From positions 62,001-126,000 of the forward strand of contig JACPDN010000011.1 in NCBI GenBank assembly GCA_016183985.1: a DNA stretch of 64,000 bases, read 5' to 3'. This document shows, one piece after another, positions 1 to 64,000 of the stretch (the stretch's first letter is position 1; each line of letters opens with the position of its first letter). The stretch comes from Pseudomonadota bacterium. GTDB taxonomy: Bacteria; Pseudomonadota; Alphaproteobacteria; Dongiales; Dongiaceae. Position numbers and translations under genes: made by a program. The notes beneath the pieces are model-generated. The model saw only the letters and a program-made list of their open reading frames with translations. It searched no databases and had not been told where the DNA came from.

Positions 1-153
1 ATAGCCGATCGGCATGCGCGTCCACAGGCCGTAGCCGCGCGGCCCCGCTTCCAGCAAGGCGACGCGGTGACGTCCATTCTCGGCAAGGCGTCCGGCCACG
101 GCACAGCCCGCCGAACCGGCGCCGATGACAATGTAATCGAACGCCGGTTCCAT
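1..153 (-). CDS. GMC-family FAD oxidoreductase, N-terminal fragment (cut by window edge)
   Basis: Only the first 51 residues are present. They begin MEPAFDYIVIGAGSAGCAVA, the beta-alpha-beta FAD-binding fingerprint (GxGxxG-like GAGSAGC) of the glucose-methanol-choline oxidoreductases, followed by the acidic strand end LLEAG. The start codon lies 3 bp after the stop of the upstream permease gene, so it is the last visible gene of the polyamine-type ABC importer operon. In such operons a GMC enzyme could oxidise the imported alcohol or amine substrate (choline dehydrogenase-like), but the substrate cannot be read from this fragment. Confidence 0.8.
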   Translation of the reverse strand, partial: MEPAFDYIVIGAGSAGCAVAGRLAENGRHRVALLEAGPRGYGLWTRMPIGY

Positions 154-156
154 GCC

Positions 157-1029
157 TTAAGCGACGGCTTCCTGTCGCTCCGCCAGGACCGCCTCGCGCT
201 GCGCCAGATCCGCCTTCTGCTGCTCACGGCGCTTCAGGATCTCATAGATGATGGCACCACCGAGCGAGATGCCGATGATGATGACGGCAAGCGCCGAGAG
301 GGCCGGGTTCGTGCCCTGCCGCACTTCGCCCGCCAGCACCGTCACCAATGTCTTGTCGGCAAGGATGGCGAAGGTCGTCGTGTTGTAGTTTTCGAAGGAG
401 GACAGGAAGCCGATCACGATCGCCGAGACCACTGCCGGTTTGAGGAACGGCAGCAGGATGTGCCAGAAGACCTGCGGATAAGAGGCACCGAGATCGAGCG
501 CCGCCTCTTCCTGCGAGCGGTCAAAGCGCGTCAAGCGCGCCATGAAGATCAGCAGGCAATAGGCGGAAATGAAGCTCGCCTGGCCGAAGATGGTCAGGAT
601 GATGCCTTTGTAGAAGGTTGCCTTGGTGAAGTCGGTGAGGCCCAGCATGTCCTTCCAGAAGATCACCGTCGAAATGCCGATGATAACGCCCGGTGTCAGC
701 AACGGCGAGATGGTGACGAGGTAATAGAGCCCCCGCGCCCGGTGATAGATCTGGTTCATGATGATCGCGGCGGAGAGCCCGATCGGCACGGCGAGGCTCA
801 CGACGCCAAGGCCGATGATGACCGAGTTCTTCAAGCCGTCCATCATTGCCCGGTGATTCCAGAGCTTGACGAACCAATCGAGCGTAAAGCCCTCGAATGG
901 ATAGGCCTGCGGATAGGACGGCGTGTTGAAGGCCGTGATGCTCATGACGATGAGTGGGCCGAACAGATAGAAGAAGAAAAGGAAGATGTAGAACCCGATC
1001 ATCCCCCTCATGACTGACTTCGAGTTCAT
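157..1029 (-). CDS. ABC transporter permease, PotC-like (spermidine/putrescine class)
   Basis: Inner-membrane permease of about 290 residues. The chosen start is MNSKSVMRGMIG; its ATG overlaps the stop of the preceding permease as ATGA, which implies translational coupling. A longer reading upstream is only a shadow of that gene. It has about six hydrophobic segments and the conserved EAA loop (EEAALDLGASYPQVFWHI) that contacts the ATPase. Family: PotC/binding-protein-dependent inner-membrane component. It would form the channel with the neighbouring PotB-like subunit. The substrate class (polyamine or similar cation) is inferred from operon composition. Confidence 0.9.
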   Translation of the reverse strand: MNSKSVMRGMIGFYIFLFFFYLFGPLIVMSITAFNTPSYPQAYPFEGFTLDWFVKLWNHRAMMDGLKNSVIIGLGVVSLAVPIGLSAAIIMNQIYHRARGLYYLVTISPLLTPGVIIGISTVIFWKDMLGLTDFTKATFYKGIILTIFGQASFISAYCLLIFMARLTRFDRSQEEAALDLGASYPQVFWHILLPFLKPAVVSAIVIGFLSSFENYNTTTFAILADKTLVTVLAGEVRQGTNPALSALAVIIIGISLGGAIIYEILKRREQQKADLAQREAVLAERQEAVA

Positions 1030-2030
1030 CGGATCGTCTCCCCCAGCGACACTTTGAAGAGACGCAGCAGGAGCATCACCAAAGCGATACAAACGGCAAG
1101 CAGGATGAAGGAATAGGCCGCACCGCGCGCCCAGTTGAAGTTCTGGAAGAAAAAGTCGTAGATGATGGCGGTAAACCACAACATGCGCGGCCCGCCCAGG
1201 AACTGCGGTGCCGCCAAGGATCCTGCCGACAGCATGAAGACCATGGTGCAGCCGGAAGCGATACCTGGCTTGGCGTAGGGAATCACCACATCCTTGTGGA
1301 TGCGCCACCAGGGGGCGCCCAGATCACGCGCCGCCTCGATCTGGTTCTTGTCCAGGCTCTCGATCGCGTTATAGAGCGGGAACATCATCACCAGCAGATA
1401 GGCGTAGGAAAGGCCGACATAGAGGCCGGTATTGTTGCCGAGGAAATCGATCGGCACATCGGTGAAGCCGACCCACATCAGGATCTGGTTGATGAGGCCC
1501 TTTGAGGCCAGCAGCAGACGCAGCGAGAAAGCGCGCAAAATCTCATTCACCCAGTAAGGGACAATGAGACAGAGCATCAGCAACCGTACTTTCTGCGTGG
1601 CGCCCGTCTGCGCCATGTAATAGGCCAGCGGATAGCAGATGCAGAAATTGAGCGCCGTCACGACGATCGACACGAAGATCGTGAAGCCCAATGAGCTGAT
1701 ATGGAGCCAGTTGATGGAATCCGTGTGCTTGCTCAGCAGGAAGGATTGGTACTGCGCAATCGTCAGGATGTCGTCCGGCCCGCCACGCTTGATCGGCGGC
1801 AATTGCGGATGAAAGCTCTCGACCACCATGTAGAGATATGGCAGGCCCACCAGGAACAGGGTCCAGAACGCCACCAGCGCGATGAAAGCGATGCCGAGGA
1901 CTTTGCCGTTGCGCTCGAAATAGCCTTTGCGGGTGGGGTCATTGTTGTTGCGGTACTCGAACTTCGCCATCGCCCAGAAAATGGCGATGACGATGATCGG
2001 TATGATGAAGACGAATGCGCGGCTACTCAC
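1026..2030 (-). CDS. ABC transporter permease, PotB-like
   Basis: Inner-membrane permease of about 334 residues with an N-terminal membrane anchor, a periplasmic loop and a six-helix BPD_transp_1 core. The EAA-type loop reads IEAARDLGAPWWRIHKDV. I chose the GTG start at 2030 (VSSRAFVFIIPI) because a purine-rich site GGAAGGGAAG lies just upstream and the codons before it are out-of-frame sequence of the ATPase gene. The gene therefore overlaps the ATPase by 8 bp and the next permease by 4 bp, a tightly coupled operon. Confidence 0.88.
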   Translation of the reverse strand: MSSRAFVFIIPIIVIAIFWAMAKFEYRNNNDPTRKGYFERNGKVLGIAFIALVAFWTLFLVGLPYLYMVVESFHPQLPPIKRGGPDDILTIAQYQSFLLSKHTDSINWLHISSLGFTIFVSIVVTALNFCICYPLAYYMAQTGATQKVRLLMLCLIVPYWVNEILRAFSLRLLLASKGLINQILMWVGFTDVPIDFLGNNTGLYVGLSYAYLLVMMFPLYNAIESLDKNQIEAARDLGAPWWRIHKDVVIPYAKPGIASGCTMVFMLSAGSLAAPQFLGGPRMLWFTAIIYDFFFQNFNWARGAAYSFILLAVCIALVMLLLRLFKVSLGETIR

Positions 2031-3108
2031 GGGCCATCTTCCCTTCCGGCAGGACGAGGCCCAGATTCGGATCGTATGAGATCGCCGCAACTTCGTCCTG
2101 GCCGGGGATGGCTGCGCCATCCTGGCGGCTGACCGTGACGGTCACATCCTTCTTGCCTATGCCCTCCAGGAAGACATGGGACATGTTGCCTTCGAAGGCG
2201 ACATTCTTGACCTTCGAGGAGAAGGTGGCGTCCGGAGCGCCGGCCGCCAGGCGCGCTGATTCCGGACGGATGAAAAGAATGGCTCGTCCGCCCGGCCGCA
2301 GGCCGTGGCTGTTGCGGCCGCGCAAGGGACCGAAGGCGGTCTCGACGACGGCGTAGTCGCCATCGGCGCGCGTCACCGTGCCGGCGAAAGCGTTGTTCTC
2401 ACCCACGAAGGACGCCACAAAGGCCGTCTTGGGGTCATCATAGACAGACTTGCCGTCCGCCACCTGCTGGATGACGCCGTCGCTCATCACGGCGATGCGG
2501 TCCGACATGGTGAGCGCCTCACCCTGGTCGTGGGTGATGTAGATGAAGGTGATACCGACCAGCTGCTGAATGGCACGAAGCTCGTTGCGCATATGCTGGC
2601 GCAGTTTGAGATCGAGCGCCGAGAGTGGCTCGTCGAGCAGCAGCACCTGGGGCTGCACGGCCAGCGCCCGGGCAATCGCCACGCGCTGCTTCTGGCCGCC
2701 GGAGAGCTCGCTCACCAATTTGTCGCCCTGCCCCGGCAACGCGATGAGTTCCAGGAGTTCGTCCGCTTTCTTGCGCCGCTCCGCTTTACCCATGCCGCGC
2801 ACGCGCAGACCGTAGGTGATATTCTCGGAGACGCTCATCAAGGGAAAGAGGGCCAAGTTCTGGAAGATCAGCGCCGTCGGCCGCTTGTTCGGGCCGATGC
2901 CGCGCATGTCCTGGCCGCCGATCCGGACCGTCCCGTCGGACGGTTCCAGGAAGCCAGAAACTGTGCGCAGAATCGTGGTCTTCCCGCAGCCAGACGGCCC
3001 CAGGAAAGAAAAAAACTCGCCGCCCTTGATGTCGAGTGTCGCGTTATCGACAGCCGTAAATTCACCGAAGCGGACCGTAATCTGGTCTAGCTCGACGCCC
3101 GCGCTCAT
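2023..3108 (-). CDS. ABC transporter ATP-binding protein, PotA-like
   Basis: Cytoplasmic ATPase of 361 residues that powers the importer. Visible motifs in order: Walker A GPSGCGKTT (about residue 37), Q-loop IFQNLALFP, signature LSGGQKQRVAIARAL, Walker B VLLLDEPLSALD, and the H-loop YITHDQGEALTMSD. The C-terminal part from about residue 240 is a TOBE/OB regulatory domain, as in PotA, FbpC and MalK. Length matches the PotA family. It follows the binding-protein gene after a strong hairpin, and its end overlaps the PotB-like gene. Confidence 0.92.
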   Translation of the reverse strand: MSAGVELDQITVRFGEFTAVDNATLDIKGGEFFSFLGPSGCGKTTILRTVSGFLEPSDGTVRIGGQDMRGIGPNKRPTALIFQNLALFPLMSVSENITYGLRVRGMGKAERRKKADELLELIALPGQGDKLVSELSGGQKQRVAIARALAVQPQVLLLDEPLSALDLKLRQHMRNELRAIQQLVGITFIYITHDQGEALTMSDRIAVMSDGVIQQVADGKSVYDDPKTAFVASFVGENNAFAGTVTRADGDYAVVETAFGPLRGRNSHGLRPGGRAILFIRPESARLAAGAPDATFSSKVKNVAFEGNMSHVFLEGIGKKDVTVTVSRQDGAAIPGQDEVAAISYDPNLGLVLPEGKMARE

Positions 3109-3209
3109 ATGCCTGCCCTGTTTTCAGTAATTTATAATTTTGTCATTGGGCCGAGTTTCCACGCTGACCTTCATGAGATCAAGCTTGTTGGACACCCCGC
3201 CAGAAACGA

Positions 3210-3235
3210 GTCAGCCCCGGCGAACCGGGGCTGAC
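3210..3235 (-). terminator. Perfect hairpin between binding-protein and ATPase genes (attenuator or mRNA stabiliser)
   Basis: An 11-bp perfect inverted repeat with arms GTCAGCCCCGG and CCGGGGCTGAC and a CGAA tetraloop. On the transcribed (minus) strand it is not followed by a clear U-run, so it looks less like a full terminator. It is more like the stem that protects or partly ends the binding-protein message, which is usually needed in excess over the permease and ATPase. Confidence 0.6.
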
Positions 3236-3255
3236 CACGCCATTCTATGTCGCTG

Positions 3256-4422
3256 TTACGCGGCCTTGAACTGATCGACGTACTGGCTGCGGATTTCCGC
3301 ATACCAGGCGGGTTCCGCCGGCCAGGGCCAGATATTCTTCAGCGCATCGCCCGGATAGGCTTCCTGGAAGTTCTTCTTGAAGGCGTCCGAGGTGAGCGCA
3401 TCGCCGCCGTTGACGACCGGGTTATAGTTCGAACCATCGGCCACCTGCGCAGAAACTTCCGGCGTGTGCAGATAGTTGATGAACTCGTAGACCTGGTCGG
3501 TGTTCTTGGCAGCCTTCATCAGCGACAGGCCGTCAATCCACACAATGGCCCCTTCGACCGGCGAGGTATAGTTGACCGGCTTGCCGTCCTTCTTGAGAGT
3601 GAGCGGCGGGCCGTCCCAGGTCTGGCCGATCCAGACGTCGTTCTCCATCAGGCCCGACTTGGTGTTATCGGCCGAATCCCAGAACTGCTTCACCCAGCTC
3701 TTGTGCTCGACCGCAAACTTCAGGATCGGATCCCAGACCTTCTTGAAGCTCTCTTCATCCTTGTAACCGTCGAGCATGCGGTTCGACGCTTGCTTGCCTT
3801 CATGATCCCACCACAGGCCGATCGCCAACAGGAAGGAGTGACCGCGGCCCTGGGTATGACCTTTCACGTCATCGGCCCAAAGCGAGCCGTAGGAGAGCTT
3901 GGAAAGGTCGCCCTTGTAGAGGTCGGTGCGATAGGAGATCGCTTCCGAACCCCAGCAATGCGGGACGTGATAGAGACCGCCGTCCCAGGTCCAAAGGTTC
4001 TGCGACGCGCCGATCATCGACGGAACGAGGTCGGAGGCATGCTTGAACTTGTTGGTATCGTAGGGCGCCAGGACCGCGAGATCCTGGTACTGCGGCGCGC
4101 GGTTGCAGGTCGGCTGGCAGAGGTCGAAGCCTTCGCCGCCGGTCGCCTGCAGCTTGTTGATTTGCTCCTCATTCTGCGAGAACGGCGTCTGGTTGACTTT
4201 GATGCCGGTCGCTTTTTCGAAGTTAGGAATGACCGGATCCGGGAACTCGTCCGACCACATCAGCAGGTTGAGCTCGCCCGAGGACGAGAAGGCGTTCTTG
4301 ACCAGCATCGGCGAGGTCAGGCCAACGGCACCCACGGCCGCGGCGGAACGCATCACCGAGCGACGAGACAACAGCGCAGCGCGCATCGTCTGTTGCGCTG
4401 GTGTCAAAATCTTCTTTGTCAT
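3256..4422 (-). CDS. Periplasmic polyamine-type substrate-binding protein, PotD-like, with Tat-type signal
   Basis: 388-residue extracellular solute-binding protein (SBP_bac_1/PotD class). The N-terminus carries a twin-arginine-like motif SRRSVMR followed by a hydrophobic AAAVGAVGL stretch, suggesting Tat export rather than Sec. The mature protein begins near SSGELNLLMWSDEF, where PotD-family proteins have their first strand (LNLYxW). Start supported by a strong ribosome site (GGGAGG) 4-5 nt upstream. It is the first gene of the leftward operon SBP-ATPase-permease-permease-GMC. Exact ligand (putrescine, spermidine or another amine) cannot be assigned by eye. Confidence 0.9.
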   Translation of the reverse strand: MTKKILTPAQQTMRAALLSRRSVMRSAAAVGAVGLTSPMLVKNAFSSSGELNLLMWSDEFPDPVIPNFEKATGIKVNQTPFSQNEEQINKLQATGGEGFDLCQPTCNRAPQYQDLAVLAPYDTNKFKHASDLVPSMIGASQNLWTWDGGLYHVPHCWGSEAISYRTDLYKGDLSKLSYGSLWADDVKGHTQGRGHSFLLAIGLWWDHEGKQASNRMLDGYKDEESFKKVWDPILKFAVEHKSWVKQFWDSADNTKSGLMENDVWIGQTWDGPPLTLKKDGKPVNYTSPVEGAIVWIDGLSLMKAAKNTDQVYEFINYLHTPEVSAQVADGSNYNPVVNGGDALTSDAFKKNFQEAYPGDALKNIWPWPAEPAWYAEIRSQYVDQFKAA

Positions 4423-5060
4423 TCAAACCTCCCTGTTGGTGACTGGACGGGATGCCCGGCCACAGCAATCAATCCCTGTTACGCTTCACTCTTTCTGGCC
4501 CACTTCCTGTCGGCCATTCTTCTCAGCCATTCCTTTAGGTCTGCGCCTTTACTGTCGTTATGAGTGACTCTCTCACTGTTACATCGGCGCCGGCAAAAGT
4601 GAATGCCTTTGGCGCCGCAGCAAACCGTCGGCGGCGCGCACCCTACCCCGCCCAAAAGACCGATGATCGCGAGATTTTCTTGCGCCCGTTCCTGACGAAT
4701 GGAGGGGCCAATTTGCCCCTGCGAAACAGGCGTGCGCCATCCTCTTGCCCCAAGCCACCGGAAACGTGAAATCACACGACATCGGTCTCTCCGCGAGAGG
4801 AGGGATAGCCAATCTGGGCACGGTTTTACCGCAGCCGCGAAATACCCGCAAGCAGCCCCAGACCTATGGCACTCATAGGCTGGACCATTGGACCAATCTA
4901 GACCCAATGAATTTCCATTCTTGGGGCCAGCCTAACATGCCTGGGCCGGCCAATGCCGTCACGAAACTGTCATGGCGGAGCTGTTGAGGCCCTGATTGCC
5001 GATACCTGAGTCAATGACTAGATTTGCCCCCGGATTTTATGGCGGCAGGGGAACGCACCA
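4423..5060. other. Divergent intergenic region of about 640 bp without a credible gene
   Basis: This separates the leftward importer operon from the rightward enolase-superfamily gene. Open frames here lack coding character and ribosome sites. It must hold both promoters. The only ordered element I see is the ATTGG/CCAAT cluster near 4881-4908, annotated separately. Confidence 0.6.
4881..4908. promoter_or_regulatory. Candidate GntR/FadR-type operator cluster
   Basis: ATTGGACCAAT (4887-4897) is a perfect 11-bp palindrome. The heptamer TGGACCA occurs twice with 8-bp periodicity (4881 and 4889), and another CCAAT half-site ends at 4908. ATTGG-N-CCAAT cores are typical of FadR-subfamily GntR operators, which often control sugar-acid enolase-superfamily genes like the one starting at 5061. 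No GntR gene is in the window, so this is inference. Confidence 0.35.
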
Positions 5061-6161
5061 ATGAGGATCAAGAGCCTGGAGACCTTCACCAACCAATATG
5101 TCGGTTTTGTCCGGGTAACGACCGATGACGGCCATCAGGGATGGGGTCAGGTCTCCAATTACCATTCCGATATCACCTGCCAGGTCTTTCACCGCCAGGT
5201 CGCCCGCTATGCCCTGGGCGCGGATGCGCTGGACATCGAGGCACTGGTCACGATGATCCCGGAACGCGAACATAAGTTTCCCGGCTCCTATCTCATGCGG
5301 GCGCTGACCGGCCTCGATACCGCGCTTTGGGATTTGCGGGGCAAGATCGAGGGGAAATCCGTCTGCGAATTGCTAGGCGGCCGGCCGCGTCCTTTCCCAG
5401 TCTATGCGTCCAGCATGAAGCGTGGCGAGATTACGCCTAAGGATGAAGCTGCGCGCTTCATCAAGCTGCGGGAGAAACACGGCTACAACGCCTTCAAGTT
5501 CCGCGTCGGCAAGGAGTGCGGCCATGACCAGGACGAATGGCCCGGCCGCACCGACGAGATCGTCCCGCTCATCCGCAAGACGCTGGGCGACGACGTCCGC
5601 CTGCTGGTCGACGGCAATAGTGGCTATACCCCCAAGAAGGCGATCGAGGTGGGCAAGATGCTGCAAGACAACGGCATCATCCATTTCGAGGAGCCTTGCC
5701 CCTATTGGAAATATCACTGGACCAAAGAGGTGAAGGAGGCGCTCGACCTCGATGTCACGGGCGGCGAGCAAGATTGCGATCTGGCCCTGTGGCGCTTTGC
5801 GATCGACATGCGTGCCGTAGATGTCGTGCAGCCTGATGTCTGCTACATCGGCGGCATCAACCGCACGCTGAAGGTCGTGGAGATGGCGAAGAAAGCCGGC
5901 CTGCCAGTGACGCCGCATTCGGCCAACCAATCACTGGTCACGGTCTTTACCCTGCACTTGATGGGCGCCATTGAGAATGCCGGTCCCTATGTCGAATATT
6001 CGATCGAGGGCACGGACTATTATCCGTGGGAACCCGGCCTTTTTGATCCTGTGCTGGTCGTCAAGGACGGCAAGGTTCAGATTCCGGAAGGGCCGGGCTG
6101 GGGTGTTGAGATCCGCAAGGACTGGCTGGAGAAAGCGCAGTACCAGAAGAGCGAGCTCTAA
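5061..6161 (+). CDS. Enolase-superfamily dehydratase/racemase (mandelate racemase/muconate lactonizing family)
   Basis: 366-residue cytoplasmic enzyme with an N-terminal capping domain (about 1-125) and a TIM barrel. Likely Mg ligands are D184 (LLVDGNSGY), E210 (HFEEP) and E236 (TGGEQD). D259 (VQPDVCY) and H286 (TPHSAN) form the His-Asp dyad with the same 23- and 27-residue spacing as mandelate racemase. The second-strand base motif reads K146-F-R148 (AFKFRVG) where mandelate racemase has KxK. Such enzymes abstract the alpha proton of an acid sugar or related carboxylate. Start supported by AGGGGAA about 8 nt upstream. It stands alone, so the substrate is unknown; dehydration of a sugar acid is the default guess. 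Confidence 0.85.
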   Translation: MRIKSLETFTNQYVGFVRVTTDDGHQGWGQVSNYHSDITCQVFHRQVARYALGADALDIEALVTMIPEREHKFPGSYLMRALTGLDTALWDLRGKIEGKSVCELLGGRPRPFPVYASSMKRGEITPKDEAARFIKLREKHGYNAFKFRVGKECGHDQDEWPGRTDEIVPLIRKTLGDDVRLLVDGNSGYTPKKAIEVGKMLQDNGIIHFEEPCPYWKYHWTKEVKEALDLDVTGGEQDCDLALWRFAIDMRAVDVVQPDVCYIGGINRTLKVVEMAKKAGLPVTPHSANQSLVTVFTLHLMGAIENAGPYVEYSIEGTDYYPWEPGLFDPVLVVKDGKVQIPEGPGWGVEIRKDWLEKAQYQKSEL

Positions 6162-6176
6162 GGCGACGATCGCCTG

Positions 6177-6803
6177 CTAGCGCTTGTTCGTCAGGTTCTG
6201 ATTGCGCAACAGATCGGTACGCGTGATCTCGTCGGCTCGATCGGTCGACGCGATCAAGCGGCCGTATGACCAAACGCCGAACAGGTCTGTCACGGCTCCA
6301 CCCGGCTCAGCCAACGGGCAGATCATGCGCTGGCAGGCATAGATGCCCGTGCCTGACCCGAAATGATCGTGATTCATCAGGATCGGCCAGCGGCGATCAA
6401 TGATCCGCTCATAGGCTGCACCCAAGAAAGCGACGCGCTGGAGAGACAGATTGGTCTCGTCGAGATAGGTATGAGTGAAATCGCGATCGTCATGCCTGCG
6501 ATGATCGGTGCCGATCAGCCGATAGAAGTAGCGGTATGCGAGGCCCGGCTGGCCCGCATATTCGGGCTTGCCGGGCTCAATACGGATGACACGCATCGCC
6601 CGCAGGAAGGCCTTCAGGTTCGCTGGGTCCAGCTCGCTGCGGGACGGCACGCGACCGAGCTTCTCGACCCAGGCAAACCAGGTCGCGATAAAGCCGACGA
6701 TGATTGGGCGCAGTTCGTGCCGCGCCGCAAATTCCGCTATCTCGCCACGAACATGTGGCAAGGGAATTTCCGTCTCGCGTGGGCGTGAATTTGCTTCCGG
6801 CAT
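6177..6803 (-). CDS. PAS_5-family sensory domain protein
   Basis: 208-residue soluble protein. The layout matches the PAS_5 (formerly DUF1457) family found in many Alphaproteobacteria: LGRVPSRSELDP, then LKAFLRAMRVIRIEPG, then YRYFYRLIGTDHRRHDDRDFTHTYLDE, ending with YGRLI. No output domain is attached, so its signalling partner is unknown. It converges with the enolase-superfamily gene with only 15 bp between stops. Function beyond a small-molecule or protein-binding PAS fold cannot be stated. Confidence 0.75.
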   Translation of the reverse strand: MPEANSRPRETEIPLPHVRGEIAEFAARHELRPIIVGFIATWFAWVEKLGRVPSRSELDPANLKAFLRAMRVIRIEPGKPEYAGQPGLAYRYFYRLIGTDHRRHDDRDFTHTYLDETNLSLQRVAFLGAAYERIIDRRWPILMNHDHFGSGTGIYACQRMICPLAEPGGAVTDLFGVWSYGRLIASTDRADEITRTDLLRNQNLTNKR

Positions 6804-6988
6804 TTCAACTCTGATGCAGCGCCCCAGACAAATCTAACACAAGTACCGAACCCGCAGCCACCAGTGCCATGTCCGCCGATCTTTGAAAGTTCCAGTACCG
6901 TGCGAGCGGTAACCACTTCTTCCGAACCCACACCTAAAGCGTCGAAATCGATATCGCGCCGGATGATTGACGGGAGGCTCGCTCAAGC

Positions 6989-8110
6989 CTAGGCCGCCGG
7001 CCCGGCATTCACGGTCCGACCATCGCCGTTCAAAGGATGAGGGGCTGCCACGCTTGTGCGTACACGTGGAAGGGCGTCGGGGGCCGATTGCTGCAGATAG
7101 GCAATAAGCTTTTCGCGGATTTCGCAACGCAGGTCGAAAGCCTGACCGCTCGTCGATGCTGTGGCAAGGATACGGATCTCCATCGTCTTCTCACGTAAAT
7201 CGGTAACGGCCACATTGATGACGTCCTTATCCCAGAGGTGTGAATTCTTGACGATCTCTGTCGCCTGATTGCGAATGCCCGTCACATCGGCGGTATAGTC
7301 GACATAGAGCTTTATCTCGCCAATCAACGAGGCACCTTCCCGCGTCCAGTTCTGGAATGGTTGTTCGAGGAAATAGCTGATCGGCACAATGAGCCGACGC
7401 CAATCCCAGATCCGGATCACGACATAGGTCGATGTGATCTCTTCGACATTGCCGTATTCACCTTCGACCAGCAGGGCGTCATCGATGCGGATGGGTTGCG
7501 TGATAGCCAGTTGCACACCGGCAAACAGGTTCTTGAGCACCGGCTGCAGCGCCAAACCAGCGACCAGGCCCGCGGCACCGGCGGAAGCAAGCAAGCTCAC
7601 ACCGTATTGCCGCACGCTCTCAAACGTCATCATGGCTGCCGCGGCGGTAACGATGAGGATGATGGTATTGAGGATGCGGCGCAGGATGCGCGTCTGCGTC
7701 ACATGCTTGCGCGCCAACAGATTATCCGCGGCTTCAAGCTTGAAGCGCCGCAGATAGAGCGTCATCCAGATGTCGATAGCCGAATGAACAGCCCATCCGA
7801 TGAGGACGATAAGACAGAGCGAGAGCACACGCTGCGTTGCGGTCGCCTGTGCCTCGGTCAGCGGCGCTATCGCCGCCGCACCGATCAATGCCAGCATGAT
7901 GGCGCCGAGCCGCAAGGGACCATGCGTCCGCGAAACCAGGGCGCGCCAGAAGAGATCCTTATCTTCGACGACGCGCGTCAGCACCTGGAAGAGTTTGCGC
8001 TGCACGGCAAGCGCCAGGAGCAGTGCGCAAAGAAATATGAGCAGGCTGGCAAGCCAGTCCGGCAGCCAGCCGAAGTATGCGGAAATGGGGGCGAGCCAGT
8101 CGCGCAGCAT
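6989..8110 (-). CDS. Small-conductance mechanosensitive channel, MscS family
   Basis: About 373 residues. The start MLRDWLAPISAYFG (ATG at 8110) has GGAGAA 5 nt upstream; further upstream codons overlap the regulator gene and are unlikely. Four to five N-terminal membrane segments lead to the MscS pore helix region YGVSLLASAGAAGLVAGLAL, then the beta domain with IRIDDALLVEGEYGNVEEI and the soluble alpha/beta domain. The channel would release osmolytes upon hypo-osmotic shock. It lies downstream of, and in the same direction as, the XRE-cupin regulator, but with its own ribosome site. Confidence 0.88.
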   Translation of the reverse strand: MLRDWLAPISAYFGWLPDWLASLLIFLCALLLALAVQRKLFQVLTRVVEDKDLFWRALVSRTHGPLRLGAIMLALIGAAAIAPLTEAQATATQRVLSLCLIVLIGWAVHSAIDIWMTLYLRRFKLEAADNLLARKHVTQTRILRRILNTIILIVTAAAAMMTFESVRQYGVSLLASAGAAGLVAGLALQPVLKNLFAGVQLAITQPIRIDDALLVEGEYGNVEEITSTYVVIRIWDWRRLIVPISYFLEQPFQNWTREGASLIGEIKLYVDYTADVTGIRNQATEIVKNSHLWDKDVINVAVTDLREKTMEIRILATASTSGQAFDLRCEIREKLIAYLQQSAPDALPRVRTSVAAPHPLNGDGRTVNAGPAA

Positions 8111-8196
8111 ATTTCTCCGACGCCGGTTGGAACCCTTTTCGAAAGATCCAACAAGTCGGCGTTCGGGCCGTTCCGGCCGGGCCCCAAAAAACGGGG

Positions 8197-8757
8197 TTAG
8201 AAACTCGGCGGGGAGTTGGCTGTGACGACCTCGCATTCCTCGCTGCCGACATTGCGGAAGCGATGCGGAGTGCGGCTATCGAAATAATAGGCATCACCGG
8301 GCCCGAGAATCCGAACCTGGTCACCGACAGTTACTTCGAGTTTGCCGCGGATGACGACGCCGCCCTCCTCCGCTTCGTGACTCAGCATCTGTGCGCCGGT
8401 GTCGGCCCCCACCTGGTAATGCTCGTGCATCAGCTGGATGGCCTTGCCCGTCATATCCCGCCCCACCTGGCGGTAGGAAACGGGGCCACCGGCGAGCTCA
8501 ATCAGTTCCGGGGCGGCAAAGAAGATCTGCGGCCGGGGCTTCAAATCGTCGGCAAAGAACTCGGCCAGACTCATGGGAAAACCGTCCAGCAGCTTTTTGA
8601 GCATGCCGACGGATGGGGACGAGCGATTCTGCTCGATCATGGAAATGATGGCGTTGGAGACGCCGGCCCTCTTTGCCAATTCGCGCTGCGAGAGGTTGTG
8701 TGAGTCTCTTAACGCCTTCAGCCGGGCGCCTAGATCGAATCCGTTATTCTCGTCCAT
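8197..8757 (-). CDS. XRE-cupin transcriptional regulator, PuuR-like
   Basis: 186-residue regulator. An N-terminal HTH_3 domain (about 9-63: LSQRELAKRAGVSNAIISMIE) is joined to a C-terminal cupin_2 sensor (about 108-178) with GGVVIRGKLEVTVGD and PGDAYYFDSRTPHRF. This is the architecture of PuuR, the putrescine-responsive repressor. It is divergent from the omega-amino-acid:pyruvate aminotransferase gene and surrounded by amine-catabolic genes, which supports control of polyamine or amino-acid breakdown. A perfect TGATTC/GAATCA palindrome in the shared promoter region is a candidate operator. Confidence 0.85.
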   Translation of the reverse strand: MDENNGFDLGARLKALRDSHNLSQRELAKRAGVSNAIISMIEQNRSSPSVGMLKKLLDGFPMSLAEFFADDLKPRPQIFFAAPELIELAGGPVSYRQVGRDMTGKAIQLMHEHYQVGADTGAQMLSHEAEEGGVVIRGKLEVTVGDQVRILGPGDAYYFDSRTPHRFRNVGSEECEVVTANSPPSF

Positions 8758-8827
8758 CCTTGCCTCCGGCGGGATTTAACAGGGCAGGCTTAGCGAAGGA
8801 GCCCAGATGCTAAGTATATTAATCACA

Positions 8828-8842
8828 TGATTCACAGAATCA
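8828..8842. promoter_or_regulatory. Candidate operator palindrome in puuR-like/aminotransferase divergent promoter
   Basis: TGATTC-ACA-GAATCA is a perfect inverted repeat with 6-bp arms and a 3-bp spacer, 71 bp before the regulator start and about 138 bp before the aminotransferase start. It lies in the only 220-bp space between the two divergent genes and so is the best candidate binding site for the XRE-cupin protein. The left flank (AATCACATGATTCA) partly repeats the half-site. Confidence 0.45.
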
Positions 8843-8979
8843 ACGTTTTTGGCCCAAAACTTTGTGCCAATTGAATTGGACCCGCTGCCGCTTGTTTATT
8901 TTCTTTAGCGTGATAATGTCCGGCCATCCATCCGGTCCGGCCCCGGGGAGGGCGCCGGCAAAGCTGAAGGAAAACCGCT

Positions 8980-10338
8980 ATGTCCAACCGCACCGCGAAG
9001 TCATTCGAGGCGACCCAGTTCAAGCCGTCACCGAACAACCTCGAAGCCTTCTTCATGCCGTTCACCTCGAATCGGCACTTCAAGGCCAATCCGCGCCTGT
9101 TCGTGAAGGCCGAGGGGATGCACTTCACCAATATCGAAGGCAAGCAGGTCTTGGATGCGACCGCCGGCCTCTGGTGTGTGAGCGCCGGCCATGGCCGCAA
9201 GGAAATCTCGGAAGCCGTTTCGCGCCAAATCGTCGAGATGGACTATTCCCCGCCCTTCCAGATGGGCCACCCGGCGGCGTTTGAGCTGGCTTCGCGTGTC
9301 GCTGCCCTCGCTCCGACCGGTCTCGATCATGTGTTCTTCACCAATTCCGGTTCTGAATCGGTCGACACCGCGCTGAAGATGGCCTTGGCCTATCAGCGCG
9401 CCAAGGGCCAGGGCACGCGCACCCGCTTGATCGGCCGCGAGCGCGGCTATCACGGTGTCGGCTTCGGCGGCATCTCGGTCGGCGGCATGGTCAATAACCG
9501 TAAATGGTTCGGTACCGCCCTGGGTGGCGTCGATCACCTGCCGCACACCTACAATGCCAAGGAAACGGCCTATTCGAAGGGCCAGCCGAGCTGGGGCGCG
9601 CATTTGGCCGATGACCTGGAGCGCTTGGTGGCCCTCCACGACGCCAGCCAAATTGCGGCCGTCATCGTCGAGCCGGTTGCCGGTTCAACGGGCGTGCTCA
9701 TTCCGCCGAAGGGCTATCTCGAGAAGCTGCGCGAGATCTGCACTAAGCACGGCATCGTGCTGATTTTCGACGAAGTCATCACCGGCTTTGGCCGTCTTGG
9801 CACCAATTTCGGTTCCGATTACTTCGGCGTGACACCGGACATCATCACCTGCGCCAAGGGCCTTACCAATGGCTCGATCCCGATGGGTGGCGTCATTGTC
9901 TCCAAAGACATCTACGATACCTTCTGCAACTCGGCCGCCGAACACGCGATCGAGCTGTTCCACGGCTATACCTATTCGGCCCACCCGGTCGCCTGCGCCG
10001 CGGGCCTTGCCGTGCTCGACATCTATAAGAACGAGGGTCTGTTCGACCGCGTGAAGGATCTCAGCCCCTATTGGGAGAACGCGATCCACAGCCTCAAGGG
10101 CACCAAGCACGTCACGGATCTGCGCAATATCGGACTTGTCGGCGCGATTGAACTGGAATCGCGTCCGGGCAAGCCGGGTGCCCGCGCCTTCGAAGCCTTC
10201 CTGAAGGCCTATGAGAAGGGCGTGCTGATCCGCGTCACCGGCGACATCATCGCCATGTCGCCGCCCTTCATCGTCGAGAAGAGCCATATCGACCAGGCCG
10301 TCTCGGTCTTGGCCGACGTTCTGAAAACCATCGATTAA
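8980..10338 (+). CDS. Omega-amino acid (beta-alanine/putrescine-type):pyruvate aminotransferase, class III
   Basis: 452-residue PLP enzyme. Conserved parts: YSPPFQMGHPAAFELA, FFTNSGSESVDTALKMA, GRERGYHGVGFGGISVGGMVNNRKWF, the cofactor Asp in LIFDEVITGFGR, and the PLP lysine in CAKGLTNGSIPMGG. This pattern is that of omega-amino-acid:pyruvate transaminase (beta-alanine, taurine or diamine donors; alanine as product). Ribosome site AAGGAAAA lies upstream. It is followed by alanine dehydrogenase, which would regenerate pyruvate from the alanine product, and faced by a PuuR-like regulator. Confidence 0.88.
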   Translation: MSNRTAKSFEATQFKPSPNNLEAFFMPFTSNRHFKANPRLFVKAEGMHFTNIEGKQVLDATAGLWCVSAGHGRKEISEAVSRQIVEMDYSPPFQMGHPAAFELASRVAALAPTGLDHVFFTNSGSESVDTALKMALAYQRAKGQGTRTRLIGRERGYHGVGFGGISVGGMVNNRKWFGTALGGVDHLPHTYNAKETAYSKGQPSWGAHLADDLERLVALHDASQIAAVIVEPVAGSTGVLIPPKGYLEKLREICTKHGIVLIFDEVITGFGRLGTNFGSDYFGVTPDIITCAKGLTNGSIPMGGVIVSKDIYDTFCNSAAEHAIELFHGYTYSAHPVACAAGLAVLDIYKNEGLFDRVKDLSPYWENAIHSLKGTKHVTDLRNIGLVGAIELESRPGKPGARAFEAFLKAYEKGVLIRVTGDIIAMSPPFIVEKSHIDQAVSVLADVLKTID

Positions 10339-10350
10339 TCAAGCATCTGA

Positions 10351-10392
10351 CGCACCGGCTGCCCCCGAAACGGGCCAGCCGGTGCGTTTCTT
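10351..10392 (+). terminator. Intrinsic terminator/attenuator between aminotransferase and ald
   Basis: Perfect 11-bp stem CGCACCGGCTG / CAGCCGGTGCG followed directly by TTTCTT. Only 14 bp separate the U-run from the ald ATG, leaving no room for a new promoter. Downstream expression must therefore come from read-through or from a promoter inside the aminotransferase gene. Confidence 0.7.
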
Positions 10393-10406
10393 ATTGGAGA
10401 AGACCC

Positions 10407-11525
10407 ATGCTTATCGGCGTTCCTAAGGAAATCAAGAACCACGAGTATCGCGTCGGCCTGGTGCCTGCCAGCGTGCGCGAGCTCGTTCACAACGGCCACA
10501 AGGTGCTCATCGAAACCGGTGCCGGCGAAGGCATCGGCCTGGATGACCGCGCCTATAAGGCGGCTGGCGCCGCCATCGCCAAATCGGCCGAAGACGTCTT
10601 TGCGAAAGCCGAGATGGTCGTGAAGGTGAAGGAGCCGCAGCCCAAGGAGACGAAGATGCTCCGCAAGGGCCAGATCCTTTACACCTATCTGCATCTGGCG
10701 CCGGATCCCGTTCAAACTGAAGGTTTGATCAAGTCGGGCTGCACCGCGATCGCTTATGAAACCATCACCAGCCCCCGCGGTGGCTTGCCGCTGCTGGCGC
10801 CGATGTCGGAAGTCGCCGGCCGCATGTCGGTCCAGGTCGGTGCCCACTATCTCGAAAAGGCCCAGGGCGGCGCCGGCATTCTGCTGGGCGGCGTGCCGGG
10901 CGTGCTGCCGGCCAAGGTCGTCGTCATTGGTGGCGGCGTCTCGGGCACCAATGCCATCCGCATGGCGATGGGCATGGAAGCCAATGTGACGGTCATCGAT
11001 CGTTCGGTCGATCGCCTGCGTCAGCTCGACGAAATCTTCGGCAGCAAGGTCTATACCTGCTACTCGACGCTCGATGCGATCGAAGAGCACGTGACCAGTG
11101 CCGACCTCGTCATCGGCGCCGTGCTGGTGCCGGGCGCTGCGGCACCCAAGCTGGTCAGCCGCAAGATGATCAAGCAGATGCGTCCGGGTTCGGTCGTGGT
11201 GGATATCGCCATCGACCAGGGTGGCTGCTTCGAGACCTCGAAGGCCACCACGCACGCCGATCCGGTCTACAATGTCGACGGCGTCATCCATTATTGCGTC
11301 GCCAACATGCCGGGCGGCCTCAGCCGCACCTCGACCTTCGCGCTCAACAACGCCACCCTGCCCTTCGCCCTGGCGCTCGCCAACAAGGGTGCGAAGAAGG
11401 CGCTGGCCGACGATCCGCATCTCATGAACGGCCTCAACGTCCATGAAGGCAAGATCACCTACAAGGCGGTCGCGGACGATCTCAAGAAGAAGTACGTGCC
11501 GGCGGCGGAAGCCCTCGGCCTCTAA
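10407..11525 (+). CDS. ald: Alanine dehydrogenase
   Basis: 372 residues, the usual length for NAD-dependent L-alanine dehydrogenase (alanine + NAD to pyruvate + ammonia + NADH). It begins [20 protein letters not shown], the AlaDh/PNT N-terminal signature, with the conserved KVKEPQ lysine region, and has the Rossmann motif [17 protein letters not shown] at about residue 170-185. Ribosome site GGAGA 7 nt before ATG. Directly downstream of a pyruvate-dependent omega transaminase, it closes a pyruvate/alanine cycle that drives deamination. Confidence 0.96.
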
Positions 11526-11551
11526 GACGGCATAAGTCCTAAGAAACGAAG

Positions 11552-11585
11552 ACGGCGGGACCGCAAGGCTCCGCCGTTTTTGTTT
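11552..11585 (+). terminator. Intrinsic terminator after ald
   Basis: Stem ACGGCGG / CCGCCGT (7 bp) with a 12-nt loop, followed by TTTTTGTTTT. It sits between the convergent ald and VOC genes, immediately at the VOC stop codon. Confidence 0.75.
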
Positions 11586-12020
11586 TCAGCTAAGTGTGAT
11601 GCCGCCATCGGCACTCAATGGGAAGAACGGGTTCCATGCCAATTCCCAGATATGCCCCTCCGGATCGGCGAAGTAGCCGGAATAACCACCCCAGAAAACA
11701 TCCTCCGGCTTCTTCAGCAGTTTGGCGCCGGCCGCCAGCGCCTTTTCCATTGCGGTATCGACGGCCTCCTTCGATTCGAGATTCTGCGCCAATGTAATGC
11801 CGCTGAATCCCGAACCTGCGTCCGCAAGATGCGCATCCTCGGCCAGGGATTTGCGGCTGAACAGTGCGAGGCCCACGCCCCCTGCCAACTGAATGAACAC
11901 GACTTGATCATTGCCCGCCCCGGAAACCTTCCAGCCGAGGCCCGCTTCATAAAAGCGTCTCGCACGCGCGAGATCATTGACACCCAGCGTGATGAGACTG
12001 ACTCGCGGCTTCATTGACAT
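11586..12020 (-). CDS. VOC-family (glyoxalase/bleomycin-resistance-like) protein
   Basis: 144-residue protein with two beta-alpha-beta-beta-beta modules of the vicinal-oxygen-chelate fold: SLITLGVNDLARARRFYEAGLGWK at the N-terminus and GYSGYFADPEGHIWELAWNP at the C-terminus, where the last Glu is a common metal ligand. Start has AAGGAAG upstream. Such proteins bind or transform small molecules (glyoxalase, dioxygenase or resistance); which one cannot be told here. It is single, convergent with ald. Confidence 0.8.
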   Translation of the reverse strand: MSMKPRVSLITLGVNDLARARRFYEAGLGWKVSGAGNDQVVFIQLAGGVGLALFSRKSLAEDAHLADAGSGFSGITLAQNLESKEAVDTAMEKALAAGAKLLKKPEDVFWGGYSGYFADPEGHIWELAWNPFFPLSADGGITLS

Positions 12021-12204
12021 CGCTGTCTTCCTTCACAATTGGACAGTTAATAATCTTTGTCCACGCGTTGCGCGCCGCGCATGGCGGCCCGGCTTGGACA
12101 AAATGCCCGGTTTGGGCTAGTTTCTGCCTCGCATTGCCGGCTTTTTCTGACCGGCGCCAAAGGTCATATGCGACCATCACATTTGCTATATATGGTTCTT
12201 TATC

Positions 12205-13554
12205 ATGAAGTATTTAGACGATTGGATCGGTGAACGGAAAGTGGATGAGGTTGAATGCCTCGTCCCCGATATGAACGGTATCCCGCGCGGCAAGATCCTC
12301 CCCGCGACCAAGTTCATGAAAGGCGTGCGCGATGACGGTCTGCGCCTGCCCAGCTCCGTATTCCTCCAGACCGTGACCGGAGATTATCCGGATATCGATG
12401 AAGACGACATCGGCTCCTTCCAGGATCCGGACGTCTATCTGCGTCCGGATCCGAATACCATTCGCGTCGTTCCGTGGTACCAGGATCCGACGGCACAAGT
12501 CATTCACGACTGCTTTGACGTCAACGACAAGCCGGTCGAGCACGCCTCGCGCTATGTGCTGAAGCGGGTGCTGGAACTCTATGACGATAAGGGCTGGAAG
12601 CCGGTCGTGGCGCCGGAGCTCGAGTTCTATCTGGTGCAGGTCAACACGGACCCCGATCTGCCGCTCCTGCCGCCGATCGGCAAGTCAGGCCGCGCGGAAA
12701 CAGGCAGTCAGGCCTACGGCATCGACGCCGTCAACGATTTCGACCACATCTTCGAGGACGTCTACGATTACTGCGAGCGCTCGGAGATCGACGTGGACAC
12801 GCTGGTCCATGAATCGGGTTCAGCCCAGATGGAGATCAACTTCAACCACGGCAACCCGCTAGAACTCGCCGATCAGGCCTTCCTGTTCAAGCGCACGGTC
12901 CGCCAGGCGGCGATGAAGCACGGCATTTACGCGACCTTCATGTCGAAGCCGCTGGCCAACCAGCCTGGGTCATCCATGCACATCCACCAATCGGTCGTGG
13001 AGAAGCGTACGGGCAAGACGTTATTCGCGGATTCAAAGGGGCGAGATTCCGCCCTTTTCCGCGCGCATGTCGCTGGCTTGCAGAAATACCTGCCGCAGCT
13101 GATCCCGATGCTGGCGCCGAATGTGAACTCCTATCGTCGCCTGCGCCCGCAATTCGACGCGCCGATCAATGTGCAATGGGGCGTCGACAACCGCTCCTGC
13201 GGTCTGCGTGTGCCGGTGTCGAGTGGCCCGGGTCGCCGTATCGAAAACCGCCTTGCCGGTGCCGACGCGAACCCGTACCTCGCCATGGCGGCTTCGCTCG
13301 CCGCAGGCTATCTGGGCATGACCGAGCGCCTAAAGCCGACCAACCAGATCACTGGTAGCGCCTATCGCATGGCCCATACGTTGCCGAAGACGGCGCAGGA
13401 GGCCTTGCAACGTTTCATGGCCTGCAAGCCGATCCGCCCCCTTCTTGGCGAGAAATTCATCAAGGCGCTGTGGATCGTCAAGATGGCTGAGATCGAGGCC
13501 TATCAGAACGTCATCAGCTCGTGGGAACGCGAGCATCTTCTGCTCAACGTCTGA
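12205..13554 (+). CDS. Glutamine-synthetase-family gamma-glutamylpolyamine synthetase, PuuA-like
   Basis: 449-residue ATP-dependent ligase of the GlnA fold. Metal and substrate motifs: ELEFYL near 134, SGSAQMEINF, GSSMHIHQS (ATP and metal), NRSCGLRVP and ENRLAGADANPYLAMAA. The short N-terminal domain and absence of the adenylylation-loop sequence of housekeeping GlnA fit the PuuA/GlnA2-GlnA3 type that glutamylates putrescine or spermidine. No obvious Shine-Dalgarno lies before the ATG (context TATATATGGTTCTTTATC). Flanked by two diamine-type aminotransferases, which supports a polyamine role. A PuuD-like amidohydrolase is not nearby. Confidence 0.85.
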   Translation: MKYLDDWIGERKVDEVECLVPDMNGIPRGKILPATKFMKGVRDDGLRLPSSVFLQTVTGDYPDIDEDDIGSFQDPDVYLRPDPNTIRVVPWYQDPTAQVIHDCFDVNDKPVEHASRYVLKRVLELYDDKGWKPVVAPELEFYLVQVNTDPDLPLLPPIGKSGRAETGSQAYGIDAVNDFDHIFEDVYDYCERSEIDVDTLVHESGSAQMEINFNHGNPLELADQAFLFKRTVRQAAMKHGIYATFMSKPLANQPGSSMHIHQSVVEKRTGKTLFADSKGRDSALFRAHVAGLQKYLPQLIPMLAPNVNSYRRLRPQFDAPINVQWGVDNRSCGLRVPVSSGPGRRIENRLAGADANPYLAMAASLAAGYLGMTERLKPTNQITGSAYRMAHTLPKTAQEALQRFMACKPIRPLLGEKFIKALWIVKMAEIEAYQNVISSWEREHLLLNV

Positions 13555-13589
13555 AGAATGAACAACAAGACTGGCAAAGCTCTGATCAG

Positions 13590-13627
13590 CACTGCCGCCT
13601 CCATTGAGGCGGCAGTGAGCCGGTTTT
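13590..13627 (+). terminator. Intrinsic terminator after PuuA-like gene
   Basis: Perfect 12-bp stem CACTGCCGCCTC / GAGGCGGCAGTG around a CATT loop, followed after a short AGCCGG by TTTT. The next gene starts about 105 bp further on, enough for its own promoter. Confidence 0.6.
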
Positions 13628-13732
13628 CCCGGCGCAAGGAGATCCTCATCCTGACGGCGCGCGTGAATTTCAATCCGTGAAGGTCGATGTCGCATCTTTC
13701 GGCATCAACCAAATCACATTGAGGAATTCATC

Positions 13733-15103
13733 ATGACCGCACAAGCCAAGCGCAACAGCACCGCCGAATGGCAGGCCCAGGACCGCAAGCACCTTCATCC
13801 TTTCACCGATCATGCCGAACTCGGCCGCATCGGCGCCAAGGTCATCACCAAGGCCGAGGGCACCTATCTCTTCGATTCAGACGGCCACAAGATCCTCGAT
13901 GCTTTCGCGGGTCTCTGGTGCGTCAATGTCGGCTATGGCCGCAAGTCGATTGCAGACGTGGCGCACGCTCAGTTGCTGGAACTGCCCTACTACAACACCT
14001 TCTTCAAGACGACGCACCCGCCGGTGGCCGAGCTTTCCAAGCTCCTCGTTGAGATGACGCCGAAGCAGTTCAATCACGTCTTCTACGGCCTCTCCGGCTC
14101 GGACGCGAACGACACCATCGTCCGCATGGTTCGCTCCTATTGGAATCTCAAGAAGCAGCCGAAGAAGAAGACCATCATCAGCCGTTGGAACGGCTATCAT
14201 GGTTCGACCATGGTGGCGGCAAGCCTCGGCGGCATGAACTATATGCATGAACTGGCGGACCTACCGCTGCCCGGCCATGCCCATATCAAGCAGCCCTATT
14301 GGTACGGCGAAGGCGGATCGCAGACGCCGGAGGAATTCGGCCTTGCCGCGGCGAAGCTTCTTGAAGACAAGATTCTGGAGCTTGGCGCCGAGAATGTCGC
14401 CGCCTTCATCGGCGAACCCATCCAGGGCGCCGGCGGCGTCATCATTCCGCCGTCGACCTATTGGCCGGAAGTGCAGAAGATCTGCAAGAAGTACGATCTT
14501 CTGCTGATCGCCGATGAAGTGATTTGCGGCTTCGGCCGTACCGGCTATATGTTCGCCTCCGAGCCGTTCAAGATCGAAGCCGATTTCATGACCCTCGCGA
14601 AGGGCTTGACCTCCGGCTACATGCCGCTCTCGGCCATCATGGTCGCGGATCGCGTGGCCGAAGTTCTGAACGCGTTCGGCGACTTCAACCACGGCTTCAC
14701 CTATTCCGGTCACCCGGTCTCCTGCGCCGTAGCGATCGAGAACATCCGCATCATCCGTGAAGAGAAGATGGTCGAGACCGTCCATAACGAGACCGGCCCC
14801 TATCTCGCCAAGCGTTTGGAAGAGTTCAAGGACCACCCGCTGGTCGGCGAAGTGCGTTCGATGGGCTTCGTCGGCGCCATCGAACTGGTGAAGGACAAGA
14901 AGACCCACAAGACCTTCGAGCCGGTGGGCAAGGTCGGCACGATCTGCCGCGATCACTGCGTGAAGAATAACCTCATCATGCGGGCGACGCGCGATACCAT
15001 GCTGCTCTCGCCGCCCTTGATGTGGAACAAGGGCCATATCGATGAGTTCATGAAGATCACCAAGGTCGCGCTCGACGCGACGGCGAAAGACGTCGGCCTC
15101 TAG
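13733..15103 (+). CDS. Putrescine-pyruvate aminotransferase-like, SpuC type, class III
   Basis: 456-residue PLP aminotransferase. Diagnostic stretches are HLHPFTDHAELGRIGAKVITKAEG, YHGSTMVAASLGGMNYMHELADLPLPG, the cofactor Asp in LLIADEVICGFGRTG, and PLP lysine in TLAKGLTSGYMPLSA. These are close to SpuC-type putrescine/spermidine aminotransferases of Pseudomonas, which use pyruvate as acceptor. Ribosome site GAGGA 7 nt before ATG. It may share control with the upstream PuuA-like gene, giving transamination and glutamylation routes for polyamines side by side. Confidence 0.87.
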   Translation: MTAQAKRNSTAEWQAQDRKHLHPFTDHAELGRIGAKVITKAEGTYLFDSDGHKILDAFAGLWCVNVGYGRKSIADVAHAQLLELPYYNTFFKTTHPPVAELSKLLVEMTPKQFNHVFYGLSGSDANDTIVRMVRSYWNLKKQPKKKTIISRWNGYHGSTMVAASLGGMNYMHELADLPLPGHAHIKQPYWYGEGGSQTPEEFGLAAAKLLEDKILELGAENVAAFIGEPIQGAGGVIIPPSTYWPEVQKICKKYDLLLIADEVICGFGRTGYMFASEPFKIEADFMTLAKGLTSGYMPLSAIMVADRVAEVLNAFGDFNHGFTYSGHPVSCAVAIENIRIIREEKMVETVHNETGPYLAKRLEEFKDHPLVGEVRSMGFVGAIELVKDKKTHKTFEPVGKVGTICRDHCVKNNLIMRATRDTMLLSPPLMWNKGHIDEFMKITKVALDATAKDVGL

Positions 15104-15127
15104 CGCCGGATCTGACGGTAAACCGAG

Positions 15128-15164
15128 AGCCCGCCCGGTGAAGCACCGAGCGGGCTTTTCTTTT
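15128..15164 (+). terminator. Intrinsic terminator after SpuC-like gene
   Basis: Outer stem AGCCCGC / GCGGGCT with inner CGGTG / CACCG and AAG loop, followed by TTTTCTTTT. It closes the amine-catabolic region before the convergent esterase gene. Confidence 0.85.
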
Positions 15165-15184
15165 GCGCCAGATGATAGTGCAGA

Positions 15185-16486
15185 TCACATCGACGGCGGA
15201 GCGAACTTTAGGCGTAGAATCTTGGTCGTGCTCTTGCCGTCGATCCCGAAATCATCGTCGTTGATGAGGACGAGCGTGTCCGGGGCGATGATCGAGACGC
15301 CCTCGACCTTCGCCGGCACGTCCTTCATGTCGCTGCTGTCGAACCAGAGCGTCTTGGTGAGTGGCTTCACCTCGGTCTTGGCAAGGTCGGCTTGCTCAAG
15401 GCTGGGGCTGGTGGCGACATCGTCCCAGGCGGTGCCGAGGATGTTGCTGCCGGTCGAGAGATCGACCAGTTGCAGCTTGGTCGTCTTGGCGATGCGCTCG
15501 AGCACGACGAGCTTGTCGGCACCGACCGCAGTGATTTCCGATAGGCGGACGTCCGATTGCTTCTCGGCCTTCTTGTCGGCCTTGAAGGTGGTGTGTGGAT
15601 CGAGCAGGAAGACGAATTCACCGACGGCCTGGCCAGTCTCGGTATCTATCTTGAGGATGCGGGTCGCGTTCGCTTTTTTGTAGGCGTCGGCATCCGGGTT
15701 GGCGAGCGGGTTCTGCATCAGGCCGTAGAGGAATTTTTCATCCGGCGAGACGGCAACGCCTTCCATGCCGCGATTGAGCTGGCGCTTGGCGAGGATCGCC
15801 GGCAGCGTGCCGCTGATCTTGTAAGTGGCACCGGCATAGTCATCTTCCGTCCCTTGCGGCACGAGGCGTTCGATGATCTTGCCATCGGCGGCCGCATGAA
15901 CGAGGCTGGGGCCGTATTCATCCGAGATCCAGAAGCTGCCGTCCGAGAGACGCACAAGGCCTTCGGTATCGAGGCCGTTGGGATCGAACTCGACCGGCTT
16001 GCCGTCCTTGTCATAGGCATGCTCGGTCTTGGCGACCTTCAGCGGATTGGGCAGGCCCGAGATCGGCTTGCCGCTCGCATCGCTGAGCTTGATCATTTCC
16101 TTGACGGCGAACTTGCCGCCCTCACCAAGCTCCAGACGCTGGATCGTCGGCACGAAGTCGGGTTGCGGGAAGACCTTGGCGCTCTTATCGCCGGCGCACA
16201 TCTTGTTGAAATCGGCACCCAGCAATTCCTCGGCCTCGGCGCAATCGATGTTCGGGCCGCGATCGGTGATCGAATAGAAGACATTGTCGGCATCTCCCGG
16301 CGCATGGAACAGCGCGCTGCCGACACCACGGCTCAGGTTCAGGAGCTTCGGCCCGGTCTGCACCGAACCCAGCGGCAGCGCCGGATCGTCGCTGGTGAAG
16401 ATTTCCGGTCCTTCGGCCTGGGCCATACCGGCCATCATGAGGGTGAAGAGCGAAACCAGGCCAAAGCGGCGAGCGAATCTGTTCAT
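15185..16486 (-). CDS. Exported esterase-like/phytase-like beta-propeller protein
   Basis: 433 residues. A Sec signal peptide is visible (FGLVSLFTLMMAGMAQA, cleavage after AQA). The mature part has features of the 'esterase-like activity of phytase' family (PF13449): FYSITDRGPNIDC, GLVRLSDGSFWISDEYGPSLVHAAADGKI, GMEGVAVSPDEKFLYGLMQNPL and TLVLINDDDFGIDGK. Probably periplasmic, acting on phosphate or acyl esters, but the true substrate is not established for this family. It stands alone between the SpuC-like gene and ruvX. Confidence 0.8.
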   Translation of the reverse strand: MNRFARRFGLVSLFTLMMAGMAQAEGPEIFTSDDPALPLGSVQTGPKLLNLSRGVGSALFHAPGDADNVFYSITDRGPNIDCAEAEELLGADFNKMCAGDKSAKVFPQPDFVPTIQRLELGEGGKFAVKEMIKLSDASGKPISGLPNPLKVAKTEHAYDKDGKPVEFDPNGLDTEGLVRLSDGSFWISDEYGPSLVHAAADGKIIERLVPQGTEDDYAGATYKISGTLPAILAKRQLNRGMEGVAVSPDEKFLYGLMQNPLANPDADAYKKANATRILKIDTETGQAVGEFVFLLDPHTTFKADKKAEKQSDVRLSEITAVGADKLVVLERIAKTTKLQLVDLSTGSNILGTAWDDVATSPSLEQADLAKTEVKPLTKTLWFDSSDMKDVPAKVEGVSIIAPDTLVLINDDDFGIDGKSTTKILRLKFAPPSM

Positions 16487-16577
16487 CGAGCAAGCTCCCT
16501 GTCACGCGTTACGATGCGATCGCGTAACAAGCATTTGTGACGATTGAGCGACCGTCGCGTGAAGCTGTGGCGACAGC

Positions 16578-17039
16578 TTACCGCCCGAGACTGTCGAGCG
16601 CTCCTTGCAGAATGAAGGCCGCTGCCGATTGATCGACGATCTTGGCGCGTTTGCCACGGCTGAGGTCGGCCGAAATCATATCCCGCGTCACGGCGACCGT
16701 TGATAGCCGCTCATCCCAGAACGCCATCGGCAGATCGCGTAGCTTAGCAAGATTATTGGCGAATTGCCGCACCGACTGGCAACGTGGCCCTTCCGAGCCA
16801 TCCATATTGAGCGGCAGGCCGATGACGAGGCCGCCTACTTGACGCTCATCGATCAGCTTCAGCAGCTGTTGTGAATCCTCGGTGAATTTCTTGCGCCGGA
16901 TTGTCGTGATCGGTGATGCGATCATATGACCGGGGTCGCCGACGGCGATGCCGATGGTCTTCTCGCCAAGATCCAGCCCCATCAATCGACCGCCACGCGG
17001 CAATGCCGCTTTGAGATCGGCGAGAGATGCAGCGATCAT
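16578..17039 (-). CDS. ruvX: Putative Holliday junction resolvase / pre-16S rRNA nuclease YqgF
   Basis: 153 residues with the YqgF RNase H-like fold: first strand GRLMGLDLGEKTIGIAVGD containing the catalytic Asp, VGGLVIGLPLNMDGSEG, the second acidic motif FWDERLSTVAV, and the final VDQSAAAFILQGALD. Essential in many bacteria, where it matures the 16S rRNA 5' end; resolvase activity is also reported. Length is standard. Leftward, just downstream of the flavin reductase gene by 46 bp. Confidence 0.93.
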   Translation of the reverse strand: MIAASLADLKAALPRGGRLMGLDLGEKTIGIAVGDPGHMIASPITTIRRKKFTEDSQQLLKLIDERQVGGLVIGLPLNMDGSEGPRCQSVRQFANNLAKLRDLPMAFWDERLSTVAVTRDMISADLSRGKRAKIVDQSAAAFILQGALDSLGR

Positions 17040-17085
17040 GGCAGCGATTCCGCGAGCATGCCGTAAAGCGCGTTATGCACTACTG

Positions 17086-17619
17086 TCAATCTTTGAGCGG
17101 GCCAGGCGCGAGATAGGTGCGATCGCAATAGACCAGCGGCCTCACATTGCGATGCACGGCGCCGACGACGCGACCGATGAAGATGGTGTGCGAGCCAGCC
17201 TCGACAATGTCGTGAATGACGCAATCGAGATTGGCAACGGCGTCGACCAGAGCCGGCGCCGTGGTCGTCAGATTGGTCCATTCGGCAGCCTCGAAGTCGA
17301 AGGGATGCCCGCTGCTGGGGCGGCCGGCAAAGGTATCGGCAAGACCGCTTTGCTCGGCAGACAGCGCGTTGATGCAGAAGACGCCGTTCTGGCGAATGAT
17401 CGCGACCGATGGGCTGCGGCGGTTGACGCAGGCAAGCAGCAATGGCGGCTCGGCCGAAACCGAGGTCATGGCGCTGACCGTAACGCCGGTACGGCCGGCG
17501 GGACCGTTCGAGGTCACCAGATTGACCGCGGCCGCCTGCACGCGCATTGCCCCGACGAAAGCGTCGATATCAACGCTGTCGGTCGAGTCCGCCGTGCTTT
17601 CGACCTTAACCGTGGCCAT
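17086..17619 (-). CDS. Flavin reductase domain protein (FMN-binding)
   Basis: About 177 residues. The start at 17619 (MATVKVEST) is preferred because GGAAGGA lies 8 nt before it; an ATG at 17637 has no such site. Flavin_Reduct-family features are FVGAMRVQAAAVNLVTSNGPAGRTGVTVSAMTSVSAEPPLLLACVNRRS, NGVFCINALS and LDCVIHDIVEAGSHTIFIGRVV. Such enzymes supply reduced FMN or FAD to two-component monooxygenases. The only HpaB-type monooxygenase in the window is 36 kb away, so a partnership is possible but not shown. Confidence 0.87.
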   Translation of the reverse strand: MATVKVESTADSTDSVDIDAFVGAMRVQAAAVNLVTSNGPAGRTGVTVSAMTSVSAEPPLLLACVNRRSPSVAIIRQNGVFCINALSAEQSGLADTFAGRPSSGHPFDFEAAEWTNLTTTAPALVDAVANLDCVIHDIVEAGSHTIFIGRVVGAVHRNVRPLVYCDRTYLAPGPLKD

Positions 17620-17725
17620 TAACTCAATCCTTCCCATGGCGATTCCTTAACGTTGAAATCGATCATGTGCGACAGTCTGCCGTAGGGGAAGGTATTTAGG
17701 AAATCGAATTCGTCGGGGGACGAGA

Positions 17726-19144
17726 TCAATTTTTCCTATCACCTGCCGGCCCGGGTGAACGCAGGAACAAGAACGCCACGATCACGCTCAAGGTCGCAAT
17801 CACCGCGCCACCCCCGAAAACCCCGATCGAGCCTGAATGCACGATCTCGGTCGTCAACGGCCCGTCAAATCCCGCCGCATTGCCGACAAGCCCCGCCAGA
17901 GCGGCGCCGATCGCCCCACCCAGGCATTCCAGGGTCGGTATGGCCGTCGCGGTCGCATCTTCCTGACCCACAGGCGCTGCCGCCATGATGCGTTGGTTGA
18001 TGAAGGAATGCGCAATGCCAAACCCGATACCGACCAAGGCGAGGGCGAAGCCGACCAGCGCCAATGGGCTGCCGGCTAGGCTGGCACCCAAGAGGCCCAT
18101 ACCGACAGCCAGCGTTGCCGGCCCGCTGACGATGGTCAGCCAGTGCCAGCGCGGCGCCAGGGACGCGACGCAAAGGGCCGAGATCGACCAAGTGAGCGCA
18201 TGGATCGCGCCGAAATATCCCGCCCAGATCGGCGTCAGGCCGCGGTCGAGTTGCAGAATATAGGGGGCATAGACGAAGACTCCCGCTTCACCCATCGGCA
18301 TCAGGATGAGAATCCACAAGCCCAGCGACACGCGGTGCCGCAGACTGGGAAAGACGGTGGTGATGAGATGCGATGGGGCATGCCGGTCGATCTTCAGCGC
18401 CAGCGCCACTGCAGCGATGCCCGCCATAATCGCCACGCCACCCAGGACACTGCTATCGAGCCTGTCGGCAATCGCAATGCCCACGACGCCGGCTCCCAGC
18501 AGAAAGACGCGCAAGAGCGGCGGTTTGCCGACGAATATGCGCTGATGTCGTTCGCGCAGGATCATATAGGCCAGCGCCTGCATCGGCAGCGGCAGCAGAG
18601 CCGCCCCCAGGAATGCCGCGCGCCAGGAGAATAGCTCGGTCAGCGCCCCACCGATCAGCGGTCCGAGGAAAACAGCGCCGCCCCAGGTGGCCGCCAGCGT
18701 GCCGAAGACTCGTGGCACCAGCCGGTTGTCGAAGAGTTCGCGGGTGATCACATAGGAGAGCGCGATCAACACGCCCTCGCCCAGCCCCTGGATGGCGCGC
18801 CCGGCGAGGATTATGGCCACGCCGGGTGCCGCGGCCGAGACAAGACCGCCTACCATCACCACGAAGCCGGCACCGAGCATCGCATTGCGTGCCCCGAAAT
18901 GGCCTTTGAGCATCGCCGTAACGGCGCCGCCAATGATCGTGGTGACGAGATAGAGGCTGCCCACCCAGCTCAGATACTCGGCGCCACCGACATCCTTGAT
19001 CGCCGTCGGCATGGCCGTCGAGGCGAGATACCAGATGACCGCATGCAGGCCGACACCGAGATTGACCAGCGCCAGCGGTGCGATGTTGGCACGTTGAAGA
19101 AGACGCGGCGGGGCGTCGGCGGAAAGGGCGTCAAGGGCTGTCAT
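17726..19144 (-). CDS. MFS transporter, drug/multi-substrate exporter type
   Basis: 472-residue membrane protein with 12-14 predicted hydrophobic segments. Family motifs: the loop LKGHFGARNAMLGAGF between helices 2 and 3 (motif A-like) and GRAIQGLGEGVLIALSYVITRELF (EmrB/QacA-like helix 4). It probably exports a lipophilic or toxic compound. It is divergent from the Cys-rich regulator, and the 74-bp gap contains a 34-bp near-perfect operator, so the regulator almost surely controls it. Confidence 0.88.
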   Translation of the reverse strand: MTALDALSADAPPRLLQRANIAPLALVNLGVGLHAVIWYLASTAMPTAIKDVGGAEYLSWVGSLYLVTTIIGGAVTAMLKGHFGARNAMLGAGFVVMVGGLVSAAAPGVAIILAGRAIQGLGEGVLIALSYVITRELFDNRLVPRVFGTLAATWGGAVFLGPLIGGALTELFSWRAAFLGAALLPLPMQALAYMILRERHQRIFVGKPPLLRVFLLGAGVVGIAIADRLDSSVLGGVAIMAGIAAVALALKIDRHAPSHLITTVFPSLRHRVSLGLWILILMPMGEAGVFVYAPYILQLDRGLTPIWAGYFGAIHALTWSISALCVASLAPRWHWLTIVSGPATLAVGMGLLGASLAGSPLALVGFALALVGIGFGIAHSFINQRIMAAAPVGQEDATATAIPTLECLGGAIGAALAGLVGNAAGFDGPLTTEIVHSGSIGVFGGGAVIATLSVIVAFLFLRSPGPAGDRKN

Positions 19145-19161
19145 GCGCGGAAACTAGGCGG

Positions 19162-19195
19162 CTTATTTTAGAAAGTAAATGCTTTCTAAAATAAG
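19162..19195. promoter_or_regulatory. Operator: perfect 14+14 bp palindrome between MFS and regulator genes
   Basis: Arms CTTATTTTAGAAAG and CTTTCTAAAATAAG are exact reverse complements around a TAAATG spacer. The site is AT-rich in a GC-rich genome and begins 18 bp upstream of the MFS start. Its last base is the first base of an alternative GTG start of the regulator. A dimeric or double-dimeric repressor bound here would shut off both divergent genes. Confidence 0.8.
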
Positions 19196-19218
19196 TGTGG
19201 CGCGATATTTTGCGGGTC

Positions 19219-19848
19219 ATGGCAGATTTTGGTCCGACACGTGTTCTGGAAATATTGAAGGCAGAGGGCGCCCTCACCGCCTCGCATATCGGCCGCCATC
19301 TCGACATGACGGCCGTCGGTGCGCGCCAGCACCTCAACCGGCTTGCCGCGGCTGGGCTCGTTACTTTCGAGGATCAGCGGCAAGCGGTCGGGCGCCCCAG
19401 GCGCCTTTGGTCCCTGAGTGACCAGGGCCACGCCCATTTTGACGATCGTCACCGCGATCTGGCGAGTGAGTTGTTGGCAGCTATCGTCGTTGCCCATGGC
19501 GATGATGGTCTCGCATCAATCCTTGCCGCCCGCGAAGAGCAGCAATTGCTGCGCTATCGCACTGCTTTGGGCAAGGGCGGCAGTATCGGCGAGCGGGTCC
19601 AGCGCCTCACCGACCTCAGGCGCATAGATGGCTATATGGCCGAATGTCGCCAGGAAAAGGACGGCGCCTGGCTGATGACGGAGAATCATTGCCCCATCGC
19701 CCAGGCAGCCAAAGCCTGTTCCGGTCTCTGCGGCACCGAACTCAAACTCTTCCAGGATGTTCTTGGCAACGAAGCCGCCGTCACCCGCGTGCAGCATATG
19801 CTGGGCGGCGATCGCTGCTGCGCCTATCGCATTGCGCCGAGGCGTTGA
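19219..19848 (+). CDS. Winged-helix regulator with C-terminal cysteine cluster (SufR-like)
   Basis: About 209 residues from ATG 19219. An upstream GTG at 19195 is inside the operator and less likely. The N-terminal winged helix (about 5-70: ILKAEGALTASHIGRHLDMTAVGARQHLNRL) and the C-terminus with C158, C167, C171 and C200/C201 (ENHCPIAQAAKAC, SGLC, GGDRCCAY) resemble SufR-type Fe-S-sensing repressors, in which C-terminal cysteines hold a cluster. Likely autoregulated and repressing the divergent MFS gene. The Fe-S ligand is inferred from the Cys pattern, and other metals are possible. Confidence 0.75.
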   Translation: MADFGPTRVLEILKAEGALTASHIGRHLDMTAVGARQHLNRLAAAGLVTFEDQRQAVGRPRRLWSLSDQGHAHFDDRHRDLASELLAAIVVAHGDDGLASILAAREEQQLLRYRTALGKGGSIGERVQRLTDLRRIDGYMAECRQEKDGAWLMTENHCPIAQAAKACSGLCGTELKLFQDVLGNEAAVTRVQHMLGGDRCCAYRIAPRR

Positions 19849-19923
19849 CCCGGCGCACTTCCAGCTTGCTTTTGGCCTCGTCGCCCCCGACATTGACCGC
19901 AAAGATCACTGTCGGGGATTAGC

Positions 19924-21141
19924 ATGTCAGGACCGCTCGCCGGTATTCGCGTTTTCGATTTGAGCCGCATTCTCGCGGGGCCGACGGCGACCCAGATTCT
20001 GGGCGACCTTGGTGCGGATGTGATCAAGATCGAACGACCGGGCGCCGGCGACGATACGCGCAAATGGGGTCCGCCCTTCGTCAAAGGGCCGGACGGCAAG
20101 GACACGCATGAAAGCGGCTACTACCTTTCCATCAACCGCAACAAGCGCTCGGTCACTCTCGACGTTGCGAAGCCTGAAGGTCAGGAGATCGCGAAGCGCC
20201 TGATCGCGCGCTCCGACATCTTCGTCGAGAATTTCAAGGTCGGCGACATGGCGCGCTATGGCCTTTCCTACGAGCAGATCAAATACGACTTCCCGCGGCT
20301 GATCTATTGCTCGATCACCGGCTTTGGCCAGACCGGCCCCTATGCGCCGCTCGCCGGCTACGATTTCCTCGCCCAGGGCATGGGCGGCATCATGAGCGTC
20401 ACCGGCGATCCCAGCGGCCAGCCGACAAAGGTGGGTGTTGCCATCACGGATATCGTCTGTGGCATTTATTCGACCGTCGCCATCCTCGCAGCCTTGCACC
20501 ACCGGACGATTTCAGGCCGCGGCCAGTTCTGTGACATGAGCCTGCTCGATTCACAGGTCGGCTATCTTGCCAATATCGGCCTCCATTACCTCACCTCAGG
20601 CGAAGTCCCGAAGCGCTTGGGGAACGAACATCCCAACATCGTCCCCTATTCCGTCGTGCGCTGTTCGGACGGGTTCTTCATCCTGGCCGTCGGCAATGAC
20701 AGCCAGTTCGAGAAGTTCTGCCAGTTCGCCGGGGTGCCTGACTGGGCCAAGGACGAGCGCTTCGCCACCAATCCGGCGCGGGTGCGCAATCGCACCCTCA
20801 TCTATCAGATGATCAACGAGCTCACCGAGAAGAAGCCGCAGCAGCATTGGATCGATGGTCTCAATGAACTCAGCGTGCCGGTAGGCCCGGTCAACAATAT
20901 CGACCAGGTCTTCAAAGACCCGCAGGTTCTGGCGCGCGAGATGAAAATCTCAATGCCGCACGGTTCGGCTGGTTCCGGCAAGGTCGACCTCATCGGCAGC
21001 CCGATCAAGCTCTCGGATACCCCGGTCGATTACCGCCTGGCGCCGCCGACTTGCGGGCAGGACACGGACAATGTCCTGCGCGAGCTGCTTTCCATGGGCG
21101 ACGACGAGATCGCCACGCTGAGAGCGAAGAATATCATCTGA
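19924..21141 (+). CDS. Class III (CaiB/BaiF) CoA-transferase
   Basis: 405-residue enzyme of the formyl-CoA transferase family. It begins LAGIRVFDLSRILAGPTATQILGDLGADVIKIERPG, then SINRNKRSVTLD, NFKVGDMARYGL and YCSITGFGQTGPY. The catalytic aspartate is likely D176 (VGVAITDIVCG), which forms the mixed anhydride with the acyl donor. It moves CoA between organic acids; the acids are unknown. Ribosome site GGGGA 6 nt before ATG. It lies 75 bp after the Cys-rich regulator in the same direction and converges with the MltF-like gene. Confidence 0.88.
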   Translation: MSGPLAGIRVFDLSRILAGPTATQILGDLGADVIKIERPGAGDDTRKWGPPFVKGPDGKDTHESGYYLSINRNKRSVTLDVAKPEGQEIAKRLIARSDIFVENFKVGDMARYGLSYEQIKYDFPRLIYCSITGFGQTGPYAPLAGYDFLAQGMGGIMSVTGDPSGQPTKVGVAITDIVCGIYSTVAILAALHHRTISGRGQFCDMSLLDSQVGYLANIGLHYLTSGEVPKRLGNEHPNIVPYSVVRCSDGFFILAVGNDSQFEKFCQFAGVPDWAKDERFATNPARVRNRTLIYQMINELTEKKPQQHWIDGLNELSVPVGPVNNIDQVFKDPQVLAREMKISMPHGSAGSGKVDLIGSPIKLSDTPVDYRLAPPTCGQDTDNVLRELLSMGDDEIATLRAKNII

Positions 21142-21145
21142 TGCG

Positions 21146-21175
21146 GTGCGGCGCAGGTTGACTACTGCGCCGCAC
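21146..21175. terminator. Bidirectional hairpin overlapping the mltF-like stop codon
   Basis: Perfect 11-bp stem GTGCGGCGCAG / CTGCGCCGCAC with an 8-nt loop, spanning the 20-bp gap between two convergent genes. The mltF-like stop lies in the loop and downstream arm. There is no U-run on either strand, so its role in termination is uncertain. Confidence 0.4.
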
Positions 21176-22598
21176 TCGTCTTGCGCAGGGCCAGCTGCTG
21201 GCCCAACAGTTTGTAGGCGACGTAGTATTTGTAGATGTTGCGCACGTATTGCACAGTCTCGCGGCCGATGCGGTCTGCGGCGACATATTCCACGTTGTTG
21301 AACCATTGGTTGGGATCGAGTTCGCGCGCCTCGGCCTCGCGGCGGAGTGATCGCACGCGCCCTGGGCCGGCATTATAGGCGGCGAAGGCAAAGAGAACCT
21401 TGTTCTCCTCGTCCATCGGCTCGTCGGCATAATAGTGGTCGATCATGAAGCGGACATATTTGACGCCGGCATGGATATTGGGTTCCACCTGCTTGATGTC
21501 TCCGACGGCCAATTCCTTGCCCGTATCCGGCATGACCTGCATGATGCCGACGGCGCCGACACGGCTCTTTACCGACTGATCCAGGCGGGATTCCTGATAG
21601 CCCTGTGCGGCCATCAGGATATAGTCGACGTTGTATTGCTCCCCGTATTTGCGGAAAGTATCGATCAGCTTCTGCAGTTTTGCCCGCTCGGCATCCGCCG
21701 ACGCGTTCTTCACCCATTTAACCGATTTCAGATAACGCTTCAGCACCACATTGCCGAAAGCCGTGCCGGCACGATGCTTCTCCAGGAAGGGATTGAGTGC
21801 TGCCATGAATTGCGGGCTGTCCTTGCGGATGGCAAAGGCGATCTCTCCTTCCTCGCGAATGGCGACATCCTCGTGGACAGTGATGTTGGGAAAGACCTGT
21901 TTCCAGAAATTGGCGAGATAGCGGTCGGCAAAGACGAGCGGTGCCAGCCCTGCATTGGCCATTTCCAGCACGTCTTCGGCCTCGAAATGGCCCGGCGCCT
22001 CGTGGATCTCCATTTCCGGAAGACCCCGCTCCTTGAATTTCGCATTGAGCGCGGTGAGGCTTTCGAAATAGCTGGTCGCCTTGCGCACGAAGACGCTGCG
22101 CCCGGCGAGATCATCGACACTCTTCAATTCCGGCCCGCCCGGCCCGGTCACCGCCAATTCCTTGATGTGCTCCGCCAGCGGCGTGGTGAAATCAACCTGC
22201 TTCTGCCGTTCCGGCGTGATGGTCAGGTTGGCGGCAACGACGTCGCCCCGACCATCCAGCAATGCCGGAATGAGCTGGTCGCGCGCGGTCGGGATGAAAT
22301 GAAGGTCAATCCGCAGATTGCCGGTCTTCATCTTCTTGTTGAGGTCTTCCTCGAAGGCCCGCATGAGTTCGTAGGAAATGCCGCGCTGCGTGCCGCCCAG
22401 ATCGATGAAATAGAACGTCTTGCTATAGGGGACGAGGACACGGATGACACGGCGCTGGGCCATGCCGTCGAGATCGCCGGTCCAGGGTTGGGCATCGGCG
22501 GAAAGCGTCGCGAGACTTGGAGCCGTCTCGTCCGCGCCGGCCGGCATTGCCGTCCAGGCGAAAAGGGTCAAAGCCACACACCAGGCCAGGCGCAACAT
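21162..22598 (-). CDS. MltF-like membrane-bound lytic murein transglycosylase with solute-binding domain
   Basis: 478 residues with a signal peptide (LAWCVALTLFAWTAMPAGA). An SBP_bac_3-type periplasmic binding module follows (about 50-290: RVIRVLVPYSKTFYF, GRGDVVAANLTITPERQKQVDFT). The C-terminal SLT domain (about 320-460) carries catalytic E336 in AAQGYQESRLDQ, then GAVGIMQVMPDTG and AAYNAGPGRV. This is the two-domain layout of MltF, which cleaves peptidoglycan glycan strands non-hydrolytically. It is divergent from pyrB. Confidence 0.9.
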   Translation of the reverse strand: MLRLAWCVALTLFAWTAMPAGADETAPSLATLSADAQPWTGDLDGMAQRRVIRVLVPYSKTFYFIDLGGTQRGISYELMRAFEEDLNKKMKTGNLRIDLHFIPTARDQLIPALLDGRGDVVAANLTITPERQKQVDFTTPLAEHIKELAVTGPGGPELKSVDDLAGRSVFVRKATSYFESLTALNAKFKERGLPEMEIHEAPGHFEAEDVLEMANAGLAPLVFADRYLANFWKQVFPNITVHEDVAIREEGEIAFAIRKDSPQFMAALNPFLEKHRAGTAFGNVVLKRYLKSVKWVKNASADAERAKLQKLIDTFRKYGEQYNVDYILMAAQGYQESRLDQSVKSRVGAVGIMQVMPDTGKELAVGDIKQVEPNIHAGVKYVRFMIDHYYADEPMDEENKVLFAFAAYNAGPGRVRSLRREAEARELDPNQWFNNVEYVAADRIGRETVQYVRNIYKYYVAYKLLGQQLALRKTSAAQ

Positions 22599-22766
22599 CT
22601 GCTTCTCACTGTCTCATTACAGTTGCAATAAGGCTCCAATTTCGCCTATCCGCTGTCAAGCTGGCGCGGCGCCTTAACCATTCGGACAGGACAGAAAGTC
22701 AATTGGCTCACACCCCAACTAGAATCGTTGACCCGTCCGGCGACGACATTATGATGCGCGCTCGAT

Positions 22767-23732
22767 ATGAGCGCTGAAGCACGCACGCCTAACCCCTTCT
22801 TCCCCCACAGGCATTTGCTGGGAATCGAGGGGCTTTCCGCCGCCGAAATCGAACGGCTCCTCGACCTTTCCAACCGCTACGCCGATATGTCGAAGGACGA
22901 CTCGACCGCCCGCGCCCTGCTGCGCGGCCGAACAGTCATGAACGTCTTCTTCGAGAATTCGACCCGTACCCAGACCAGTTTCGAACTGGCAGCCAAACGG
23001 CTGGGAGCGGACGTGACCAACATGTCGGTCGGCACCTCGTCCATCAAGAAGGGCGAAACCCTGCTCGACACCGCCATGACGCTCAACGCCATGCGGCCGG
23101 ACGTCATGGTCGTACGCCATTCGGACTCCGGCGCCATCAACCTGCTGTCACAGAAGGTCGACGGTGCCGTCATCAATGCCGGTGACGGCCGGCATGAACA
23201 TCCGACCCAAGCGCTGCTCGATGCCCTCACCATCCGCCGCCGGCTCGGTAAATTGCAGGGATTGCTCGTTGCCATCTGCGGCGACATCCTGCACAGCCGT
23301 GTCGCGCGCTCGAACATCCATCTCTTGACCAAAATGGGTGCTCGCGTACGGGTGATCGCGCCGATCACCTTGCTGCCGTCCAATATCGACCGCATGGGGG
23401 TCGAGGTCTTCACGGATATGCGCAAGGGCCTGAAAGACGTCGACATCGTCATGATGCTGCGCCTGCAGCTCGAACGCATGCAGGGCGCCTATGTGCCGTC
23501 GGTGCGCGAATACTTCCACTTCTTCGGCCTTGATTACGAAAAGCTCTCGGTGGCGAAACCCAATGCACTCATCATGCATCCCGGCCCGATGAATCGCGGC
23601 GTCGAGATCGATTCCGAGGTGGCCGACGATATCAATCGCTCGGTCATCCGCGAGCAGGTGGAAATGGGCGTCGCCGTTCGCATGGCCTGCCTTGACGCCC
23701 TCACCCGCGGCATCGTGGGGCAGAACCGATGA
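22767..23732 (+). CDS. pyrB: Aspartate carbamoyltransferase catalytic subunit
   Basis: 321 residues; the second step of pyrimidine synthesis, carbamoyl phosphate + aspartate. Motifs: carbamoyl-phosphate loop [33 protein letters not shown], and substrate-binding region [11 protein letters not shown]. Length is normal. No clear ribosome site precedes the ATG. It overlaps the next gene by 4 bp (ATGA), an arrangement seen where pyrB is paired with an inactive dihydroorotase homologue. Confidence 0.95.
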
Positions 23733-25066
23733 ACTCGAACGCCGTGAATACCGAGAAGAAGAAGGGCGGCCGGCCGCTGCTGCTGGCGAATGCCCGCATC
23801 GTCGATCCTGCCGCCAACCGCGACGAACGGGGTGGAATTCTGGTCGATGGCGGCGTCATCGCCGATATCGGCCCGCAAGTGACGAAGCAGAACGCCCCGG
23901 CTGAGGCCGATCTGGTTGATTGCGGCGGCCATGTGCTGATACCGGGCCTGGTCGACATGCGCGTCCAGCTGCGCGAACCTGGCGGGGAGCATCAGGAGAC
24001 GATCGCGACCGGGAGCCTCGCTGCGGCGGCTGGTGGTGTCACCAGCATGGTGTGCCTGCCAAATACCGATCCCGTCATCGATGACATTTCCGGCGTCGAA
24101 TACATCGCCCGGCGCGCCCGCGAAACCAAGCGGGCCAAGATCTATTGCTATGGCGCGCTCACCCGCGGCCTGCACGGCAAGGATCTGGTGGAAATGGGCA
24201 TGCTGTCGGAGTTCGGCGCCCTCGGCTTCACCGACGCGCTCCATGCTGTCGCTGATGCCCAGGTCATGCGCCGCGCGCTTTATTACGCACGCACCTTCGA
24301 CCTGCTCATCGTCCAGCACCCTGAAGAACCAGCGCTGGCGGCCGGCGGCGCCATGAACAACGGCGAACTGGCGACCCGGATCGGCCTGCCCGGCATTCCC
24401 TCTTGCGCCGAAGTAATGATGATCGAGCGCGATCTCCATCTCGTGCGCATGTCGGGCGCCCGCTACCATGTGGCACATGTCTCAACCGCTGCGTCCGTTG
24501 AGGCCATTCGCAAGGCGAAGCAGGAAGGGCTGCGCGTTACTTGCGACACCGCCCCACCCTATTTCTCGCTGAACGAAAATGAAATCGGCGATTATCGGAC
24601 GTTCGCCAAGCTCTCCCCACCCCTGCGGGGCGAGAGCGATCGGCGCGCCGTAGCTGCGGCAATCGCGGAAGGCGTCATTGACTGCATCGCCAGCGACCAT
24701 GCCCCGCATGACGTCGAGAGCAAGCGCGTGCCCTTCATGCAGGCGGCGGCCGGTATCATCGGCCTTGAGACTTTATTGCCGGTGAGCCTCGAACTCTATC
24801 ACAAGGGTTCGCTGTCATTGCTCGACCTCCTCAAATGCGCGACCAGCCGCCCGGCCGAAATCTTAGGACTGCCGCAAGGGCGTCTTGCCAAGGGGGCGCC
24901 GGCCGATATGGTACTGATCGATCTCGACAAGCCGCACCGCATCGACGTGGCGGGCTTCAAGAGCAAGTCGAAGAACTCGCCTTATGATGGCCGTCCGGTG
25001 CAAGGTCTGGTGTTGAAGACCTTCGTCGACGGCCGCCTCGTCTTCTCCCATGAAGGGCAGGCCTGA
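23729..25066 (+). CDS. Dihydroorotase homologue, probably non-catalytic (PyrC'/PyrX type)
   Basis: 445 residues with the type I dihydroorotase fold. The expected metal motif D-x-H-x-H reads D76-M-R78-V-Q80 ([14 protein letters not shown]), so both His ligands are gone. The usual S/T-D-D-G is TDAL (169-172), and the PHH before the active-site loop is PPY. Substrate residues LREPG and LPNTDP remain, as do H197, H250 and D323. This pattern matches PyrC'-type proteins that scaffold aspartate carbamoyltransferase rather than catalyse. It is translationally coupled to pyrB. An active dihydroorotase should exist elsewhere in the genome. Confidence 0.85.
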
Positions 25067-25680
25067 TGGAACCCGCGACGGATCTGCCGCTTTGGACCCA
25101 TGCCGCTGCGGCGGTGCTTGGTTATCTCCTGGGCTCGATTCCGTTCGGCCTCCTTCTCACCAAGGCGGCGGGCCTGGGTGATATTCGCAATATTGGCTCC
25201 GGCAATATCGGCGCCACCAATGTGCTGCGGACCGGCAACAAGCCGTTGGCGCTCGCCACCCTGCTGCTCGACGGCGGCAAAGGTGCTGTGGCGGCGCTGA
25301 TCGCCGCCCATTTCGACCCGCTGCTCGCCGTCATCGCCGGCGGTGCCGCACTGCTCGGTCATCTTTTTCCGATCTGGCTGGGCTTCAAAGGCGGCAAGGG
25401 TGTCGCCACCACGCTCGGCACACTGCTGGCCGTCAACTGGATGGTGGGCATCGCCGCCTGCCTCACTTGGCTAGCTGTCGCCTTCGGCTTCCGCTTCTCC
25501 TCGCTGGCGGCCCTCGTGGCCGTCGCCCTCTCGCCACTCTACGCCTATATCCTCGGCACCGGTCCGCAGGTCGTTTTCGCGGCTTTCGCCGCCGTGCTGG
25601 TCTGGATTCGGCACCACGAGAACATCACCCGCCTGCTAAACGGCACCGAGCCGCGCATCGGCAAGAAGAAGAGCCAATAG
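25066..25680 (+). CDS. plsY: Acyl-phosphate:glycerol-3-phosphate acyltransferase
   Basis: 204-residue inner-membrane enzyme that makes 1-acyl-glycerol-3-phosphate from acyl phosphate. PlsY signatures: GYLLGSIPFGLLLTK, NIGSGNIGATNVLRTG, LLDGGKGAVAALIA, GHLFPIWLGFKGGKGVATTLG and HHENITRLLNGTEPRIGKK. Five hydrophobic segments. Its ATG overlaps the previous stop by one base (TGATG), so it is in the pyr operon. The order pyrC-plsY-dprA-topA is conserved in Alphaproteobacteria. Confidence 0.96.
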   Translation: MEPATDLPLWTHAAAAVLGYLLGSIPFGLLLTKAAGLGDIRNIGSGNIGATNVLRTGNKPLALATLLLDGGKGAVAALIAAHFDPLLAVIAGGAALLGHLFPIWLGFKGGKGVATTLGTLLAVNWMVGIAACLTWLAVAFGFRFSSLAALVAVALSPLYAYILGTGPQVVFAAFAAVLVWIRHHENITRLLNGTEPRIGKKKSQ

Positions 25681-25740
25681 CATTTTCGGTTGTCTGTTCA
25701 CGGTTGATTCTCGCGCGGGTCTTCCCTACGCTTCGGCGCC

Positions 25741-26880
25741 ATGGAACCAATCTCACGCACCTTGAACGATTCCGAACGCCTCGACTGGCTGCGTCTTGCC
25801 CGCAGCGAGAATGTCGGGCCGGTCACCTTTCGCCGCCTGATTGATCGTTTTGGGTCAGCCAAGCGCGCTCTTGAGCGGCTGCCTGACCTTGCCAAGAATG
25901 GCGGGCGGCGTAGCTATCGGGCATGCCCGCTCTCCTTGGTCGAGGCGGAATTGGAACGGCTATCCGAGATCGGCGGCCGGGCCATTGCCTGGATCGAGCC
26001 GGATTATCCGGCGGCGTTACGCGCGGTCGACGATGCGCCCGCCATCCTCACGGCGCGCGGTCGGTTCGATCTCCTCACCCGGCCACGCCAAGTGGCGCTG
26101 GTCGGTGCACGTAATGCCTCTGCTAACGGCCGGCGGTTCGCCCATGATTTGGCACGGGAGTTGGCGACAGCCGCGCTGGTGGTCGTCTCAGGCCTTGCCC
26201 GCGGCATCGATGGGGCTGCCCATGCCGGCGCCTTGGCTGCCAAGGGCGGAACCGTCGCGGTCCTTGCCGGCGGGGTGGACGTGCTCTACCCGCCAGAACA
26301 TGCCGACCTCTACGACCGGATGGCGCGTGATGGTCTCATCGTCGCCGAGATGCCACCCCGAACCGAGCCTGGCGCCCGCCTCTTTCCAAGGCGCAACCGG
26401 ATCATCTCCGGCCTGTCGCTCGGCACCGTGGTGGTGGAGGCGGCGCTCAAATCCGGCTCCCTCATCACAGCCCGTTTTGCCAATGAGCAGGGGCGCGAGG
26501 TGATGGCGGTTCCCGGCTCACCGCTCGACCCCAGATGCCGCGGCACCAATCGATTGATCCGCGAAGGAGCCCTGCTGGTTGAAGACGCTGGGCAGGTACT
26601 GGAGGCGATTGATGGGATCAAAAGCCCAAACTTCAATCTTTTCAGAAACTTCAATGAGAGCGCACATGACATTGATTCTGAAACAGAAAATTGTCCTTCT
26701 AATCTGCAGGCGACGGTGCTGAACCTGCTTGGCCCAAGCCCGGTGGAGGTTGACGAACTGCTCCGGCAGTGTCATTGCTCCGCTCCCGTCATGGGAATGG
26801 TTCTGCTGGAATTGGATCTGGCAGGCCGCCTTGAGCGACACCCCGGCAACCGGGTTTCGCTGCTCGCAAAGGTCGCCTGA
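25741..26880 (+). CDS. dprA: DNA-processing protein DprA (DNA uptake/RecA loader)
   Basis: 379 residues. A SAM-like N-terminal region (WLRLARSENVGPVTFRRLIDRFGSA) is followed by the Rossmann-like DprA core with VALVGARNASANGRRFAHDLAREL, VVSGLARGIDGAAHAGAL, FPRRNRIISGLS, and GSLITARFANEQGREVMAVPGSPLDPRCRGTNRLIREGA. A C-terminal winged helix (about 315-375) is typical. It binds ssDNA and loads RecA in natural transformation. 60 bp after plsY, before topA. Confidence 0.95.
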   Translation: MEPISRTLNDSERLDWLRLARSENVGPVTFRRLIDRFGSAKRALERLPDLAKNGGRRSYRACPLSLVEAELERLSEIGGRAIAWIEPDYPAALRAVDDAPAILTARGRFDLLTRPRQVALVGARNASANGRRFAHDLARELATAALVVVSGLARGIDGAAHAGALAAKGGTVAVLAGGVDVLYPPEHADLYDRMARDGLIVAEMPPRTEPGARLFPRRNRIISGLSLGTVVVEAALKSGSLITARFANEQGREVMAVPGSPLDPRCRGTNRLIREGALLVEDAGQVLEAIDGIKSPNFNLFRNFNESAHDIDSETENCPSNLQATVLNLLGPSPVEVDELLRQCHCSAPVMGMVLLELDLAGRLERHPGNRVSLLAKVA

Positions 26881-26958
26881 CCACCTATATTTCCTGCGGG
26901 CCGGCACCCTGAACGGCCGGTTTGGTGTCCACTTCTAGATCATCCCGAAAGCGGGTCC

Positions 26959-29706
26959 ATGAAGGTCGTCGTCGTCGAATCACCCGCCAAGGCCAAGACC
27001 ATCAACAAATATCTGGGTAGCGATTACAAGGTCCTGGCCAGCTTCGGCCATGTCCGCGACCTGCCCCCCAAGGATGGCTCGGTCCGGCCGGACGAGGATT
27101 TCGCCATGACCTGGGACGCCGAGGGACGCGGCGCCAAGCAGATCAAGGAAATCGCCAGCGCCGCTGCCGGGGCCGACCAGCTGCTGCTGGCAACTGACCC
27201 TGACCGCGAGGGCGAAGCCATATCCTGGCACTTGGCGCAGGAACTTCGAGGCAAGAAGGCGCTGGCCAAGCTGCCGATGGCCCGGGTGGCCTTCAACGAA
27301 ATCACCAAGAAGGCTGTCCTCGACGCCATCGCCAACCCGCGCGAGATCGACCAGGAACTGGTCGACGCCTATCTCGCCAGGCGCGCGCTCGACTACCTCG
27401 TGGGCTTCACCCTCTCCCCCATCCTGTGGCGCAAGATGCCGGGCAGCCGTTCGGCCGGCCGCGTGCAGTCGGTGGCGCTGCGCATCGTCTGCGAGCGTGA
27501 AGCGGAGATCGAGGCGTTCAAGGCCCGCGAATACTGGAGCATCGAGGCCACCTTCACCGGCCCGGACGGCCAGAATTTTGCCGCGCGCCTTACCCATCTC
27601 AATGGCAAGAAGCTCGACAAGTTCGACATCGCCGACGAAGCATCCGCCAAGACTGCCGTCGCCGCCGTCGAGGCCGGCGCTCCGTTTAAGGTCGCGTCCG
27701 TCGAGCGGAAATCGGTGCGCCGCAACCCGTCGCCGCCCTTCATCACCTCGACCCTACAGCAGGAAGCTTCGCGCAAGCTCGGCTACGGTGCGGCCCATAC
27801 CATGAAGATCGCCCAGCGCCTCTATGAGGGCATCGATCTCGACGGCGAAACGGTCGGCCTCATCACCTATATGCGCACGGACGGCGTCAACCTCAGCCAG
27901 GAGGCCGTGGTCGCCGGCCGCAAGCTGATCGGCGAGCAATACGGCCAGAAATACCTGCCGGCCAGCCCCCGCATATATAAGAGTGCGGCCAAGAATGCCC
28001 AGGAAGCCCATGAGGCGATCCGCCCCACCGACCTCTTCCGCCGCCCCGAGCAGGTGCGCAAATATCTGCGCGACGAAGAAGCGAAGCTCTACGATCTCAT
28101 CTGGAAGCGTACCCTCGCCAGCCAGATGGAAAGTGCCGAGCTCGACCAGGTCGCGATCGATATCGTCTCGGCCGACGGTCGCCAGACTCTGCGGACGACC
28201 GGCTCGATCATCACCTTCGATGGTTTTCTGACGCTCTATCAGGAAGACCATGATGACCCCACCGAGGATGACGACAGCGGCAAGCGCCTGCCGAACCTGA
28301 AGCAAGGCGACGGCGTGAAATCGCAGGATGTAAAGCCGGAACAGCATTTCACCCAGCCGCCGCCGCGCTATTCCGAGGCCTCGCTGATCAAGCGCCTGGA
28401 AGAACTCGGCATTGGCCGCCCGTCTACCTACACGTCGATCCTGCAGACGCTCGAAGACCGCGCCTATGTGAAGATCGAGAAGAAGCGCCTGATCCCCGAG
28501 GATCGCGGCCGTCTGGTCACGACCTTCCTTACCAATTTCTTCGATCGCTACGTCCAATACGGCTTTACAGCCGATCTCGAGACCAAGCTCGACGATATCT
28601 CCGGCGGTCGCGCCCGCTGGAAAGACGTGCTGGCCGAATTCTGGAACGATTTCGCGCACCTCCATCAGGAGGAAGCGGGCGATGCCGGCAAGCTGCCGTC
28701 GATGCAGGAGGCCGTGGCCTTCCTCGACAAAGGCATCGGTACGCGCTCGGTGGTGATCGACGCGCTCAACGACGCTCTGGCGCCGCACTTCTTCCCAGAT
28801 CTCGGCAACGGCAAGCACCCGCGCGCCTGCCCGGCCTGCGGCTCTGGCGAGCTCGGGATCAAGTTGGCCAAGAACGGCGCCTTCATCGGCTGCAATAACT
28901 ATCCGGAATGCAAATACACGAAGCCTCTGGCCGTGCAGACCGAGGAAGAAATCGCGGCGGCCTCGGCCGGTCCAGTCGAACTCGGCAAGGATCCGGCCGG
29001 CAAGAGCATTACGCTCCGCAAGGGCCCCTATGGCTTCTATGTACAGCTCGGCGAGGCAGAGGAAGGCGAGAAGCCAAAGCGCGTGTCGCTGACCCGCGAC
29101 CTCGACCCGAACGCCGTCAGTCTGGAGATCGCGGAAAAGCTGTTGAGCCTGCCGCGTGTCGTCGGTCATCACCCGGAGACGCAGAAGCCGATCATGGCCG
29201 GCATCGGCCGCTTCGGCCCCTATCTCAATCACGACGGCAAGTTCAAATCGATCCCCAAAGACGATGACGTGCTGTCGATCGGCATGAACCGCGCTATCGA
29301 GCTGCTCTCCCAAGAGAGCAAGGGCCGCGGTGGCCGCCAGGCCGCCCCCGGCAAGGAGATCGGCAAGCACCCTGAATCCGGTGAGGCCGTGACCCTGCAC
29401 GAAGGTCGCTATGGGCCCTACGTGAAGATGGGCGCCATCAACGCCACCCTGCCGAAATCGATCGAGCCCGGCGCCGTGACCATGGAGGAAGCGCTGCAGC
29501 TGATTGCTGCCCGCGCCGAAGCCGGTGGTGGCAAGGGCAAGAAGAAGGCGGCACCGAAGGCCGCGAAGAAAGTAGCCAAGAAGACGGCCGCGAAATCTGA
29601 CGAAGGTGGAACCGAGGCGAAGCCGGCGAAGAAGACTGCGACCAAGACGGCTGCCAAAAAGACGGCAAAGAAGGCCGTCAAGAAAGCCACAAAGAAAGCG
29701 TCCTGA
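26959..29706 (+). CDS. topA: DNA topoisomerase I
   Basis: 915 residues. N-terminal TOPRIM (MKVVVVESPAKAKTINKYLG, with DPDREGEAISWHL) and the type IA core with active tyrosine Y304 in GLITYMRTDGVNLS. One four-Cys zinc ribbon is visible (ACPACGSGELGIK then GCNNYPECKY), then repeated beta-rich modules (ITLRKGPYGFYVQLG; VTLHEGRYGPYVKMG). A Lys/Ala-rich tail of about 60 residues, probably for nucleic-acid contact, ends the protein. It relaxes negative supercoils. Last gene of the pyrB-topA run. Confidence 0.97.
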   Translation: MKVVVVESPAKAKTINKYLGSDYKVLASFGHVRDLPPKDGSVRPDEDFAMTWDAEGRGAKQIKEIASAAAGADQLLLATDPDREGEAISWHLAQELRGKKALAKLPMARVAFNEITKKAVLDAIANPREIDQELVDAYLARRALDYLVGFTLSPILWRKMPGSRSAGRVQSVALRIVCEREAEIEAFKAREYWSIEATFTGPDGQNFAARLTHLNGKKLDKFDIADEASAKTAVAAVEAGAPFKVASVERKSVRRNPSPPFITSTLQQEASRKLGYGAAHTMKIAQRLYEGIDLDGETVGLITYMRTDGVNLSQEAVVAGRKLIGEQYGQKYLPASPRIYKSAAKNAQEAHEAIRPTDLFRRPEQVRKYLRDEEAKLYDLIWKRTLASQMESAELDQVAIDIVSADGRQTLRTTGSIITFDGFLTLYQEDHDDPTEDDDSGKRLPNLKQGDGVKSQDVKPEQHFTQPPPRYSEASLIKRLEELGIGRPSTYTSILQTLEDRAYVKIEKKRLIPEDRGRLVTTFLTNFFDRYVQYGFTADLETKLDDISGGRARWKDVLAEFWNDFAHLHQEEAGDAGKLPSMQEAVAFLDKGIGTRSVVIDALNDALAPHFFPDLGNGKHPRACPACGSGELGIKLAKNGAFIGCNNYPECKYTKPLAVQTEEEIAAASAGPVELGKDPAGKSITLRKGPYGFYVQLGEAEEGEKPKRVSLTRDLDPNAVSLEIAEKLLSLPRVVGHHPETQKPIMAGIGRFGPYLNHDGKFKSIPKDDDVLSIGMNRAIELLSQESKGRGGRQAAPGKEIGKHPESGEAVTLHEGRYGPYVKMGAINATLPKSIEPGAVTMEEALQLIAARAEAGGGKGKKKAAPKAAKKVAKKTAAKSDEGGTEAKPAKKTATKTAAKKTAKKAVKKATKKAS

Positions 29707-29712
29707 CGTGCG

Positions 29713-29742
29713 TCCTTCCCTCGCCGTCGAGCGAGGGAAGGA
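29713..29742. terminator. Hairpin after topA
   Basis: Perfect 12-bp stem TCCTTCCCTCGC / GCGAGGGAAGGA with a CGTCGA loop, 7 bp after the topA stop and 10 bp before the convergent cupredoxin gene's end. It lacks a U-run, so it may act as an mRNA 3'-end stabiliser or a factor-assisted terminator for both genes. Confidence 0.5.
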
Positions 29743-29752
29743 AATGCCACGT

Positions 29753-30187
29753 CTACTTCGTCACAGTGAAATGTGACGTCATGCCGGCCTCGAAATGGCC
29801 TTTGAGATTGCACAGCAGCAAATAGTCGCCGGCTTTTAGATCGGCGCTCATCTCTCCGCTCTTGCCAGGTTCGACATCCTCGACCTCGCCCATCGATTTC
29901 AGCTTGTCCTCATCGACCCGATGCTTGCCTTTCATCATCGGAATCTCGTCGTTCTTGTTCTTCAGTTTGATCACGACCATTTCGTGATTGGTCGCCATGG
30001 CGTCGTTCTTGACGACGAAAGTGATCTTGCCCGCCGGGACGGAATCGTGATCCAGCATCATTCCCATCTTGTCGCCGGCGTCGCCGGTGAGATCGACATT
30101 GACGGTCGTGTCGGCAAAGGCCGGCAAGCTTGAGACAGCAAGCATCGCTGCGCCCAGCCACAGGCTGCGCTTCATTGAAATCGGCAT
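29753..30187 (-). CDS. Periplasmic cupredoxin-like copper protein
   Basis: About 144 residues with a Sec signal peptide (SLWLGAAMLAVSSLPAFA). Start at 30187 is supported by GGAG 9 nt upstream; MKRSLWLG 12 nt later is an alternative. The mature domain is a cupredoxin: one His in ATNHEMVV and the C-terminal loop C-x4-H-x4-M (LLLCNLKGHFEAGM), together the usual two-His/Cys/Met type I copper site. Probable roles are electron transfer or copper handling in the periplasm. It is alone, convergent with topA. Confidence 0.85.
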   Translation of the reverse strand: MPISMKRSLWLGAAMLAVSSLPAFADTTVNVDLTGDAGDKMGMMLDHDSVPAGKITFVVKNDAMATNHEMVVIKLKNKNDEIPMMKGKHRVDEDKLKSMGEVEDVEPGKSGEMSADLKAGDYLLLCNLKGHFEAGMTSHFTVTK

Positions 30188-30332
30188 GAAAGAAAGCTCC
30201 AATATGAATGTCCGGCTGTCACCAGCCACGACCGCCCGCAACGGCCGCGAACAGGACGCTAGCGAAGTCGACTGACAGGGAGCTTTCTCTTGATGCGTGC
30301 AACGCGTCAGCTTCCCGACAGGAAGCAGCACC

Positions 30333-30956
30333 TCAGTCTTCCGGAATGAGGCCGCCTTCTTCCTCATTGCGCTTGTCGTAGGCGGCGCCGTCGAACTCGG
30401 CTCGGCAGGCCTGCAGCATCTGTCCGATGGAGGGCAGTGCCTTGCGATCGATTTGTGCCGCCGGATCCCACAGCTTGGAGCGCGAGAGCGATTGCGAGCA
30501 ATGGACGTAAGCGCGCTCGATCTCGATGATCAGCACCGAGCGCGGAATCTTGCCATTGACATCAGCGAAGCTTGCCACCAGTTCCGGGTCGACCGAAATC
30601 TTCGCGCGGCCGTTGACGCGCATCGTCTCACCTACACCCGGCACGAGGAACAACATGGCCACGCGCGCGTCGGCGACAACGTTGCTCAAGCTATCGACAC
30701 GGTTATTGCCGCTGCGGTCAGGCAGCATCAAGGTCTTCTTGTCGACAACACGCACGAAACCCGGCGGCCCGCCGCGCGGAGAGGCATCGAGCCCCTCCTC
30801 GCCACAGGTCGACAGCACAACAAAGGGCGATGCCTTGATGAAAGCGGCGTAGGCCTCTGTGAGGAAGGTCATTTCCTTCACCAGCGAGGCAGGTACCGGC
30901 TCGCCGTAAAGATCCCGCAGCGTGTCGCCTTTCGTGATTTTGGTCTGGTCGTTCAT
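30333..30956 (-). CDS. Pyridoxamine 5'-phosphate oxidase-like FMN-binding protein
   Basis: 207 residues of the split-barrel PPOX family, subgroup with the C-terminal KLWDP motif (SRSKLWDPAAQIDRKALPSIGQM). Core: FVVLSTCGEEGLDASPRGGPPGFVRVVDKKTLMLPDRSGNNRVDSLSNVV, then VGETMRVNGRAKIS. Likely a flavin-dependent reductase or oxidase of unknown substrate. Ribosome site GGGGAAGG lies directly before ATG. It is downstream of clpA, separated by a hairpin. Confidence 0.82.
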   Translation of the reverse strand: MNDQTKITKGDTLRDLYGEPVPASLVKEMTFLTEAYAAFIKASPFVVLSTCGEEGLDASPRGGPPGFVRVVDKKTLMLPDRSGNNRVDSLSNVVADARVAMLFLVPGVGETMRVNGRAKISVDPELVASFADVNGKIPRSVLIIEIERAYVHCSQSLSRSKLWDPAAQIDRKALPSIGQMLQACRAEFDGAAYDKRNEEEGGLIPED

Positions 30957-30977
30957 GGCCTTCCCCTCATGGCAAAG

Positions 30978-31007
30978 CGGCGCCTGATCGTAGGGGACCA
31001 GGCGCCG
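30978..31007 (-). terminator. Hairpin between clpA and PPOX-family gene
   Basis: 9-bp stem CGGCGCCTG / CAGGCGCCG with a 12-nt loop, between the clpA stop (31056) and the next start (30956). On the minus strand it is followed by a short CTTTGCC rather than a good U-run, so it may be a weak terminator. Confidence 0.4.
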
Positions 31008-31055
31008 ACATGGAAGGCAGGAATTGGCTAAATCTGGCTAGCCTGCCAGTGATCT

Positions 31056-33359
31056 CTACGCTTCGACGGGTTCGACCGTCTCTTCGCGCGGGCTCGACTT
31101 CGATTCGATAATTTCGAAAGTCAGCTTTTGCTTTTCCTTGTCAAAGTCGACACGCACCGTGCCGCCTTTCTCCAGCTTGCCGAATAGCAATTCCTCGGCC
31201 AGCGGTTTCTTGATGTGCTCCTGGATCGTGCGGCTGAGCGGTCGCGCGCCATAGAGCGGATCGAAACCGATATCGGCAAGATGCTTCCGGGCCGCGTCCG
31301 TGAGCTCGATATTCACATGGCGGTCGGCGAGCTGGGCTTCCAACTGCATGACGAACTTGTCAACGACCTGCGCCACGATCTCCGGCGAGAGGTTCGAGAA
31401 CGGGATGATCGCGTCGAGACGGTTGCGGAATTCGGGCGCGAACATGCGTTCGATTTCCGCCTGGTCCTCGCCCTCACGCTTGTCGCGCATGAAGCCGATC
31501 GCCGATTTCGCCATCATCGCCGCACCTGCATTCGTCGTCATGATCAGAATGACGTTGCGGAAATCGACCGCCTTGCCGTTATGGTCGGTGAGCTTGCCGT
31601 GATCCATCACCTGCAACAGGATGTTGAAGAGATCTGGATGCGCCTTCTCGATTTCATCCAAGAGCAGGACTGCATGCGGATGCTGGTCGATGGCGTCAGT
31701 GAGCAAGCCGCCCTGGTCGAAGCCGACATAACCCGGAGGGGCGCCGAGGAGGCGCGAGACAGTGTGCCGCTCCATATATTCCGACATATCGAAGCGGATG
31801 AGCTCGATACCCATGATGCGGGCCAGCTGCTTGGCAACCTCGGTCTTGCCGACACCGGTCGGACCTGAGAAGAGATAGGAGCCGATGGGCTTGTCCGGTT
31901 CGCGCAGGCCCGCACGCGCCAGCTTGATCGCAGCGCAGAGCGCATCGATTGCCGGATCCTGGCCGAACACCATGGTCTTCAGATCGCGCTCCAGCGACTT
32001 CAACGCGACTTTGTCGTCCTTCGAAACCGACTTCGCCGGGATACGCGCGATGATCGCCACCACCGCCTCGACATCCTTCACGGTGATGGTCTTCTTGCGC
32101 TTCGATTCCGGGAGCAGCATTTGGGCGGCACCGACTTCGTCGATGATGTCGATCGCCTTATCCGGCAGCTTGCGGTCGCCGATATAGCGTGACGACAGTT
32201 CGACCGCCGCACGAATGGCTTCCGCGGTGTAGCGGACATTGTGGTGCTTTTCGTAATAGGGCTTCAGGCCCCGCAGGATCTTCACCGCATCTTCCTGCGA
32301 CGGCTCGTTGACGTCGATCTTCTGGAAGCGGCGGACGAGCGCCCGGTCCTTTTCGAAATGCTGGCGATATTCCTTATAGGTGGTCGAACCGATGCAACGC
32401 AGCGAACCCGACTGCAAAGCGGGCTTCAAGAGGTTCGAAGCATCCATCGAACCGCCAGACGTCGCACCAGCGCCGATCACGGTATGGATTTCATCGATGA
32501 AGAGGATGGCGCCGTCGAGATTCTCGAGCTCCTTCACCACGGCCTTCAGGCGCTCTTCGAAATCGCCGCGATAGCGGGTGCCCGCCAACAGCGAGCCCAT
32601 GTCGAGCGAGAAGATGGTGGCATTCTTCAAGACATCCGGTACGTCACCCTTGACGATGCGCCGCGCGAGGCCTTCGGCGATCGCGGTCTTGCCGACACCC
32701 GGATCACCGACATAGAGCGGATTGTTCTTGGTGCGGCGGCACAGCACCTGGATGGTGCGCGAAACCTCGCTGTCGCGCCCGATCAGCGGATCGATCTTGC
32801 CGTTCTGGGCTTTCTGGTTGAGGTTGACGCAATAGGCCTCAAGCGCCTCGGTGCCGGTCTTCGCCTGTGACTCGCCCTCTTCCTTCTCGGAAGCACCACG
32901 CACACGCTTGGGCTCGGCGCGACCGGCCACCTTCGCAATGCCGTGGCTGATATAATTGACCGCGTCGAGGCGCGTCATTTCCTGCTCCTGCAGGAAATAA
33001 ACCGCATGGCTTTCGCGCTCGGAAAACAGCGCCACCAGAATATTGGCGCCAGTCACTTCCTCGCGTCCCGAAGACTGTACGTGAATGGCCGCCCGCTGCA
33101 CGACACGCTGGAACCCAGCGGTAGGCTTGGCTTCCGCCTGCTGCTTGCTGATGATGTTGGCGAGTTGATTGTCGACGTAATCGACCAGATCACGCTTCAA
33201 GCGATCGACATCCACATTGCAGGCGCGCATGACGGCGACCGCATCCTGGTCATCGGTCAAGGCGAGGAGCAGATGCTCCAGCGTCGCGTAATCGTGCCGT
33301 CGCTCGCTGGCCAGGGCCAAAGCACGGTGCAGAGTTTGTTCAAGATTGGGCGACAGCAT
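31056..33359 (-). CDS. clpA: ATP-dependent Clp protease ATP-binding subunit ClpA
   Basis: About 767 residues from [17 protein letters not shown], the standard ClpA start; an upstream in-frame start adds 11 unconserved residues. The N domain (1-145) binds ClpS. First AAA module: Walker [16 protein letters not shown]. Second module: [15 protein letters not shown], with [23 protein letters not shown]. The C-terminal small domain ends in an acidic tail. It unfolds substrates for ClpP, including N-end-rule proteins delivered by ClpS. It follows clpS in the same direction with a 109-bp gap. Confidence 0.96.
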
Positions 33360-33468
33360 GGGCCGGGATATCCTTCCTTGACTAACTATCAACCGTCATG
33401 CGGATCCCCACCCGCGTGACATCCGATGCAAACGAACGACTGTTCCCCACTTCGCTCTCTTTGACGCT

Positions 33469-33897
33469 CTATTCCTTCTCCATCGTGCATTGCAGTGGGT
33501 GCTGGTGGCGGCGCGCGAAATCAATCACCTGCGAGACTTTGGTCTCGGCAATTTCATAGGTGTAGATCCCGCACACACCGACTCCGCGGTGATGCACATG
33601 CAGCATGATCTCGGTCGCGGCCTCGCGGCTCTTGTTGAAGAAGCGCTCCAGCACATGAACGACGAATTCCATCGGCGTGTAATCGTCATTGAGGAGCAGG
33701 ACGCGATACATGGACGGCTTCTTGGTCTTGGGCTTCGCCTTGACCACCGTACCGACACCCGGACGACCAGCGCCGCCGCCATTGTCATGGTCGCCGTTGT
33801 CGTCGCCGTCCTCGCCCGCCGTCAGCAGCGGGCTGGTGGGCTTGCGCTCTATATCCTCAAGGCTCATCAAGTCGTTGGACCCAAAAATGGCTATCAT
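33469..33897 (-). CDS. clpS: ATP-dependent Clp protease adaptor ClpS
   Basis: 142 residues. The conserved core from about residue 60 ([27 protein letters not shown], then [26 protein letters not shown]) has the N-degron pocket residues (NDDYT, the M of TPMEFV, HVHHRG). An N-terminal extension of about 55 residues rich in Asp, Gly and Pro is longer than in typical 100-110 residue ClpS. A shorter start at 33867 (MSLEDIERK) is possible. It directs N-end-rule substrates to ClpA, encoded just downstream. Confidence 0.94.
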
Positions 33898-33990
33898 GGC
33901 TGTATCATATTGGATGCTAAGACCGAGTTAAAAGAGGCGCCTGCGATATAGTGGGGCTGCAATAATGCCGGGACTGAATTCCCGACCATG

Positions 33991-34758
33991 TTACAACCCC
34001 GCACGCCCGATTCCGTCCTCCCGCAGGGTGATCACAAAGGCGCCACTATAGTCCTTGTGCCGGCCTTTCCCCTGATCGTTCTTATCCATATAGGTGACGG
34101 CCCGCGGCGGCAGGAACGCGATGCCGGTCTGGTCATGCTTCAGAAGAAAGTCCAGAAACGACGTGCGGGTAAGGGCAAAGGCCCTGGGCTTGTCGGCCCA
34201 AGCGTTGACGAAGAATTTGCCCGCTTCACAGCCGGCGACGAGCCAATAGAAATCCTGCGAATGAAGTCGCAATCCGGCCTGGGAGCCGCTCGCGAACCCA
34301 GCTTGATGCAGCGAATCGCGCAGTTTTGACCAGTCGGCAGCATTGAGATCGCTGTCGGAGCGGTGGAACTGCCATGGCCCCAGCAATTCTTCGAAACTGC
34401 TGAAGCCCATCTCCAATAAGTTGCCGCTTTGCCCACGCGCCCGGGCGACGAGGTGGGGCTTCGCCCCGTCAGTCGCCTCATAGGTGCGCAGATGGTCGTA
34501 ATACTGACCGTTATAGACGATGCGGTAGTGGTCCGGCCCGCCAGCGGCACAGGAATTGCGTATATCCGCTGCGTCGAGATAGCTGAACCAAGTGAATTTG
34601 CGCTCGATTGGGTTGTCGATGGTACTGCCCGAACCAAGCTGGCCGCTCGATTGGTAAGCGCAGCCGGAGAGGAAAACGGCTGCCAGGGACAGGACGGTGC
34701 CGGCTCGCACCGAGAATCGGAGCAATTGCCGCAGGCGGCCCAGAATTGTGAGGATCAT
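33991..34758 (-). CDS. Putative lipoprotein of unknown function
   Basis: 255 residues. The N-terminus has a signal sequence ending in a lipobox (AAVFLSGCAYQSSGQLG, cleavage before Cys), so it is probably an outer- or inner-membrane lipoprotein facing the periplasm. The mature part contains FTWFSYLDAADIRNSCAAGGPDHYRIVYNGQYYDHLRTYE, and a second Cys pair may form a disulfide. I do not recognise a family. It is divergent from the D,D-carboxypeptidase gene, hinting at an envelope role without proof. Confidence 0.75.
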   Translation of the reverse strand: MILTILGRLRQLLRFSVRAGTVLSLAAVFLSGCAYQSSGQLGSGSTIDNPIERKFTWFSYLDAADIRNSCAAGGPDHYRIVYNGQYYDHLRTYEATDGAKPHLVARARGQSGNLLEMGFSSFEELLGPWQFHRSDSDLNAADWSKLRDSLHQAGFASGSQAGLRLHSQDFYWLVAGCEAGKFFVNAWADKPRAFALTRTSFLDFLLKHDQTGIAFLPPRAVTYMDKNDQGKGRHKDYSGAFVITLREDGIGRAGL

Positions 34759-34903
34759 CCGTTAGAAACCTGATTCCGTTGGCGTCTTGTCTAAGTTTAC
34801 CACTTTTTAGCCCCTGGTAGGCTATAGACAGGATTCTACGGTTAACGTAGGATCGGACACGAAATTGCCTAAATCTTTTCACCGGCTTAGGGGGAAAAGC
34901 ACG

Positions 34904-36292
34904 ATGCTGCTGCCGCACCAGCCCGCGCGGGGGTCGATTCTGTCCGTTTTGCGCCTTTTTTGCGCAACCCTTGCGATCCTGGCGCTGACCAGCGTCATCG
35001 GCTTGTCTGCGACTGCCCAGGCGAAACCCGTCGCCGCCAGCATCGTTGTTGATGCCGAAACCGGCGAAGTGCTGTCGCGTTCCAATGCCGATGCCCTCAC
35101 CTACCCGGCATCGCTCACCAAAATGATGACGCTCTATCTGCTGTTCGATGCCCTGGACAAGGGCACGGTCAAGCTCAGCGACCGTATCACCTTCTCGAAG
35201 AACGCGGCCAGCGAAGCGGCCACCAATATGAACGTGCAGGCCGGCGATACGATCCAGGTCGAAACGGCAATTCTTGCCATGGTCGTGCGGTCGGCCAACG
35301 ATGTCTCGACCGCCGTCGGCGAACATCTTGGCGGTACCGAGACAGCCTTTGCCCGTATGATGACGGCCAAGGCCCGGCAGCTCGGCATGAACAACACCAC
35401 CTATCGCAACGCCAACGGCCTGCCCAACCCGGGCCAGATGACGACGGCACGCGATCAGGCCACACTCGGCATCGCGCTGCTGCGTGATCATCCGAAATAT
35501 TATGGCTATTTCAGCCGTAACTCCTTCGTCTATCGCGGTAACACCTATGGTGGCCATAACCGCGTAATGAAGAAGTTCGCTGGCGCTGATGGCATCAAGA
35601 CCGGCTATATCCGCGCTGCGGGCTTCAACCTCGTTTCCTCCGCCGAACGCAACGGCCGACGCCTTGTGGGTGTTGTGCTCGGCGGAACCAGCGCCCCGAT
35701 CCGCGACAAGCAGATGGTAGCGCTTCTCACCGACGGCTTCAAAAACCGGCAGGGTATCGGCGACACGCTCGTCGCCAAGGCTCCCGGCAGCGCCGTCCCG
35801 GCTCAGCTGACGCCGGCCGTCGCCGCGAACGACGCCGGAACCGGCGATGTGGACGCCGGTGACATGGATGCGGTTGTCGCCAACGCCCTGGTGCCGACGC
35901 CCAAGCCGACAGCACGCAAGGATGACTCGATCGGCACCGCGATTGCGACCATGGCCAGCGTCTCGCTCGCGCCCGCGGTCGCCTCGCCAGATTCGCAATC
36001 GGTTGCCAATGTCTGGAGCGGCAACGACAAAAACCAGTTTGGCGTTCAGGTTGGCGCCTATTCAAAGTTCAAACCGGCCCAGAAGGCCGCCGAACGCGCC
36101 ACGAAGGCCGTGCCGGCGATCCTGGCTGATGCCCGCATCGTCATCGACCGCGGCAACAGCGATATCTATCGCGCCCGTGTCTTCGGCCTTTCCAAGGCCG
36201 ATGCCGACGCTGCCTGCAAAAAGCTCAGGGCCAAGCAGACCGACTGCCTCGTCGTAAAGGCCGACAGCAGCGTTGCGCAGACCGCGCAGTAA
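34904..36292 (+). CDS. D-alanyl-D-alanine carboxypeptidase (PBP5/6 type) with SPOR domain
   Basis: About 462 residues from ATG 34904, chosen because AGGGGGAAAAG lies just upstream; a TTG 39 bp earlier lacks a site. Signal peptide LRLFCATLAILALTSVIGL...AQA. Peptidase_S11 motifs are S70-L-T-K73, S130-A-N132 and K232-T-G. The C-terminal domain (about 380-458: FGVQVGAYSKFKPAQKAAERA) is SPOR, which binds denuded glycan at the septum. A Pro/Ala-rich linker joins them. It trims pentapeptides in the periplasm, probably at division sites. Confidence 0.92.
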   Translation: MLLPHQPARGSILSVLRLFCATLAILALTSVIGLSATAQAKPVAASIVVDAETGEVLSRSNADALTYPASLTKMMTLYLLFDALDKGTVKLSDRITFSKNAASEAATNMNVQAGDTIQVETAILAMVVRSANDVSTAVGEHLGGTETAFARMMTAKARQLGMNNTTYRNANGLPNPGQMTTARDQATLGIALLRDHPKYYGYFSRNSFVYRGNTYGGHNRVMKKFAGADGIKTGYIRAAGFNLVSSAERNGRRLVGVVLGGTSAPIRDKQMVALLTDGFKNRQGIGDTLVAKAPGSAVPAQLTPAVAANDAGTGDVDAGDMDAVVANALVPTPKPTARKDDSIGTAIATMASVSLAPAVASPDSQSVANVWSGNDKNQFGVQVGAYSKFKPAQKAAERATKAVPAILADARIVIDRGNSDIYRARVFGLSKADADAACKKLRAKQTDCLVVKADSSVAQTAQ

Positions 36293-36319
36293 CATCACGG
36301 ATTATTTCGAAGAACGGCG

Positions 36320-37417
36320 CTATTTCAGCGCGAAGACCGCGCATGGCTCGGCGATACCGTAAAGCTGGTGTTGTCCCAGTGAGATAACTGATGGTGGGAT
36401 AGCTGATGGCGCTGCCTGCGCCGCGAATGCCTCGGACAGCAGCACTGCGTGGCCAAGCGGCCGGCAGAGCCCCTCCAACCGGCTGACAAGATTGACCGCC
36501 GGACCAATAGCTGTGAAGTCCAGCCGATCGGCCGTGCCGATATTGCCCCATAGCATCTCGCCTAGATGGAGAGCGATGCCGAAGGAGAGCGGCGGCACGC
36601 CCTGCTCCATGCGCATTTGATTGAGATGCGCCATGCCGGCACGTGCGGCAACGCCCGCACGCAGCGCTGCAGCGCATGCATTTGCCGCATCGCGTTCGCC
36701 GATCGGAAAGATCGCCAGCACCCCGTCGCCGATGAATTTCAAGACCTCACCGCCAAAGGCATGCACTGCCCCGGCGATCCGATCGAACCAACCGTCAAGC
36801 GCCGCCACCACTTCCTTCGCTGGGACGCGTTCGGATAGTTCGGTAAAGCCACGCAAATCAGCATAAAGCAATGCCGCATGGATCGTCTCACCGGACTCGC
36901 GCCGCAAGCGTCCGGCCAACACCTGCTCCGCGCTTCGCCGTCCGATATAGGCTGTCAGCAGCGCCGCCAACGTGGATCGCGCCGCCAGCGCAACCAAAGG
37001 AGCCTTGGCAAAGCGGGCTACTTCCCGCAGCAATTCCAATTCGGGGCCACTGAAGGATCGACTGGCTGCCCAAGCCAGAATCGCCCCCTCAGAAACGTCA
37101 CCAGTTCTTGTTTCATGAACAATGCTCCCGCCAAGCTCAATCAACCAATGGCGGGCGATATCTGTATCCGAAGGGGCGCTCGGGCTGGCAAGGCCCAGGG
37201 CCTCAATCACCTTTCCCGAATCAGCGCGCCATAGCCATGTTCGCTTTTCGATGATTGGATGTGGTGCGGCTTGGGTCAACGCCGCCCCCACCAGCGGCAA
37301 ACCATCGGCTACGAGCCGGGTCGCCAGCGCGGTAAGAAAGCCCTCGCCATCCGATTCCTCGATCGCCTTATCGACCAGGAAGGCCAATGTGGAGGGCAGC
37401 GGCATGGTTGATATCAT
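36320..37417 (-). CDS. Class III adenylate cyclase
   Basis: 365 residues, soluble. An uncharacterised N-terminal region (1-150) precedes the cyclase homology domain (about 178-345). Catalytic residues appear complete: metal Asp D187 (LLYADLRGFTELS) and D231 (FIGDGVLAIFP), adenine-specifying K227 and D300 (LDFTAIGPAVN), and transition-state N309 and R313. This set predicts ATP rather than GTP use. The N-terminal part may be a sensor. It converges with the carboxypeptidase gene. Confidence 0.9.
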   Translation of the reverse strand: MISTMPLPSTLAFLVDKAIEESDGEGFLTALATRLVADGLPLVGAALTQAAPHPIIEKRTWLWRADSGKVIEALGLASPSAPSDTDIARHWLIELGGSIVHETRTGDVSEGAILAWAASRSFSGPELELLREVARFAKAPLVALAARSTLAALLTAYIGRRSAEQVLAGRLRRESGETIHAALLYADLRGFTELSERVPAKEVVAALDGWFDRIAGAVHAFGGEVLKFIGDGVLAIFPIGERDAANACAAALRAGVAARAGMAHLNQMRMEQGVPPLSFGIALHLGEMLWGNIGTADRLDFTAIGPAVNLVSRLEGLCRPLGHAVLLSEAFAAQAAPSAIPPSVISLGQHQLYGIAEPCAVFALK

Positions 37418-37521
37418 GCCGCGGCGTCATGTGCGTGTCATGCGGTGATTCTGCTCCTTGCGCGAAAAGCGCATTCACCTAGAGTCCCCAAGAGGGATGT
37501 CTGGATTTGGAGAGCGGATCG

Positions 37522-37959
37522 ATGGCCGAGACCCTTCGCAGCGAAATTGAGATCGCCGCACCGCAGGCAACCGTCTTCGCGTTCCTGACCGACCCCGACA
37601 AGATTTTGCGTTGGATGGGGACGAAGGTGACAATCGATCCCAAGGCTGGCGGGATCTATCTGCTTGGCATGACTGACAAGCTGACGGCCCATGGCGAGTT
37701 CACCGAAGTCATTCCAGTCCATCGCCTGGCGTACAAATTCGGCTGGGATGGTCACGACGAAGTACCGCCGGGATCCACACTGGTCGAAATCGACCTCATC
37801 GAAAAGGACGGCGGTACGCTGGTGCGCCTGACCCATGGCGGACTCCCCAATGAAAAGGAGCGCATCGAGCATGAGAAGGGCTGGACCCATTATATGAAGC
37901 GCCTAGCGATCGCCGCTGCCGGCGGCGATCCGGGGCCGGACAAGCACCTTTCTTCGTGA
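37522..37959 (+). CDS. SRPBCC/AHSA1-domain protein
   Basis: 145 residues. ATG 37522 has GGAGA 8 nt upstream; an earlier TTG is less likely. The START/Bet v1-like AHSA1 fold is visible: LRSEIEIAAPQATVFAFLTDPDKILRWMG, AHGEFTEVIPVHRLAYKFGW, STLVEIDLIEKDGGTLVRLTHGGLP and GWTHYMKRL. Such proteins bind hydrophobic ligands or act as Hsp90 co-chaperone-like factors; the function here is unknown. Its stop overlaps a small GTG reading frame. Confidence 0.87.
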   Translation: MAETLRSEIEIAAPQATVFAFLTDPDKILRWMGTKVTIDPKAGGIYLLGMTDKLTAHGEFTEVIPVHRLAYKFGWDGHDEVPPGSTLVEIDLIEKDGGTLVRLTHGGLPNEKERIEHEKGWTHYMKRLAIAAAGGDPGPDKHLSS

Positions 37960-38096
37960 TCGACATCATCGAGGGCAAAACCCTGACGACGATGGGCATG
38001 AGCTTGCCCGAATTCAATCCGGTCAGAACAACGAAGATCAAGAACGGTGTCCGCCGGCCGCCGCCGCCCACCACACCGCAGAACGCATTGGCCTAG
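37956..38096 (+). CDS. Candidate 46-residue small protein, coupled to SRPBCC gene
   Basis: The frame starts with GTG overlapping the previous stop as GTGA, a common translational-coupling layout. It encodes VIDIIEGKTLTTMGMSLPEF and continues to a Pro-rich RRPPPPTTPQNALA end. By my count about four-fifths of its codons end in G or C, as in neighbouring genes. No family is recognised, there is no transmembrane segment, and it may be spurious. Its only support is coupling and codon bias. Confidence 0.35.
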   Translation: MIDIIEGKTLTTMGMSLPEFNPVRTTKIKNGVRRPPPPTTPQNALA

Positions 38097-38132
38097 CCGA
38101 CAGTCGAACTACCAGCCAAATTGATTGGGCGG

Positions 38133-38681
38133 CTATTCCGCTGCACGCGCCTCCGTCACCGGGGCGCCCCGCTTTACCTTGGATCCATTGAAGCTGCGCG
38201 TTTCCGGCGTCGGTAAACCACTCACCTTGAATTGGGCGGCAAGTTGCGCCTTGCGACGCTCCATTTGCCCTCCCAGCGCTGCCAAATCGATACCCGCCTG
38301 GCGAGCCTGGGCGAAGATCCCTTCCGACCGCATCTCTTCCTCATGGACGTGATGTTCGATCTGTTCTGAAAGAACCTTGACCTTGGCGTCATAGAATGCG
38401 TCGTCCGGCGACGCTGCTTCTATTTCCGCGATCAGTACTTTGGCGCCGTCATGCTCTACATAGGCTTCGTCGAGCGCATCCTCTTTCACGCCACCCAAGC
38501 AGGCAGGATAGAAGATTTCTTCCTCGATCATCGTGTGGATAGTCAGTTCGGTGCAGATTTCGTGGGCCAGAGCTTTCTTGCGCTCGGGCCTGCGTGCCTT
38601 CTCAAACTCTTCGAACAAGGCTTCGACCTTGCGGTGATCTTCTTTCAGCAAGGCAATCCCATCTTTCTTTGCTGTCGTCAC
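38133..38681 (-). CDS. Hemerythrin-domain (HHE) protein
   Basis: About 182 residues from a GTG at 38681 with GGAG 6 nt upstream; ATG 38693 is an alternative. The four-helix hemerythrin ligand set is present: H in KEDHRKVEALFEEFE, H and E in ELTIHTMIEEEIFYPA, H in YVEHDGAK, and HH/E in IEHHVHEEEM. It binds a di-iron centre and probably senses or scavenges O2, NO or peroxide. The C-terminal tail (about 125-182) is basic. A 30-residue membrane peptide gene lies 112 bp upstream in the same direction. Confidence 0.87.
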   Translation of the reverse strand: MTTAKKDGIALLKEDHRKVEALFEEFEKARRPERKKALAHEICTELTIHTMIEEEIFYPACLGGVKEDALDEAYVEHDGAKVLIAEIEAASPDDAFYDAKVKVLSEQIEHHVHEEEMRSEGIFAQARQAGIDLAALGGQMERRKAQLAAQFKVSGLPTPETRSFNGSKVKRGAPVTEARAAE

Positions 38682-38793
38682 GTTCCTCTCCATCTGGCTG
38701 CGCGTGGAACCACGCCGGCTGCAGGGTAGCTTTGTGGTGAGGAGAATTCGCTGGGGCCACACGCGTTCCAGCGGTCCGGCTAGAAACCGTCGA

Positions 38794-38886
38794 TCAGGCC
38801 GTAAAGACGGAGATAACGGTCATCACTGCGCCCCAGATGACCAGCATGACGAACAAGACGAAAAGGGCGGATCGTAAATCCCGCAT
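38794..38886 (-). CDS. Candidate 30-residue single-pass membrane peptide
   Basis: This short frame begins MRDLRSALFVLF and continues VMLVIWGAVMTVISVFTA before a stop. It has a positively charged N-terminus followed by one roughly 22-residue hydrophobic helix, typical of small inner-membrane proteins. The Shine-Dalgarno GGGAAG is 6 nt before the ATG and lies within a perfect 8-bp hairpin (38894-38914). A stress-type promoter candidate is upstream. It precedes the hemerythrin gene, so they may be co-transcribed. Not recognised by family. Confidence 0.5.
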   Translation of the reverse strand: MRDLRSALFVLFVMLVIWGAVMTVISVFTA

Positions 38887-38893
38887 GCCAATC

Positions 38894-38914
38894 TTCCCGA
38901 ACTGTTTTCGGGAA
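38894..38914 (-). promoter_or_regulatory. Hairpin sequestering the ribosome site of the small membrane peptide
   Basis: TTCCCGAA and TTCGGGAA form a perfect 8-bp stem with a 5-nt loop. On the minus strand the 3' arm contains the GGGAA of the Shine-Dalgarno, so folding would block translation. It could alternatively be a protein-binding palindrome. Confidence 0.45.
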
Positions 38915-38940
38915 AACGTGAGCCCAGGCCAGGCTATTCC
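38915..38940 (-). promoter_or_regulatory. Candidate general-stress (EcfG-type sigma) promoter
   Basis: On the minus strand GGAAT, 17 bases, then CGTT. The alphaproteobacterial EcfG consensus is GGAAC-N16/17-CGTT, so this has one mismatch. It lies 29 bp upstream of the small peptide start and ahead of the hemerythrin gene, both plausible stress-response genes. Confidence 0.4.
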
Positions 38941-38981
38941 AGCCCTCTCATCCCTTTCGGATTTTTGGCGGATGGGAAGGC

Positions 38982-39332
38982 TTAGAGATGCACAAGGATG
39001 TTGACGAGCCTGCCGAAGGGATCGCGCACAAAGAAACGCCGCACGCCCCAGGCTTCCTCGGCAGGCCCGTATTCAGCGGGGAAACCGGCCGCACGCATCC
39101 GCTCCAGCGCTTCATCCAAATCATCGACCTCGATCGAAAGCTCCGGCACTTCGGTGCCGGAGCCGCCTTCGCTGGCAAAGCTCACTTGCACGCTCATCTT
39201 CGTATGGCTGCCGAAGGTGACGATCCATCCATGATCCATCATCAGTTCAAGGCCCAATACTTCTCCGTAGAACTTCTTCGCCCGTTTAAGGTCGGTGGCC
39301 TCGATATTGGCGACGATGCGCTTCACCTTCAT
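38982..39332 (-). CDS. VOC-family (glyoxalase-like) protein
   Basis: 116 residues, one VOC unit: RIVANIEATDLKRAKKFYGEVLGLELMMDHGW, then ELSIEVDDLDEALERMRAAGF and RRFFVRDPFGRLVNILVHL. The usual C-terminal metal ligand position reads N-I-L-V, so metal catalysis is doubtful and a binding or resistance role is possible. It sits 15 bp after the stop-to-start junction of the threonine ammonia-lyase gene in the opposite order, i.e. ilvA reads toward the VOC start region from the right; both are leftward. Confidence 0.8.
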   Translation of the reverse strand: MKVKRIVANIEATDLKRAKKFYGEVLGLELMMDHGWIVTFGSHTKMSVQVSFASEGGSGTEVPELSIEVDDLDEALERMRAAGFPAEYGPAEEAWGVRRFFVRDPFGRLVNILVHL

Positions 39333-39347
39333 GGGTCGCGTCCCTCT

Positions 39348-40862
39348 TCAATCGCCCAGGAACAGCCGATAGGCCGGATTGGCCGTCTCATCCTCATAAG
39401 GATAGCCAAGGCTTGAGAGCTGCGCGGTAAAACGTGTCCGATCCGCTGCCGGCACCTGCAAACCGGCGAGCACGCGCCCATAATCGGCACCGTGATTGCG
39501 GTAATGGAACAAGGTGATGTTCCATTCCGTGCCGACGCCATTGAGAAACTTCATAAGTGCACCAGGCCGCTCCGGGAACTCGAAACGCAGGATTACCTCG
39601 TCCTTGAGGCCGGGTGCGCGACCGCCGACCATATAACGCACATGGAGCTTTGCCGCTTCATTGGCGCTGATATCGAGCACCTGGTAGCCAAGTTCCCGCA
39701 GCTGCTCCAGCAGCTTGCCTTTCTCCGCCTCTGCCCCTCGCAGCTTCAGCCCCACAAAAACATGCGCTTCGTTGCCGGCGGCATAGCGGTAGTTGAACTC
39801 CGTGATGTTGCGATTGCCCAGCACTTCGACGAAGCGGCGATAGCTGCCTTGTTGCTCCGGGATCGTCACCGCCAGCAGAATTTCGCGTGCCTCGCCGATC
39901 TCGGCCCGCTCCGCGACATGTCGCAACCGATCGAAATTCATATTGGCGCCGCTGTTGATGGCAATGAGCGCGCCAGTTCGCGTCGGGTTGGCTGCGACAT
40001 AGCTTTTGAGGCCGGCAAGCGAGAGGGCTCCGGCCGGCTCTGCGATGACACGCATATCCTCGAAGATATCCTTCACCGCAGCACACATTTCATCGGTGTC
40101 TGCCAGGATCACGTCATCCAGCAACTTGGCACACAGGCGATATGTTTCGGCTCCTGCCTGGCGCACGGCCACGCCATCGGCAAAGAGACCGACCCGGTCC
40201 AGCACGACACGCTCACCGGCATCGATCGCCGCCTTCATCGAAGCGGCATCCACCGGTTCGACACCGATAACCTTGATTTCGGGCCGCAGGAATTTCACGT
40301 AGGATGCAACGCCAGCCGCAAGGCCGCCACCGCCGATAGGCACGAAAATGGCCTCGATGGGATCAGCATGCTGCTGCAGAATTTCGACGCCGATCGTTCC
40401 TTGCCCCGCGATCACATCCGGATCGTCAAAGGGATGAATGAAAGTGAGTCCTTGCGCTGCCTCGAGTGATTTTGCGTGCGCATAGGCCTCGTCGAAGGCA
40501 TCGCCCTCCAGCACCACCTTACCGCCCCAATGCCGCACGGCATCGATCTTGATCTGAGGCGTCGTCACCGGCATGACGATCACCGCCGGAATACCAAGCT
40601 TATGTGCCGAAAGCGCAACACCTTGCGCGTGATTGCCGGCCGAGGCACAGATGACGCCGCGCGACCGGGTATCGGCAGTGAGCCGTGCGATACGGTTATA
40701 GGCACCACGAATCTTGAAGGAGAAGATCGGCTGCAGATCTTCGCGCTTCAGAAGAATCTGAGCTTTGAGCCGGCCAGAGAGACGCGGCATGGCATCGAGC
40801 GGTGTCTGCTCGGCAACGTCATAGACGCGGGCATCGAGAATACGGCGAACGTAATCACTCAC
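39348..40862 (-). CDS. ilvA: Threonine ammonia-lyase, biosynthetic
   Basis: About 504 residues from GTG 40862, where VSDYVRRILDARVYDVAEQTPL begins and AAAGGA lies upstream; the longer reading is unconserved. PLP lysine in FSFKIRGAYNRIA, phosphate loop GGGGLAAGVASY, and two C-terminal ACT-like regulatory modules (about 325-500: LLAVTIPEQQGSYRRFVEVLG and VILRFEFPERPGALMKFLNGVG). It deaminates threonine to 2-oxobutanoate for isoleucine and is feedback-inhibited by isoleucine. The FAH-family gene lies 16 bp upstream, so they are probably co-transcribed. Confidence 0.94.
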   Translation of the reverse strand: MSDYVRRILDARVYDVAEQTPLDAMPRLSGRLKAQILLKREDLQPIFSFKIRGAYNRIARLTADTRSRGVICASAGNHAQGVALSAHKLGIPAVIVMPVTTPQIKIDAVRHWGGKVVLEGDAFDEAYAHAKSLEAAQGLTFIHPFDDPDVIAGQGTIGVEILQQHADPIEAIFVPIGGGGLAAGVASYVKFLRPEIKVIGVEPVDAASMKAAIDAGERVVLDRVGLFADGVAVRQAGAETYRLCAKLLDDVILADTDEMCAAVKDIFEDMRVIAEPAGALSLAGLKSYVAANPTRTGALIAINSGANMNFDRLRHVAERAEIGEAREILLAVTIPEQQGSYRRFVEVLGNRNITEFNYRYAAGNEAHVFVGLKLRGAEAEKGKLLEQLRELGYQVLDISANEAAKLHVRYMVGGRAPGLKDEVILRFEFPERPGALMKFLNGVGTEWNITLFHYRNHGADYGRVLAGLQVPAADRTRFTAQLSSLGYPYEDETANPAYRLFLGD

Positions 40863-40878
40863 GAAGATCGATCCTTTT

Positions 40879-41568
40879 TCAACGCACGACAAGTGCCAGA
40901 GAGCCGATCCCGTCAATGCCGCCTTCGAGCCGATCGCCCCGTACCACCGGCCCAACACCTGCCGGCGTGCCGGAGAAAATGAGATCACCGGCGCGAAGCG
41001 TGAAGAGGCTGGAGAGATAAGAGATCATCTCCGGCACTTTCCAGATCATCTGGTTGAGATCGCCTTGCTGGCGCACCGTGCCATTGACCTTGAGCCAGAT
41101 GGCGCCTTTTTGCGGATGGCCGATCTTTTCCGCCGGTAGCAGGCCGGAACAAGGCGCCGCATGCTCAAAGGCTTTACCCACTTCCCAGGGCCGGCCGGCC
41201 TTCTTCGCTTCGGCCTGCAGATCCCGCCGCGTCATGTCGAGCCCCACGCCATAGCCGAAGACACGGCTCAGCGCCTGATCCACCGGTATGTTGCTGCCAC
41301 CCGATTTCAGCGCCACCACCAGCTCGATTTCGTGATGCACATCCTGCGTAGCTGACGGATAGGGGAAATCGCTTCCCGGCGGCAGCACGGAATCGGCGTT
41401 TTTTTGAAAGAAAAAGGGCGGCTCGCGGCTGGGGTCATGCCCCATCTCGATCGCGTGATCGGCATAGTTCCGCCCGACGCAATAGATGCGATGGATGGGA
41501 AAGACAGCCATGCTGCCGGCCACGGGGAGGCTCGGCACTGGTGCCGGGGCAAATACAAAATCGCTCAT
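40879..41568 (-). CDS. Fumarylacetoacetate hydrolase-family protein
   Basis: 229 residues. FAH fold: [16 protein letters not shown], then [13 protein letters not shown], the metal-binding pair in [11 protein letters not shown], and [39 protein letters not shown]. Small FAH members include fumarylpyruvate or acylpyruvate hydrolases and oxaloacetate decarboxylases. The exact substrate is not clear. Coupled to ilvA by a 16-bp gap. Confidence 0.88.
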
Positions 41569-41629
41569 CTCTCGGATATCCTAAAGGCGGGTCATCAGCC
41601 CCAAGAATAATCCGCGCGAGCTCGCCCCG

Positions 41630-42670
41630 CTAGCGCCCTGCCGCAATCTTATTTCCCGCCGCCAGCCGGTCGCGCGCGCTGGCCACGATCTCGAAGGAAT
41701 GCAGGCGTGCCTGATGATCGAAGATCTGCCCAGCCACCATCACCTCGTCGATCTCGGTAGCGCGGATGAACTCCGCCAGCCCCTCCTCCACCTGGGCAGG
41801 TGCCCCCACGATGGCATAGCGCAGGGAATGCTCAACCATCTGCTGCTCCATCGGCGACCAGAAACCGTCCATGCTATCGACTGGCGGCGGCAGCGGCCCT
41901 GGTGTTCCACGCCTGAGGTTGATGAATTGCTGCTGCAGCGAGGTGAAGAGTCGCCGCGCCTGGGATTCTGTGTCGGCGGCGAAGACATTGAGCCCCGCCA
42001 TGGCATAGGGCTTGGCAAGCTGTTCCGACGGCTTGAAGGAGGCGCGGTAGAGATCGAGCGCCCGCATCAGATAATCCGGCGCGAAATGCGAGGCAAAGGC
42101 GAAGGGCAGCCCCATCTCTGCCGCCAATTGCGCGCTGAAAAGGCTCGATCCCAGCAGCCATATCGGAATATCGAGCCCCGCCCCCGGGACGGCGCGGATC
42201 TGCTGCCCCTCCTGCACGGGGGCGAACCAGGCCTGCAACTCCATCACATCCTGCGGGAAAGTGTCGTCACTCCCGGCGAGGTTGCGACGCAATGCCCGTG
42301 CCGTCCGTTGGTCCGTCCCCGGCGCCCGGCCAAGGCCCAGATCGATACGGCCCGGAAAGAGCGATTCCAGCGTACCGAATTGCTCGGCAATCACCAGTGG
42401 TGCATGGTTGGGCAGCATGACGCCGCCGGATCCGACACGAATGGTCTTTGTTGCTGCAGCGACATGGCCGATCACGATCGCCGTCGCCGCACTGGCAATT
42501 CCCGGCATGTTGTGATGCTCAGCCATCCAATATCGATGATAGCCCCATTCTTCCGCATGACGCGCCAGATCGGCGCTGTTCCGGAAAGCATCGGAGGCCG
42601 TCGCCCCGCGATTGATCGGCGACAAATCGAGAACCGAAAACGGAATCATCGGCGCGCTGGCTCCTGTCAT
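41630..42670 (-). CDS. LLM-class (luciferase-like) flavin-dependent monooxygenase
   Basis: About 346 residues from ATG 42670 ([19 protein letters not shown]); ATG 42649 is an alternative. TIM-barrel motifs: [80 protein letters not shown] and [12 protein letters not shown]-like [16 protein letters not shown]. This matches the MsnO8/YhbW group of F420- or FMNH2-dependent enzymes. Substrate unknown. Codons upstream of the chosen start look non-coding. Confidence 0.88.
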
Positions 42671-42851
42671 GAACATCCAGCATCCAGCATAACAAGTGCT
42701 GGCGCCTCCCGGCCCCCCTCGAAATGGGTGCCCCGCATGCTGCATCTGCAAATCCGCGGCGCCTGCAGGGACTTCTGCTAGCGCCAATGCGGCGATCCGA
42801 TGCTAGACTGCTCCCGACTCAAAGCAATGCCCGCGAGGTCACCGGCGGATT

Positions 42852-45173
42852 ATGAAGCAGATCGAGGTGCGGCTAGCCGTGGTGCTTTATGGCGGCGTTT
42901 CGCTGGCCGTTTACATCCACGGGGTGACGCGGGAAATCCTCAACCTCATCCGGGCGTCGAAGCTGCTGCATGCTGAAAGTGGCGGCTCTACCGACGCGCC
43001 CGACAGCACGGCCGTCTATCTCGACCTGCTGAAGTCCCTGGGGCCGGACATCGATCTCCGGATCGTCATCGACCTCATTTCCGGCGCCTCGGCCGGCGGC
43101 ATCAACGGCGTCATGCTGGCCCGCGCCCTCGCCCATGACCTGTCGCTTGATGCGCACCGCGACCTGTGGCTTGCCAATGCCGATGTGACCCAGCTTTCGG
43201 CGCCCGCCACCCCGGTCAGCCGCACCCTCAAGGCTGCCCTTGCACCGCTCATCGACCGCGTGCTGGTCCGCCGCTTCGGCCCCCAGGTCGCCGATCCCGA
43301 AACCTTGTCCAAGGTGCGTCGCTTCGTACAGGCACGCTGGTTCACACCGCCCTTCTCCGGTCGCCGCTTTGCCGGCTGGATGCTCGATGCCTGCGACAGC
43401 ATGGATGCGGCTGGCAGTGCCAGTACCAGCTTGCTGCCGCCCGGTCACCGCCTCGACCTCTTTGTCACCGTGACTGACTATCGCGGTCATCGCCACCGCA
43501 TCGCGCTCCACGATCCGCCGATCGTCGAGGAAACGGAACATCGCCGCATTCTTGCTTTCACCTGCCGCCGCGCCTTGTCCGGCGAATTGCAGAGCGAATT
43601 CGGGCCCGGCCATGTGCCTTCGTTGGTCTTCGCCTCGCGCGCGACGGCCTGCTTTCCCGGCGCCTTCATGCCGGCAACGGTCGCCGAGATGGATTCGATC
43701 CTCGCCGAACGCGGCCGCGCCTGGCCAGCACGCACAGCGCTCCTCACCGAGAAGCTCGGTGTCGAAGGCGATCTCGATCACGCCGCCGCCAATCGCTATT
43801 TCATCGACGGCAGCGTCGTCATGAACAAGCCCTTCTCGCCGGTGATCCAGGCCTTGGGTGATCGGCCGGCGAGCCGCGAGGTTGTGCGCCGTATTATCTA
43901 TGTCGATCCCAATCCACGCGCGGAAAGCAAGCAACGCAGTGGCGAAGGTCCGCCCGGCTTCTTCCGCACCATCCTGGCCTCGCTCGCCGTCATCCCGCGT
44001 AATGAACCCATCGCCGACGATCTCTTAGGCATCGAAGCGTGGAACGACCGCGCCAAGCGCATGGCTGAAATTCTCAATGCCGCCGACCCCGAGGTCGAGC
44101 GTCTGGTCGACGATATCGTGCATGCCGATCCCGACAACCCACCCACCATCGCCGAGGTCGGCCGCTATCGCTCCGCCGCAAATGAGGCCGCCCATCGCGG
44201 TGCCGGCTATGCTTATCTCAGCTACCAGAAACTCAAATTGCGCGGCGTGTGCGATCGCCTCTCCAAGCTGGTAGCGCGGCTAGCCACCACGCCTGAGGCG
44301 CCGGTGAATGCCGACGTGATCGCGGCCACTTTCGACCGGTGGTTGGCCGAGGATCCTGCCCCGCCCGCCCGCACCATCCGCTTCCTGCGCGGCTTCGACA
44401 TCGAATTCCGGCTGCGCCGCGTGCGTTTCGTCATCCGCCGCCTTAACGAGCTTTACCGTTCAGGTGCCGATACTGGCGTCGATATCGGCTCCGCCGCGAT
44501 CGACGATCTCAAAGGGGCACTCTATGAGGCAATTGAGCGAGCCGCCCCCCGCTGGGATCCCAAACTCTATCGCGGTGCGCCGGTCGACGCCGCCGGCCGC
44601 CTGGCCCGTGTCGCCATCGCCGGTGGCCAGATCGAGGATGCCGATCTCGCCATCTTGGAAGAAGCCATGGGGCTCATTCCGATCGATCATACGCTCGACG
44701 AGATCGTTTCTGTGATGGGCTTTGCCTTCCTGCCGCCCGTCGCGCGCCGCACCGTAGCCAAAGCCTATGTGGGATTTGCCTTCTTCGACCTCATTACCTT
44801 CCCGATCCTGCAATGGACCGACATGGACGAGATCAACGAGGTGCTGGTCGATCGCATCAGCCCCGACGATGCCGATGGCCTGGGCGCCGGCATCACCCTG
44901 CGCGGCATATCGCTGATGAGTTTCGGCGCCTTCTTCAATCGCTCCTGGCGCGAGCACGATTTCCTCTGGGGCCGCCTCAACGCCGCGGAACGCTGCCTCG
45001 ATGTCATCGCCTCGGCCATCGGTCCGCGCGCTGCGGAAAAGCTCGACACGGAACGCCTGCGCGGCCGCCTTTTCCTCGCCATTCTCGATTCTGAGGAAGC
45101 GCACCTCAACGCCGACCCAACCCTCGTCAGCCGCCTGCGTACCGAGGTGATGGCGCGCTATGGATTTGAATAG
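42852..45173 (+). CDS. Patatin-like phospholipase domain protein with DUF3376-type C-terminus
   Basis: 773 residues, much longer than a bare patatin. The N-terminal patatin half has VVLYGGVSLAVYIHGV (oxyanion glycine region), nucleophile S80 in SGASAGGINGVML (GxSxG), and the dyad Asp D319 in YFIDGSVVMNKPF. The second half (about 400-773) is helical and has the look of the DUF3376/patatin-related (TIGR03607-type) proteins. Likely a lipid acyl hydrolase acting at the inner membrane. It converges with the ArsR-methyltransferase gene. Confidence 0.87.
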   Translation: MKQIEVRLAVVLYGGVSLAVYIHGVTREILNLIRASKLLHAESGGSTDAPDSTAVYLDLLKSLGPDIDLRIVIDLISGASAGGINGVMLARALAHDLSLDAHRDLWLANADVTQLSAPATPVSRTLKAALAPLIDRVLVRRFGPQVADPETLSKVRRFVQARWFTPPFSGRRFAGWMLDACDSMDAAGSASTSLLPPGHRLDLFVTVTDYRGHRHRIALHDPPIVEETEHRRILAFTCRRALSGELQSEFGPGHVPSLVFASRATACFPGAFMPATVAEMDSILAERGRAWPARTALLTEKLGVEGDLDHAAANRYFIDGSVVMNKPFSPVIQALGDRPASREVVRRIIYVDPNPRAESKQRSGEGPPGFFRTILASLAVIPRNEPIADDLLGIEAWNDRAKRMAEILNAADPEVERLVDDIVHADPDNPPTIAEVGRYRSAANEAAHRGAGYAYLSYQKLKLRGVCDRLSKLVARLATTPEAPVNADVIAATFDRWLAEDPAPPARTIRFLRGFDIEFRLRRVRFVIRRLNELYRSGADTGVDIGSAAIDDLKGALYEAIERAAPRWDPKLYRGAPVDAAGRLARVAIAGGQIEDADLAILEEAMGLIPIDHTLDEIVSVMGFAFLPPVARRTVAKAYVGFAFFDLITFPILQWTDMDEINEVLVDRISPDDADGLGAGITLRGISLMSFGAFFNRSWREHDFLWGRLNAAERCLDVIASAIGPRAAEKLDTERLRGRLFLAILDSEEAHLNADPTLVSRLRTEVMARYGFE

Positions 45174-45193
45174 GGGTCGTATCGACCAGATCG

Positions 45194-46126
45194 CTACTTG
45201 CCGCGCTCGGCCGACCAGAGTGCGACGGTGAGCTCGCCGCCTCCCAGATGCAATGGCTGCAGGGGATTGAGGCCGGCCGCGCGGCACCAGCTTTGAATCT
45301 GCGCGTCATCGAAGCCCAGCCAGCGATGCGCCTGTTCTTCACGCAGCTGTTCCAGATGATGTGTCACGAAATCGACAATGACAAGGCGCCCACCAGTGCC
45401 GAGCACGCGGCCGGCTTCAGCAATCGCTGCATCCGGCCGTTCAGCGAAATGCAGGACCATGTTCATCGTAATGGCTGTAAAGCTCTGATCCTCGAAAGGA
45501 AGCGCAAACATGTCCGCCTGGCGCACCTGGCAATGGCGCAGGCCTGCGCGGAAAAGGTTGGAGCGCGCGACATTGAGCATCTCGCGTGACCGATCGACAC
45601 CAACCGCCGATTGCGCGCGCTTGCCCACCAGTGACAGCACATGCCCGGCCCCCGTGCCGATATCGAGCAGGCTTTCGATCGCCCCCTCGGGCAAGGCGGC
45701 GAGCAGCGCCGCATCGACCGCTGCCTGATCGGCGTGAAGCGAGCGAATCTGTTCCCAATCGCCAGCATGCTGGCGGAAAAAATCGGCGACTCGTGTCGTC
45801 CACCCTTCCGAAATGGCCTGCAGCCGCTTCAAATCCTGGGCATGCTGCCGATCGTCGGAGGGCAGCAGGTCGACGATGAGACGCGCAAGCTCGCCGCCGG
45901 TGCCTTCTTCCGGCAGGCGGTACCAGGCCCAGGGGCCCTCCTGGTTGCGAACCAGCACACCCGCCTCGACCAGCAATTTGAGATGGCGCGAGATGCGCGG
46001 CTGCGACTGGCCCAGAATTTCGACCAAATCGCTCACTGTCAGTTCGGCGTGGGCGCAAAGGCCAAGAATGCGCAGTCGCGTCGCCTCGGCGGACGCGCGC
46101 AAGCCCTTCAGGATCTCTTCCATCAT
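45194..46126 (-). CDS. ArsR-family regulator fused to a SAM-dependent methyltransferase
   Basis: 310 residues. An N-terminal ArsR winged helix (about 5-85: LKGLRASAEATRLRILGLCAHAELTVSDLVEILGQSQPRISRHLKLLVEAGVL) precedes a class I methyltransferase (about 150-270: LLDIGTGAGHVLSLVGKRAQSAVGVDRSREML, then ADMFALPFEDQSFTAITMNMVLHF). The HTH lacks the CxC metal site of ArsR. Such fusions in Alphaproteobacteria are linked to methionine/SAM-cycle control (SahR-like), so SAM or SAH may be the signal. An imperfect GATAA...TTATC repeat lies upstream. Confidence 0.88.
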   Translation of the reverse strand: MMEEILKGLRASAEATRLRILGLCAHAELTVSDLVEILGQSQPRISRHLKLLVEAGVLVRNQEGPWAWYRLPEEGTGGELARLIVDLLPSDDRQHAQDLKRLQAISEGWTTRVADFFRQHAGDWEQIRSLHADQAAVDAALLAALPEGAIESLLDIGTGAGHVLSLVGKRAQSAVGVDRSREMLNVARSNLFRAGLRHCQVRQADMFALPFEDQSFTAITMNMVLHFAERPDAAIAEAGRVLGTGGRLVIVDFVTHHLEQLREEQAHRWLGFDDAQIQSWCRAAGLNPLQPLHLGGGELTVALWSAERGK

Positions 46127-46202
46127 CTCCCCGCGTCAATACAGGGATAATGATATTTTTATGCCGTTATCGATAGCAAGGCCGATCTTGCTGCAACCGA
46201 CC

Positions 46203-46964
46203 TTACGCCGGGTGCCGACAGAACGGATCGACGGCCGAAAAAGCCCGCCGTAGCTGCAGATCGACATCGGCCAGCTGCGTACGCATGTGCATGGCCGCCT
46301 GGCTGCGATCGTCCGTGACAGTGGCGTTGTTAAAGGCTTCCAGACTGACAAGCAGTTGTTGCAAGGCTTCCTCGGTCGGCTGGCCCAGAAGCTTTGCGAT
46401 ATCCTCCCGCTCCTCGCGGAAGAACGGCAAGCGGAACGCCGGCGAATTGCCACCGGCCGCCAGAATCTCGGCTCGTTCGATCGCCTCTGCCTTCAATTCG
46501 GTAAGCTCGAAGGAAACGAGAAGTGCCAGATTATGTGCCAGCACCCGCTGCAGCGCCGCGGTGCCGACAAGTGCCAGGCGAAAGGCGAGATAGAAAGCAA
46601 AGAGCGCCAGTGCGATCGCCGCCCCTCGCGTTACCCATTGATCGCTTAGCTGCCATTGTCCGGTCCTGCTGACCACCATGACGACACCGGCCAATCCGCC
46701 GGCAAGCAGCGATACCGCCATGACCCAGGCGACCCAGAATGGCAGCAGTCGTGCTCGCGCGGCACGCGGCAATGGCATGTCGTGAATCTCCAGGACGATC
46801 TGTCGCACAGCCATGGCAACGTCGATTACATAAAAAAAGACGATACGCCCGGCAGCCAGCGGCAACAGGATGGGCACCAGGAGGAAGGCACCAATCCGAC
46901 CGGCCAGACTGCGCCAGAATAAGGTCGAACTTGCGCAAGACGGCATGGAGCAGCAGGCAGCCAA
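46203..46964 (-). CDS. C-terminal part of a frameshifted membrane protein
   Basis: This frame makes sense from about SLAGRIGAFLLVPILLPL onward, with two or three membrane helices (RIVFFYVIDVAMAV, FWVAWVMAVSLLAGGLAGVV, RGAAIALALFAFYLAFRLAL) and a soluble tail to ...SAVDPFCRHPA. Its first 15-20 residues (MAACCSMPSCASS) are out-of-frame sequence of the partner. It appears to be the continuation, one base shifted, of the upstream frame ending near 46880-46930. No family recognised. Confidence 0.5.
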   Translation of the reverse strand: MAACCSMPSCASSTLFWRSLAGRIGAFLLVPILLPLAAGRIVFFYVIDVAMAVRQIVLEIHDMPLPRAARARLLPFWVAWVMAVSLLAGGLAGVVMVVSRTGQWQLSDQWVTRGAAIALALFAFYLAFRLALVGTAALQRVLAHNLALLVSFELTELKAEAIERAEILAAGGNSPAFRLPFFREEREDIAKLLGQPTEEALQQLLVSLEAFNNATVTDDRSQAAMHMRTQLADVDLQLRRAFSAVDPFCRHPA

Positions 46965-47550
46965 GGCCGAACAGATAAGTTTCGATGAAGATCAATTCCG
47001 AAATGTCGGTAAGGACGTTCATCAAATTCCGTTCCAGGATCGGCACCCGATAGAGGAACATCGGGCCGTCGCCGTCGCACAGATCGATCGCATCCGAGAT
47101 GCACTGGAAGACGAAGCCAAGCTTCATCGCCCGCACGGCGACGCGCGGCGCCAATTCAATGAGGCAGGCGGCATAGAGTCCGATGGGCGTCAGGCAAAGA
47201 AAGATGAGATCGCTATAATCGTCATCGCCCCAGGCACGCTCGACACGGTCGAAAATGCTGAATGACTCATTCGCCGCGATCAGTGCAAAACCCGATGCCA
47301 CGCCCCACCAGAACAGGCGCGCAGGTGCATGCAACGGATGCTGCTGTGCCAGCACCAATGTCAGCAGAGCGCCGATCCCCAGCGCCACGCTGTTGGCATA
47401 TTCCGCAAGTGAATCGCTAAGTGGCCAGTCGCCGAAGAACCGCACGACCAGCCAGCAAACCACGATAAAGAAGGCAGCCAGCACAGCCGCAAAAGTCCGA
47501 TAGAGCGACCTGAAGACGGGCAGTCGGAAGAAGTCGTCTGCAATCGGCAT
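46531..47550 (-). CDS. N-terminal part of a frameshifted multi-pass membrane protein
   Basis: The reading is convincing for about the first 215 residues: several hydrophobic helices (FAAVLAAFFIVVCWLVVRFF, ANSVALGIGALLTLVLA, LFWWGVASGFALIAANES, LIFLCLTPIGLYAACLIEL) and LIFIETYLFGLGCLLLHAVLRKFDLILAQ. After that it turns into Cys/Arg/His-rich nonsense that shadows the overlapping frame ending at 46203. The intact protein would be about 450 residues. It is unrecognised: sequencing error, true pseudogene, or programmed shift are all possible. Confidence 0.6.
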   Translation of the reverse strand: MPIADDFFRLPVFRSLYRTFAAVLAAFFIVVCWLVVRFFGDWPLSDSLAEYANSVALGIGALLTLVLAQQHPLHAPARLFWWGVASGFALIAANESFSIFDRVERAWGDDDYSDLIFLCLTPIGLYAACLIELAPRVAVRAMKLGFVFQCISDAIDLCDGDGPMFLYRVPILERNLMNVLTDISELIFIETYLFGLGCLLLHAVLRKFDLILAQSGRSDWCLPPGAHPVAAGCRAYRLFLCNRRCHGCATDRPGDSRHAIAACRASTTAAILGRLGHGGIAACRRIGRCRHGGQQDRTMAAKRSMGNARGGDRTGALCFLSRLSPGTCRHRGAAAGAGT

Positions 47551-47726
47551 AAAAGACCCTCGTCGTCCACTGGTTCAGCTCTTCTAACCTAAAGGACTGT
47601 GATATTGGCGCAACAGCCACCTGGATTTCGCAAGCCTTTAGACAGGCCTCTTGCTTCTTATTTATTATTACAACATTTCAATATCTTACTGATCACCGCC
47701 TGGACCGCGGACCTATTTCGGATGAT

Positions 47727-47756
47727 ACAATAAAGGGCGGGATTTGCATCCCGCCC
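47727..47756 (-). terminator. Intrinsic terminator of galU
   Basis: 9-bp stem GGGCGGGAT / ATCCCGCCC with a TTGC loop, 28 bp after the galU stop, followed on the minus strand by TTTATTGT. A neighbouring AT-rich stretch (47640-47700) has no gene. Confidence 0.65.
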
Positions 47757-47783
47757 GCATTCTTGCCAATGGCGACGCCGCAC

Positions 47784-48668
47784 CTAGAGCTTCAGCGACG
47801 TCGCGATGTCAGCCACGATTTGTTTCACAGCTTTGCCGACGATCGGATGTGCGATGCCGAGCGCGATGTTCGCCTCGACGAAGCCCGCTTTGTCGCCGCA
47901 GTCATAGCGGGTACCGGAGAAGCGATAGCCGTGGAACGGCACTTCGCCGATCATGCGTGCCATGGAATCTGTGAGCTGGATCTCGCCACCCGCACCCGGC
48001 TCTTGTGCAGCGAGATGGTTGAAGATCTCCGGCTGCAGGATGTAACGGCCGATGACGGCAAGGCGCGAAGGCGCCTTGTCCGGCGACGGCTTTTCGACCA
48101 GCCCCTTCACCTCGACCAGGCCATCCTTATCGCTGCCCGGCGACAGGATGCCGTAACGACTGGTGTGTTCCTGCGCCACTTCCATGACGGCGATGATATT
48201 GCCGCCGACCTTCCGGTAGACATCGGCCATCTGCTTCATGCACGACACATCGCCATGGACCAGATCATCCGGCAGCAGCACGGCCACCGCTTCATCCTTG
48301 ATGAAATGGCGCGCGCACCAGACCGCATGGCCCAAGCCATTGGGCTTCTGCTGGCGGACATAGGCAATATTGCCGGCGAGCGGCAGCATCTTATGGAGAA
48401 GCTCCAGTTCCGCCTTCTTGCCGCGGCGTGTGAGCGTGTCTTCGAGTTCGTAGGAATGATCGAAATGGTCTTCCAAGGCCGACTTGCCTCGGCCAGTGAC
48501 GAAGATCATCTCCTCGATCCCAGCCGCCTGGGCCTCCTCGACCGCATATTGGATGAGGGGCTTGTCGACGACGGTCAGCATCTCCTTTGGCATCGATTTC
48601 GTGGCCGGCAGGAAGCGCGTGCCGAGACCGGCGACCGGAAAGATGGCCTTCTTGAGCGGTTTGATCAT
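47784..48668 (-). CDS. galU: UTP-glucose-1-phosphate uridylyltransferase
   Basis: 294 residues from MIKPLKKAIFPVAGLGTRFLP with AAGGAAAA upstream; an earlier in-frame ATG is not conserved. Nucleotidyltransferase signature GLGTRFLPATKSMPKEML, VDKPLIQYAVEEA, QKPNGLGHAV, LLPDDL and VEKPSPDKAPS are all GalU features. It makes UDP-glucose for envelope polysaccharides and glycolipids. It is monocistronic with its own terminator. Confidence 0.96.
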   Translation of the reverse strand: MIKPLKKAIFPVAGLGTRFLPATKSMPKEMLTVVDKPLIQYAVEEAQAAGIEEMIFVTGRGKSALEDHFDHSYELEDTLTRRGKKAELELLHKMLPLAGNIAYVRQQKPNGLGHAVWCARHFIKDEAVAVLLPDDLVHGDVSCMKQMADVYRKVGGNIIAVMEVAQEHTSRYGILSPGSDKDGLVEVKGLVEKPSPDKAPSRLAVIGRYILQPEIFNHLAAQEPGAGGEIQLTDSMARMIGEVPFHGYRFSGTRYDCGDKAGFVEANIALGIAHPIVGKAVKQIVADIATSLKL

Positions 48669-48828
48669 CCCGTTTTCCTTAATACTGATGCAGTGCAGCA
48701 TTTCTGCCATGTGGCCGAAGCGAAGCACAAGCCGCGACCCATGAAAAGTCGCGGATATTACCTAAACGTCACGGCGCCAACACAAGAGCGGGCGTTCGGT
48801 GCCACAGCCGTGTGACCTTGGTGAAAAT

Positions 48829-49659
48829 CTAGGCAGGGATATCCGCTTCGGCCGGTGGCAGCAGATTGAGCGCGTCGAGTAGATCGCGGACTTCCTGCCT
48901 TGCGGCGACATGGGACATGCGCCACTGCACGCCCGCATCTTTACGGGAGAGATCCAGCAGTGTCAGGCCGCGCGGAAACAATTCACGAAAGATGACGCGC
49001 TCGGTGAAGCCCGGCGCGATGCGAAAGCCGATTCGCTTGGCGAGCTGTTCCAGCAGCTTGCCGATATCCCGCTTGTTGCGGGCGTCGAGACTGGAGAGGC
49101 GGTTGCGCATCACGACCCAGTCAATGGGCCTGCCGCCCGCCATCGCCCGGCGCTTCCTCTGCTCCCAGACCGTTTCGGCATAAACGCTGGGGCGTCGGAT
49201 GCTGGCGCCCTCGTCTTCGATGCGCCCGAAAAGATCGAGATCGAGGAAGCTGTCATTGAGCGGTGAGATCAGCGTATCGGCCCGGATATGCGCAGCGCGA
49301 GAGAGGCCACTGTCGCTACCCGGTGTATCGATCAGGATAAAATCATTGTCCTTGAGCTGTTCGAGGGCGGTGGCAAGATTCGCCTCATCCTCGCGTATGG
49401 CTGCTTCGCGGCTGTCGGTCTGGCTCTGATTGATCGGGATATGCGTCGGCATCGGCAAGGGCGTCAGCATGCTTTCCGCCGTCTTGCGCCGGTTCTCGAC
49501 ATAGCGCGAGAGCGATCCCTGCCGCGCATCGAGATCGATCGAGCCGACCCTCTTTCCTGCCGCGAGCAGGGCCACGATCAAATGCATCGCCGTGGTCGAC
49601 TTGCCGGAACCGCCCTTTTCATTGCCAAGGACGATGATGTGTGGCCCGATTTTCGCCAT
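48829..49659 (-). CDS. mipZ: Division-plane positioning ATPase MipZ
   Basis: 276 residues from MAKIGPHIIVLGNEKGGSG. A deviant Walker A (NEKGGSGKSTTAMHL) of the ParA/MinD group, DFILIDTPGSDSGLSRAAHIRADTLISPLNDSFLDLDLFG, VWEQRKRRAMAGGRPIDWVVMRNRLSSLDARNKRDIG and RVIFRELFPRGLTLLDL are all characteristic of MipZ rather than ParA. In Alphaproteobacteria MipZ forms a bipolar gradient that inhibits FtsZ away from midcell. It begins 5 bp after the stop of the molybdopterin oxidoreductase gene. Confidence 0.95.
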   Translation of the reverse strand: MAKIGPHIIVLGNEKGGSGKSTTAMHLIVALLAAGKRVGSIDLDARQGSLSRYVENRRKTAESMLTPLPMPTHIPINQSQTDSREAAIREDEANLATALEQLKDNDFILIDTPGSDSGLSRAAHIRADTLISPLNDSFLDLDLFGRIEDEGASIRRPSVYAETVWEQRKRRAMAGGRPIDWVVMRNRLSSLDARNKRDIGKLLEQLAKRIGFRIAPGFTERVIFRELFPRGLTLLDLSRKDAGVQWRMSHVAARQEVRDLLDALNLLPPAEADIPA

Positions 49660-49664
49660 GTGGT

Positions 49665-51728
49665 TCAGGCTGCCTTGATCCAGACGGCTGTATCGTGGAA
49701 TACCGCACCGCCATCGGGCTTGCCCGGTTCGTCCGAGACCAGCGTGTTGACGCCAAGCCCGCCGGGGAAATCGGCATTGCCCCACAGACTTTCGATCACC
49801 ACGACACCGGGCAGCACGCCGTCAAAGAACTTGGCGTGCAGGCTGATCTTGCCTAGGGCGTTGCCAACCTCGACCGCGCCGCCATCGGCGATCCCGTAAC
49901 GTGCACCGTCTGTGGGATGCACCAGCAAGGTCGGCCGCCCTTCCCTGGCGCGCGACGTCGGCGTCGGCGTGAAGGTCGAATTGAGGAACTGGCGCGCTGG
50001 CGCCGTCACCAGGCGCAGCGGATGCTGATCGTTCGGCGTATCGTTCAAGGGCGCGTAATCCGGCAGCGATGGCAGGCCTTCGACATCGTCGCCGATTGTC
50101 GACCAGTCCGGCTTGAAGCGGAACTTCTTGTCGGCATGGCCGAAACCGTTGAGAAAATGCCCCGTCTCGAAATCCACCGCGCAATCTTCCCAATGCGCGT
50201 CATAGAGTTCCTGCGCCGATTTGTGGCCGGAGATCTTCAGCGTTTCGTCGATGATCTCCCATTCCGACATCGCAAAACCGCGATGGCGGGCGCCCAGCCG
50301 TTTCGCCAATTCCGAGATCACGTAATGATTGGGCTTCGCCTGCCCCAGGGGCTCGACGACCTTGCGTGTCACCTGCAGATGCGTGTGGCCGCTGGCGCGA
50401 TAGATATCGTCATGCTCCAGGAAGGTCGTGGCCGGCAGCACGATATCCGCCATCGCTGCCGTCTCGGTCATGAACTGCTCGTGGACGGCGACGAACAGAT
50501 CGCCCCGCATGAAGCCCTGCCGCACCAGCGTCGAGTTCGGACAGACATTCATCGGGTTGGTGTTCTGGATGATCATCGCCGCGACCGGTGGGCCTTTGCC
50601 GAGATCCCGCTTGTCGCCGGTAAGGATGGCGCCGAGCCGCGACTGGTCGAGCTGGCGCACCGAACGGTCGACCATGTCCAACCCTTGGATGAGCGTGTTG
50701 TTGAGATGGTAGATCGTGCGGTTGGAATAATGCGCCCCGCCGCCCTTCTCTTTCCAAGCGCCAGTAATCGTCGGCAGGCAGCTGACGGCATGGAGATTGA
50801 CCGCTCCGTTCCGGGTCCGGGAGAAGCCGTAACCGACCCGAATGAAGCTCTTTTTGCTACGACCGTACAATCTGGCGAAGTCGCGGATGGTCGCCGCCGG
50901 CACCCCCGTGATCGCCTCGGCCCATTCCGGCGAGCGGCTGGCCACATGGCGCTCCAACTCCTCGGGCGCATCCGAATAGCGGACAAGATAATCGCGGTCG
51001 GCGAAGCCCTCGGCAAAGAGCACATGCATCACCGCGACCGCCAACGCCCCGTCGGTGCCGGGCCGCAGCATAAGATGCTGATCCGCGGCTTCCGCCGTCC
51101 CGGTGCGATAGGGGTCGATCACGACCAGTTTCGCGCCGCGCACCTTCCGGGCACGGGCGATATGGGTCATCACGTTGACCTGGGTCGCCACCGGATTGCC
51201 GCCCCAGACCACGATGAGGTCGCTCTCTGCCATCTCGCGGCTGTCGACACCACGCATCACGCCGACGCCAGCAGCCCAGCCGGCATCAGACAGCGATACG
51301 CAGATCGTGCTCTTCTGGCGCGAATACTTCTTCTCATGCGTCAGGCGAAAGATGCCGTCGCGCTGCACCAGGCCCATCGTGCCGGCATAATAATAGGGGA
51401 ACACCGCCTCGGCACCGTAGCGCCGCTCGGCTTCCTGGAACTTCGCCGCAATCTCATCAAGCGCGTCGCTCCAACTTATGGACTGGTAAGCTGCCCGCCC
51501 CACACCCTTGGCACCGACACGCCGCAGCGGTTGGCTCAGGCGATCCGGGTGGTGCTGCCGCTCGGCATAGCGCGCAACCTTCGCGCAGACGACACCGGCG
51601 GTATAGGTATTGGCCTTGGCCCCGTGGATGCGGCCGATCTCGGTCGGTGAGATTCGCTCGACCTCAAGTGCGCAAGTCGAGGGGCAATCATGCGGACAAG
51701 CGGAGTGTACGATATCAAAAGGCGCCAT
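49665..51728 (-). CDS. Molybdopterin-dependent oxidoreductase (DMSO reductase superfamily)
   Basis: 687 residues. N-terminal 4Fe-4S site CPHDCPSTC...VVCAKV, then molybdopterin regions WGGNPVATQVNVMTHI, VVIDPYRTGTAEAADQHLMLRPGTDGALAVAVMHVLF and, C-terminally, the dinucleotide-binding domain (RPTLLVHPTDGARYGIADGGAVEVGNALG). No Tat signal is visible, so probably cytoplasmic. The subgroup resembles 'molybdopterin oxidoreductase family protein' of biotin-sulfoxide or formate-dehydrogenase type; the substrate is unknown. Placement 5 bp before mipZ suggests co-transcription. Confidence 0.88.
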   Translation of the reverse strand: MAPFDIVHSACPHDCPSTCALEVERISPTEIGRIHGAKANTYTAGVVCAKVARYAERQHHPDRLSQPLRRVGAKGVGRAAYQSISWSDALDEIAAKFQEAERRYGAEAVFPYYYAGTMGLVQRDGIFRLTHEKKYSRQKSTICVSLSDAGWAAGVGVMRGVDSREMAESDLIVVWGGNPVATQVNVMTHIARARKVRGAKLVVIDPYRTGTAEAADQHLMLRPGTDGALAVAVMHVLFAEGFADRDYLVRYSDAPEELERHVASRSPEWAEAITGVPAATIRDFARLYGRSKKSFIRVGYGFSRTRNGAVNLHAVSCLPTITGAWKEKGGGAHYSNRTIYHLNNTLIQGLDMVDRSVRQLDQSRLGAILTGDKRDLGKGPPVAAMIIQNTNPMNVCPNSTLVRQGFMRGDLFVAVHEQFMTETAAMADIVLPATTFLEHDDIYRASGHTHLQVTRKVVEPLGQAKPNHYVISELAKRLGARHRGFAMSEWEIIDETLKISGHKSAQELYDAHWEDCAVDFETGHFLNGFGHADKKFRFKPDWSTIGDDVEGLPSLPDYAPLNDTPNDQHPLRLVTAPARQFLNSTFTPTPTSRAREGRPTLLVHPTDGARYGIADGGAVEVGNALGKISLHAKFFDGVLPGVVVIESLWGNADFPGGLGVNTLVSDEPGKPDGGAVFHDTAVWIKAA

Positions 51729-51806
51729 ATTTCAATGCCATAGCCATTTCGCGGCTGGGTAGCCATAATTGGCCGCACTCTACCCTCAAGACGTGGGACC
51801 GGCAAC

Positions 51807-52220
51807 GTGATCGACAAAGGCACCAAAATTCTTAAGGGCGGCTGCCTATGCGGCGCCGTCCGGTATGAAGTGGCGGATGCCTTCCGCTATGCCATGAACT
51901 GCCATTGCTCCCAATGCCGCCGCGCCACCGGCGCCGCTTTCAAACCCTTTGGCGGCATCGAGATCGCGAAATTCAAAGTGACCGCCGGCGACGACCGACT
52001 CGTGCGCTATGGGGATGGTATCGATTACGACCTGCATTGCGGCCAATGCGGGTCGCTCATCTATTCGGTCGTGCGCGACGGTGCCTATGCGCATGTGACC
52101 TATGGCACACTGGCCGACGCCCCAAGCCTTGCGCCCACCGAGCACATCTTTGTCGGCTCCAAGGCGCCATGGTTCACCATCACCGACGAGTTGAAGCAGC
52201 ATCTGGAATTCCCCAGCTAG
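51807..52220 (+). CDS. GFA-family (glutathione-dependent formaldehyde-activating-like) zinc protein
   Basis: 137 residues with the GFA zinc pattern: GGCLCGAVRYEV, then MNCHCSQCRRATGAAFKPFGGI and LHCGQCGSLIYSVV. The Cys sets bind two zinc ions. Family members are named after Gfa, but most have no shown formaldehyde-glutathione activity, so the role is open. Single gene, divergent from the molybdopterin oxidoreductase. Confidence 0.88.
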   Translation: MIDKGTKILKGGCLCGAVRYEVADAFRYAMNCHCSQCRRATGAAFKPFGGIEIAKFKVTAGDDRLVRYGDGIDYDLHCGQCGSLIYSVVRDGAYAHVTYGTLADAPSLAPTEHIFVGSKAPWFTITDELKQHLEFPS

Positions 52221-52276
52221 CCCCTCGTCCCGCCGCCGACGCATGTCGGCATGCGCCGACAGGGCGGGGAGAGGGG
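52221..52276. terminator. Long inverted repeat between convergent genes
   Basis: CCCCTCGTCCCGCC is paired with GGCGGGGAGAGGGG (two mismatches), with an inner CGACGCATGTCGGCATGCGCCG fold region. It starts right after the GFA stop and faces the end of the DUF1028 gene. Probably a two-way terminator or a dispersed palindromic repeat copy. Confidence 0.5.
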
Positions 52277-52324
52277 ACTCCTAAGTGCCGCTCTGCGTCA
52301 TCGCATCGACGATGTTGCGGATCG

Positions 52325-53014
52325 CTATTTATCGGCACCCATATCCCCGGGCACCCCGTAGGAAGGCGCCGCATCGGGGTTCAACGCACGGGTAATATAG
52401 GCATCCATTTGGGGCTGATAGTCTTCCCAGAGGCGCTTCAGACGGACGATGGGGTTATCGTCGCTCCAATCGACACGAAGGTCGACCAACGGCCAGCTTT
52501 GTTCGTGGACGACGAGGAGCCCTGCAGAATGCACAGGCCCCATCTCACCGCCTGCGACGATGCCGGCTTCAAGCCCCATCAGCAGGCGGTCGGCCAGATG
52601 ACGGCCCTTGGATTGCACGAAGGCCCGCACCATGGTGGCGGGTAGGTTGGAGTTCTGCAGCAGATTACCGGCAGCGACGCAATCCTCACCTTCCGCCACG
52701 TTATTGGTGCCGAGCGTCTTGGCGCCGGTCCAATGCGCCGTGCGCCCCTGCTTGTCGATGATCGTCACCTGGCGGTGCTGCGATGCTGGTGCCTTGGCCA
52801 TCAGGGTCTTCAACGCATCGGGCGCACTCATGCCTTGCGCCAACAGATCGAGGCCCTGATTGCCGAGGCGTGGATCGGTGACATTCTGCGTCGCAACCGC
52901 GCCGACGCCGGCCCTGGCCCAGGGACAGCGCGACGCGACCGCGATCGACGAGGTAGTGATCGCCACCCCGAACATGCCGGTGTCGGCGCAACGGCCGACG
53001 AGCGAGAAGGTCAT
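52325..53014 (-). CDS. DUF1028-family protein
   Basis: 229 residues that match the DUF1028 (PF06267) pattern: TFSLVGRCADTGMFGVAITTSSIAVASRCPWARAGVGAVATQNVTDPRLG, GAKTLGTNNVAEGEDCVAAGNLLQN and LADRLLMGLEAGIVAGGEMGPVHSAGLLVV. The fold is Ntn-hydrolase-like; biochemical function unknown. It is 12 bp downstream of the RidA gene and in one operon with the HpaB-type gene, a setting suggesting a hydrolase for an intermediate of that pathway. Confidence 0.85.
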   Translation of the reverse strand: MTFSLVGRCADTGMFGVAITTSSIAVASRCPWARAGVGAVATQNVTDPRLGNQGLDLLAQGMSAPDALKTLMAKAPASQHRQVTIIDKQGRTAHWTGAKTLGTNNVAEGEDCVAAGNLLQNSNLPATMVRAFVQSKGRHLADRLLMGLEAGIVAGGEMGPVHSAGLLVVHEQSWPLVDLRVDWSDDNPIVRLKRLWEDYQPQMDAYITRALNPDAAPSYGVPGDMGADK

Positions 53015-53026
53015 CCGAGCCCTTTC

Positions 53027-53551
53027 CTACTTCTTGCGAGCAGCCCTCTTGCTGGCCGTCTTCTTGGTGCGATCCACCTTGTCGGCGGTATCCTTCCATT
53101 GCAAAGCGGCGGGCGGCTCCTGGATGTTCTTCATACGACTTTCCGGGATCACCGCATAGGCGTCGATTTCCATGACCCATTCCGGCCGGGCAAGGCCCTG
53201 CACCACCAGGCCGGTCGAAACCGGATACACACCCTTCAGATGTTTGCCGACGACCCGGTAGACATCCTCGCGATAGCGCGGATCGGTGATGTAGATGACG
53301 ATCTTGCAGATATCGGCAAGCTTGCCACCCTGCTCTTCCAGCAGCTGGCGGACATTGCGCATCGCCTGCTCTGATTGCTGGGCAGCACTGCCGACACCCA
53401 CCATCGATCCATCCAGCGCCTGGCCGACCTGGCCGCGCAGGAAGATATGGTTGCCGGCCCTGACTGACATCGAGAGATCGTTGTCGAGGGTCTGTTCAGG
53501 ATAGGTCTTCTTGGTATTGAACTTCCTGAGACGAACGTGGCTGTAGCTCAT
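53027..53551 (-). CDS. RidA-family (YjgF/UK114) protein with basic C-terminal tail
   Basis: About 174 residues from MSYSHVRLRKFN; the stop of the HpaB-type gene is 5 bp upstream. RidA features: NHIFLRGQVGQALDGSMVG, SEQAMRNVRQLLEEQGGKLADICKIVIYITDPRYREDVYRVV, and the terminal WVMEIDAYAVIP. RidA proteins hydrolyse reactive imines or enamines. A Lys/Ala-rich tail of about 35 residues (TKKTASKRAARKK) is unusual for the family. Middle gene of the HpaB-RidA-DUF1028 operon. Confidence 0.87.
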   Translation of the reverse strand: MSYSHVRLRKFNTKKTYPEQTLDNDLSMSVRAGNHIFLRGQVGQALDGSMVGVGSAAQQSEQAMRNVRQLLEEQGGKLADICKIVIYITDPRYREDVYRVVGKHLKGVYPVSTGLVVQGLARPEWVMEIDAYAVIPESRMKNIQEPPAALQWKDTADKVDRTKKTASKRAARKK

Positions 53552-53556
53552 TGTCT

Positions 53557-55023
53557 TCACTTCTTCTTCCATTGATCCATGACGCAGTCTGACAGGCCGG
53601 CGCAATCCTTGACATAGGAGAGTGCGTTCGACATATCGAAATTCATATAGATGTGATTGAGATGTGCAAAGGGCGGCGACTGGGCAAAGAGCTCGAAGGT
53701 CACCATATGCCCGGCACGGTCCGAATTGAGCAGATCGCGCGCGAAGGCCAGCAGCTTGCGGCGATCTTCGGCTTGCCAGAATTCGTTGACCGAATAGTAC
53801 TTTTCCATCCAATCCTTGATTTCCGGATTGTCGAAGGTCGCTTTGTCCGGTGTCACGCAGATCTGGCCGCCGCACAGCTCACGCGCCAGATGCATCATGG
53901 CCGGCAGCTGATTGATGGCGGCATAGCGGCCGGTAAAGAGCAGTGATGAGTTCGGCATCAGCAGGCCGCCCGGACTCTTCTCGGCCATGGTGATGGACGC
54001 GATGAGATGTGCGTTGATCGCCTCACGATACTGCATGAGAAGGGCAAGCTTCTCGCGCACCGCCTGCTGCGCATCAAGCCCGGTCTGCTTGGCATTGAAC
54101 GCTGCCGCCCCCAGCATCATGTCGGCGATATAGAGCAGGCGCAGGGTGAAGGGATAGGCGCTGTAGCGATGCAATGTGCCGCGGATGAAAGCCGCCGCCT
54201 TGGTGTGGCGATAGAACAGCACGTTTTCCCACGGGATCAGCACATCGTCGAACACCAGCAGCGTATCGACCTCATCAGCGCGGTTCGACAGCGGGTAATC
54301 GTCGGCCGAGGCGCGCCCCGTAAAGCCCGTGCGGCAAATATGCTTGAGGCCCGGCGCTCCCATGTCGCAGATGAAACCGACGGCATAATCGCTGAGCTTG
54401 TCGTCACCCCAATTGGCGATGGTGGGCTTCACGAAAGCCTGATTGGCATAGGCGGCGGCCGTCTCATATTTGGCACCGCGCACGATGATGCCCTGGTCGG
54501 TCTCCTTCACCAGATGCAGCAGCATGTCCGGGTCCTGATCCTGCGGCCGCTTGGATCGGTCGCCCTTGGGATCGGTGTTGGCCGAGACATGAAAGGTGTC
54601 CGAGTTGAGGACATGCTGGATGTGATTCTCGATATTCTTCGAGAATTGCGGGTCGACCTCGTTGAGGATATCGCGCCCGTCATAGAGCGACCACATCTCG
54701 CCCACCGTCTCGTCGCCGACGCGCACGGCGTAGCCCCGGATATCGCGCATGACTGCGTCGATGGCGCGGCGCTTGGCGTGCCAGTCTTCCTGCGTGTGCG
54801 GCAGCTTGTAGCCGATGCAGTTTTCCTGTCCCGTCGTCTCATCGCGATAGGACATGACCGATTTGGTCTTTTGCTCATGCGCCATGTCATAGATGCGGGC
54901 ACGCACGTCGACGATCGGCTTGAAGGCCGGATGCGTTGTCACATCCTTCACCTTTTCGCCATTGATCCAGATTTGCCGGCCGTCCTTCAGGCTGTCGCGG
55001 TATTGGGCCCCGGTCCGCAGCAT
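53557..55023 (-). CDS. 4-hydroxyphenylacetate 3-hydroxylase-type flavin monooxygenase, HpaB family
   Basis: About 488 residues from MLRTGAQYRDSLKDGRQIWINGEKV, the classic HpaB start, with AGGGGG upstream; the longer frame is unconserved. It has the acyl-CoA-dehydrogenase-like fold of HpaB/PvcC: GMAHEQ-like YDMAHEQ, TDPKGDRSKRPQDQ, and PWENVLFYRHT. It uses FADH2 from a separate reductase to hydroxylate a phenol or related ring; no reductase gene is adjacent. Divergent from a LysR regulator; downstream RidA and DUF1028 genes complete the operon. Confidence 0.88.
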   Translation of the reverse strand: MLRTGAQYRDSLKDGRQIWINGEKVKDVTTHPAFKPIVDVRARIYDMAHEQKTKSVMSYRDETTGQENCIGYKLPHTQEDWHAKRRAIDAVMRDIRGYAVRVGDETVGEMWSLYDGRDILNEVDPQFSKNIENHIQHVLNSDTFHVSANTDPKGDRSKRPQDQDPDMLLHLVKETDQGIIVRGAKYETAAAYANQAFVKPTIANWGDDKLSDYAVGFICDMGAPGLKHICRTGFTGRASADDYPLSNRADEVDTLLVFDDVLIPWENVLFYRHTKAAAFIRGTLHRYSAYPFTLRLLYIADMMLGAAAFNAKQTGLDAQQAVREKLALLMQYREAINAHLIASITMAEKSPGGLLMPNSSLLFTGRYAAINQLPAMMHLARELCGGQICVTPDKATFDNPEIKDWMEKYYSVNEFWQAEDRRKLLAFARDLLNSDRAGHMVTFELFAQSPPFAHLNHIYMNFDMSNALSYVKDCAGLSDCVMDQWKKK

Positions 55024-55173
55024 TGGTGATCGCCCCCTGTTTAATCCCTGAGCCCTCATTGCTTTGGGGCCCATGCTGGAATCATTGGCATGCATCCAAT
55101 TCGCAATCATCTTGCCCGGCACCTTTGGCAATGAGAAAATATTTTTATCTTTCGAATTGGATCGGATTTATTA

Positions 55174-56079
55174 ATGCCATTTACCCTGAAGCAGCTACGT
55201 TATTTCGTGGCGACAGCCGAAACCGGGTCCGTGACCCTGGCGGCCCAGCGGGTCAATATCTCGCAGCCCTCCGTCTCGGCCGCCATTGCGGAGCTCGAAT
55301 CCCGCTTCGGGGTGGACCTTTTCGTGCGCCATCACGCCCAGGGCCTCAGCCTGACCGCGGCGGGACGCGAGCTATTGACCGATGCCAAGAGCCTGCTCGA
55401 ACACGCTGAAGACGTGCGCCTTGGCGCCATGGGCTTGGGCCAGGATCTTGCCGGCGAACTTCATATCGGCTGTTTTCAGACCGTCGCACCACTGGTTCTG
55501 CCGCGCCTTATCGGCACGTTGACTGCGAGCCACCCCGAAATCAGCGTCAAGCTGCACGAGCATCATGTGCAGGGTGTCCTCGACGGCCTGCGCGCCGGTG
55601 AGTTCGAATTCGCCCTCACTTACGACCTCGGCCTCGATGACGATCTGGAGTTTGAAACGCTGACCGAAGTGCCGCTCCACTGCATCTTGGCGAAAACGCA
55701 TCCGCTCGCCAAACAGAAGGCCACAACCATCGCCGACCTCATCGCCTATCCGATGGTACTGTTGGCCCTGCCGCACAGCCGCGACTACTTTCTCTCCATT
55801 ATCTATGGCTTGGGGTTACAACCCCGCGTCGCCTACGAGACTCCGAATTTTGAAATGGTGCGCGGGCTGGTCGCCAATTCCGACGCCTTCGCCATCATGC
55901 ATTCGCGCCCCAACAGCGAATGGTCGCTGGACGGCGGGCGCTTGGTCTTCCTCCCCATCAAGGACAAGTTGCGCCCGACGCGGCTTGGGCTCGTGCGACT
56001 GAGGAAACTGCGCCCGACCAAGCGCGCAGCCGCTTTTGCCGAGCAATGCCGCCAGCATTTCGCGCGCGAACGTGGTTAA
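55174..56079 (+). CDS. LysR-family transcriptional regulator
   Basis: 301 residues. N-terminal HTH (FTLKQLRYFVATAETGSVTLAAQRVNISQPSVSAAIAELESRFGVDLFVR) followed by the LysR substrate domain (about 90-295; GELHIGCFQTVAPLVLPRLIG, MVLLALPHSRDYFLSI). Divergent from the HpaB operon across 150 bp, the usual layout for a LysR activator and its target. Its ligand would be an aromatic or other pathway compound. Confidence 0.9.
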   Translation: MPFTLKQLRYFVATAETGSVTLAAQRVNISQPSVSAAIAELESRFGVDLFVRHHAQGLSLTAAGRELLTDAKSLLEHAEDVRLGAMGLGQDLAGELHIGCFQTVAPLVLPRLIGTLTASHPEISVKLHEHHVQGVLDGLRAGEFEFALTYDLGLDDDLEFETLTEVPLHCILAKTHPLAKQKATTIADLIAYPMVLLALPHSRDYFLSIIYGLGLQPRVAYETPNFEMVRGLVANSDAFAIMHSRPNSEWSLDGGRLVFLPIKDKLRPTRLGLVRLRKLRPTKRAAAFAEQCRQHFARERG

Positions 56080-56401
56080 GGAAATGGTATCCGGCCATGC
56101 CCACATTGCTTACGCGCCGATCGCAGCCTTGGTAGGTCGAAGACCCGGTGCCCCTGCAATTTGCGCATTCGGTCAATCTCGCAGATGCAAAACGCGTATC
56201 CCATCACATTGAATCGCCAGCAAAAGTTAACGCCGTCTTTACTTTTTCTTTATGCGGAGCATACTTCGCGCCATCCGATTGGCGGGAAAACGACCATCTG
56301 AGTCGAAACAGGGCCCCACCCATCCGGAGGGGGTCAGGTCTGTGCAGAGCCAACGGCAGGGGAATTGCCGCTGCATCGGCCGCAAACTGAGGGGGTTATC
56401 A
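56080..56401. other. Intergenic leader region upstream of the APC permease
   Basis: About 320 bp between the LysR gene and the permease. An AT-richer stretch (GTCTTTACTTTTTCTTTATG near 56230-56250) may hold the promoter. Downstream of it, short G/C-rich complementary tracts (CCCCACCC / GGAGGGGG) could fold in the leader. I do not recognise a known riboswitch and see no small gene here. Confidence 0.4.
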
Positions 56402-57952
56402 ATGTCTGTGCCTAGTCATCACGACGAGGACGTAAAAGTCCTCCACTCCATGGGATATTCCCAGGAGCTGTCCCGCCGCATGGGCGGGTTCCAGAACTTC
56501 GCGATTTCATTTTCCATCATCTGCATTCTCGCCGGCGGTATCGGTGCTTACGGTGTCGCGTTCGGCGCCGGTGGCGGCGGCTCGGTCGGTATCGGCTGGC
56601 TAGTCGGTTCTTTCTTTGCTCTCGTCGTTGCTGCGGCGATGGGCCAGATCGCATCCGCCTATCCGACCGCAGGCGGCCTCTATCACTGGGGTTCGATCCT
56701 CGGCGGTCGCGGCTGGGGTTGGGCCACGGCCTGGATCAATCTGCTCGGCCTGCTCTTCGTTGTCTCCTCGGTGAACTATGGCGTCTATCTGCTGCTGCGT
56801 GACCTCGTTCTGGTCGGCATCTTCGGTATGGATGCCGAGAGTTTCACCGGCACCCATTTGGTCATCGCGGTGGTTCTCATCACGCTGACGCAGGCCTATC
56901 TGAATTACGCGGGCATCAAGGTGACCACGATCCTCACCGATTTCTCGGGCTATCTCATCCTGGGTACGGCCGTGATCCTGATCGCGGGCTTCCTGTTCGG
57001 CTCGTCCGTGCCGCTCGACTTCTCGCGCATCGTCACCTTCACCAACAATACCGGTGAACCAGGCGCTAACATGTGGCCGCAGACGGGCAGCCTGTTCTTT
57101 GCCTTTGTCCTCGGCCTGCTGCACGTTTGCTACACCATCACCGGCTTCGATGCTTCCGCACATACTTCGGAAGAGACCCGTGATGCGCAGCGCGCCGTGC
57201 CGCGCGGCATGCTGACGTCGGTGTTCTGGTCGGCGGTGTTCGGTTGGCTCCTCGTTGTCGCCGTGTTGCTCGCCATGCCCGACACCGCGGAAGGTGCCAA
57301 GCAGGGTTGGTCGGTGTTCTACTGGACGCTTGATTCGACCAGCCTGCCGGCTTGGCTGAAGAGCCTCCTCGGCGTCGCGATCGTTGTTGCGAACTATCTG
57401 TGCGCTCTGGCAGGCATGACCTCGCTTTCGCGCATGATCTATGCGTTCGCGCGCGATGGTGGCATTCCGGGCGCATCGAAGTTCCTGCGCCAGGTCAGCC
57501 CGAAGCACCGCACGCCCGGTGCGGCGATCTGGGTTGGTGCCGCACTCTGCCTCGTTCTCGGCTTGCTCGCCGGCAACAACGAAAAGGCCTACATCATCCT
57601 GGCGTCGGGCTGCGCGGTGTTCCTCTACGTTTCCTACATCATGCCGATCGGCGCCGGCCTCTTCGCCGAAGGCAAGACCTGGACCAAGAAAGGGCCATTC
57701 CAACTCGGTGTCTGGTCGAAGCCGATCGCCGTCGTCGCCATCATTGGCGGCGCCATCCTCGCCTTCGTCGGCTTCCAGGAGCCCTATCAGCTCGTCGGTG
57801 AATTCCTTTTGGGAACCATCGTTGCGCTGGTCGTGATCTGGTTCGCCTTTGAAAAGAGCCGGTTCCCTGGCCCGCCGCTCACTGAAGCGGACGTGAAAGC
57901 GCGTCAGGCGGAAATCGCCAAGGAAGAAGCGGCGCTGGGTGGCGCTGGCTGA
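56402..57952 (+). CDS. APC-superfamily amino acid/amine permease
   Basis: 516 residues from MSVPSHHDEDVKVLHSMGYSQELSRRMGGFQNFAISFSII, with GAGGGGG upstream. About 12 membrane helices. The first-helix signature FAISFSIICILAGGIGAYG, YPTAGGLYHWGSIL, and ITGFDASAHTSEETRDAQRAVPRGM are typical of the GABA/choline (BAT1-Uga4-like) transporter branch. It imports an amino acid, GABA or amine. It ends at a strong terminator, and the glycine-riboswitch gene set follows, so it could feed that pathway. Confidence 0.9.
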   Translation: MSVPSHHDEDVKVLHSMGYSQELSRRMGGFQNFAISFSIICILAGGIGAYGVAFGAGGGGSVGIGWLVGSFFALVVAAAMGQIASAYPTAGGLYHWGSILGGRGWGWATAWINLLGLLFVVSSVNYGVYLLLRDLVLVGIFGMDAESFTGTHLVIAVVLITLTQAYLNYAGIKVTTILTDFSGYLILGTAVILIAGFLFGSSVPLDFSRIVTFTNNTGEPGANMWPQTGSLFFAFVLGLLHVCYTITGFDASAHTSEETRDAQRAVPRGMLTSVFWSAVFGWLLVVAVLLAMPDTAEGAKQGWSVFYWTLDSTSLPAWLKSLLGVAIVVANYLCALAGMTSLSRMIYAFARDGGIPGASKFLRQVSPKHRTPGAAIWVGAALCLVLGLLAGNNEKAYIILASGCAVFLYVSYIMPIGAGLFAEGKTWTKKGPFQLGVWSKPIAVVAIIGGAILAFVGFQEPYQLVGEFLLGTIVALVVIWFAFEKSRFPGPPLTEADVKARQAEIAKEEAALGGAG

Positions 57953-57980
57953 TATCCACAACACATCAACAAACGATCTG

Positions 57981-58016
57981 GGGAGGCAGTGCAAACTGCC
58001 TCCCTTTTTCGTTTTT
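57981..58016 (+). terminator. Strong intrinsic terminator after permease
   Basis: Perfect 10-bp stem GGGAGGCAGT / ACTGCCTCCC with a GCAA loop, followed by TTTTTCGTTTTT. It isolates the permease from the riboswitch-controlled unit. Confidence 0.93.
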
Positions 58017-58064
58017 CAGCTTGACGTTTCAACGGGGCAATCACACACTCCGCGCGCAAAATTC

Positions 58065-58261
58065 CCGACCCCGGGAGAGACCGGCACTTAGCAAAAGATG
58101 TCGGCGCCGAAGGAGCAACCGCCCCCGGAAACTCTCAGGCAAAAGGACCAGGGTCGGAGCCATCATCTCTGGAAAGCGGGCGCCGGACGTCGTCGCCTCA
58201 CCGACGGAGTAAACTGGTTCTCCACCAGTGAATCTCTCAGGTCTCAAGGACAGAGGGGGGC
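58065..58261 (+). ncRNA. Tandem glycine riboswitch (two aptamers)
   Basis: First aptamer 58065-58157: P1 CCGACCC / GGGTCGG enclosing GGGAGAGACCGGCAC, CGCCGAAGGAGCAA, and CTCTCAGGCAAAAGGAC, the hallmark glycine-aptamer strings. Second aptamer about 58158-58261: CACCGACGGAGTAA, the ACTGG/CCAGT hairpin and CTCTCAGGTCTCAAGGACAG. The two lie in tandem as in cooperative glycine switches. It precedes the glutamine-synthetase-like gene at 58401. Possible expression-platform hairpins are CCGGCC/GGCCGG (58265-58285) and CCCGACGTCGGG (58297-58308). No U-run follows, so control may be translational or Rho-linked. Confidence 0.93.
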
Positions 58262-58264
58262 TGA

Positions 58265-58308
58265 CCGGCCAGGATCATCGGCCGGCCGCTAGCCAACCCG
58301 ACGTCGGG
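58265..58308 (+). promoter_or_regulatory. Expression-platform hairpins downstream of glycine riboswitch
   Basis: A CCGGCC / GGCCGG stem with a 9-nt loop and then the self-complementary CCCGACGTCGGG lie between the aptamers and the ribosome site AGGGGG (about 10 nt before ATG 58401). Which alternative pairings respond to glycine cannot be settled without folding. Confidence 0.45.
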
Positions 58309-58400
58309 GAGCCGCTTTAAAATACCTTTCCGCCCAAGTTGCCGCCGCATTCCGCGCGGCCTAAATTCTATAAATCATCTCGAACAGGGGGTTCATAAAA

Positions 58401-59774
58401 ATGCCGTTGAAACCGGAACAAGTTAAAACCATTGCGCAGGCCAAGAAGATCGTCGAAGAGCGTGGCCTCACGCACATTAAAGTCGGCGTGTTCGATGGTG
58501 ACGCCATCCTGCGCGGCAAGTACATGTCGAAGGCGAAGTTCTTTTCCGCCCTCGAAGGCGGCTTCGGCTTCTGCGACGTGGTGCTGGGCTGGGACAACCA
58601 GGACCAGTTGATCGACGGCTTGAACTATACCGGCTGGCACACGGCCTATCCCGACGCCTGGGCGCGCATCCTGCCGGAGACCTGCCGCGACCTGCCGATG
58701 GAAGACAACGGCCTGTTCTTCATCTGCGAATTCGTGAACAAGGCAGAAGAGATCTGCGCGCGCGGTACGCTCCGCCGCGTGCTTGACCGTGCCGCGAAGA
58801 TGGGCTTCGATGTCTATTCGGCACTCGAGTTCGAATTCTTCATGTTCGACGAAACGCCGGAAAGCGTCCGCGAGAAGAACTACAAGAATTTGACCCCCAT
58901 GACGCCGGGCTGGTTTGGCTATTCGGTCATCCGCAACTCGGTCTGGTCCGAGCTCTACCAGGACATTCTCGACATGTGCGAAAAGATGCGCATGCCGATC
59001 GAAGGTCTCCACACCGAGACCGGCCCGGGCGTGCTCGAAGCGGCGCTTGGCGTCTGCTCGGCGCTCGAAGCCGCCGACCGTGCGGCCCTGTTCAAGACCT
59101 TCATGAAGGTACTGGCGCAGCGCCGCGGCCTGATGGCGACCTTCATGGCGAAATGGTCGAACTCCTATCCCGGCCAGTCGGGCCACATCCACATCTCGCT
59201 CAAGGGCAAGGATGGCAAGGCTGTCTTCCACGATCCGAAGAAGCCGCACAACATCTCGGACAAGATGCGCTGGTTCATCGGCGGTCAGCAGACCTTGATG
59301 CCGGAAGTCCTCGGCATGGTGTCGCCGACGGTCAACTCCTACTCGCGTCTTATCCCCGGCTTCTGGGCACCGACCAACGCCACCTGGGGTATCGAGAACC
59401 GCACCTGTGCCTTGCGCGTCATCCCGGGTTCGGAGAAGTCGCAGCGCGTCGAGTACCGTATCGCCGCCGCGGATTGCAATCCGTACCTGGCGCTCGCCGC
59501 CTCGATCGGCTCCGGCCTCTACGGCATCGAGCACAAGATCGAGCCGCAGGCTGCCATCGTCGGCAATTCCTATGAGATGAAGCACCCGGCCAAGCTCGAT
59601 CTGCCGCAGACCCTGTGGGAAGCGGCGCAGCGCCTCCGGAAGTCGAAAGCCGCCCGTGATCTCTTCGGCGACGCCTTCGTCGAGCATCATGCCGGCACCC
59701 GCGAGCACGAGGAGCGCGAGTTTAGGAAGCACATCACCGATTGGGAACTTTCCCGCTACTTCGAAATCATCTGA
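58401..59774 (+). CDS. Glutamine-synthetase-like gamma-glutamyl ligase under glycine riboswitch control
   Basis: 457 residues, GlnA fold. ALEFEFFMFDE, TETGPGVLEAAL, GQSGHIHISL, WGIENRTCALRV and QRVEYRIAAADCNPYLALAASIG are catalytic/nucleotide motifs. The N-terminal part contains VLGWDNQDQLIDGLNYTGWHTAYPD, which differs from both GlnA and the PuuA-like protein at 12205, and there is no adenylylation motif. It likely glutamylates an amine rather than ammonia. A tandem glycine riboswitch upstream and an aldehyde dehydrogenase downstream suggest a pathway related to glycine or its precursors (for example ethanolamine via gamma-glutamylglycine). That substrate is a hypothesis. Confidence 0.85.
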   Translation: MPLKPEQVKTIAQAKKIVEERGLTHIKVGVFDGDAILRGKYMSKAKFFSALEGGFGFCDVVLGWDNQDQLIDGLNYTGWHTAYPDAWARILPETCRDLPMEDNGLFFICEFVNKAEEICARGTLRRVLDRAAKMGFDVYSALEFEFFMFDETPESVREKNYKNLTPMTPGWFGYSVIRNSVWSELYQDILDMCEKMRMPIEGLHTETGPGVLEAALGVCSALEAADRAALFKTFMKVLAQRRGLMATFMAKWSNSYPGQSGHIHISLKGKDGKAVFHDPKKPHNISDKMRWFIGGQQTLMPEVLGMVSPTVNSYSRLIPGFWAPTNATWGIENRTCALRVIPGSEKSQRVEYRIAAADCNPYLALAASIGSGLYGIEHKIEPQAAIVGNSYEMKHPAKLDLPQTLWEAAQRLRKSKAARDLFGDAFVEHHAGTREHEEREFRKHITDWELSRYFEII

Positions 59775-59785
59775 TCCGTCATCAA

Positions 59786-59829
59786 GGCGCCCGCATCTTT
59801 TCGCCAGGATGCGGGCGCCGCCTCTTTTC
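59786..59829 (+). terminator. Terminator/attenuator between GS-like and aldehyde dehydrogenase genes
   Basis: Perfect 12-bp stem GGCGCCCGCATC / GATGCGGGCGCC followed by CCTCTTTTCT. The next start codon is 21 bp away, too close for a separate promoter, so the hairpin probably limits but does not stop transcription into the aldehyde dehydrogenase. Confidence 0.7.
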
Positions 59830-59850
59830 TAAACACCTTCGAGGACCATC

Positions 59851-61242
59851 ATGGCCGCTACCCAGAAGACCATTTCGCCGGTCGACAATTCGGTTTACGT
59901 CGAACGCCCCTACAACACGCCGGCAGAAATCGCGGCCGCATTGAGCCTCGCCGCGAAGGCACAGAAGGAATGGCGCAAGACCTCAATCGCCGAGCGCGCC
60001 AAGATCCTCAACCGCTTCGTCGATGAGTTCCTCAAGGACAAGGACAAGCACGCCACCGACATCACGAAGCAGATGGGCCGCCCGATCTCACAGAGCCCCT
60101 TTGAGATGCGCGGCTTCGAGGAACGCGCCCGCTTCATGATCAATCTGGCGCCGGAAGCCTTGGCCGATGTTTCCTTCACCGACAAGCCGGGCTTCATCCG
60201 CGTACTGCATCGCGAACCGCTCGGTGTCGTGTTCATCGTGGCCCCCTGGAACTATCCCTATCTCACCTCGGTCAACGGCGTCGTCCCGGCGCTGATGGCC
60301 GGCAATGCGGTGATCCTGAAGCATTCGGCCCAGACGCCGATCTGTGCCGAGGATTTCCGACAAGCGCTCGACGCCGCCGGCCTGCCCAAGGGTGTCTTTC
60401 AGACCCTCGTCCTCACCCATGACGACACGGCCAAGGTCATTGCCGCCCCAGAAGTCGCCTATTGCAACTTCACTGGCTCGGTCAGCGGCGGCCATGCCGT
60501 GCAGCAGGCGGCTCTTGGCAAATTCATGGGCCTCGGCCTCGAGCTGGGTGGCAAGGATCCGGCCTATGTCCGCGCCGACGCCAATCTCGCCCATGCGGTC
60601 GAGAACCTGGTCGATGGTGCCATGTTCAATTCCGGCCAGTGCTGCTGCGCCATTGAGCGCATCTATGTGCACGAAAGCCTCTACGACAAGTTCGTCGAAG
60701 GCTTCGTCGATCTAACCAAGGGTTACAAGCTCGGCAACCCGCTCGACACGGCGACCAATCTCGGTCCGATGGTCCGCACCTCGGCCGCTGAATTCGTGCG
60801 CGGGCAAATAGCGGACGCCGTGCGCCAGGGCGCCAAGGCGCTCATCGACACTAAGGCTTTCACGGCCGACAAGGCCGGTACGCCTTACCTCGCCCCGCAG
60901 GTGCTGGTGAATGTCGATCACTCGATGTCGGTGATGTCGGAAGAAAGCTTCGGCCCCGTCATCGGCATCATGAAAGTGAAGAATGACGACGAGGCCGTGA
61001 AGCTGATGAATGACAGCAAATACGGCCTGACAGCAGCCCTATGGACCTCCGATGCCGATGCCGCGCGCAAGATCGGCAATGAGATCGAGACCGGCACCGT
61101 CTACATGAACCGCTGCGACTATCTTGACCCCGCCCTCGCTTGGGTCGGCGTGAAGGATTCTGGCCGCGGTGCAACATTGTCCCGCGTCGGTTATGAAATG
61201 CTGACCCGGCCGAAATCGTTCCACTTCCGCACCCAGATCTAA
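59851..61242 (+). CDS. Aldehyde dehydrogenase
   Basis: 463 residues. Catalytic set: N134 in APWNYPYLTS, E231 in LELGGKDP, and C265 in FNSGQCCC; cofactor strand NFTGSVSGG. This is an NAD(P)-dependent aldehyde dehydrogenase of ordinary length, somewhat like succinate-semialdehyde or betaine-aldehyde enzymes in the GGHAVQQAA region. GAGGA lies before the ATG. In context it would oxidise the aldehyde formed from a glutamylated amine or an amino alcohol. Follows the GS-like gene through an attenuator hairpin. Confidence 0.92.
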   Translation: MAATQKTISPVDNSVYVERPYNTPAEIAAALSLAAKAQKEWRKTSIAERAKILNRFVDEFLKDKDKHATDITKQMGRPISQSPFEMRGFEERARFMINLAPEALADVSFTDKPGFIRVLHREPLGVVFIVAPWNYPYLTSVNGVVPALMAGNAVILKHSAQTPICAEDFRQALDAAGLPKGVFQTLVLTHDDTAKVIAAPEVAYCNFTGSVSGGHAVQQAALGKFMGLGLELGGKDPAYVRADANLAHAVENLVDGAMFNSGQCCCAIERIYVHESLYDKFVEGFVDLTKGYKLGNPLDTATNLGPMVRTSAAEFVRGQIADAVRQGAKALIDTKAFTADKAGTPYLAPQVLVNVDHSMSVMSEESFGPVIGIMKVKNDDEAVKLMNDSKYGLTAALWTSDADAARKIGNEIETGTVYMNRCDYLDPALAWVGVKDSGRGATLSRVGYEMLTRPKSFHFRTQI

Positions 61243-61258
61243 GCCGCCAAAGAATGTC

Positions 61259-61341
61259 GTCATGCCCGGGCTTGATCCGGGCATCCACTCTCTCAACAGC
61301 ACCAGTGGATCCCCGGGTCTTCGCCCGGGGATGACTTTTTT
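61259..61341. repeat. Alphaproteobacterial intergenic palindromic repeat, with terminator-like end
   Basis: Two hairpins (ATGCCCGG/CCGGGCAT and ATCCCCGGG/CCCGGGGAT) are flanked by an outer inverted repeat GTCATGCCCGGG / CCCGGGGATGAC and end in TTTTTT. This is the layout of the dispersed 'GTCATGCCCGGGCTTGATCCGGGCATCCA' class common between genes of Alphaproteobacteria. Only one copy is in the window. It may end transcription after the aldehyde dehydrogenase. Confidence 0.75.
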
Positions 61342-61422
61342 GTGGGCGATCCAAAACGCTCTGTGCGTGATTTTCTCGTCCGTCCATGGCACACTCCGGC
61401 CGGGATTAGGGGACAACGACAT

Positions 61423-62778
61423 TTGACCGATACCAATCATGCCCAAGTGGTGATCATTGGCGGCGGGGTGGTGGGCTGTGCCCTCTTCCGCCGCTTCTCC
61501 ATGAGCGGTCTGCGGCCCGTGCTGCTCGAGGCCGGTGGCGACATTCTTTCCGGTGCATCGAAGGGCAACAGCGCCCTCCTCCATACCGGCTTCGACGCGC
61601 CGCACGGTTCGCTGGAGCTTTCCTGCATGCAGCAGGGCTATCGCGAATATCTCGCCATCCGTGAGAAACTCAATCTGCCACTGGTGAAATCCGGCGCCAT
61701 CGTCGTTGCCTGGAATGACGAACAGATCCAGAAACTGGATGAGATCGTCGCCAAGGCGCATGCCAACAACGTCGGCGAAGTGACGCGGGTCGATCGCGAA
61801 CAGTTGCGCAAGATGGAACCCCTGCTCTCGCCAAAGGCGCTGGCCGGCGTCCACGTCCCGGGCGAACACATCATTGATCCCTGGTCCGCGCCTCTTGCCT
61901 ATGTGCGCCAGGGGCTCGCTCATGGCGGCATCGTCCTGCGAAATTGCCGCGTCACCGGCGGGCATTTCAACGGCGTCTGGCATCTGGAGACGAGCCAGGG
62001 CGAGATCACGGCCGATCTCGTCATCAATGCCGCCGGCAATCAGGGCGACATCATCGAAGCCATCAATCGGCCGGCACCGTTCAAGATCACACCGCGCAAG
62101 GGCCAGTTCGTCGTCTTCGACAAGCCGGCGGCGCGATTGGTGAAAGCCATCATTCTTCCTGTGCCGACCGAACGGACCAAGGGCGTCGTCATCTGCCGCA
62201 CGGCCTTCGGCAATCTGCTGGTGGGCCCCACGGCCGAGGATCAGGAAGACCGCATCCACGCCGCCGTCGATGAAGCGGCGCTCCGCCAACTCGTCGCACG
62301 TGGTGTCGAGATGCTGCCGGGCCTCGCCAATGTCGACGTCAGCGCGGTCTATGCGGGCCTGCGTCCCGCGACCGAGTTCAAGGACTACCAAATCACGGCG
62401 CAACCGGATCGACGCTGGATCACGGTCGCCGGTATCCGCTCGACCGGCCTCACCGGCGCGCTCGGCATCGCTCAGCATGTGGCAGGTCTTTACGCGGCGA
62501 GCTTTGGGCGCCTCAACGAAATGGAGCCGATCTGGACGCCGGTCCCCAATCTTTGCGAGGAGAATACGCGCCCCTATCAAAGCCCACTCGGCGCCGACAT
62601 CGTCTGTCATTGCGAATGGGTGACCCGCGGTGAAATCGTGGCGGCGCTGGCGGGCGATTTTCCAGCCGGCGATGTCGGGGGGCTGAAGCGCCGCACGCGT
62701 GCCATGATGGGTCGCTGCCAGGGTTTCTATTGCAGCGCCCATGTCATGGCCTTGGCTGAAGGGAAGATCGCGTCATGA
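61423..62778 (+). CDS. FAD-dependent oxidoreductase with C-terminal BFD [2Fe-2S] domain (GlpA/HcnC-like)
   Basis: About 451 residues from TTG 61423, selected because AGGGGA lies about 10 nt upstream; the earlier ATG reads through the palindromic repeat. DAO-fold N-terminus (AQVVIIGGGVVGCALFRRFS), middle GLRPATEFKDY and GIRSTGLTGALGIAQHV, then a BFD iron-sulfur domain with C-x-C (VCHCEWVTRGEI) and C-x4-C (RCQGFYC). This layout is that of GlpA, the flavoprotein subunit of anaerobic glycerol-3-phosphate dehydrogenase, and of related amine/amino-acid dehydrogenases. Its stop overlaps the partner gene (ATGA). Confidence 0.88.
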   Translation: MTDTNHAQVVIIGGGVVGCALFRRFSMSGLRPVLLEAGGDILSGASKGNSALLHTGFDAPHGSLELSCMQQGYREYLAIREKLNLPLVKSGAIVVAWNDEQIQKLDEIVAKAHANNVGEVTRVDREQLRKMEPLLSPKALAGVHVPGEHIIDPWSAPLAYVRQGLAHGGIVLRNCRVTGGHFNGVWHLETSQGEITADLVINAAGNQGDIIEAINRPAPFKITPRKGQFVVFDKPAARLVKAIILPVPTERTKGVVICRTAFGNLLVGPTAEDQEDRIHAAVDEAALRQLVARGVEMLPGLANVDVSAVYAGLRPATEFKDYQITAQPDRRWITVAGIRSTGLTGALGIAQHVAGLYAASFGRLNEMEPIWTPVPNLCEENTRPYQSPLGADIVCHCEWVTRGEIVAALAGDFPAGDVGGLKRRTRAMMGRCQGFYCSAHVMALAEGKIAS

Positions 62779-63992
62779 AGACCCATGACGTCGTCATCCT
62801 CGGCGCCGGCCCGGCCGGCCTTTCCGCTGCGGCCGAACTGAAGCGGCTCGGCCACCGTGATATCGTCATCCTCGACCGCGAAAGCCAGGGCGGCGGCATC
62901 CCGCGTCATTGCGGTCACACGGGTTATGGCCTGCTGCAATTCGGTCGCCTGATGACCGGTCCCGATTTTGCCAAGCGCCTCGTTGATCAAGTCTCCGATC
63001 TCGATCTGCGCCTCGGCCATACAGTGCTGAAGCTGGAGCCTAACGGCCGCATCCAGACCACCGGACCCAACGGACCGGAGACCTTCCAGGCGCAAAAAAT
63101 CCTGCTCGCCATGGGTGCCCGCGAAACGCCGCGCAGCGCGCGGCTCGTCTCCGGCACGCGTCCCTGGGGTGTCATGAATACCGGGGCCTTGCAGCAATTC
63201 GCCTATCTGCATGGCAAGGCGCCATTCCAGCACCCGATCGTTATCGGCACTGAACTCGTTTCCTTTTCGACCCTGCTGACTCTCGGTCATGTCGGTGTGA
63301 AGGCTGTCGCGATGCTGGAAGCGCACGCGCGCATCACGGCGCGGCGCCCCGCCGATTGGGTGGCACGCATTGCCTTCGGCGTGCCGGTCCTCACCGGCTG
63401 CAGCGAATTCACCATTCGCGGGCAAGGCAAAGTCGAAGGCGTCACTTTCAGGCGTCACGGTCGCGAACGCGTCCTGGAGGGTGACGGCATCATCTTCACG
63501 GGCCAATTCCGGCCCGAAACCGGTTTGCTGACGCAAAGCCATCTGGAGCTTGATCCCGGTACCCGCGGCCCGGTGATCGACCAGCTGTATCGCTGCACCG
63601 ATGCCAGCTATTTTGCCGCCGGCAACCTGCTGCGCGGCATTGAGACCGCCGGCCAATGCTATCGCGAAGGCAAATCGGCAGCCCATGCGATTCACGCGGC
63701 ATTGGACGATACCTTGCCGGCGTCGGCCGCACCAATCCGCATCGAGGCGACCGGTGCCCTGAGCTATGTCTATCCACAGCGCCTCACCGGTCGCGGCCCC
63801 TACGACCCGCTGCTCTTCAAGGCCCGTGTCGGTGAGGCCGTCAAAGGCACCTTGCGAGTCCTGGCCGACGGACGCGAGATCTGGTCCCGCCCCATCAACG
63901 CCCTGCCCGAGCGGCGCATCGCCTGGCGCGTGCCGGCCGTCGACCTCAGCAACACGCACCACCTCACCATCGATCTCACGCCGCGCAGCTAG
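62775..63992 (+). CDS. FAD/NAD(P)-binding oxidoreductase, HcnB-like partner subunit
   Basis: 405 residues of the pyridine-nucleotide-disulfide oxidoreductase fold: HDVVILGAGPAGLSAAAELKRLG, GGGIPRHCGHTGYGL, LAMGARETPRSARLVSGTRPWGVMNTGALQQF and the final FAD motif CTDASYFAAGNLLRGIETAGQCYREGKSAA. This is the HcnB/opine-oxidase A/GlpB-neighbour type, acting as a heteromer with the DAO-type subunit encoded just upstream (ATGA overlap). A small DUF1667 gene often follows such pairs; the window ends 8 bp after this stop, so it cannot be checked. Confidence 0.88.
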   Translation: MKTHDVVILGAGPAGLSAAAELKRLGHRDIVILDRESQGGGIPRHCGHTGYGLLQFGRLMTGPDFAKRLVDQVSDLDLRLGHTVLKLEPNGRIQTTGPNGPETFQAQKILLAMGARETPRSARLVSGTRPWGVMNTGALQQFAYLHGKAPFQHPIVIGTELVSFSTLLTLGHVGVKAVAMLEAHARITARRPADWVARIAFGVPVLTGCSEFTIRGQGKVEGVTFRRHGRERVLEGDGIIFTGQFRPETGLLTQSHLELDPGTRGPVIDQLYRCTDASYFAAGNLLRGIETAGQCYREGKSAAHAIHAALDDTLPASAAPIRIEATGALSYVYPQRLTGRGPYDPLLFKARVGEAVKGTLRVLADGREIWSRPINALPERRIAWRVPAVDLSNTHHLTIDLTPRS

Positions 63993-64000
63993 CTCCCGAG

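Follow-up and report, generated by a model that had tools for sequence, protein, structure and literature searches.

A tandem glycine riboswitch ahead of a likely ethanolamine gamma-glutamylase gene in Dongia and related bacteria

In the accessible parts of the literature, the targets described for glycine riboswitches are genes of glycine cleavage, transport and serine metabolism, serC, malate synthase and COG4198 genes. A pathway from ethanolamine to glycine through gamma-glutamylated intermediates has also been published, with steps assigned to PF00120, PF00171 and iron-dependent dehydrogenase proteins (PMC10132767, PMC6529630 and PMC9397018, each available in part). This pathway has been proposed for Chromohalobacter salexigens as well, and GlnA4 (SCO1613) of Streptomyces coelicolor is a gamma-glutamylethanolamide synthetase for which a pathway to glycine has been put forward (PMC6529630, accessible part). 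According to the same source, the flap residue is a glutamate in ammonia-using glutamine synthetases (GS) and a tryptophan in PauA7, and a nonpolar residue replacing the flap glutamate of the ammonia site serves as a criterion for a gamma-glutamylase. GS-like glutamylases are sometimes broad in substrate (PMC11335346, available in part).

The window analysed here, a stretch of 64,000 nucleotides from a Dongiaceae genome (GCA_016183985.1, contig JACPDN010000011.1, positions 62,001 to 126,000), carries a known riboswitch class before a known pathway. No description of a glycine riboswitch paired with ethanolamine gamma-glutamylation was found in the literature searched, a body of text from which supplements and most subscription papers were beyond reach, and a search combining Dongia with riboswitches returned nothing. 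As a glycine-class switch stands before the gene whose product would open a likely pathway to glycine, Dongia and some of its relatives appear to adjust this pathway by sensing its end product.

The riboswitch and the genes around it

The features of the locus, all on the + strand, are the following.

56402..57952, +, APC-family permease, possibly for ethanolamine uptake (start inferred from the L006 homologue; open reading frame from 56252)
57980..58005, +, intrinsic-terminator-like hairpin with T run, 3' of the permease gene (terminator scan)
58021..58049, +, putative promoter TTGACG-17-CACACT, directly 5' of the riboswitch (read from the sequence)
58062..58160, +, glycine aptamer 1 (RF00504 match)
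58162..58263, +, glycine aptamer 2 (RF00504 match)
58255..58309, +, conserved leader element, possible expression platform (five-leader alignment, folds)
58401..59774, +, GS-like gamma-glutamyl-amine ligase, predicted ethanolamine gamma-glutamylase (open reading frame, 457 aa; profile, alignment, context)
59786..59819, +, terminator-like hairpin between the GS and aldehyde dehydrogenase genes (terminator scan)
59851..61242, +, aldehyde dehydrogenase (ALDH), predicted gamma-glutamyl-aminoacetaldehyde dehydrogenase (PF00171, 418 bits)
61309..61332, +, terminator-like hairpin between the ALDH and flavoprotein genes (terminator scan)
61423..62778, +, FAD oxidoreductase (DAO) with BFD [2Fe-2S] domain, GlpA/G3P-oxidase-like (start inferred; open reading frame from 61342)
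62775..63992, +, second FAD oxidoreductase, pyridine-nucleotide-type flavoprotein (4-base overlap with the preceding gene)

The original prediction, made from the sequence, placed two glycine aptamers directly before a GS-like gene. The covariance model of the glycine riboswitch (RF00504) bears this out, both aptamers exceeding its gathering score of 32 and the GS-like gene starting at 58401. Aptamer 1 reaches 66.9 bits (E 1e-11, 58062-58160) in the whole-window scan. Aptamer 2 reaches 51.3 bits when scanned alone (58162-58263) and 55.8 bits in the genome scan (58159-58263, that is, G000:C1:120159-120263, G000 being the window's genome); it is absent from the table of the whole-window scan, probably because its match overlaps aptamer 1 by two bases. 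The pair spans 58062-58263 and ends 137 bases before the GS start, on the same strand. Upstream, CTTGAC followed by a box ending in ACT stands at the same place in all 10 GS-linked switches known from the family, and CTTGAC also precedes the gcvT switch of the window's genome. Downstream, the alignment of five leaders outlines an element made of a hairpin that reaches from the G6 run to AACCC, followed by the palindrome CCCGACGTCGGGG, a possible candidate for the expression platform.

The aldehyde dehydrogenase and the flavoprotein pair predicted after the GS-like gene are also present (59851-61242, then a gene ending at 62778 and one at 62775-63992). The scan gave 10 terminator-like sites against a mean of 7.0 in shuffles; because of the hairpins at 59786-59819 and 61309-61332, only the GS-like gene is certainly directly behind the switch. 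A glycerol-kinase-like FGGY gene (64015-65433) lies 3' of the second flavoprotein gene, outside the window. Among the loci searched, the flavoprotein pair is confined to the window's family, where this pair and the FGGY kinase, not an iron-dependent alcohol dehydrogenase (Fe-ADH), follow the ALDH gene in 9 of 14 loci. A GlpK that passes the cut-off is encoded elsewhere (C4:49687, 710.6 bits), so that the FGGY gene of the cluster (419.3 bits) is a paralogue, and glycerol metabolism was rejected as the main role of the cluster. The 19 matches to glycerol-3-phosphate-oxidase-like genes, led by the window's own, all stay below the cut-off. The place of the APC-family permease is taken by a TRAP binding protein and permeases in two genomes of the same genus (G001 and G005) and by an Eat-like permease in some other loci.

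A likely ethanolamine gamma-glutamylase and its pathway

The GS-like protein matches PF00120 with 336 bits. Its best NCBIfam match by score is GlnA (TIGR00653), at 226.6 bits against a cut-off of 429 that is not reached; likewise, the gamma-glutamylputrescine synthetase PuuA (NF045547) gives 175.3 bits against a cut-off of 650. Nine motif residues with presumed catalytic roles are invariant in the 98 aligned rows, and the flap position is a tryptophan (Trp322) replacing the catalytic glutamate in all 98; the comparison with the flaps of ammonia-using GS and PauA7 also draws on the 8oow alignment. On these cut-offs and the flap residue, an ordinary glutamine synthetase or PuuA was rejected. The refuting case named in the original prediction, an ammonia-using enzyme, is thus one that the sequence speaks against, and the proposed amine gamma-glutamylating activity is supported by the missing flap glutamate and by gene context.

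This context was assessed at 80 related GS loci. An ALDH homologue was found at 66 of them, an Fe-ADH at 61 and both at 56, together with an amidotransferase at 30, an Eat-like permease at 16 and a TRAP ethanolamine-binding protein at 11; a transporter of any of three types (Eat-like, TRAP or APC) is present at 30 of the 80. The Eat of locus L062 passes TIGR00908 (546 bits, cut-off 382), and GS proteins whose genes adjoin a TRAP protein or an Eat of the L062 type share 65 to 69% identity with the window's GS. The GS of G001 and G005 is 88% identical to that of the window. In G001, the gene order is TRAP protein, riboswitch, GS, and the TRAP protein matches structure 4uab (E 1.2e-134), which is the Csal_0678-ethanolamine structure (PMC12410723, accessible part). 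A glycine-linked pathway with a GlnA4-type ethanolamine precedent, as had been suggested, is therefore supported by context, by the 4uab-matching TRAP protein and by the published pathways; together with the lost flap glutamate, these point to a route from ethanolamine to glycine, and the enzyme is likely an ethanolamine gamma-glutamylase. Membrane lipids are a source of ethanolamine.

In the proposed pathway, the GS-like enzyme would convert ethanolamine, glutamate and ATP to gamma-glutamylethanolamide. An Fe-ADH would oxidize the latter to gamma-glutamyl-aminoacetaldehyde, the ALDH encoded behind the GS gene would yield gamma-glutamylglycine, and a hydrolase would release glutamate and glycine. 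The Fe-ADH gene lies outside the cluster in the window, and the sequence read near the GS genes of G001 and G005 likewise showed none; the window's genome has a single copy of the pathway type, 28 kb downstream (G000:C1:149748, 61% identity). For the hydrolase, a search of the window's genome with one type of query, the L062-type amidotransferase, gave no clear candidate (best match 40.6 bits); other types of hydrolase are the L074-type amidotransferase and the PF05013 type. EutB, the ethanolamine ammonia-lyase, has no match in this genome, the E. coli control being positive. The tandem riboswitch, with its own promoter-like box, would form the leader of the GS-like gene and, by sensing glycine, would adjust how strongly the committing enzyme is expressed; glycine cleavage would be set by the sister switch before gcvT.

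Distribution and ancestry of the switch

Besides the pair before the GS-like gene, the window's genome has another tandem switch, which lies before gcvT. The original description of the switch as one that does not control gcvT is therefore limited to the window's copy and does not extend to the genome. Coordinates and gene matches link a switch to GS in 10 of 17 family genomes: five switches lie directly before GS and five before a GbdR-like AraC gene followed by GS. Five of the 15 GS-bearing family genomes have no GS-linked switch. The core is invariant across the 10 linked switches, and 6 of 42 predicted pairs show two-sided changes with pairing kept; the P1 helices known from textbooks are missing from the RNAalifold structure of the 10 copies. 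A tree built from 28 tandem switches groups the 10 in a single clade (0.851), nested among the family's gcvT-linked switches, and the GS-linked switch probably arose as a copy of the gcvT riboswitch of this family.

A wider search relied on an aptamer-1 model made for the purpose; the window, L011 and the L007 genome contributed to it and therefore match by construction. At E < 0.01, it found a switch in 4 of the 80 loci (L005, L006, L007 and L011), all in the window's family; as these appear to belong to the same genomes as G003, G015, G009 and G016, respectively, they are not independent cases. Weak matches came from L043 (E 0.37) and L034 (E 0.56). No switch was found at 33 further GS loci, 5 of which are the family's switch-less ones and 25 short stretches around GS, the nearest being a weak match at L127 (E 0.28). 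Outside the window's family, no GS locus searched has a switch at E < 0.01. Of 385 genomes scanned across the class, 61 have the GS and 221 a glycine riboswitch.

Alternative readings, direction of control and known systems

The explanation that best covers these data, and that we consider quite probable, is that a tandem switch derived from that of gcvT leads a likely ethanolamine gamma-glutamylase gene and senses the end product of the pathway. Counting against it are the off-cluster Fe-ADH, the hairpins after GS and ALDH, the breadth of some GS-like glutamylases and the 5 switch-less genomes of 15. An ordinary ammonia-assimilating glutamine synthetase, by chance behind a glycine riboswitch, would agree with the PF00120 fold and with GlnA as best NCBIfam match by score, but its score far under the cut-off, the tryptophan in 98 of 98 rows and the catabolic gene context leave it hardly any credit. 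It is unlikely that the same riboswitch serves another amine (sarcosine-, alaninol-, serinol- or aminoacetone-like) oxidized by the flavoproteins and the FGGY kinase. The GlpA/G3P-oxidase-like first flavoprotein, the place of this module rather than an Fe-ADH behind ALDH in 9 of 14 family loci and the breadth of some GS-like glutamylases (PMC11335346) are in its favour. Against another amine stand, however, the identity of the GS to those encoded beside a TRAP protein or L062-type Eat, the retention of one pathway-type Fe-ADH in the genome, and G001 and G005, where a TRAP transporter of the ethanolamine type is present and the sequence read around GS shows no flavoprotein module. The riboswitch might also be a duplication relic without control of GS, an internal promoter near 58339-58367 driving the gene. 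A TTGCCG-17-TAAATT box between switch and GS and the absence of any exposure change in the direct leaders (see below) would suit such a relic, but the core is invariant in 10 of 10 switches, several helices covary and all 10 retain the promoter-like box upstream of the switch, which makes a relic improbable; a strict consensus scan of 57900-58500 found no sigma-70 promoter, a result that counts equally against both boxes.

With regard to the direction of control, we lean towards an ON switch giving product induction together with gcvT, mildly favoured because the switch probably descends from the gcvT switch. An OFF switch made of the same parts, through which glycine would feedback-repress the pathway that supplies it, in the way put forward for glycine transporters, is a possible but less favoured reading. 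Physiology fits it, as uptake tends to be under OFF switches and degradation under ON switches (PMC6944388, accessible part), but the switch groups with those linked to gcvT in its own family. Ribosome-site exposure, predicted with just three aptamer helices forced (P3 in aptamer 1, P1 and P3 in aptamer 2), also argues against it in part: exposure rose in 5 of 5 AraC-type leaders (the AraC start of G012 being guessed) and, among the 6 gcvT-type leaders tried of 17, rose in 4 and fell in 2 (the gcvT start of G002 being misplaced), but was unchanged in 5 of 5 direct leaders (the GS start of G000 being misplaced). Product induction is awkward for a pathway that supplies glycine. The original prediction had proposed folding the expression platform as a check; a conserved leader element does exist, but the minimum-energy folds of the five direct leaders differ among themselves, and of 1000 letter shuffles, 152 do as well as the candidate alternative pairing between the conserved CCCGACGTCGGGG and aptamer 2. 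Given these divergent folds, the flat direct leaders and the shuffles, no platform is claimed.

The sensing of glycine ahead of a likely ethanolamine gamma-glutamylase would link a glycine sensor to the catabolism of a lipid headgroup, provide a likely sensor of the end product for the gamma-glutamylation route and bring indirect genetic support to the idea that this route really ends in glycine. It would also extend the targets of glycine riboswitches to an amine-catabolic ligase and, in related genera, to a transcription factor. More tentatively, with somewhat less than even confidence, a two-operon glycine riboswitch regulon can be envisaged, in which a duplicated ON switch drives ethanolamine breakdown by product induction and, in other genera, precedes the GbdR-like regulator. 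If so, glycine derived from ethanolamine would increase the committing ligase together with glycine cleavage, so that the nitrogen of lipid headgroups and one-carbon units would be drawn straight through glycine, and a single RNA would have persisted through a change of direct target between regulator and enzyme.

The closest RNA relatives are the RF00504 switches of gcvT operons, which are alike in that both aptamers match the family, in tandem, with a CTTGAC box upstream; the one of the same genome shares the ACAGAGGGGGG end, and the window's switch falls among gcvT-linked switches in the tree. The difference lies in the gene that follows, GS-like in the window and, in other genera of the family, an AraC gene and then GS. 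Between switch and GS, the AraC gene of L007 resembles GbdR, an AraC regulator of choline metabolism (NF052371, 141 bits), but far under the cut-off of 480, and the window's genome has no close copy of it (best 31% identity). Among described ethanolamine pathways, that of Phaeobacter MED193 (EtoVWX-ETAGA-GAADDH-GETADH; PMC10132767, accessible part) corresponds to the order TRAP permeases, TRAP protein, GS, ALDH and Fe-ADH at L076 and L079, whereas the window has an APC permease at the transporter's place and the Fe-ADH 28 kb away, and adds the flavoprotein pair, the FGGY kinase and the glycine riboswitch; an RpiR regulator is described for the Phaeobacter cluster. For Chromohalobacter salexigens, the likeness is that the TRAP proteins of the window's family match the Csal_0678 structure. 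As for Streptomyces, GlnA4 has also lost the flap glutamate, replaced by Phe331 in the GlnA4 model and by Trp in the window's enzyme (compared by published description, available in part), and the regulator described for that system is a protein, EpuRI, whereas the window carries an RNA switch.

Tandem aptamers and the enzyme behind them

The region upstream of the GS-like gene (GS), which is predicted to encode an ethanolamine gamma-glutamylase, is organized as follows:

ending at 57952: permease gene, 5' of the riboswitch
57980-58005: terminator-like hairpin and T run, 3' of the permease gene
58021-58049: TTGACG-17-CACACT box, immediately 5' of the riboswitch
58062-58160: glycine aptamer 1
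58162-58263: glycine aptamer 2
58401-59774: GS, 3' of the riboswitch leader

Both aptamers of the original prediction match the covariance model RF00504, the first with 66.9 bits in a scan of the window and the second with 51.3 bits when the stretch is scanned alone (58159-58263 and 55.8 bits in a scan of the whole genome, i.e. 4.65 Mb in 16 contigs, the window being C1 62001-126000). Aptamer 2 is separated from the GS start by 137 bases. All ten GS-linked switches are preceded, at the same position, by CTTGAC and by a box whose last letters are ACT; CTTGAC also precedes the gcvT-linked switch of the window's genome.

At 58255-58309, the leader also carries a conserved hairpin, altered on both sides in the family genome G002 (CAGGC/GCCTG in place of CCGGC/GCCGG), followed 3' by a palindrome-like sequence, CCCGACGTCGG, invariant in five leaders; they may act as an RNA element or as a site for a protein. 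Within the riboswitch-GS gap, a TTGCCG-17-TAAATT box (58339-58367), also an inverted repeat (GCCGC...GCGGC), is by its sequence a possible second promoter.

The view that the enzyme is not an ammonia-using GS is supported by its sequence. Indeed, the protein obtains 226.6 bits against the ammonia GS model (cut-off 429) and 175.3 bits against the PuuA model (cut-off 650). Nine motif residues, whose roles are presumed, are invariant, and the flap reads PGFWAP, with Trp322, versus PGYEAP in the GS 8oow; this Trp is kept in 98 of the 98 rows of an alignment that counts the window and some genomes twice. Ammonia GS requires a flap glutamate (E327 in Salmonella), whereas gamma-glutamylating enzymes display W296 (PauA7) or F331 (GlnA4 model) there (PMC6529630); at this position, the window's enzyme has Trp as in PauA7 and differs from the GlnA4 model, which has Phe.

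Conservation and origin of the GS-linked switches

The comparison of riboswitch and GS coordinates in an order-wide search covered 17 genomes, all of one family, which we take to be the Dongiaceae; the nearest named relative of the window's GS belongs to a Dongia mobilis MAG (97%). The riboswitch-GS order recurs in part of them. The switch lies directly 5' of GS in five genomes (G000, which is the window's own, G001, G002, G003 and G006) and 1.2-1.3 kb 5' of it, with an AraC gene between, in five others (G009, G012, G013, G015 and G016). Five more (G004, G005, G007, G010 and G014) carry GS with no switch nearby according to coordinates and a home-made model, and two (G008 and G011) have no GS reaching the threshold of the search. 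Among 80 named GS loci, a switch is found in four, all of this family, and 33 further loci have none at E below 0.01. The AraC protein of locus L007 is GbdR-like (141 bits, below the cut-off of 480); that of G012 shares just 39% identity with it, and the window's genome has no close copy (best 31% identity).

Alignment of the ten linked switches reveals invariant cores and 6 of 42 predicted pairs altered on both sides with pairing kept. As RNAalifold draws a cross-aptamer helix in place of the textbook P1 helices, these changes cover P2- and P3-type helices only.

The claim that gcvT is not the target holds for the window's switch and fails for the genome, in which a genome search found one more tandem pair (C13:1317188-1317430) about 57 bases 5' of gcvT. 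When 28 tandem switches (10 GS-linked, 17 gcvT-linked and one before a serine ammonia-lyase-like gene) are placed in one tree, the GS-linked ones form a single clade (0.851) among the family's gcvT-linked switches; the sequences are short, the support values are modest and G056 is the sole non-family genome. They therefore likely arose by a single duplication of a gcvT switch.

A second such tandem riboswitch of G056 (L130 7333-7515) precedes what is, by eye, an L-serine ammonia-lyase-like gene and thus a target in serine metabolism. Among the matches listed for G086, two aptamer matches (C70:473-561 and C70:1816-1904) on one strand, 1.3 kb apart, are perhaps two riboswitches flanking one gene.

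Genes surrounding GS

According to tblastn, the aldehyde dehydrogenase gene (ALDH) accompanies GS in at least 66 of the 80 loci, the Fe-alcohol dehydrogenase gene (Fe-ADH) in at least 61 and both in at least 56, an amidotransferase gene in at least 30, a TRAP binding protein gene in at least 11 and the window's APC permease gene in at least four, some loci being short contigs. Eat-like permeases occur at no fewer than 16, five of them 73-100% identical to that of locus L062, which passes the ethanolamine-permease model, and the others 35-41%. The TRAP proteins of L007 and G001 match PDB 4uab (E 1.3e-149 and 1.2e-134), i.e. Csal_0678 bound to ethanolamine (PMC12410723). The G001 order, LysR - TRAP permeases - TRAP protein - riboswitch - GS - ALDH, thus places the switch between an ethanolamine-type transporter and GS. 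Phosphorylethanolamine induces the same enzyme set in Phaeobacter (PMC10132767), and this set, with glycine and glutamate as end products, was proposed in Streptomyces and C. salexigens (PMC6529630, PMC9397018); PMC9397018 lists PF00120, PF00171, the iron-dependent dehydrogenase PF00465 and the hydrolase PF05013.

The window's GS cluster carries no Fe-ADH. The single homologue in its genome (61%) lies at C1:149748-150893, with no pathway gene recognized in the surrounding 4 kb; within the stretches read, 7 of 14 family loci possess Fe-ADH, and G001 and G005 do not. The window's genome also has no clear gamma-glutamylglycine amidotransferase of L062 type and no EutB. The flavoprotein pair found at nine of the 14 family loci (and at three of the 80 GS loci, also of the family) may, with an FGGY kinase, oxidize gamma-glutamylethanolamide or process the glycerol half of glycerophosphoethanolamine, or may be unrelated.

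Genes for a DUF1028 protein, a RidA-like protein and an HpaB-family flavin monooxygenase (52325-55131, minus strand) diverge from a LysR gene (55174-56079, plus strand). HpaB and LysR genes occur alongside the GS locus in 11 of 14 family loci, and the whole set, which may be a linked catabolic module, also occurs in L056 (titled Kiloniellaceae). Three loci with the AraC arrangement (L121, L123 and L124) carry a 2-hydroxyglutarate-oxidase-like flavoprotein gene about 6 kb 5' of GS.

Reach, sign and novelty of the switch

GS is followed by ALDH (59851-61242), two flavoprotein genes and, beyond the window, a glycerol-kinase-like gene (64015-65433). As terminator-like hairpins occupy both the GS/ALDH and ALDH/flavoprotein gaps, only GS is certainly placed, by position, under the switch. 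G006 and G003 have a similar stable hairpin in the GS-ALDH gap; by contrast, just 7 bases separate the two ORFs in G002, which argues against a general separation. In the switch-less G004, this gap holds a long, very stable hairpin of -104.6 kcal/mol over 199 bases (L126 9505-9703), perhaps an inserted repeat. GC-rich inverted repeats (ATGCCCGGGCTTGATCCGGGCATCC...) at 61255-61332, between ALDH and the flavoprotein genes, presumably resemble dispersed repeats of Alphaproteobacteria.

Glycine, the predicted end product, would bind the tandem aptamers in the leader and thereby alter expression of the committing ligase. A switch turned OFF by glycine would fit the physiology of a pathway that supplies glycine, and also the rule by which genes for uptake are OFF (PMC6944388). 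However, the gcvT ancestry argues against it, as do the AraC-type leaders: when the aptamer helices are forced, the ribosome site is predicted to be more exposed in five out of five of them, direct leaders giving no signal and gcvT leaders a mixed one. A switch turned ON by glycine is therefore somewhat the more probable.

None of the three components, riboswitch class, enzyme family and pathway, is new in itself. In the part of the literature covered, the targets on record for glycine riboswitches are glycine cleavage, glycine transport, serine metabolism, serC, malate synthase and COG4198 genes, and no pairing with ethanolamine glutamylation was found. The predicted ethanolamine glutamylation gene would therefore extend the targets of this known riboswitch class; unusually, in related genera an AraC regulator is the first gene behind the switch.
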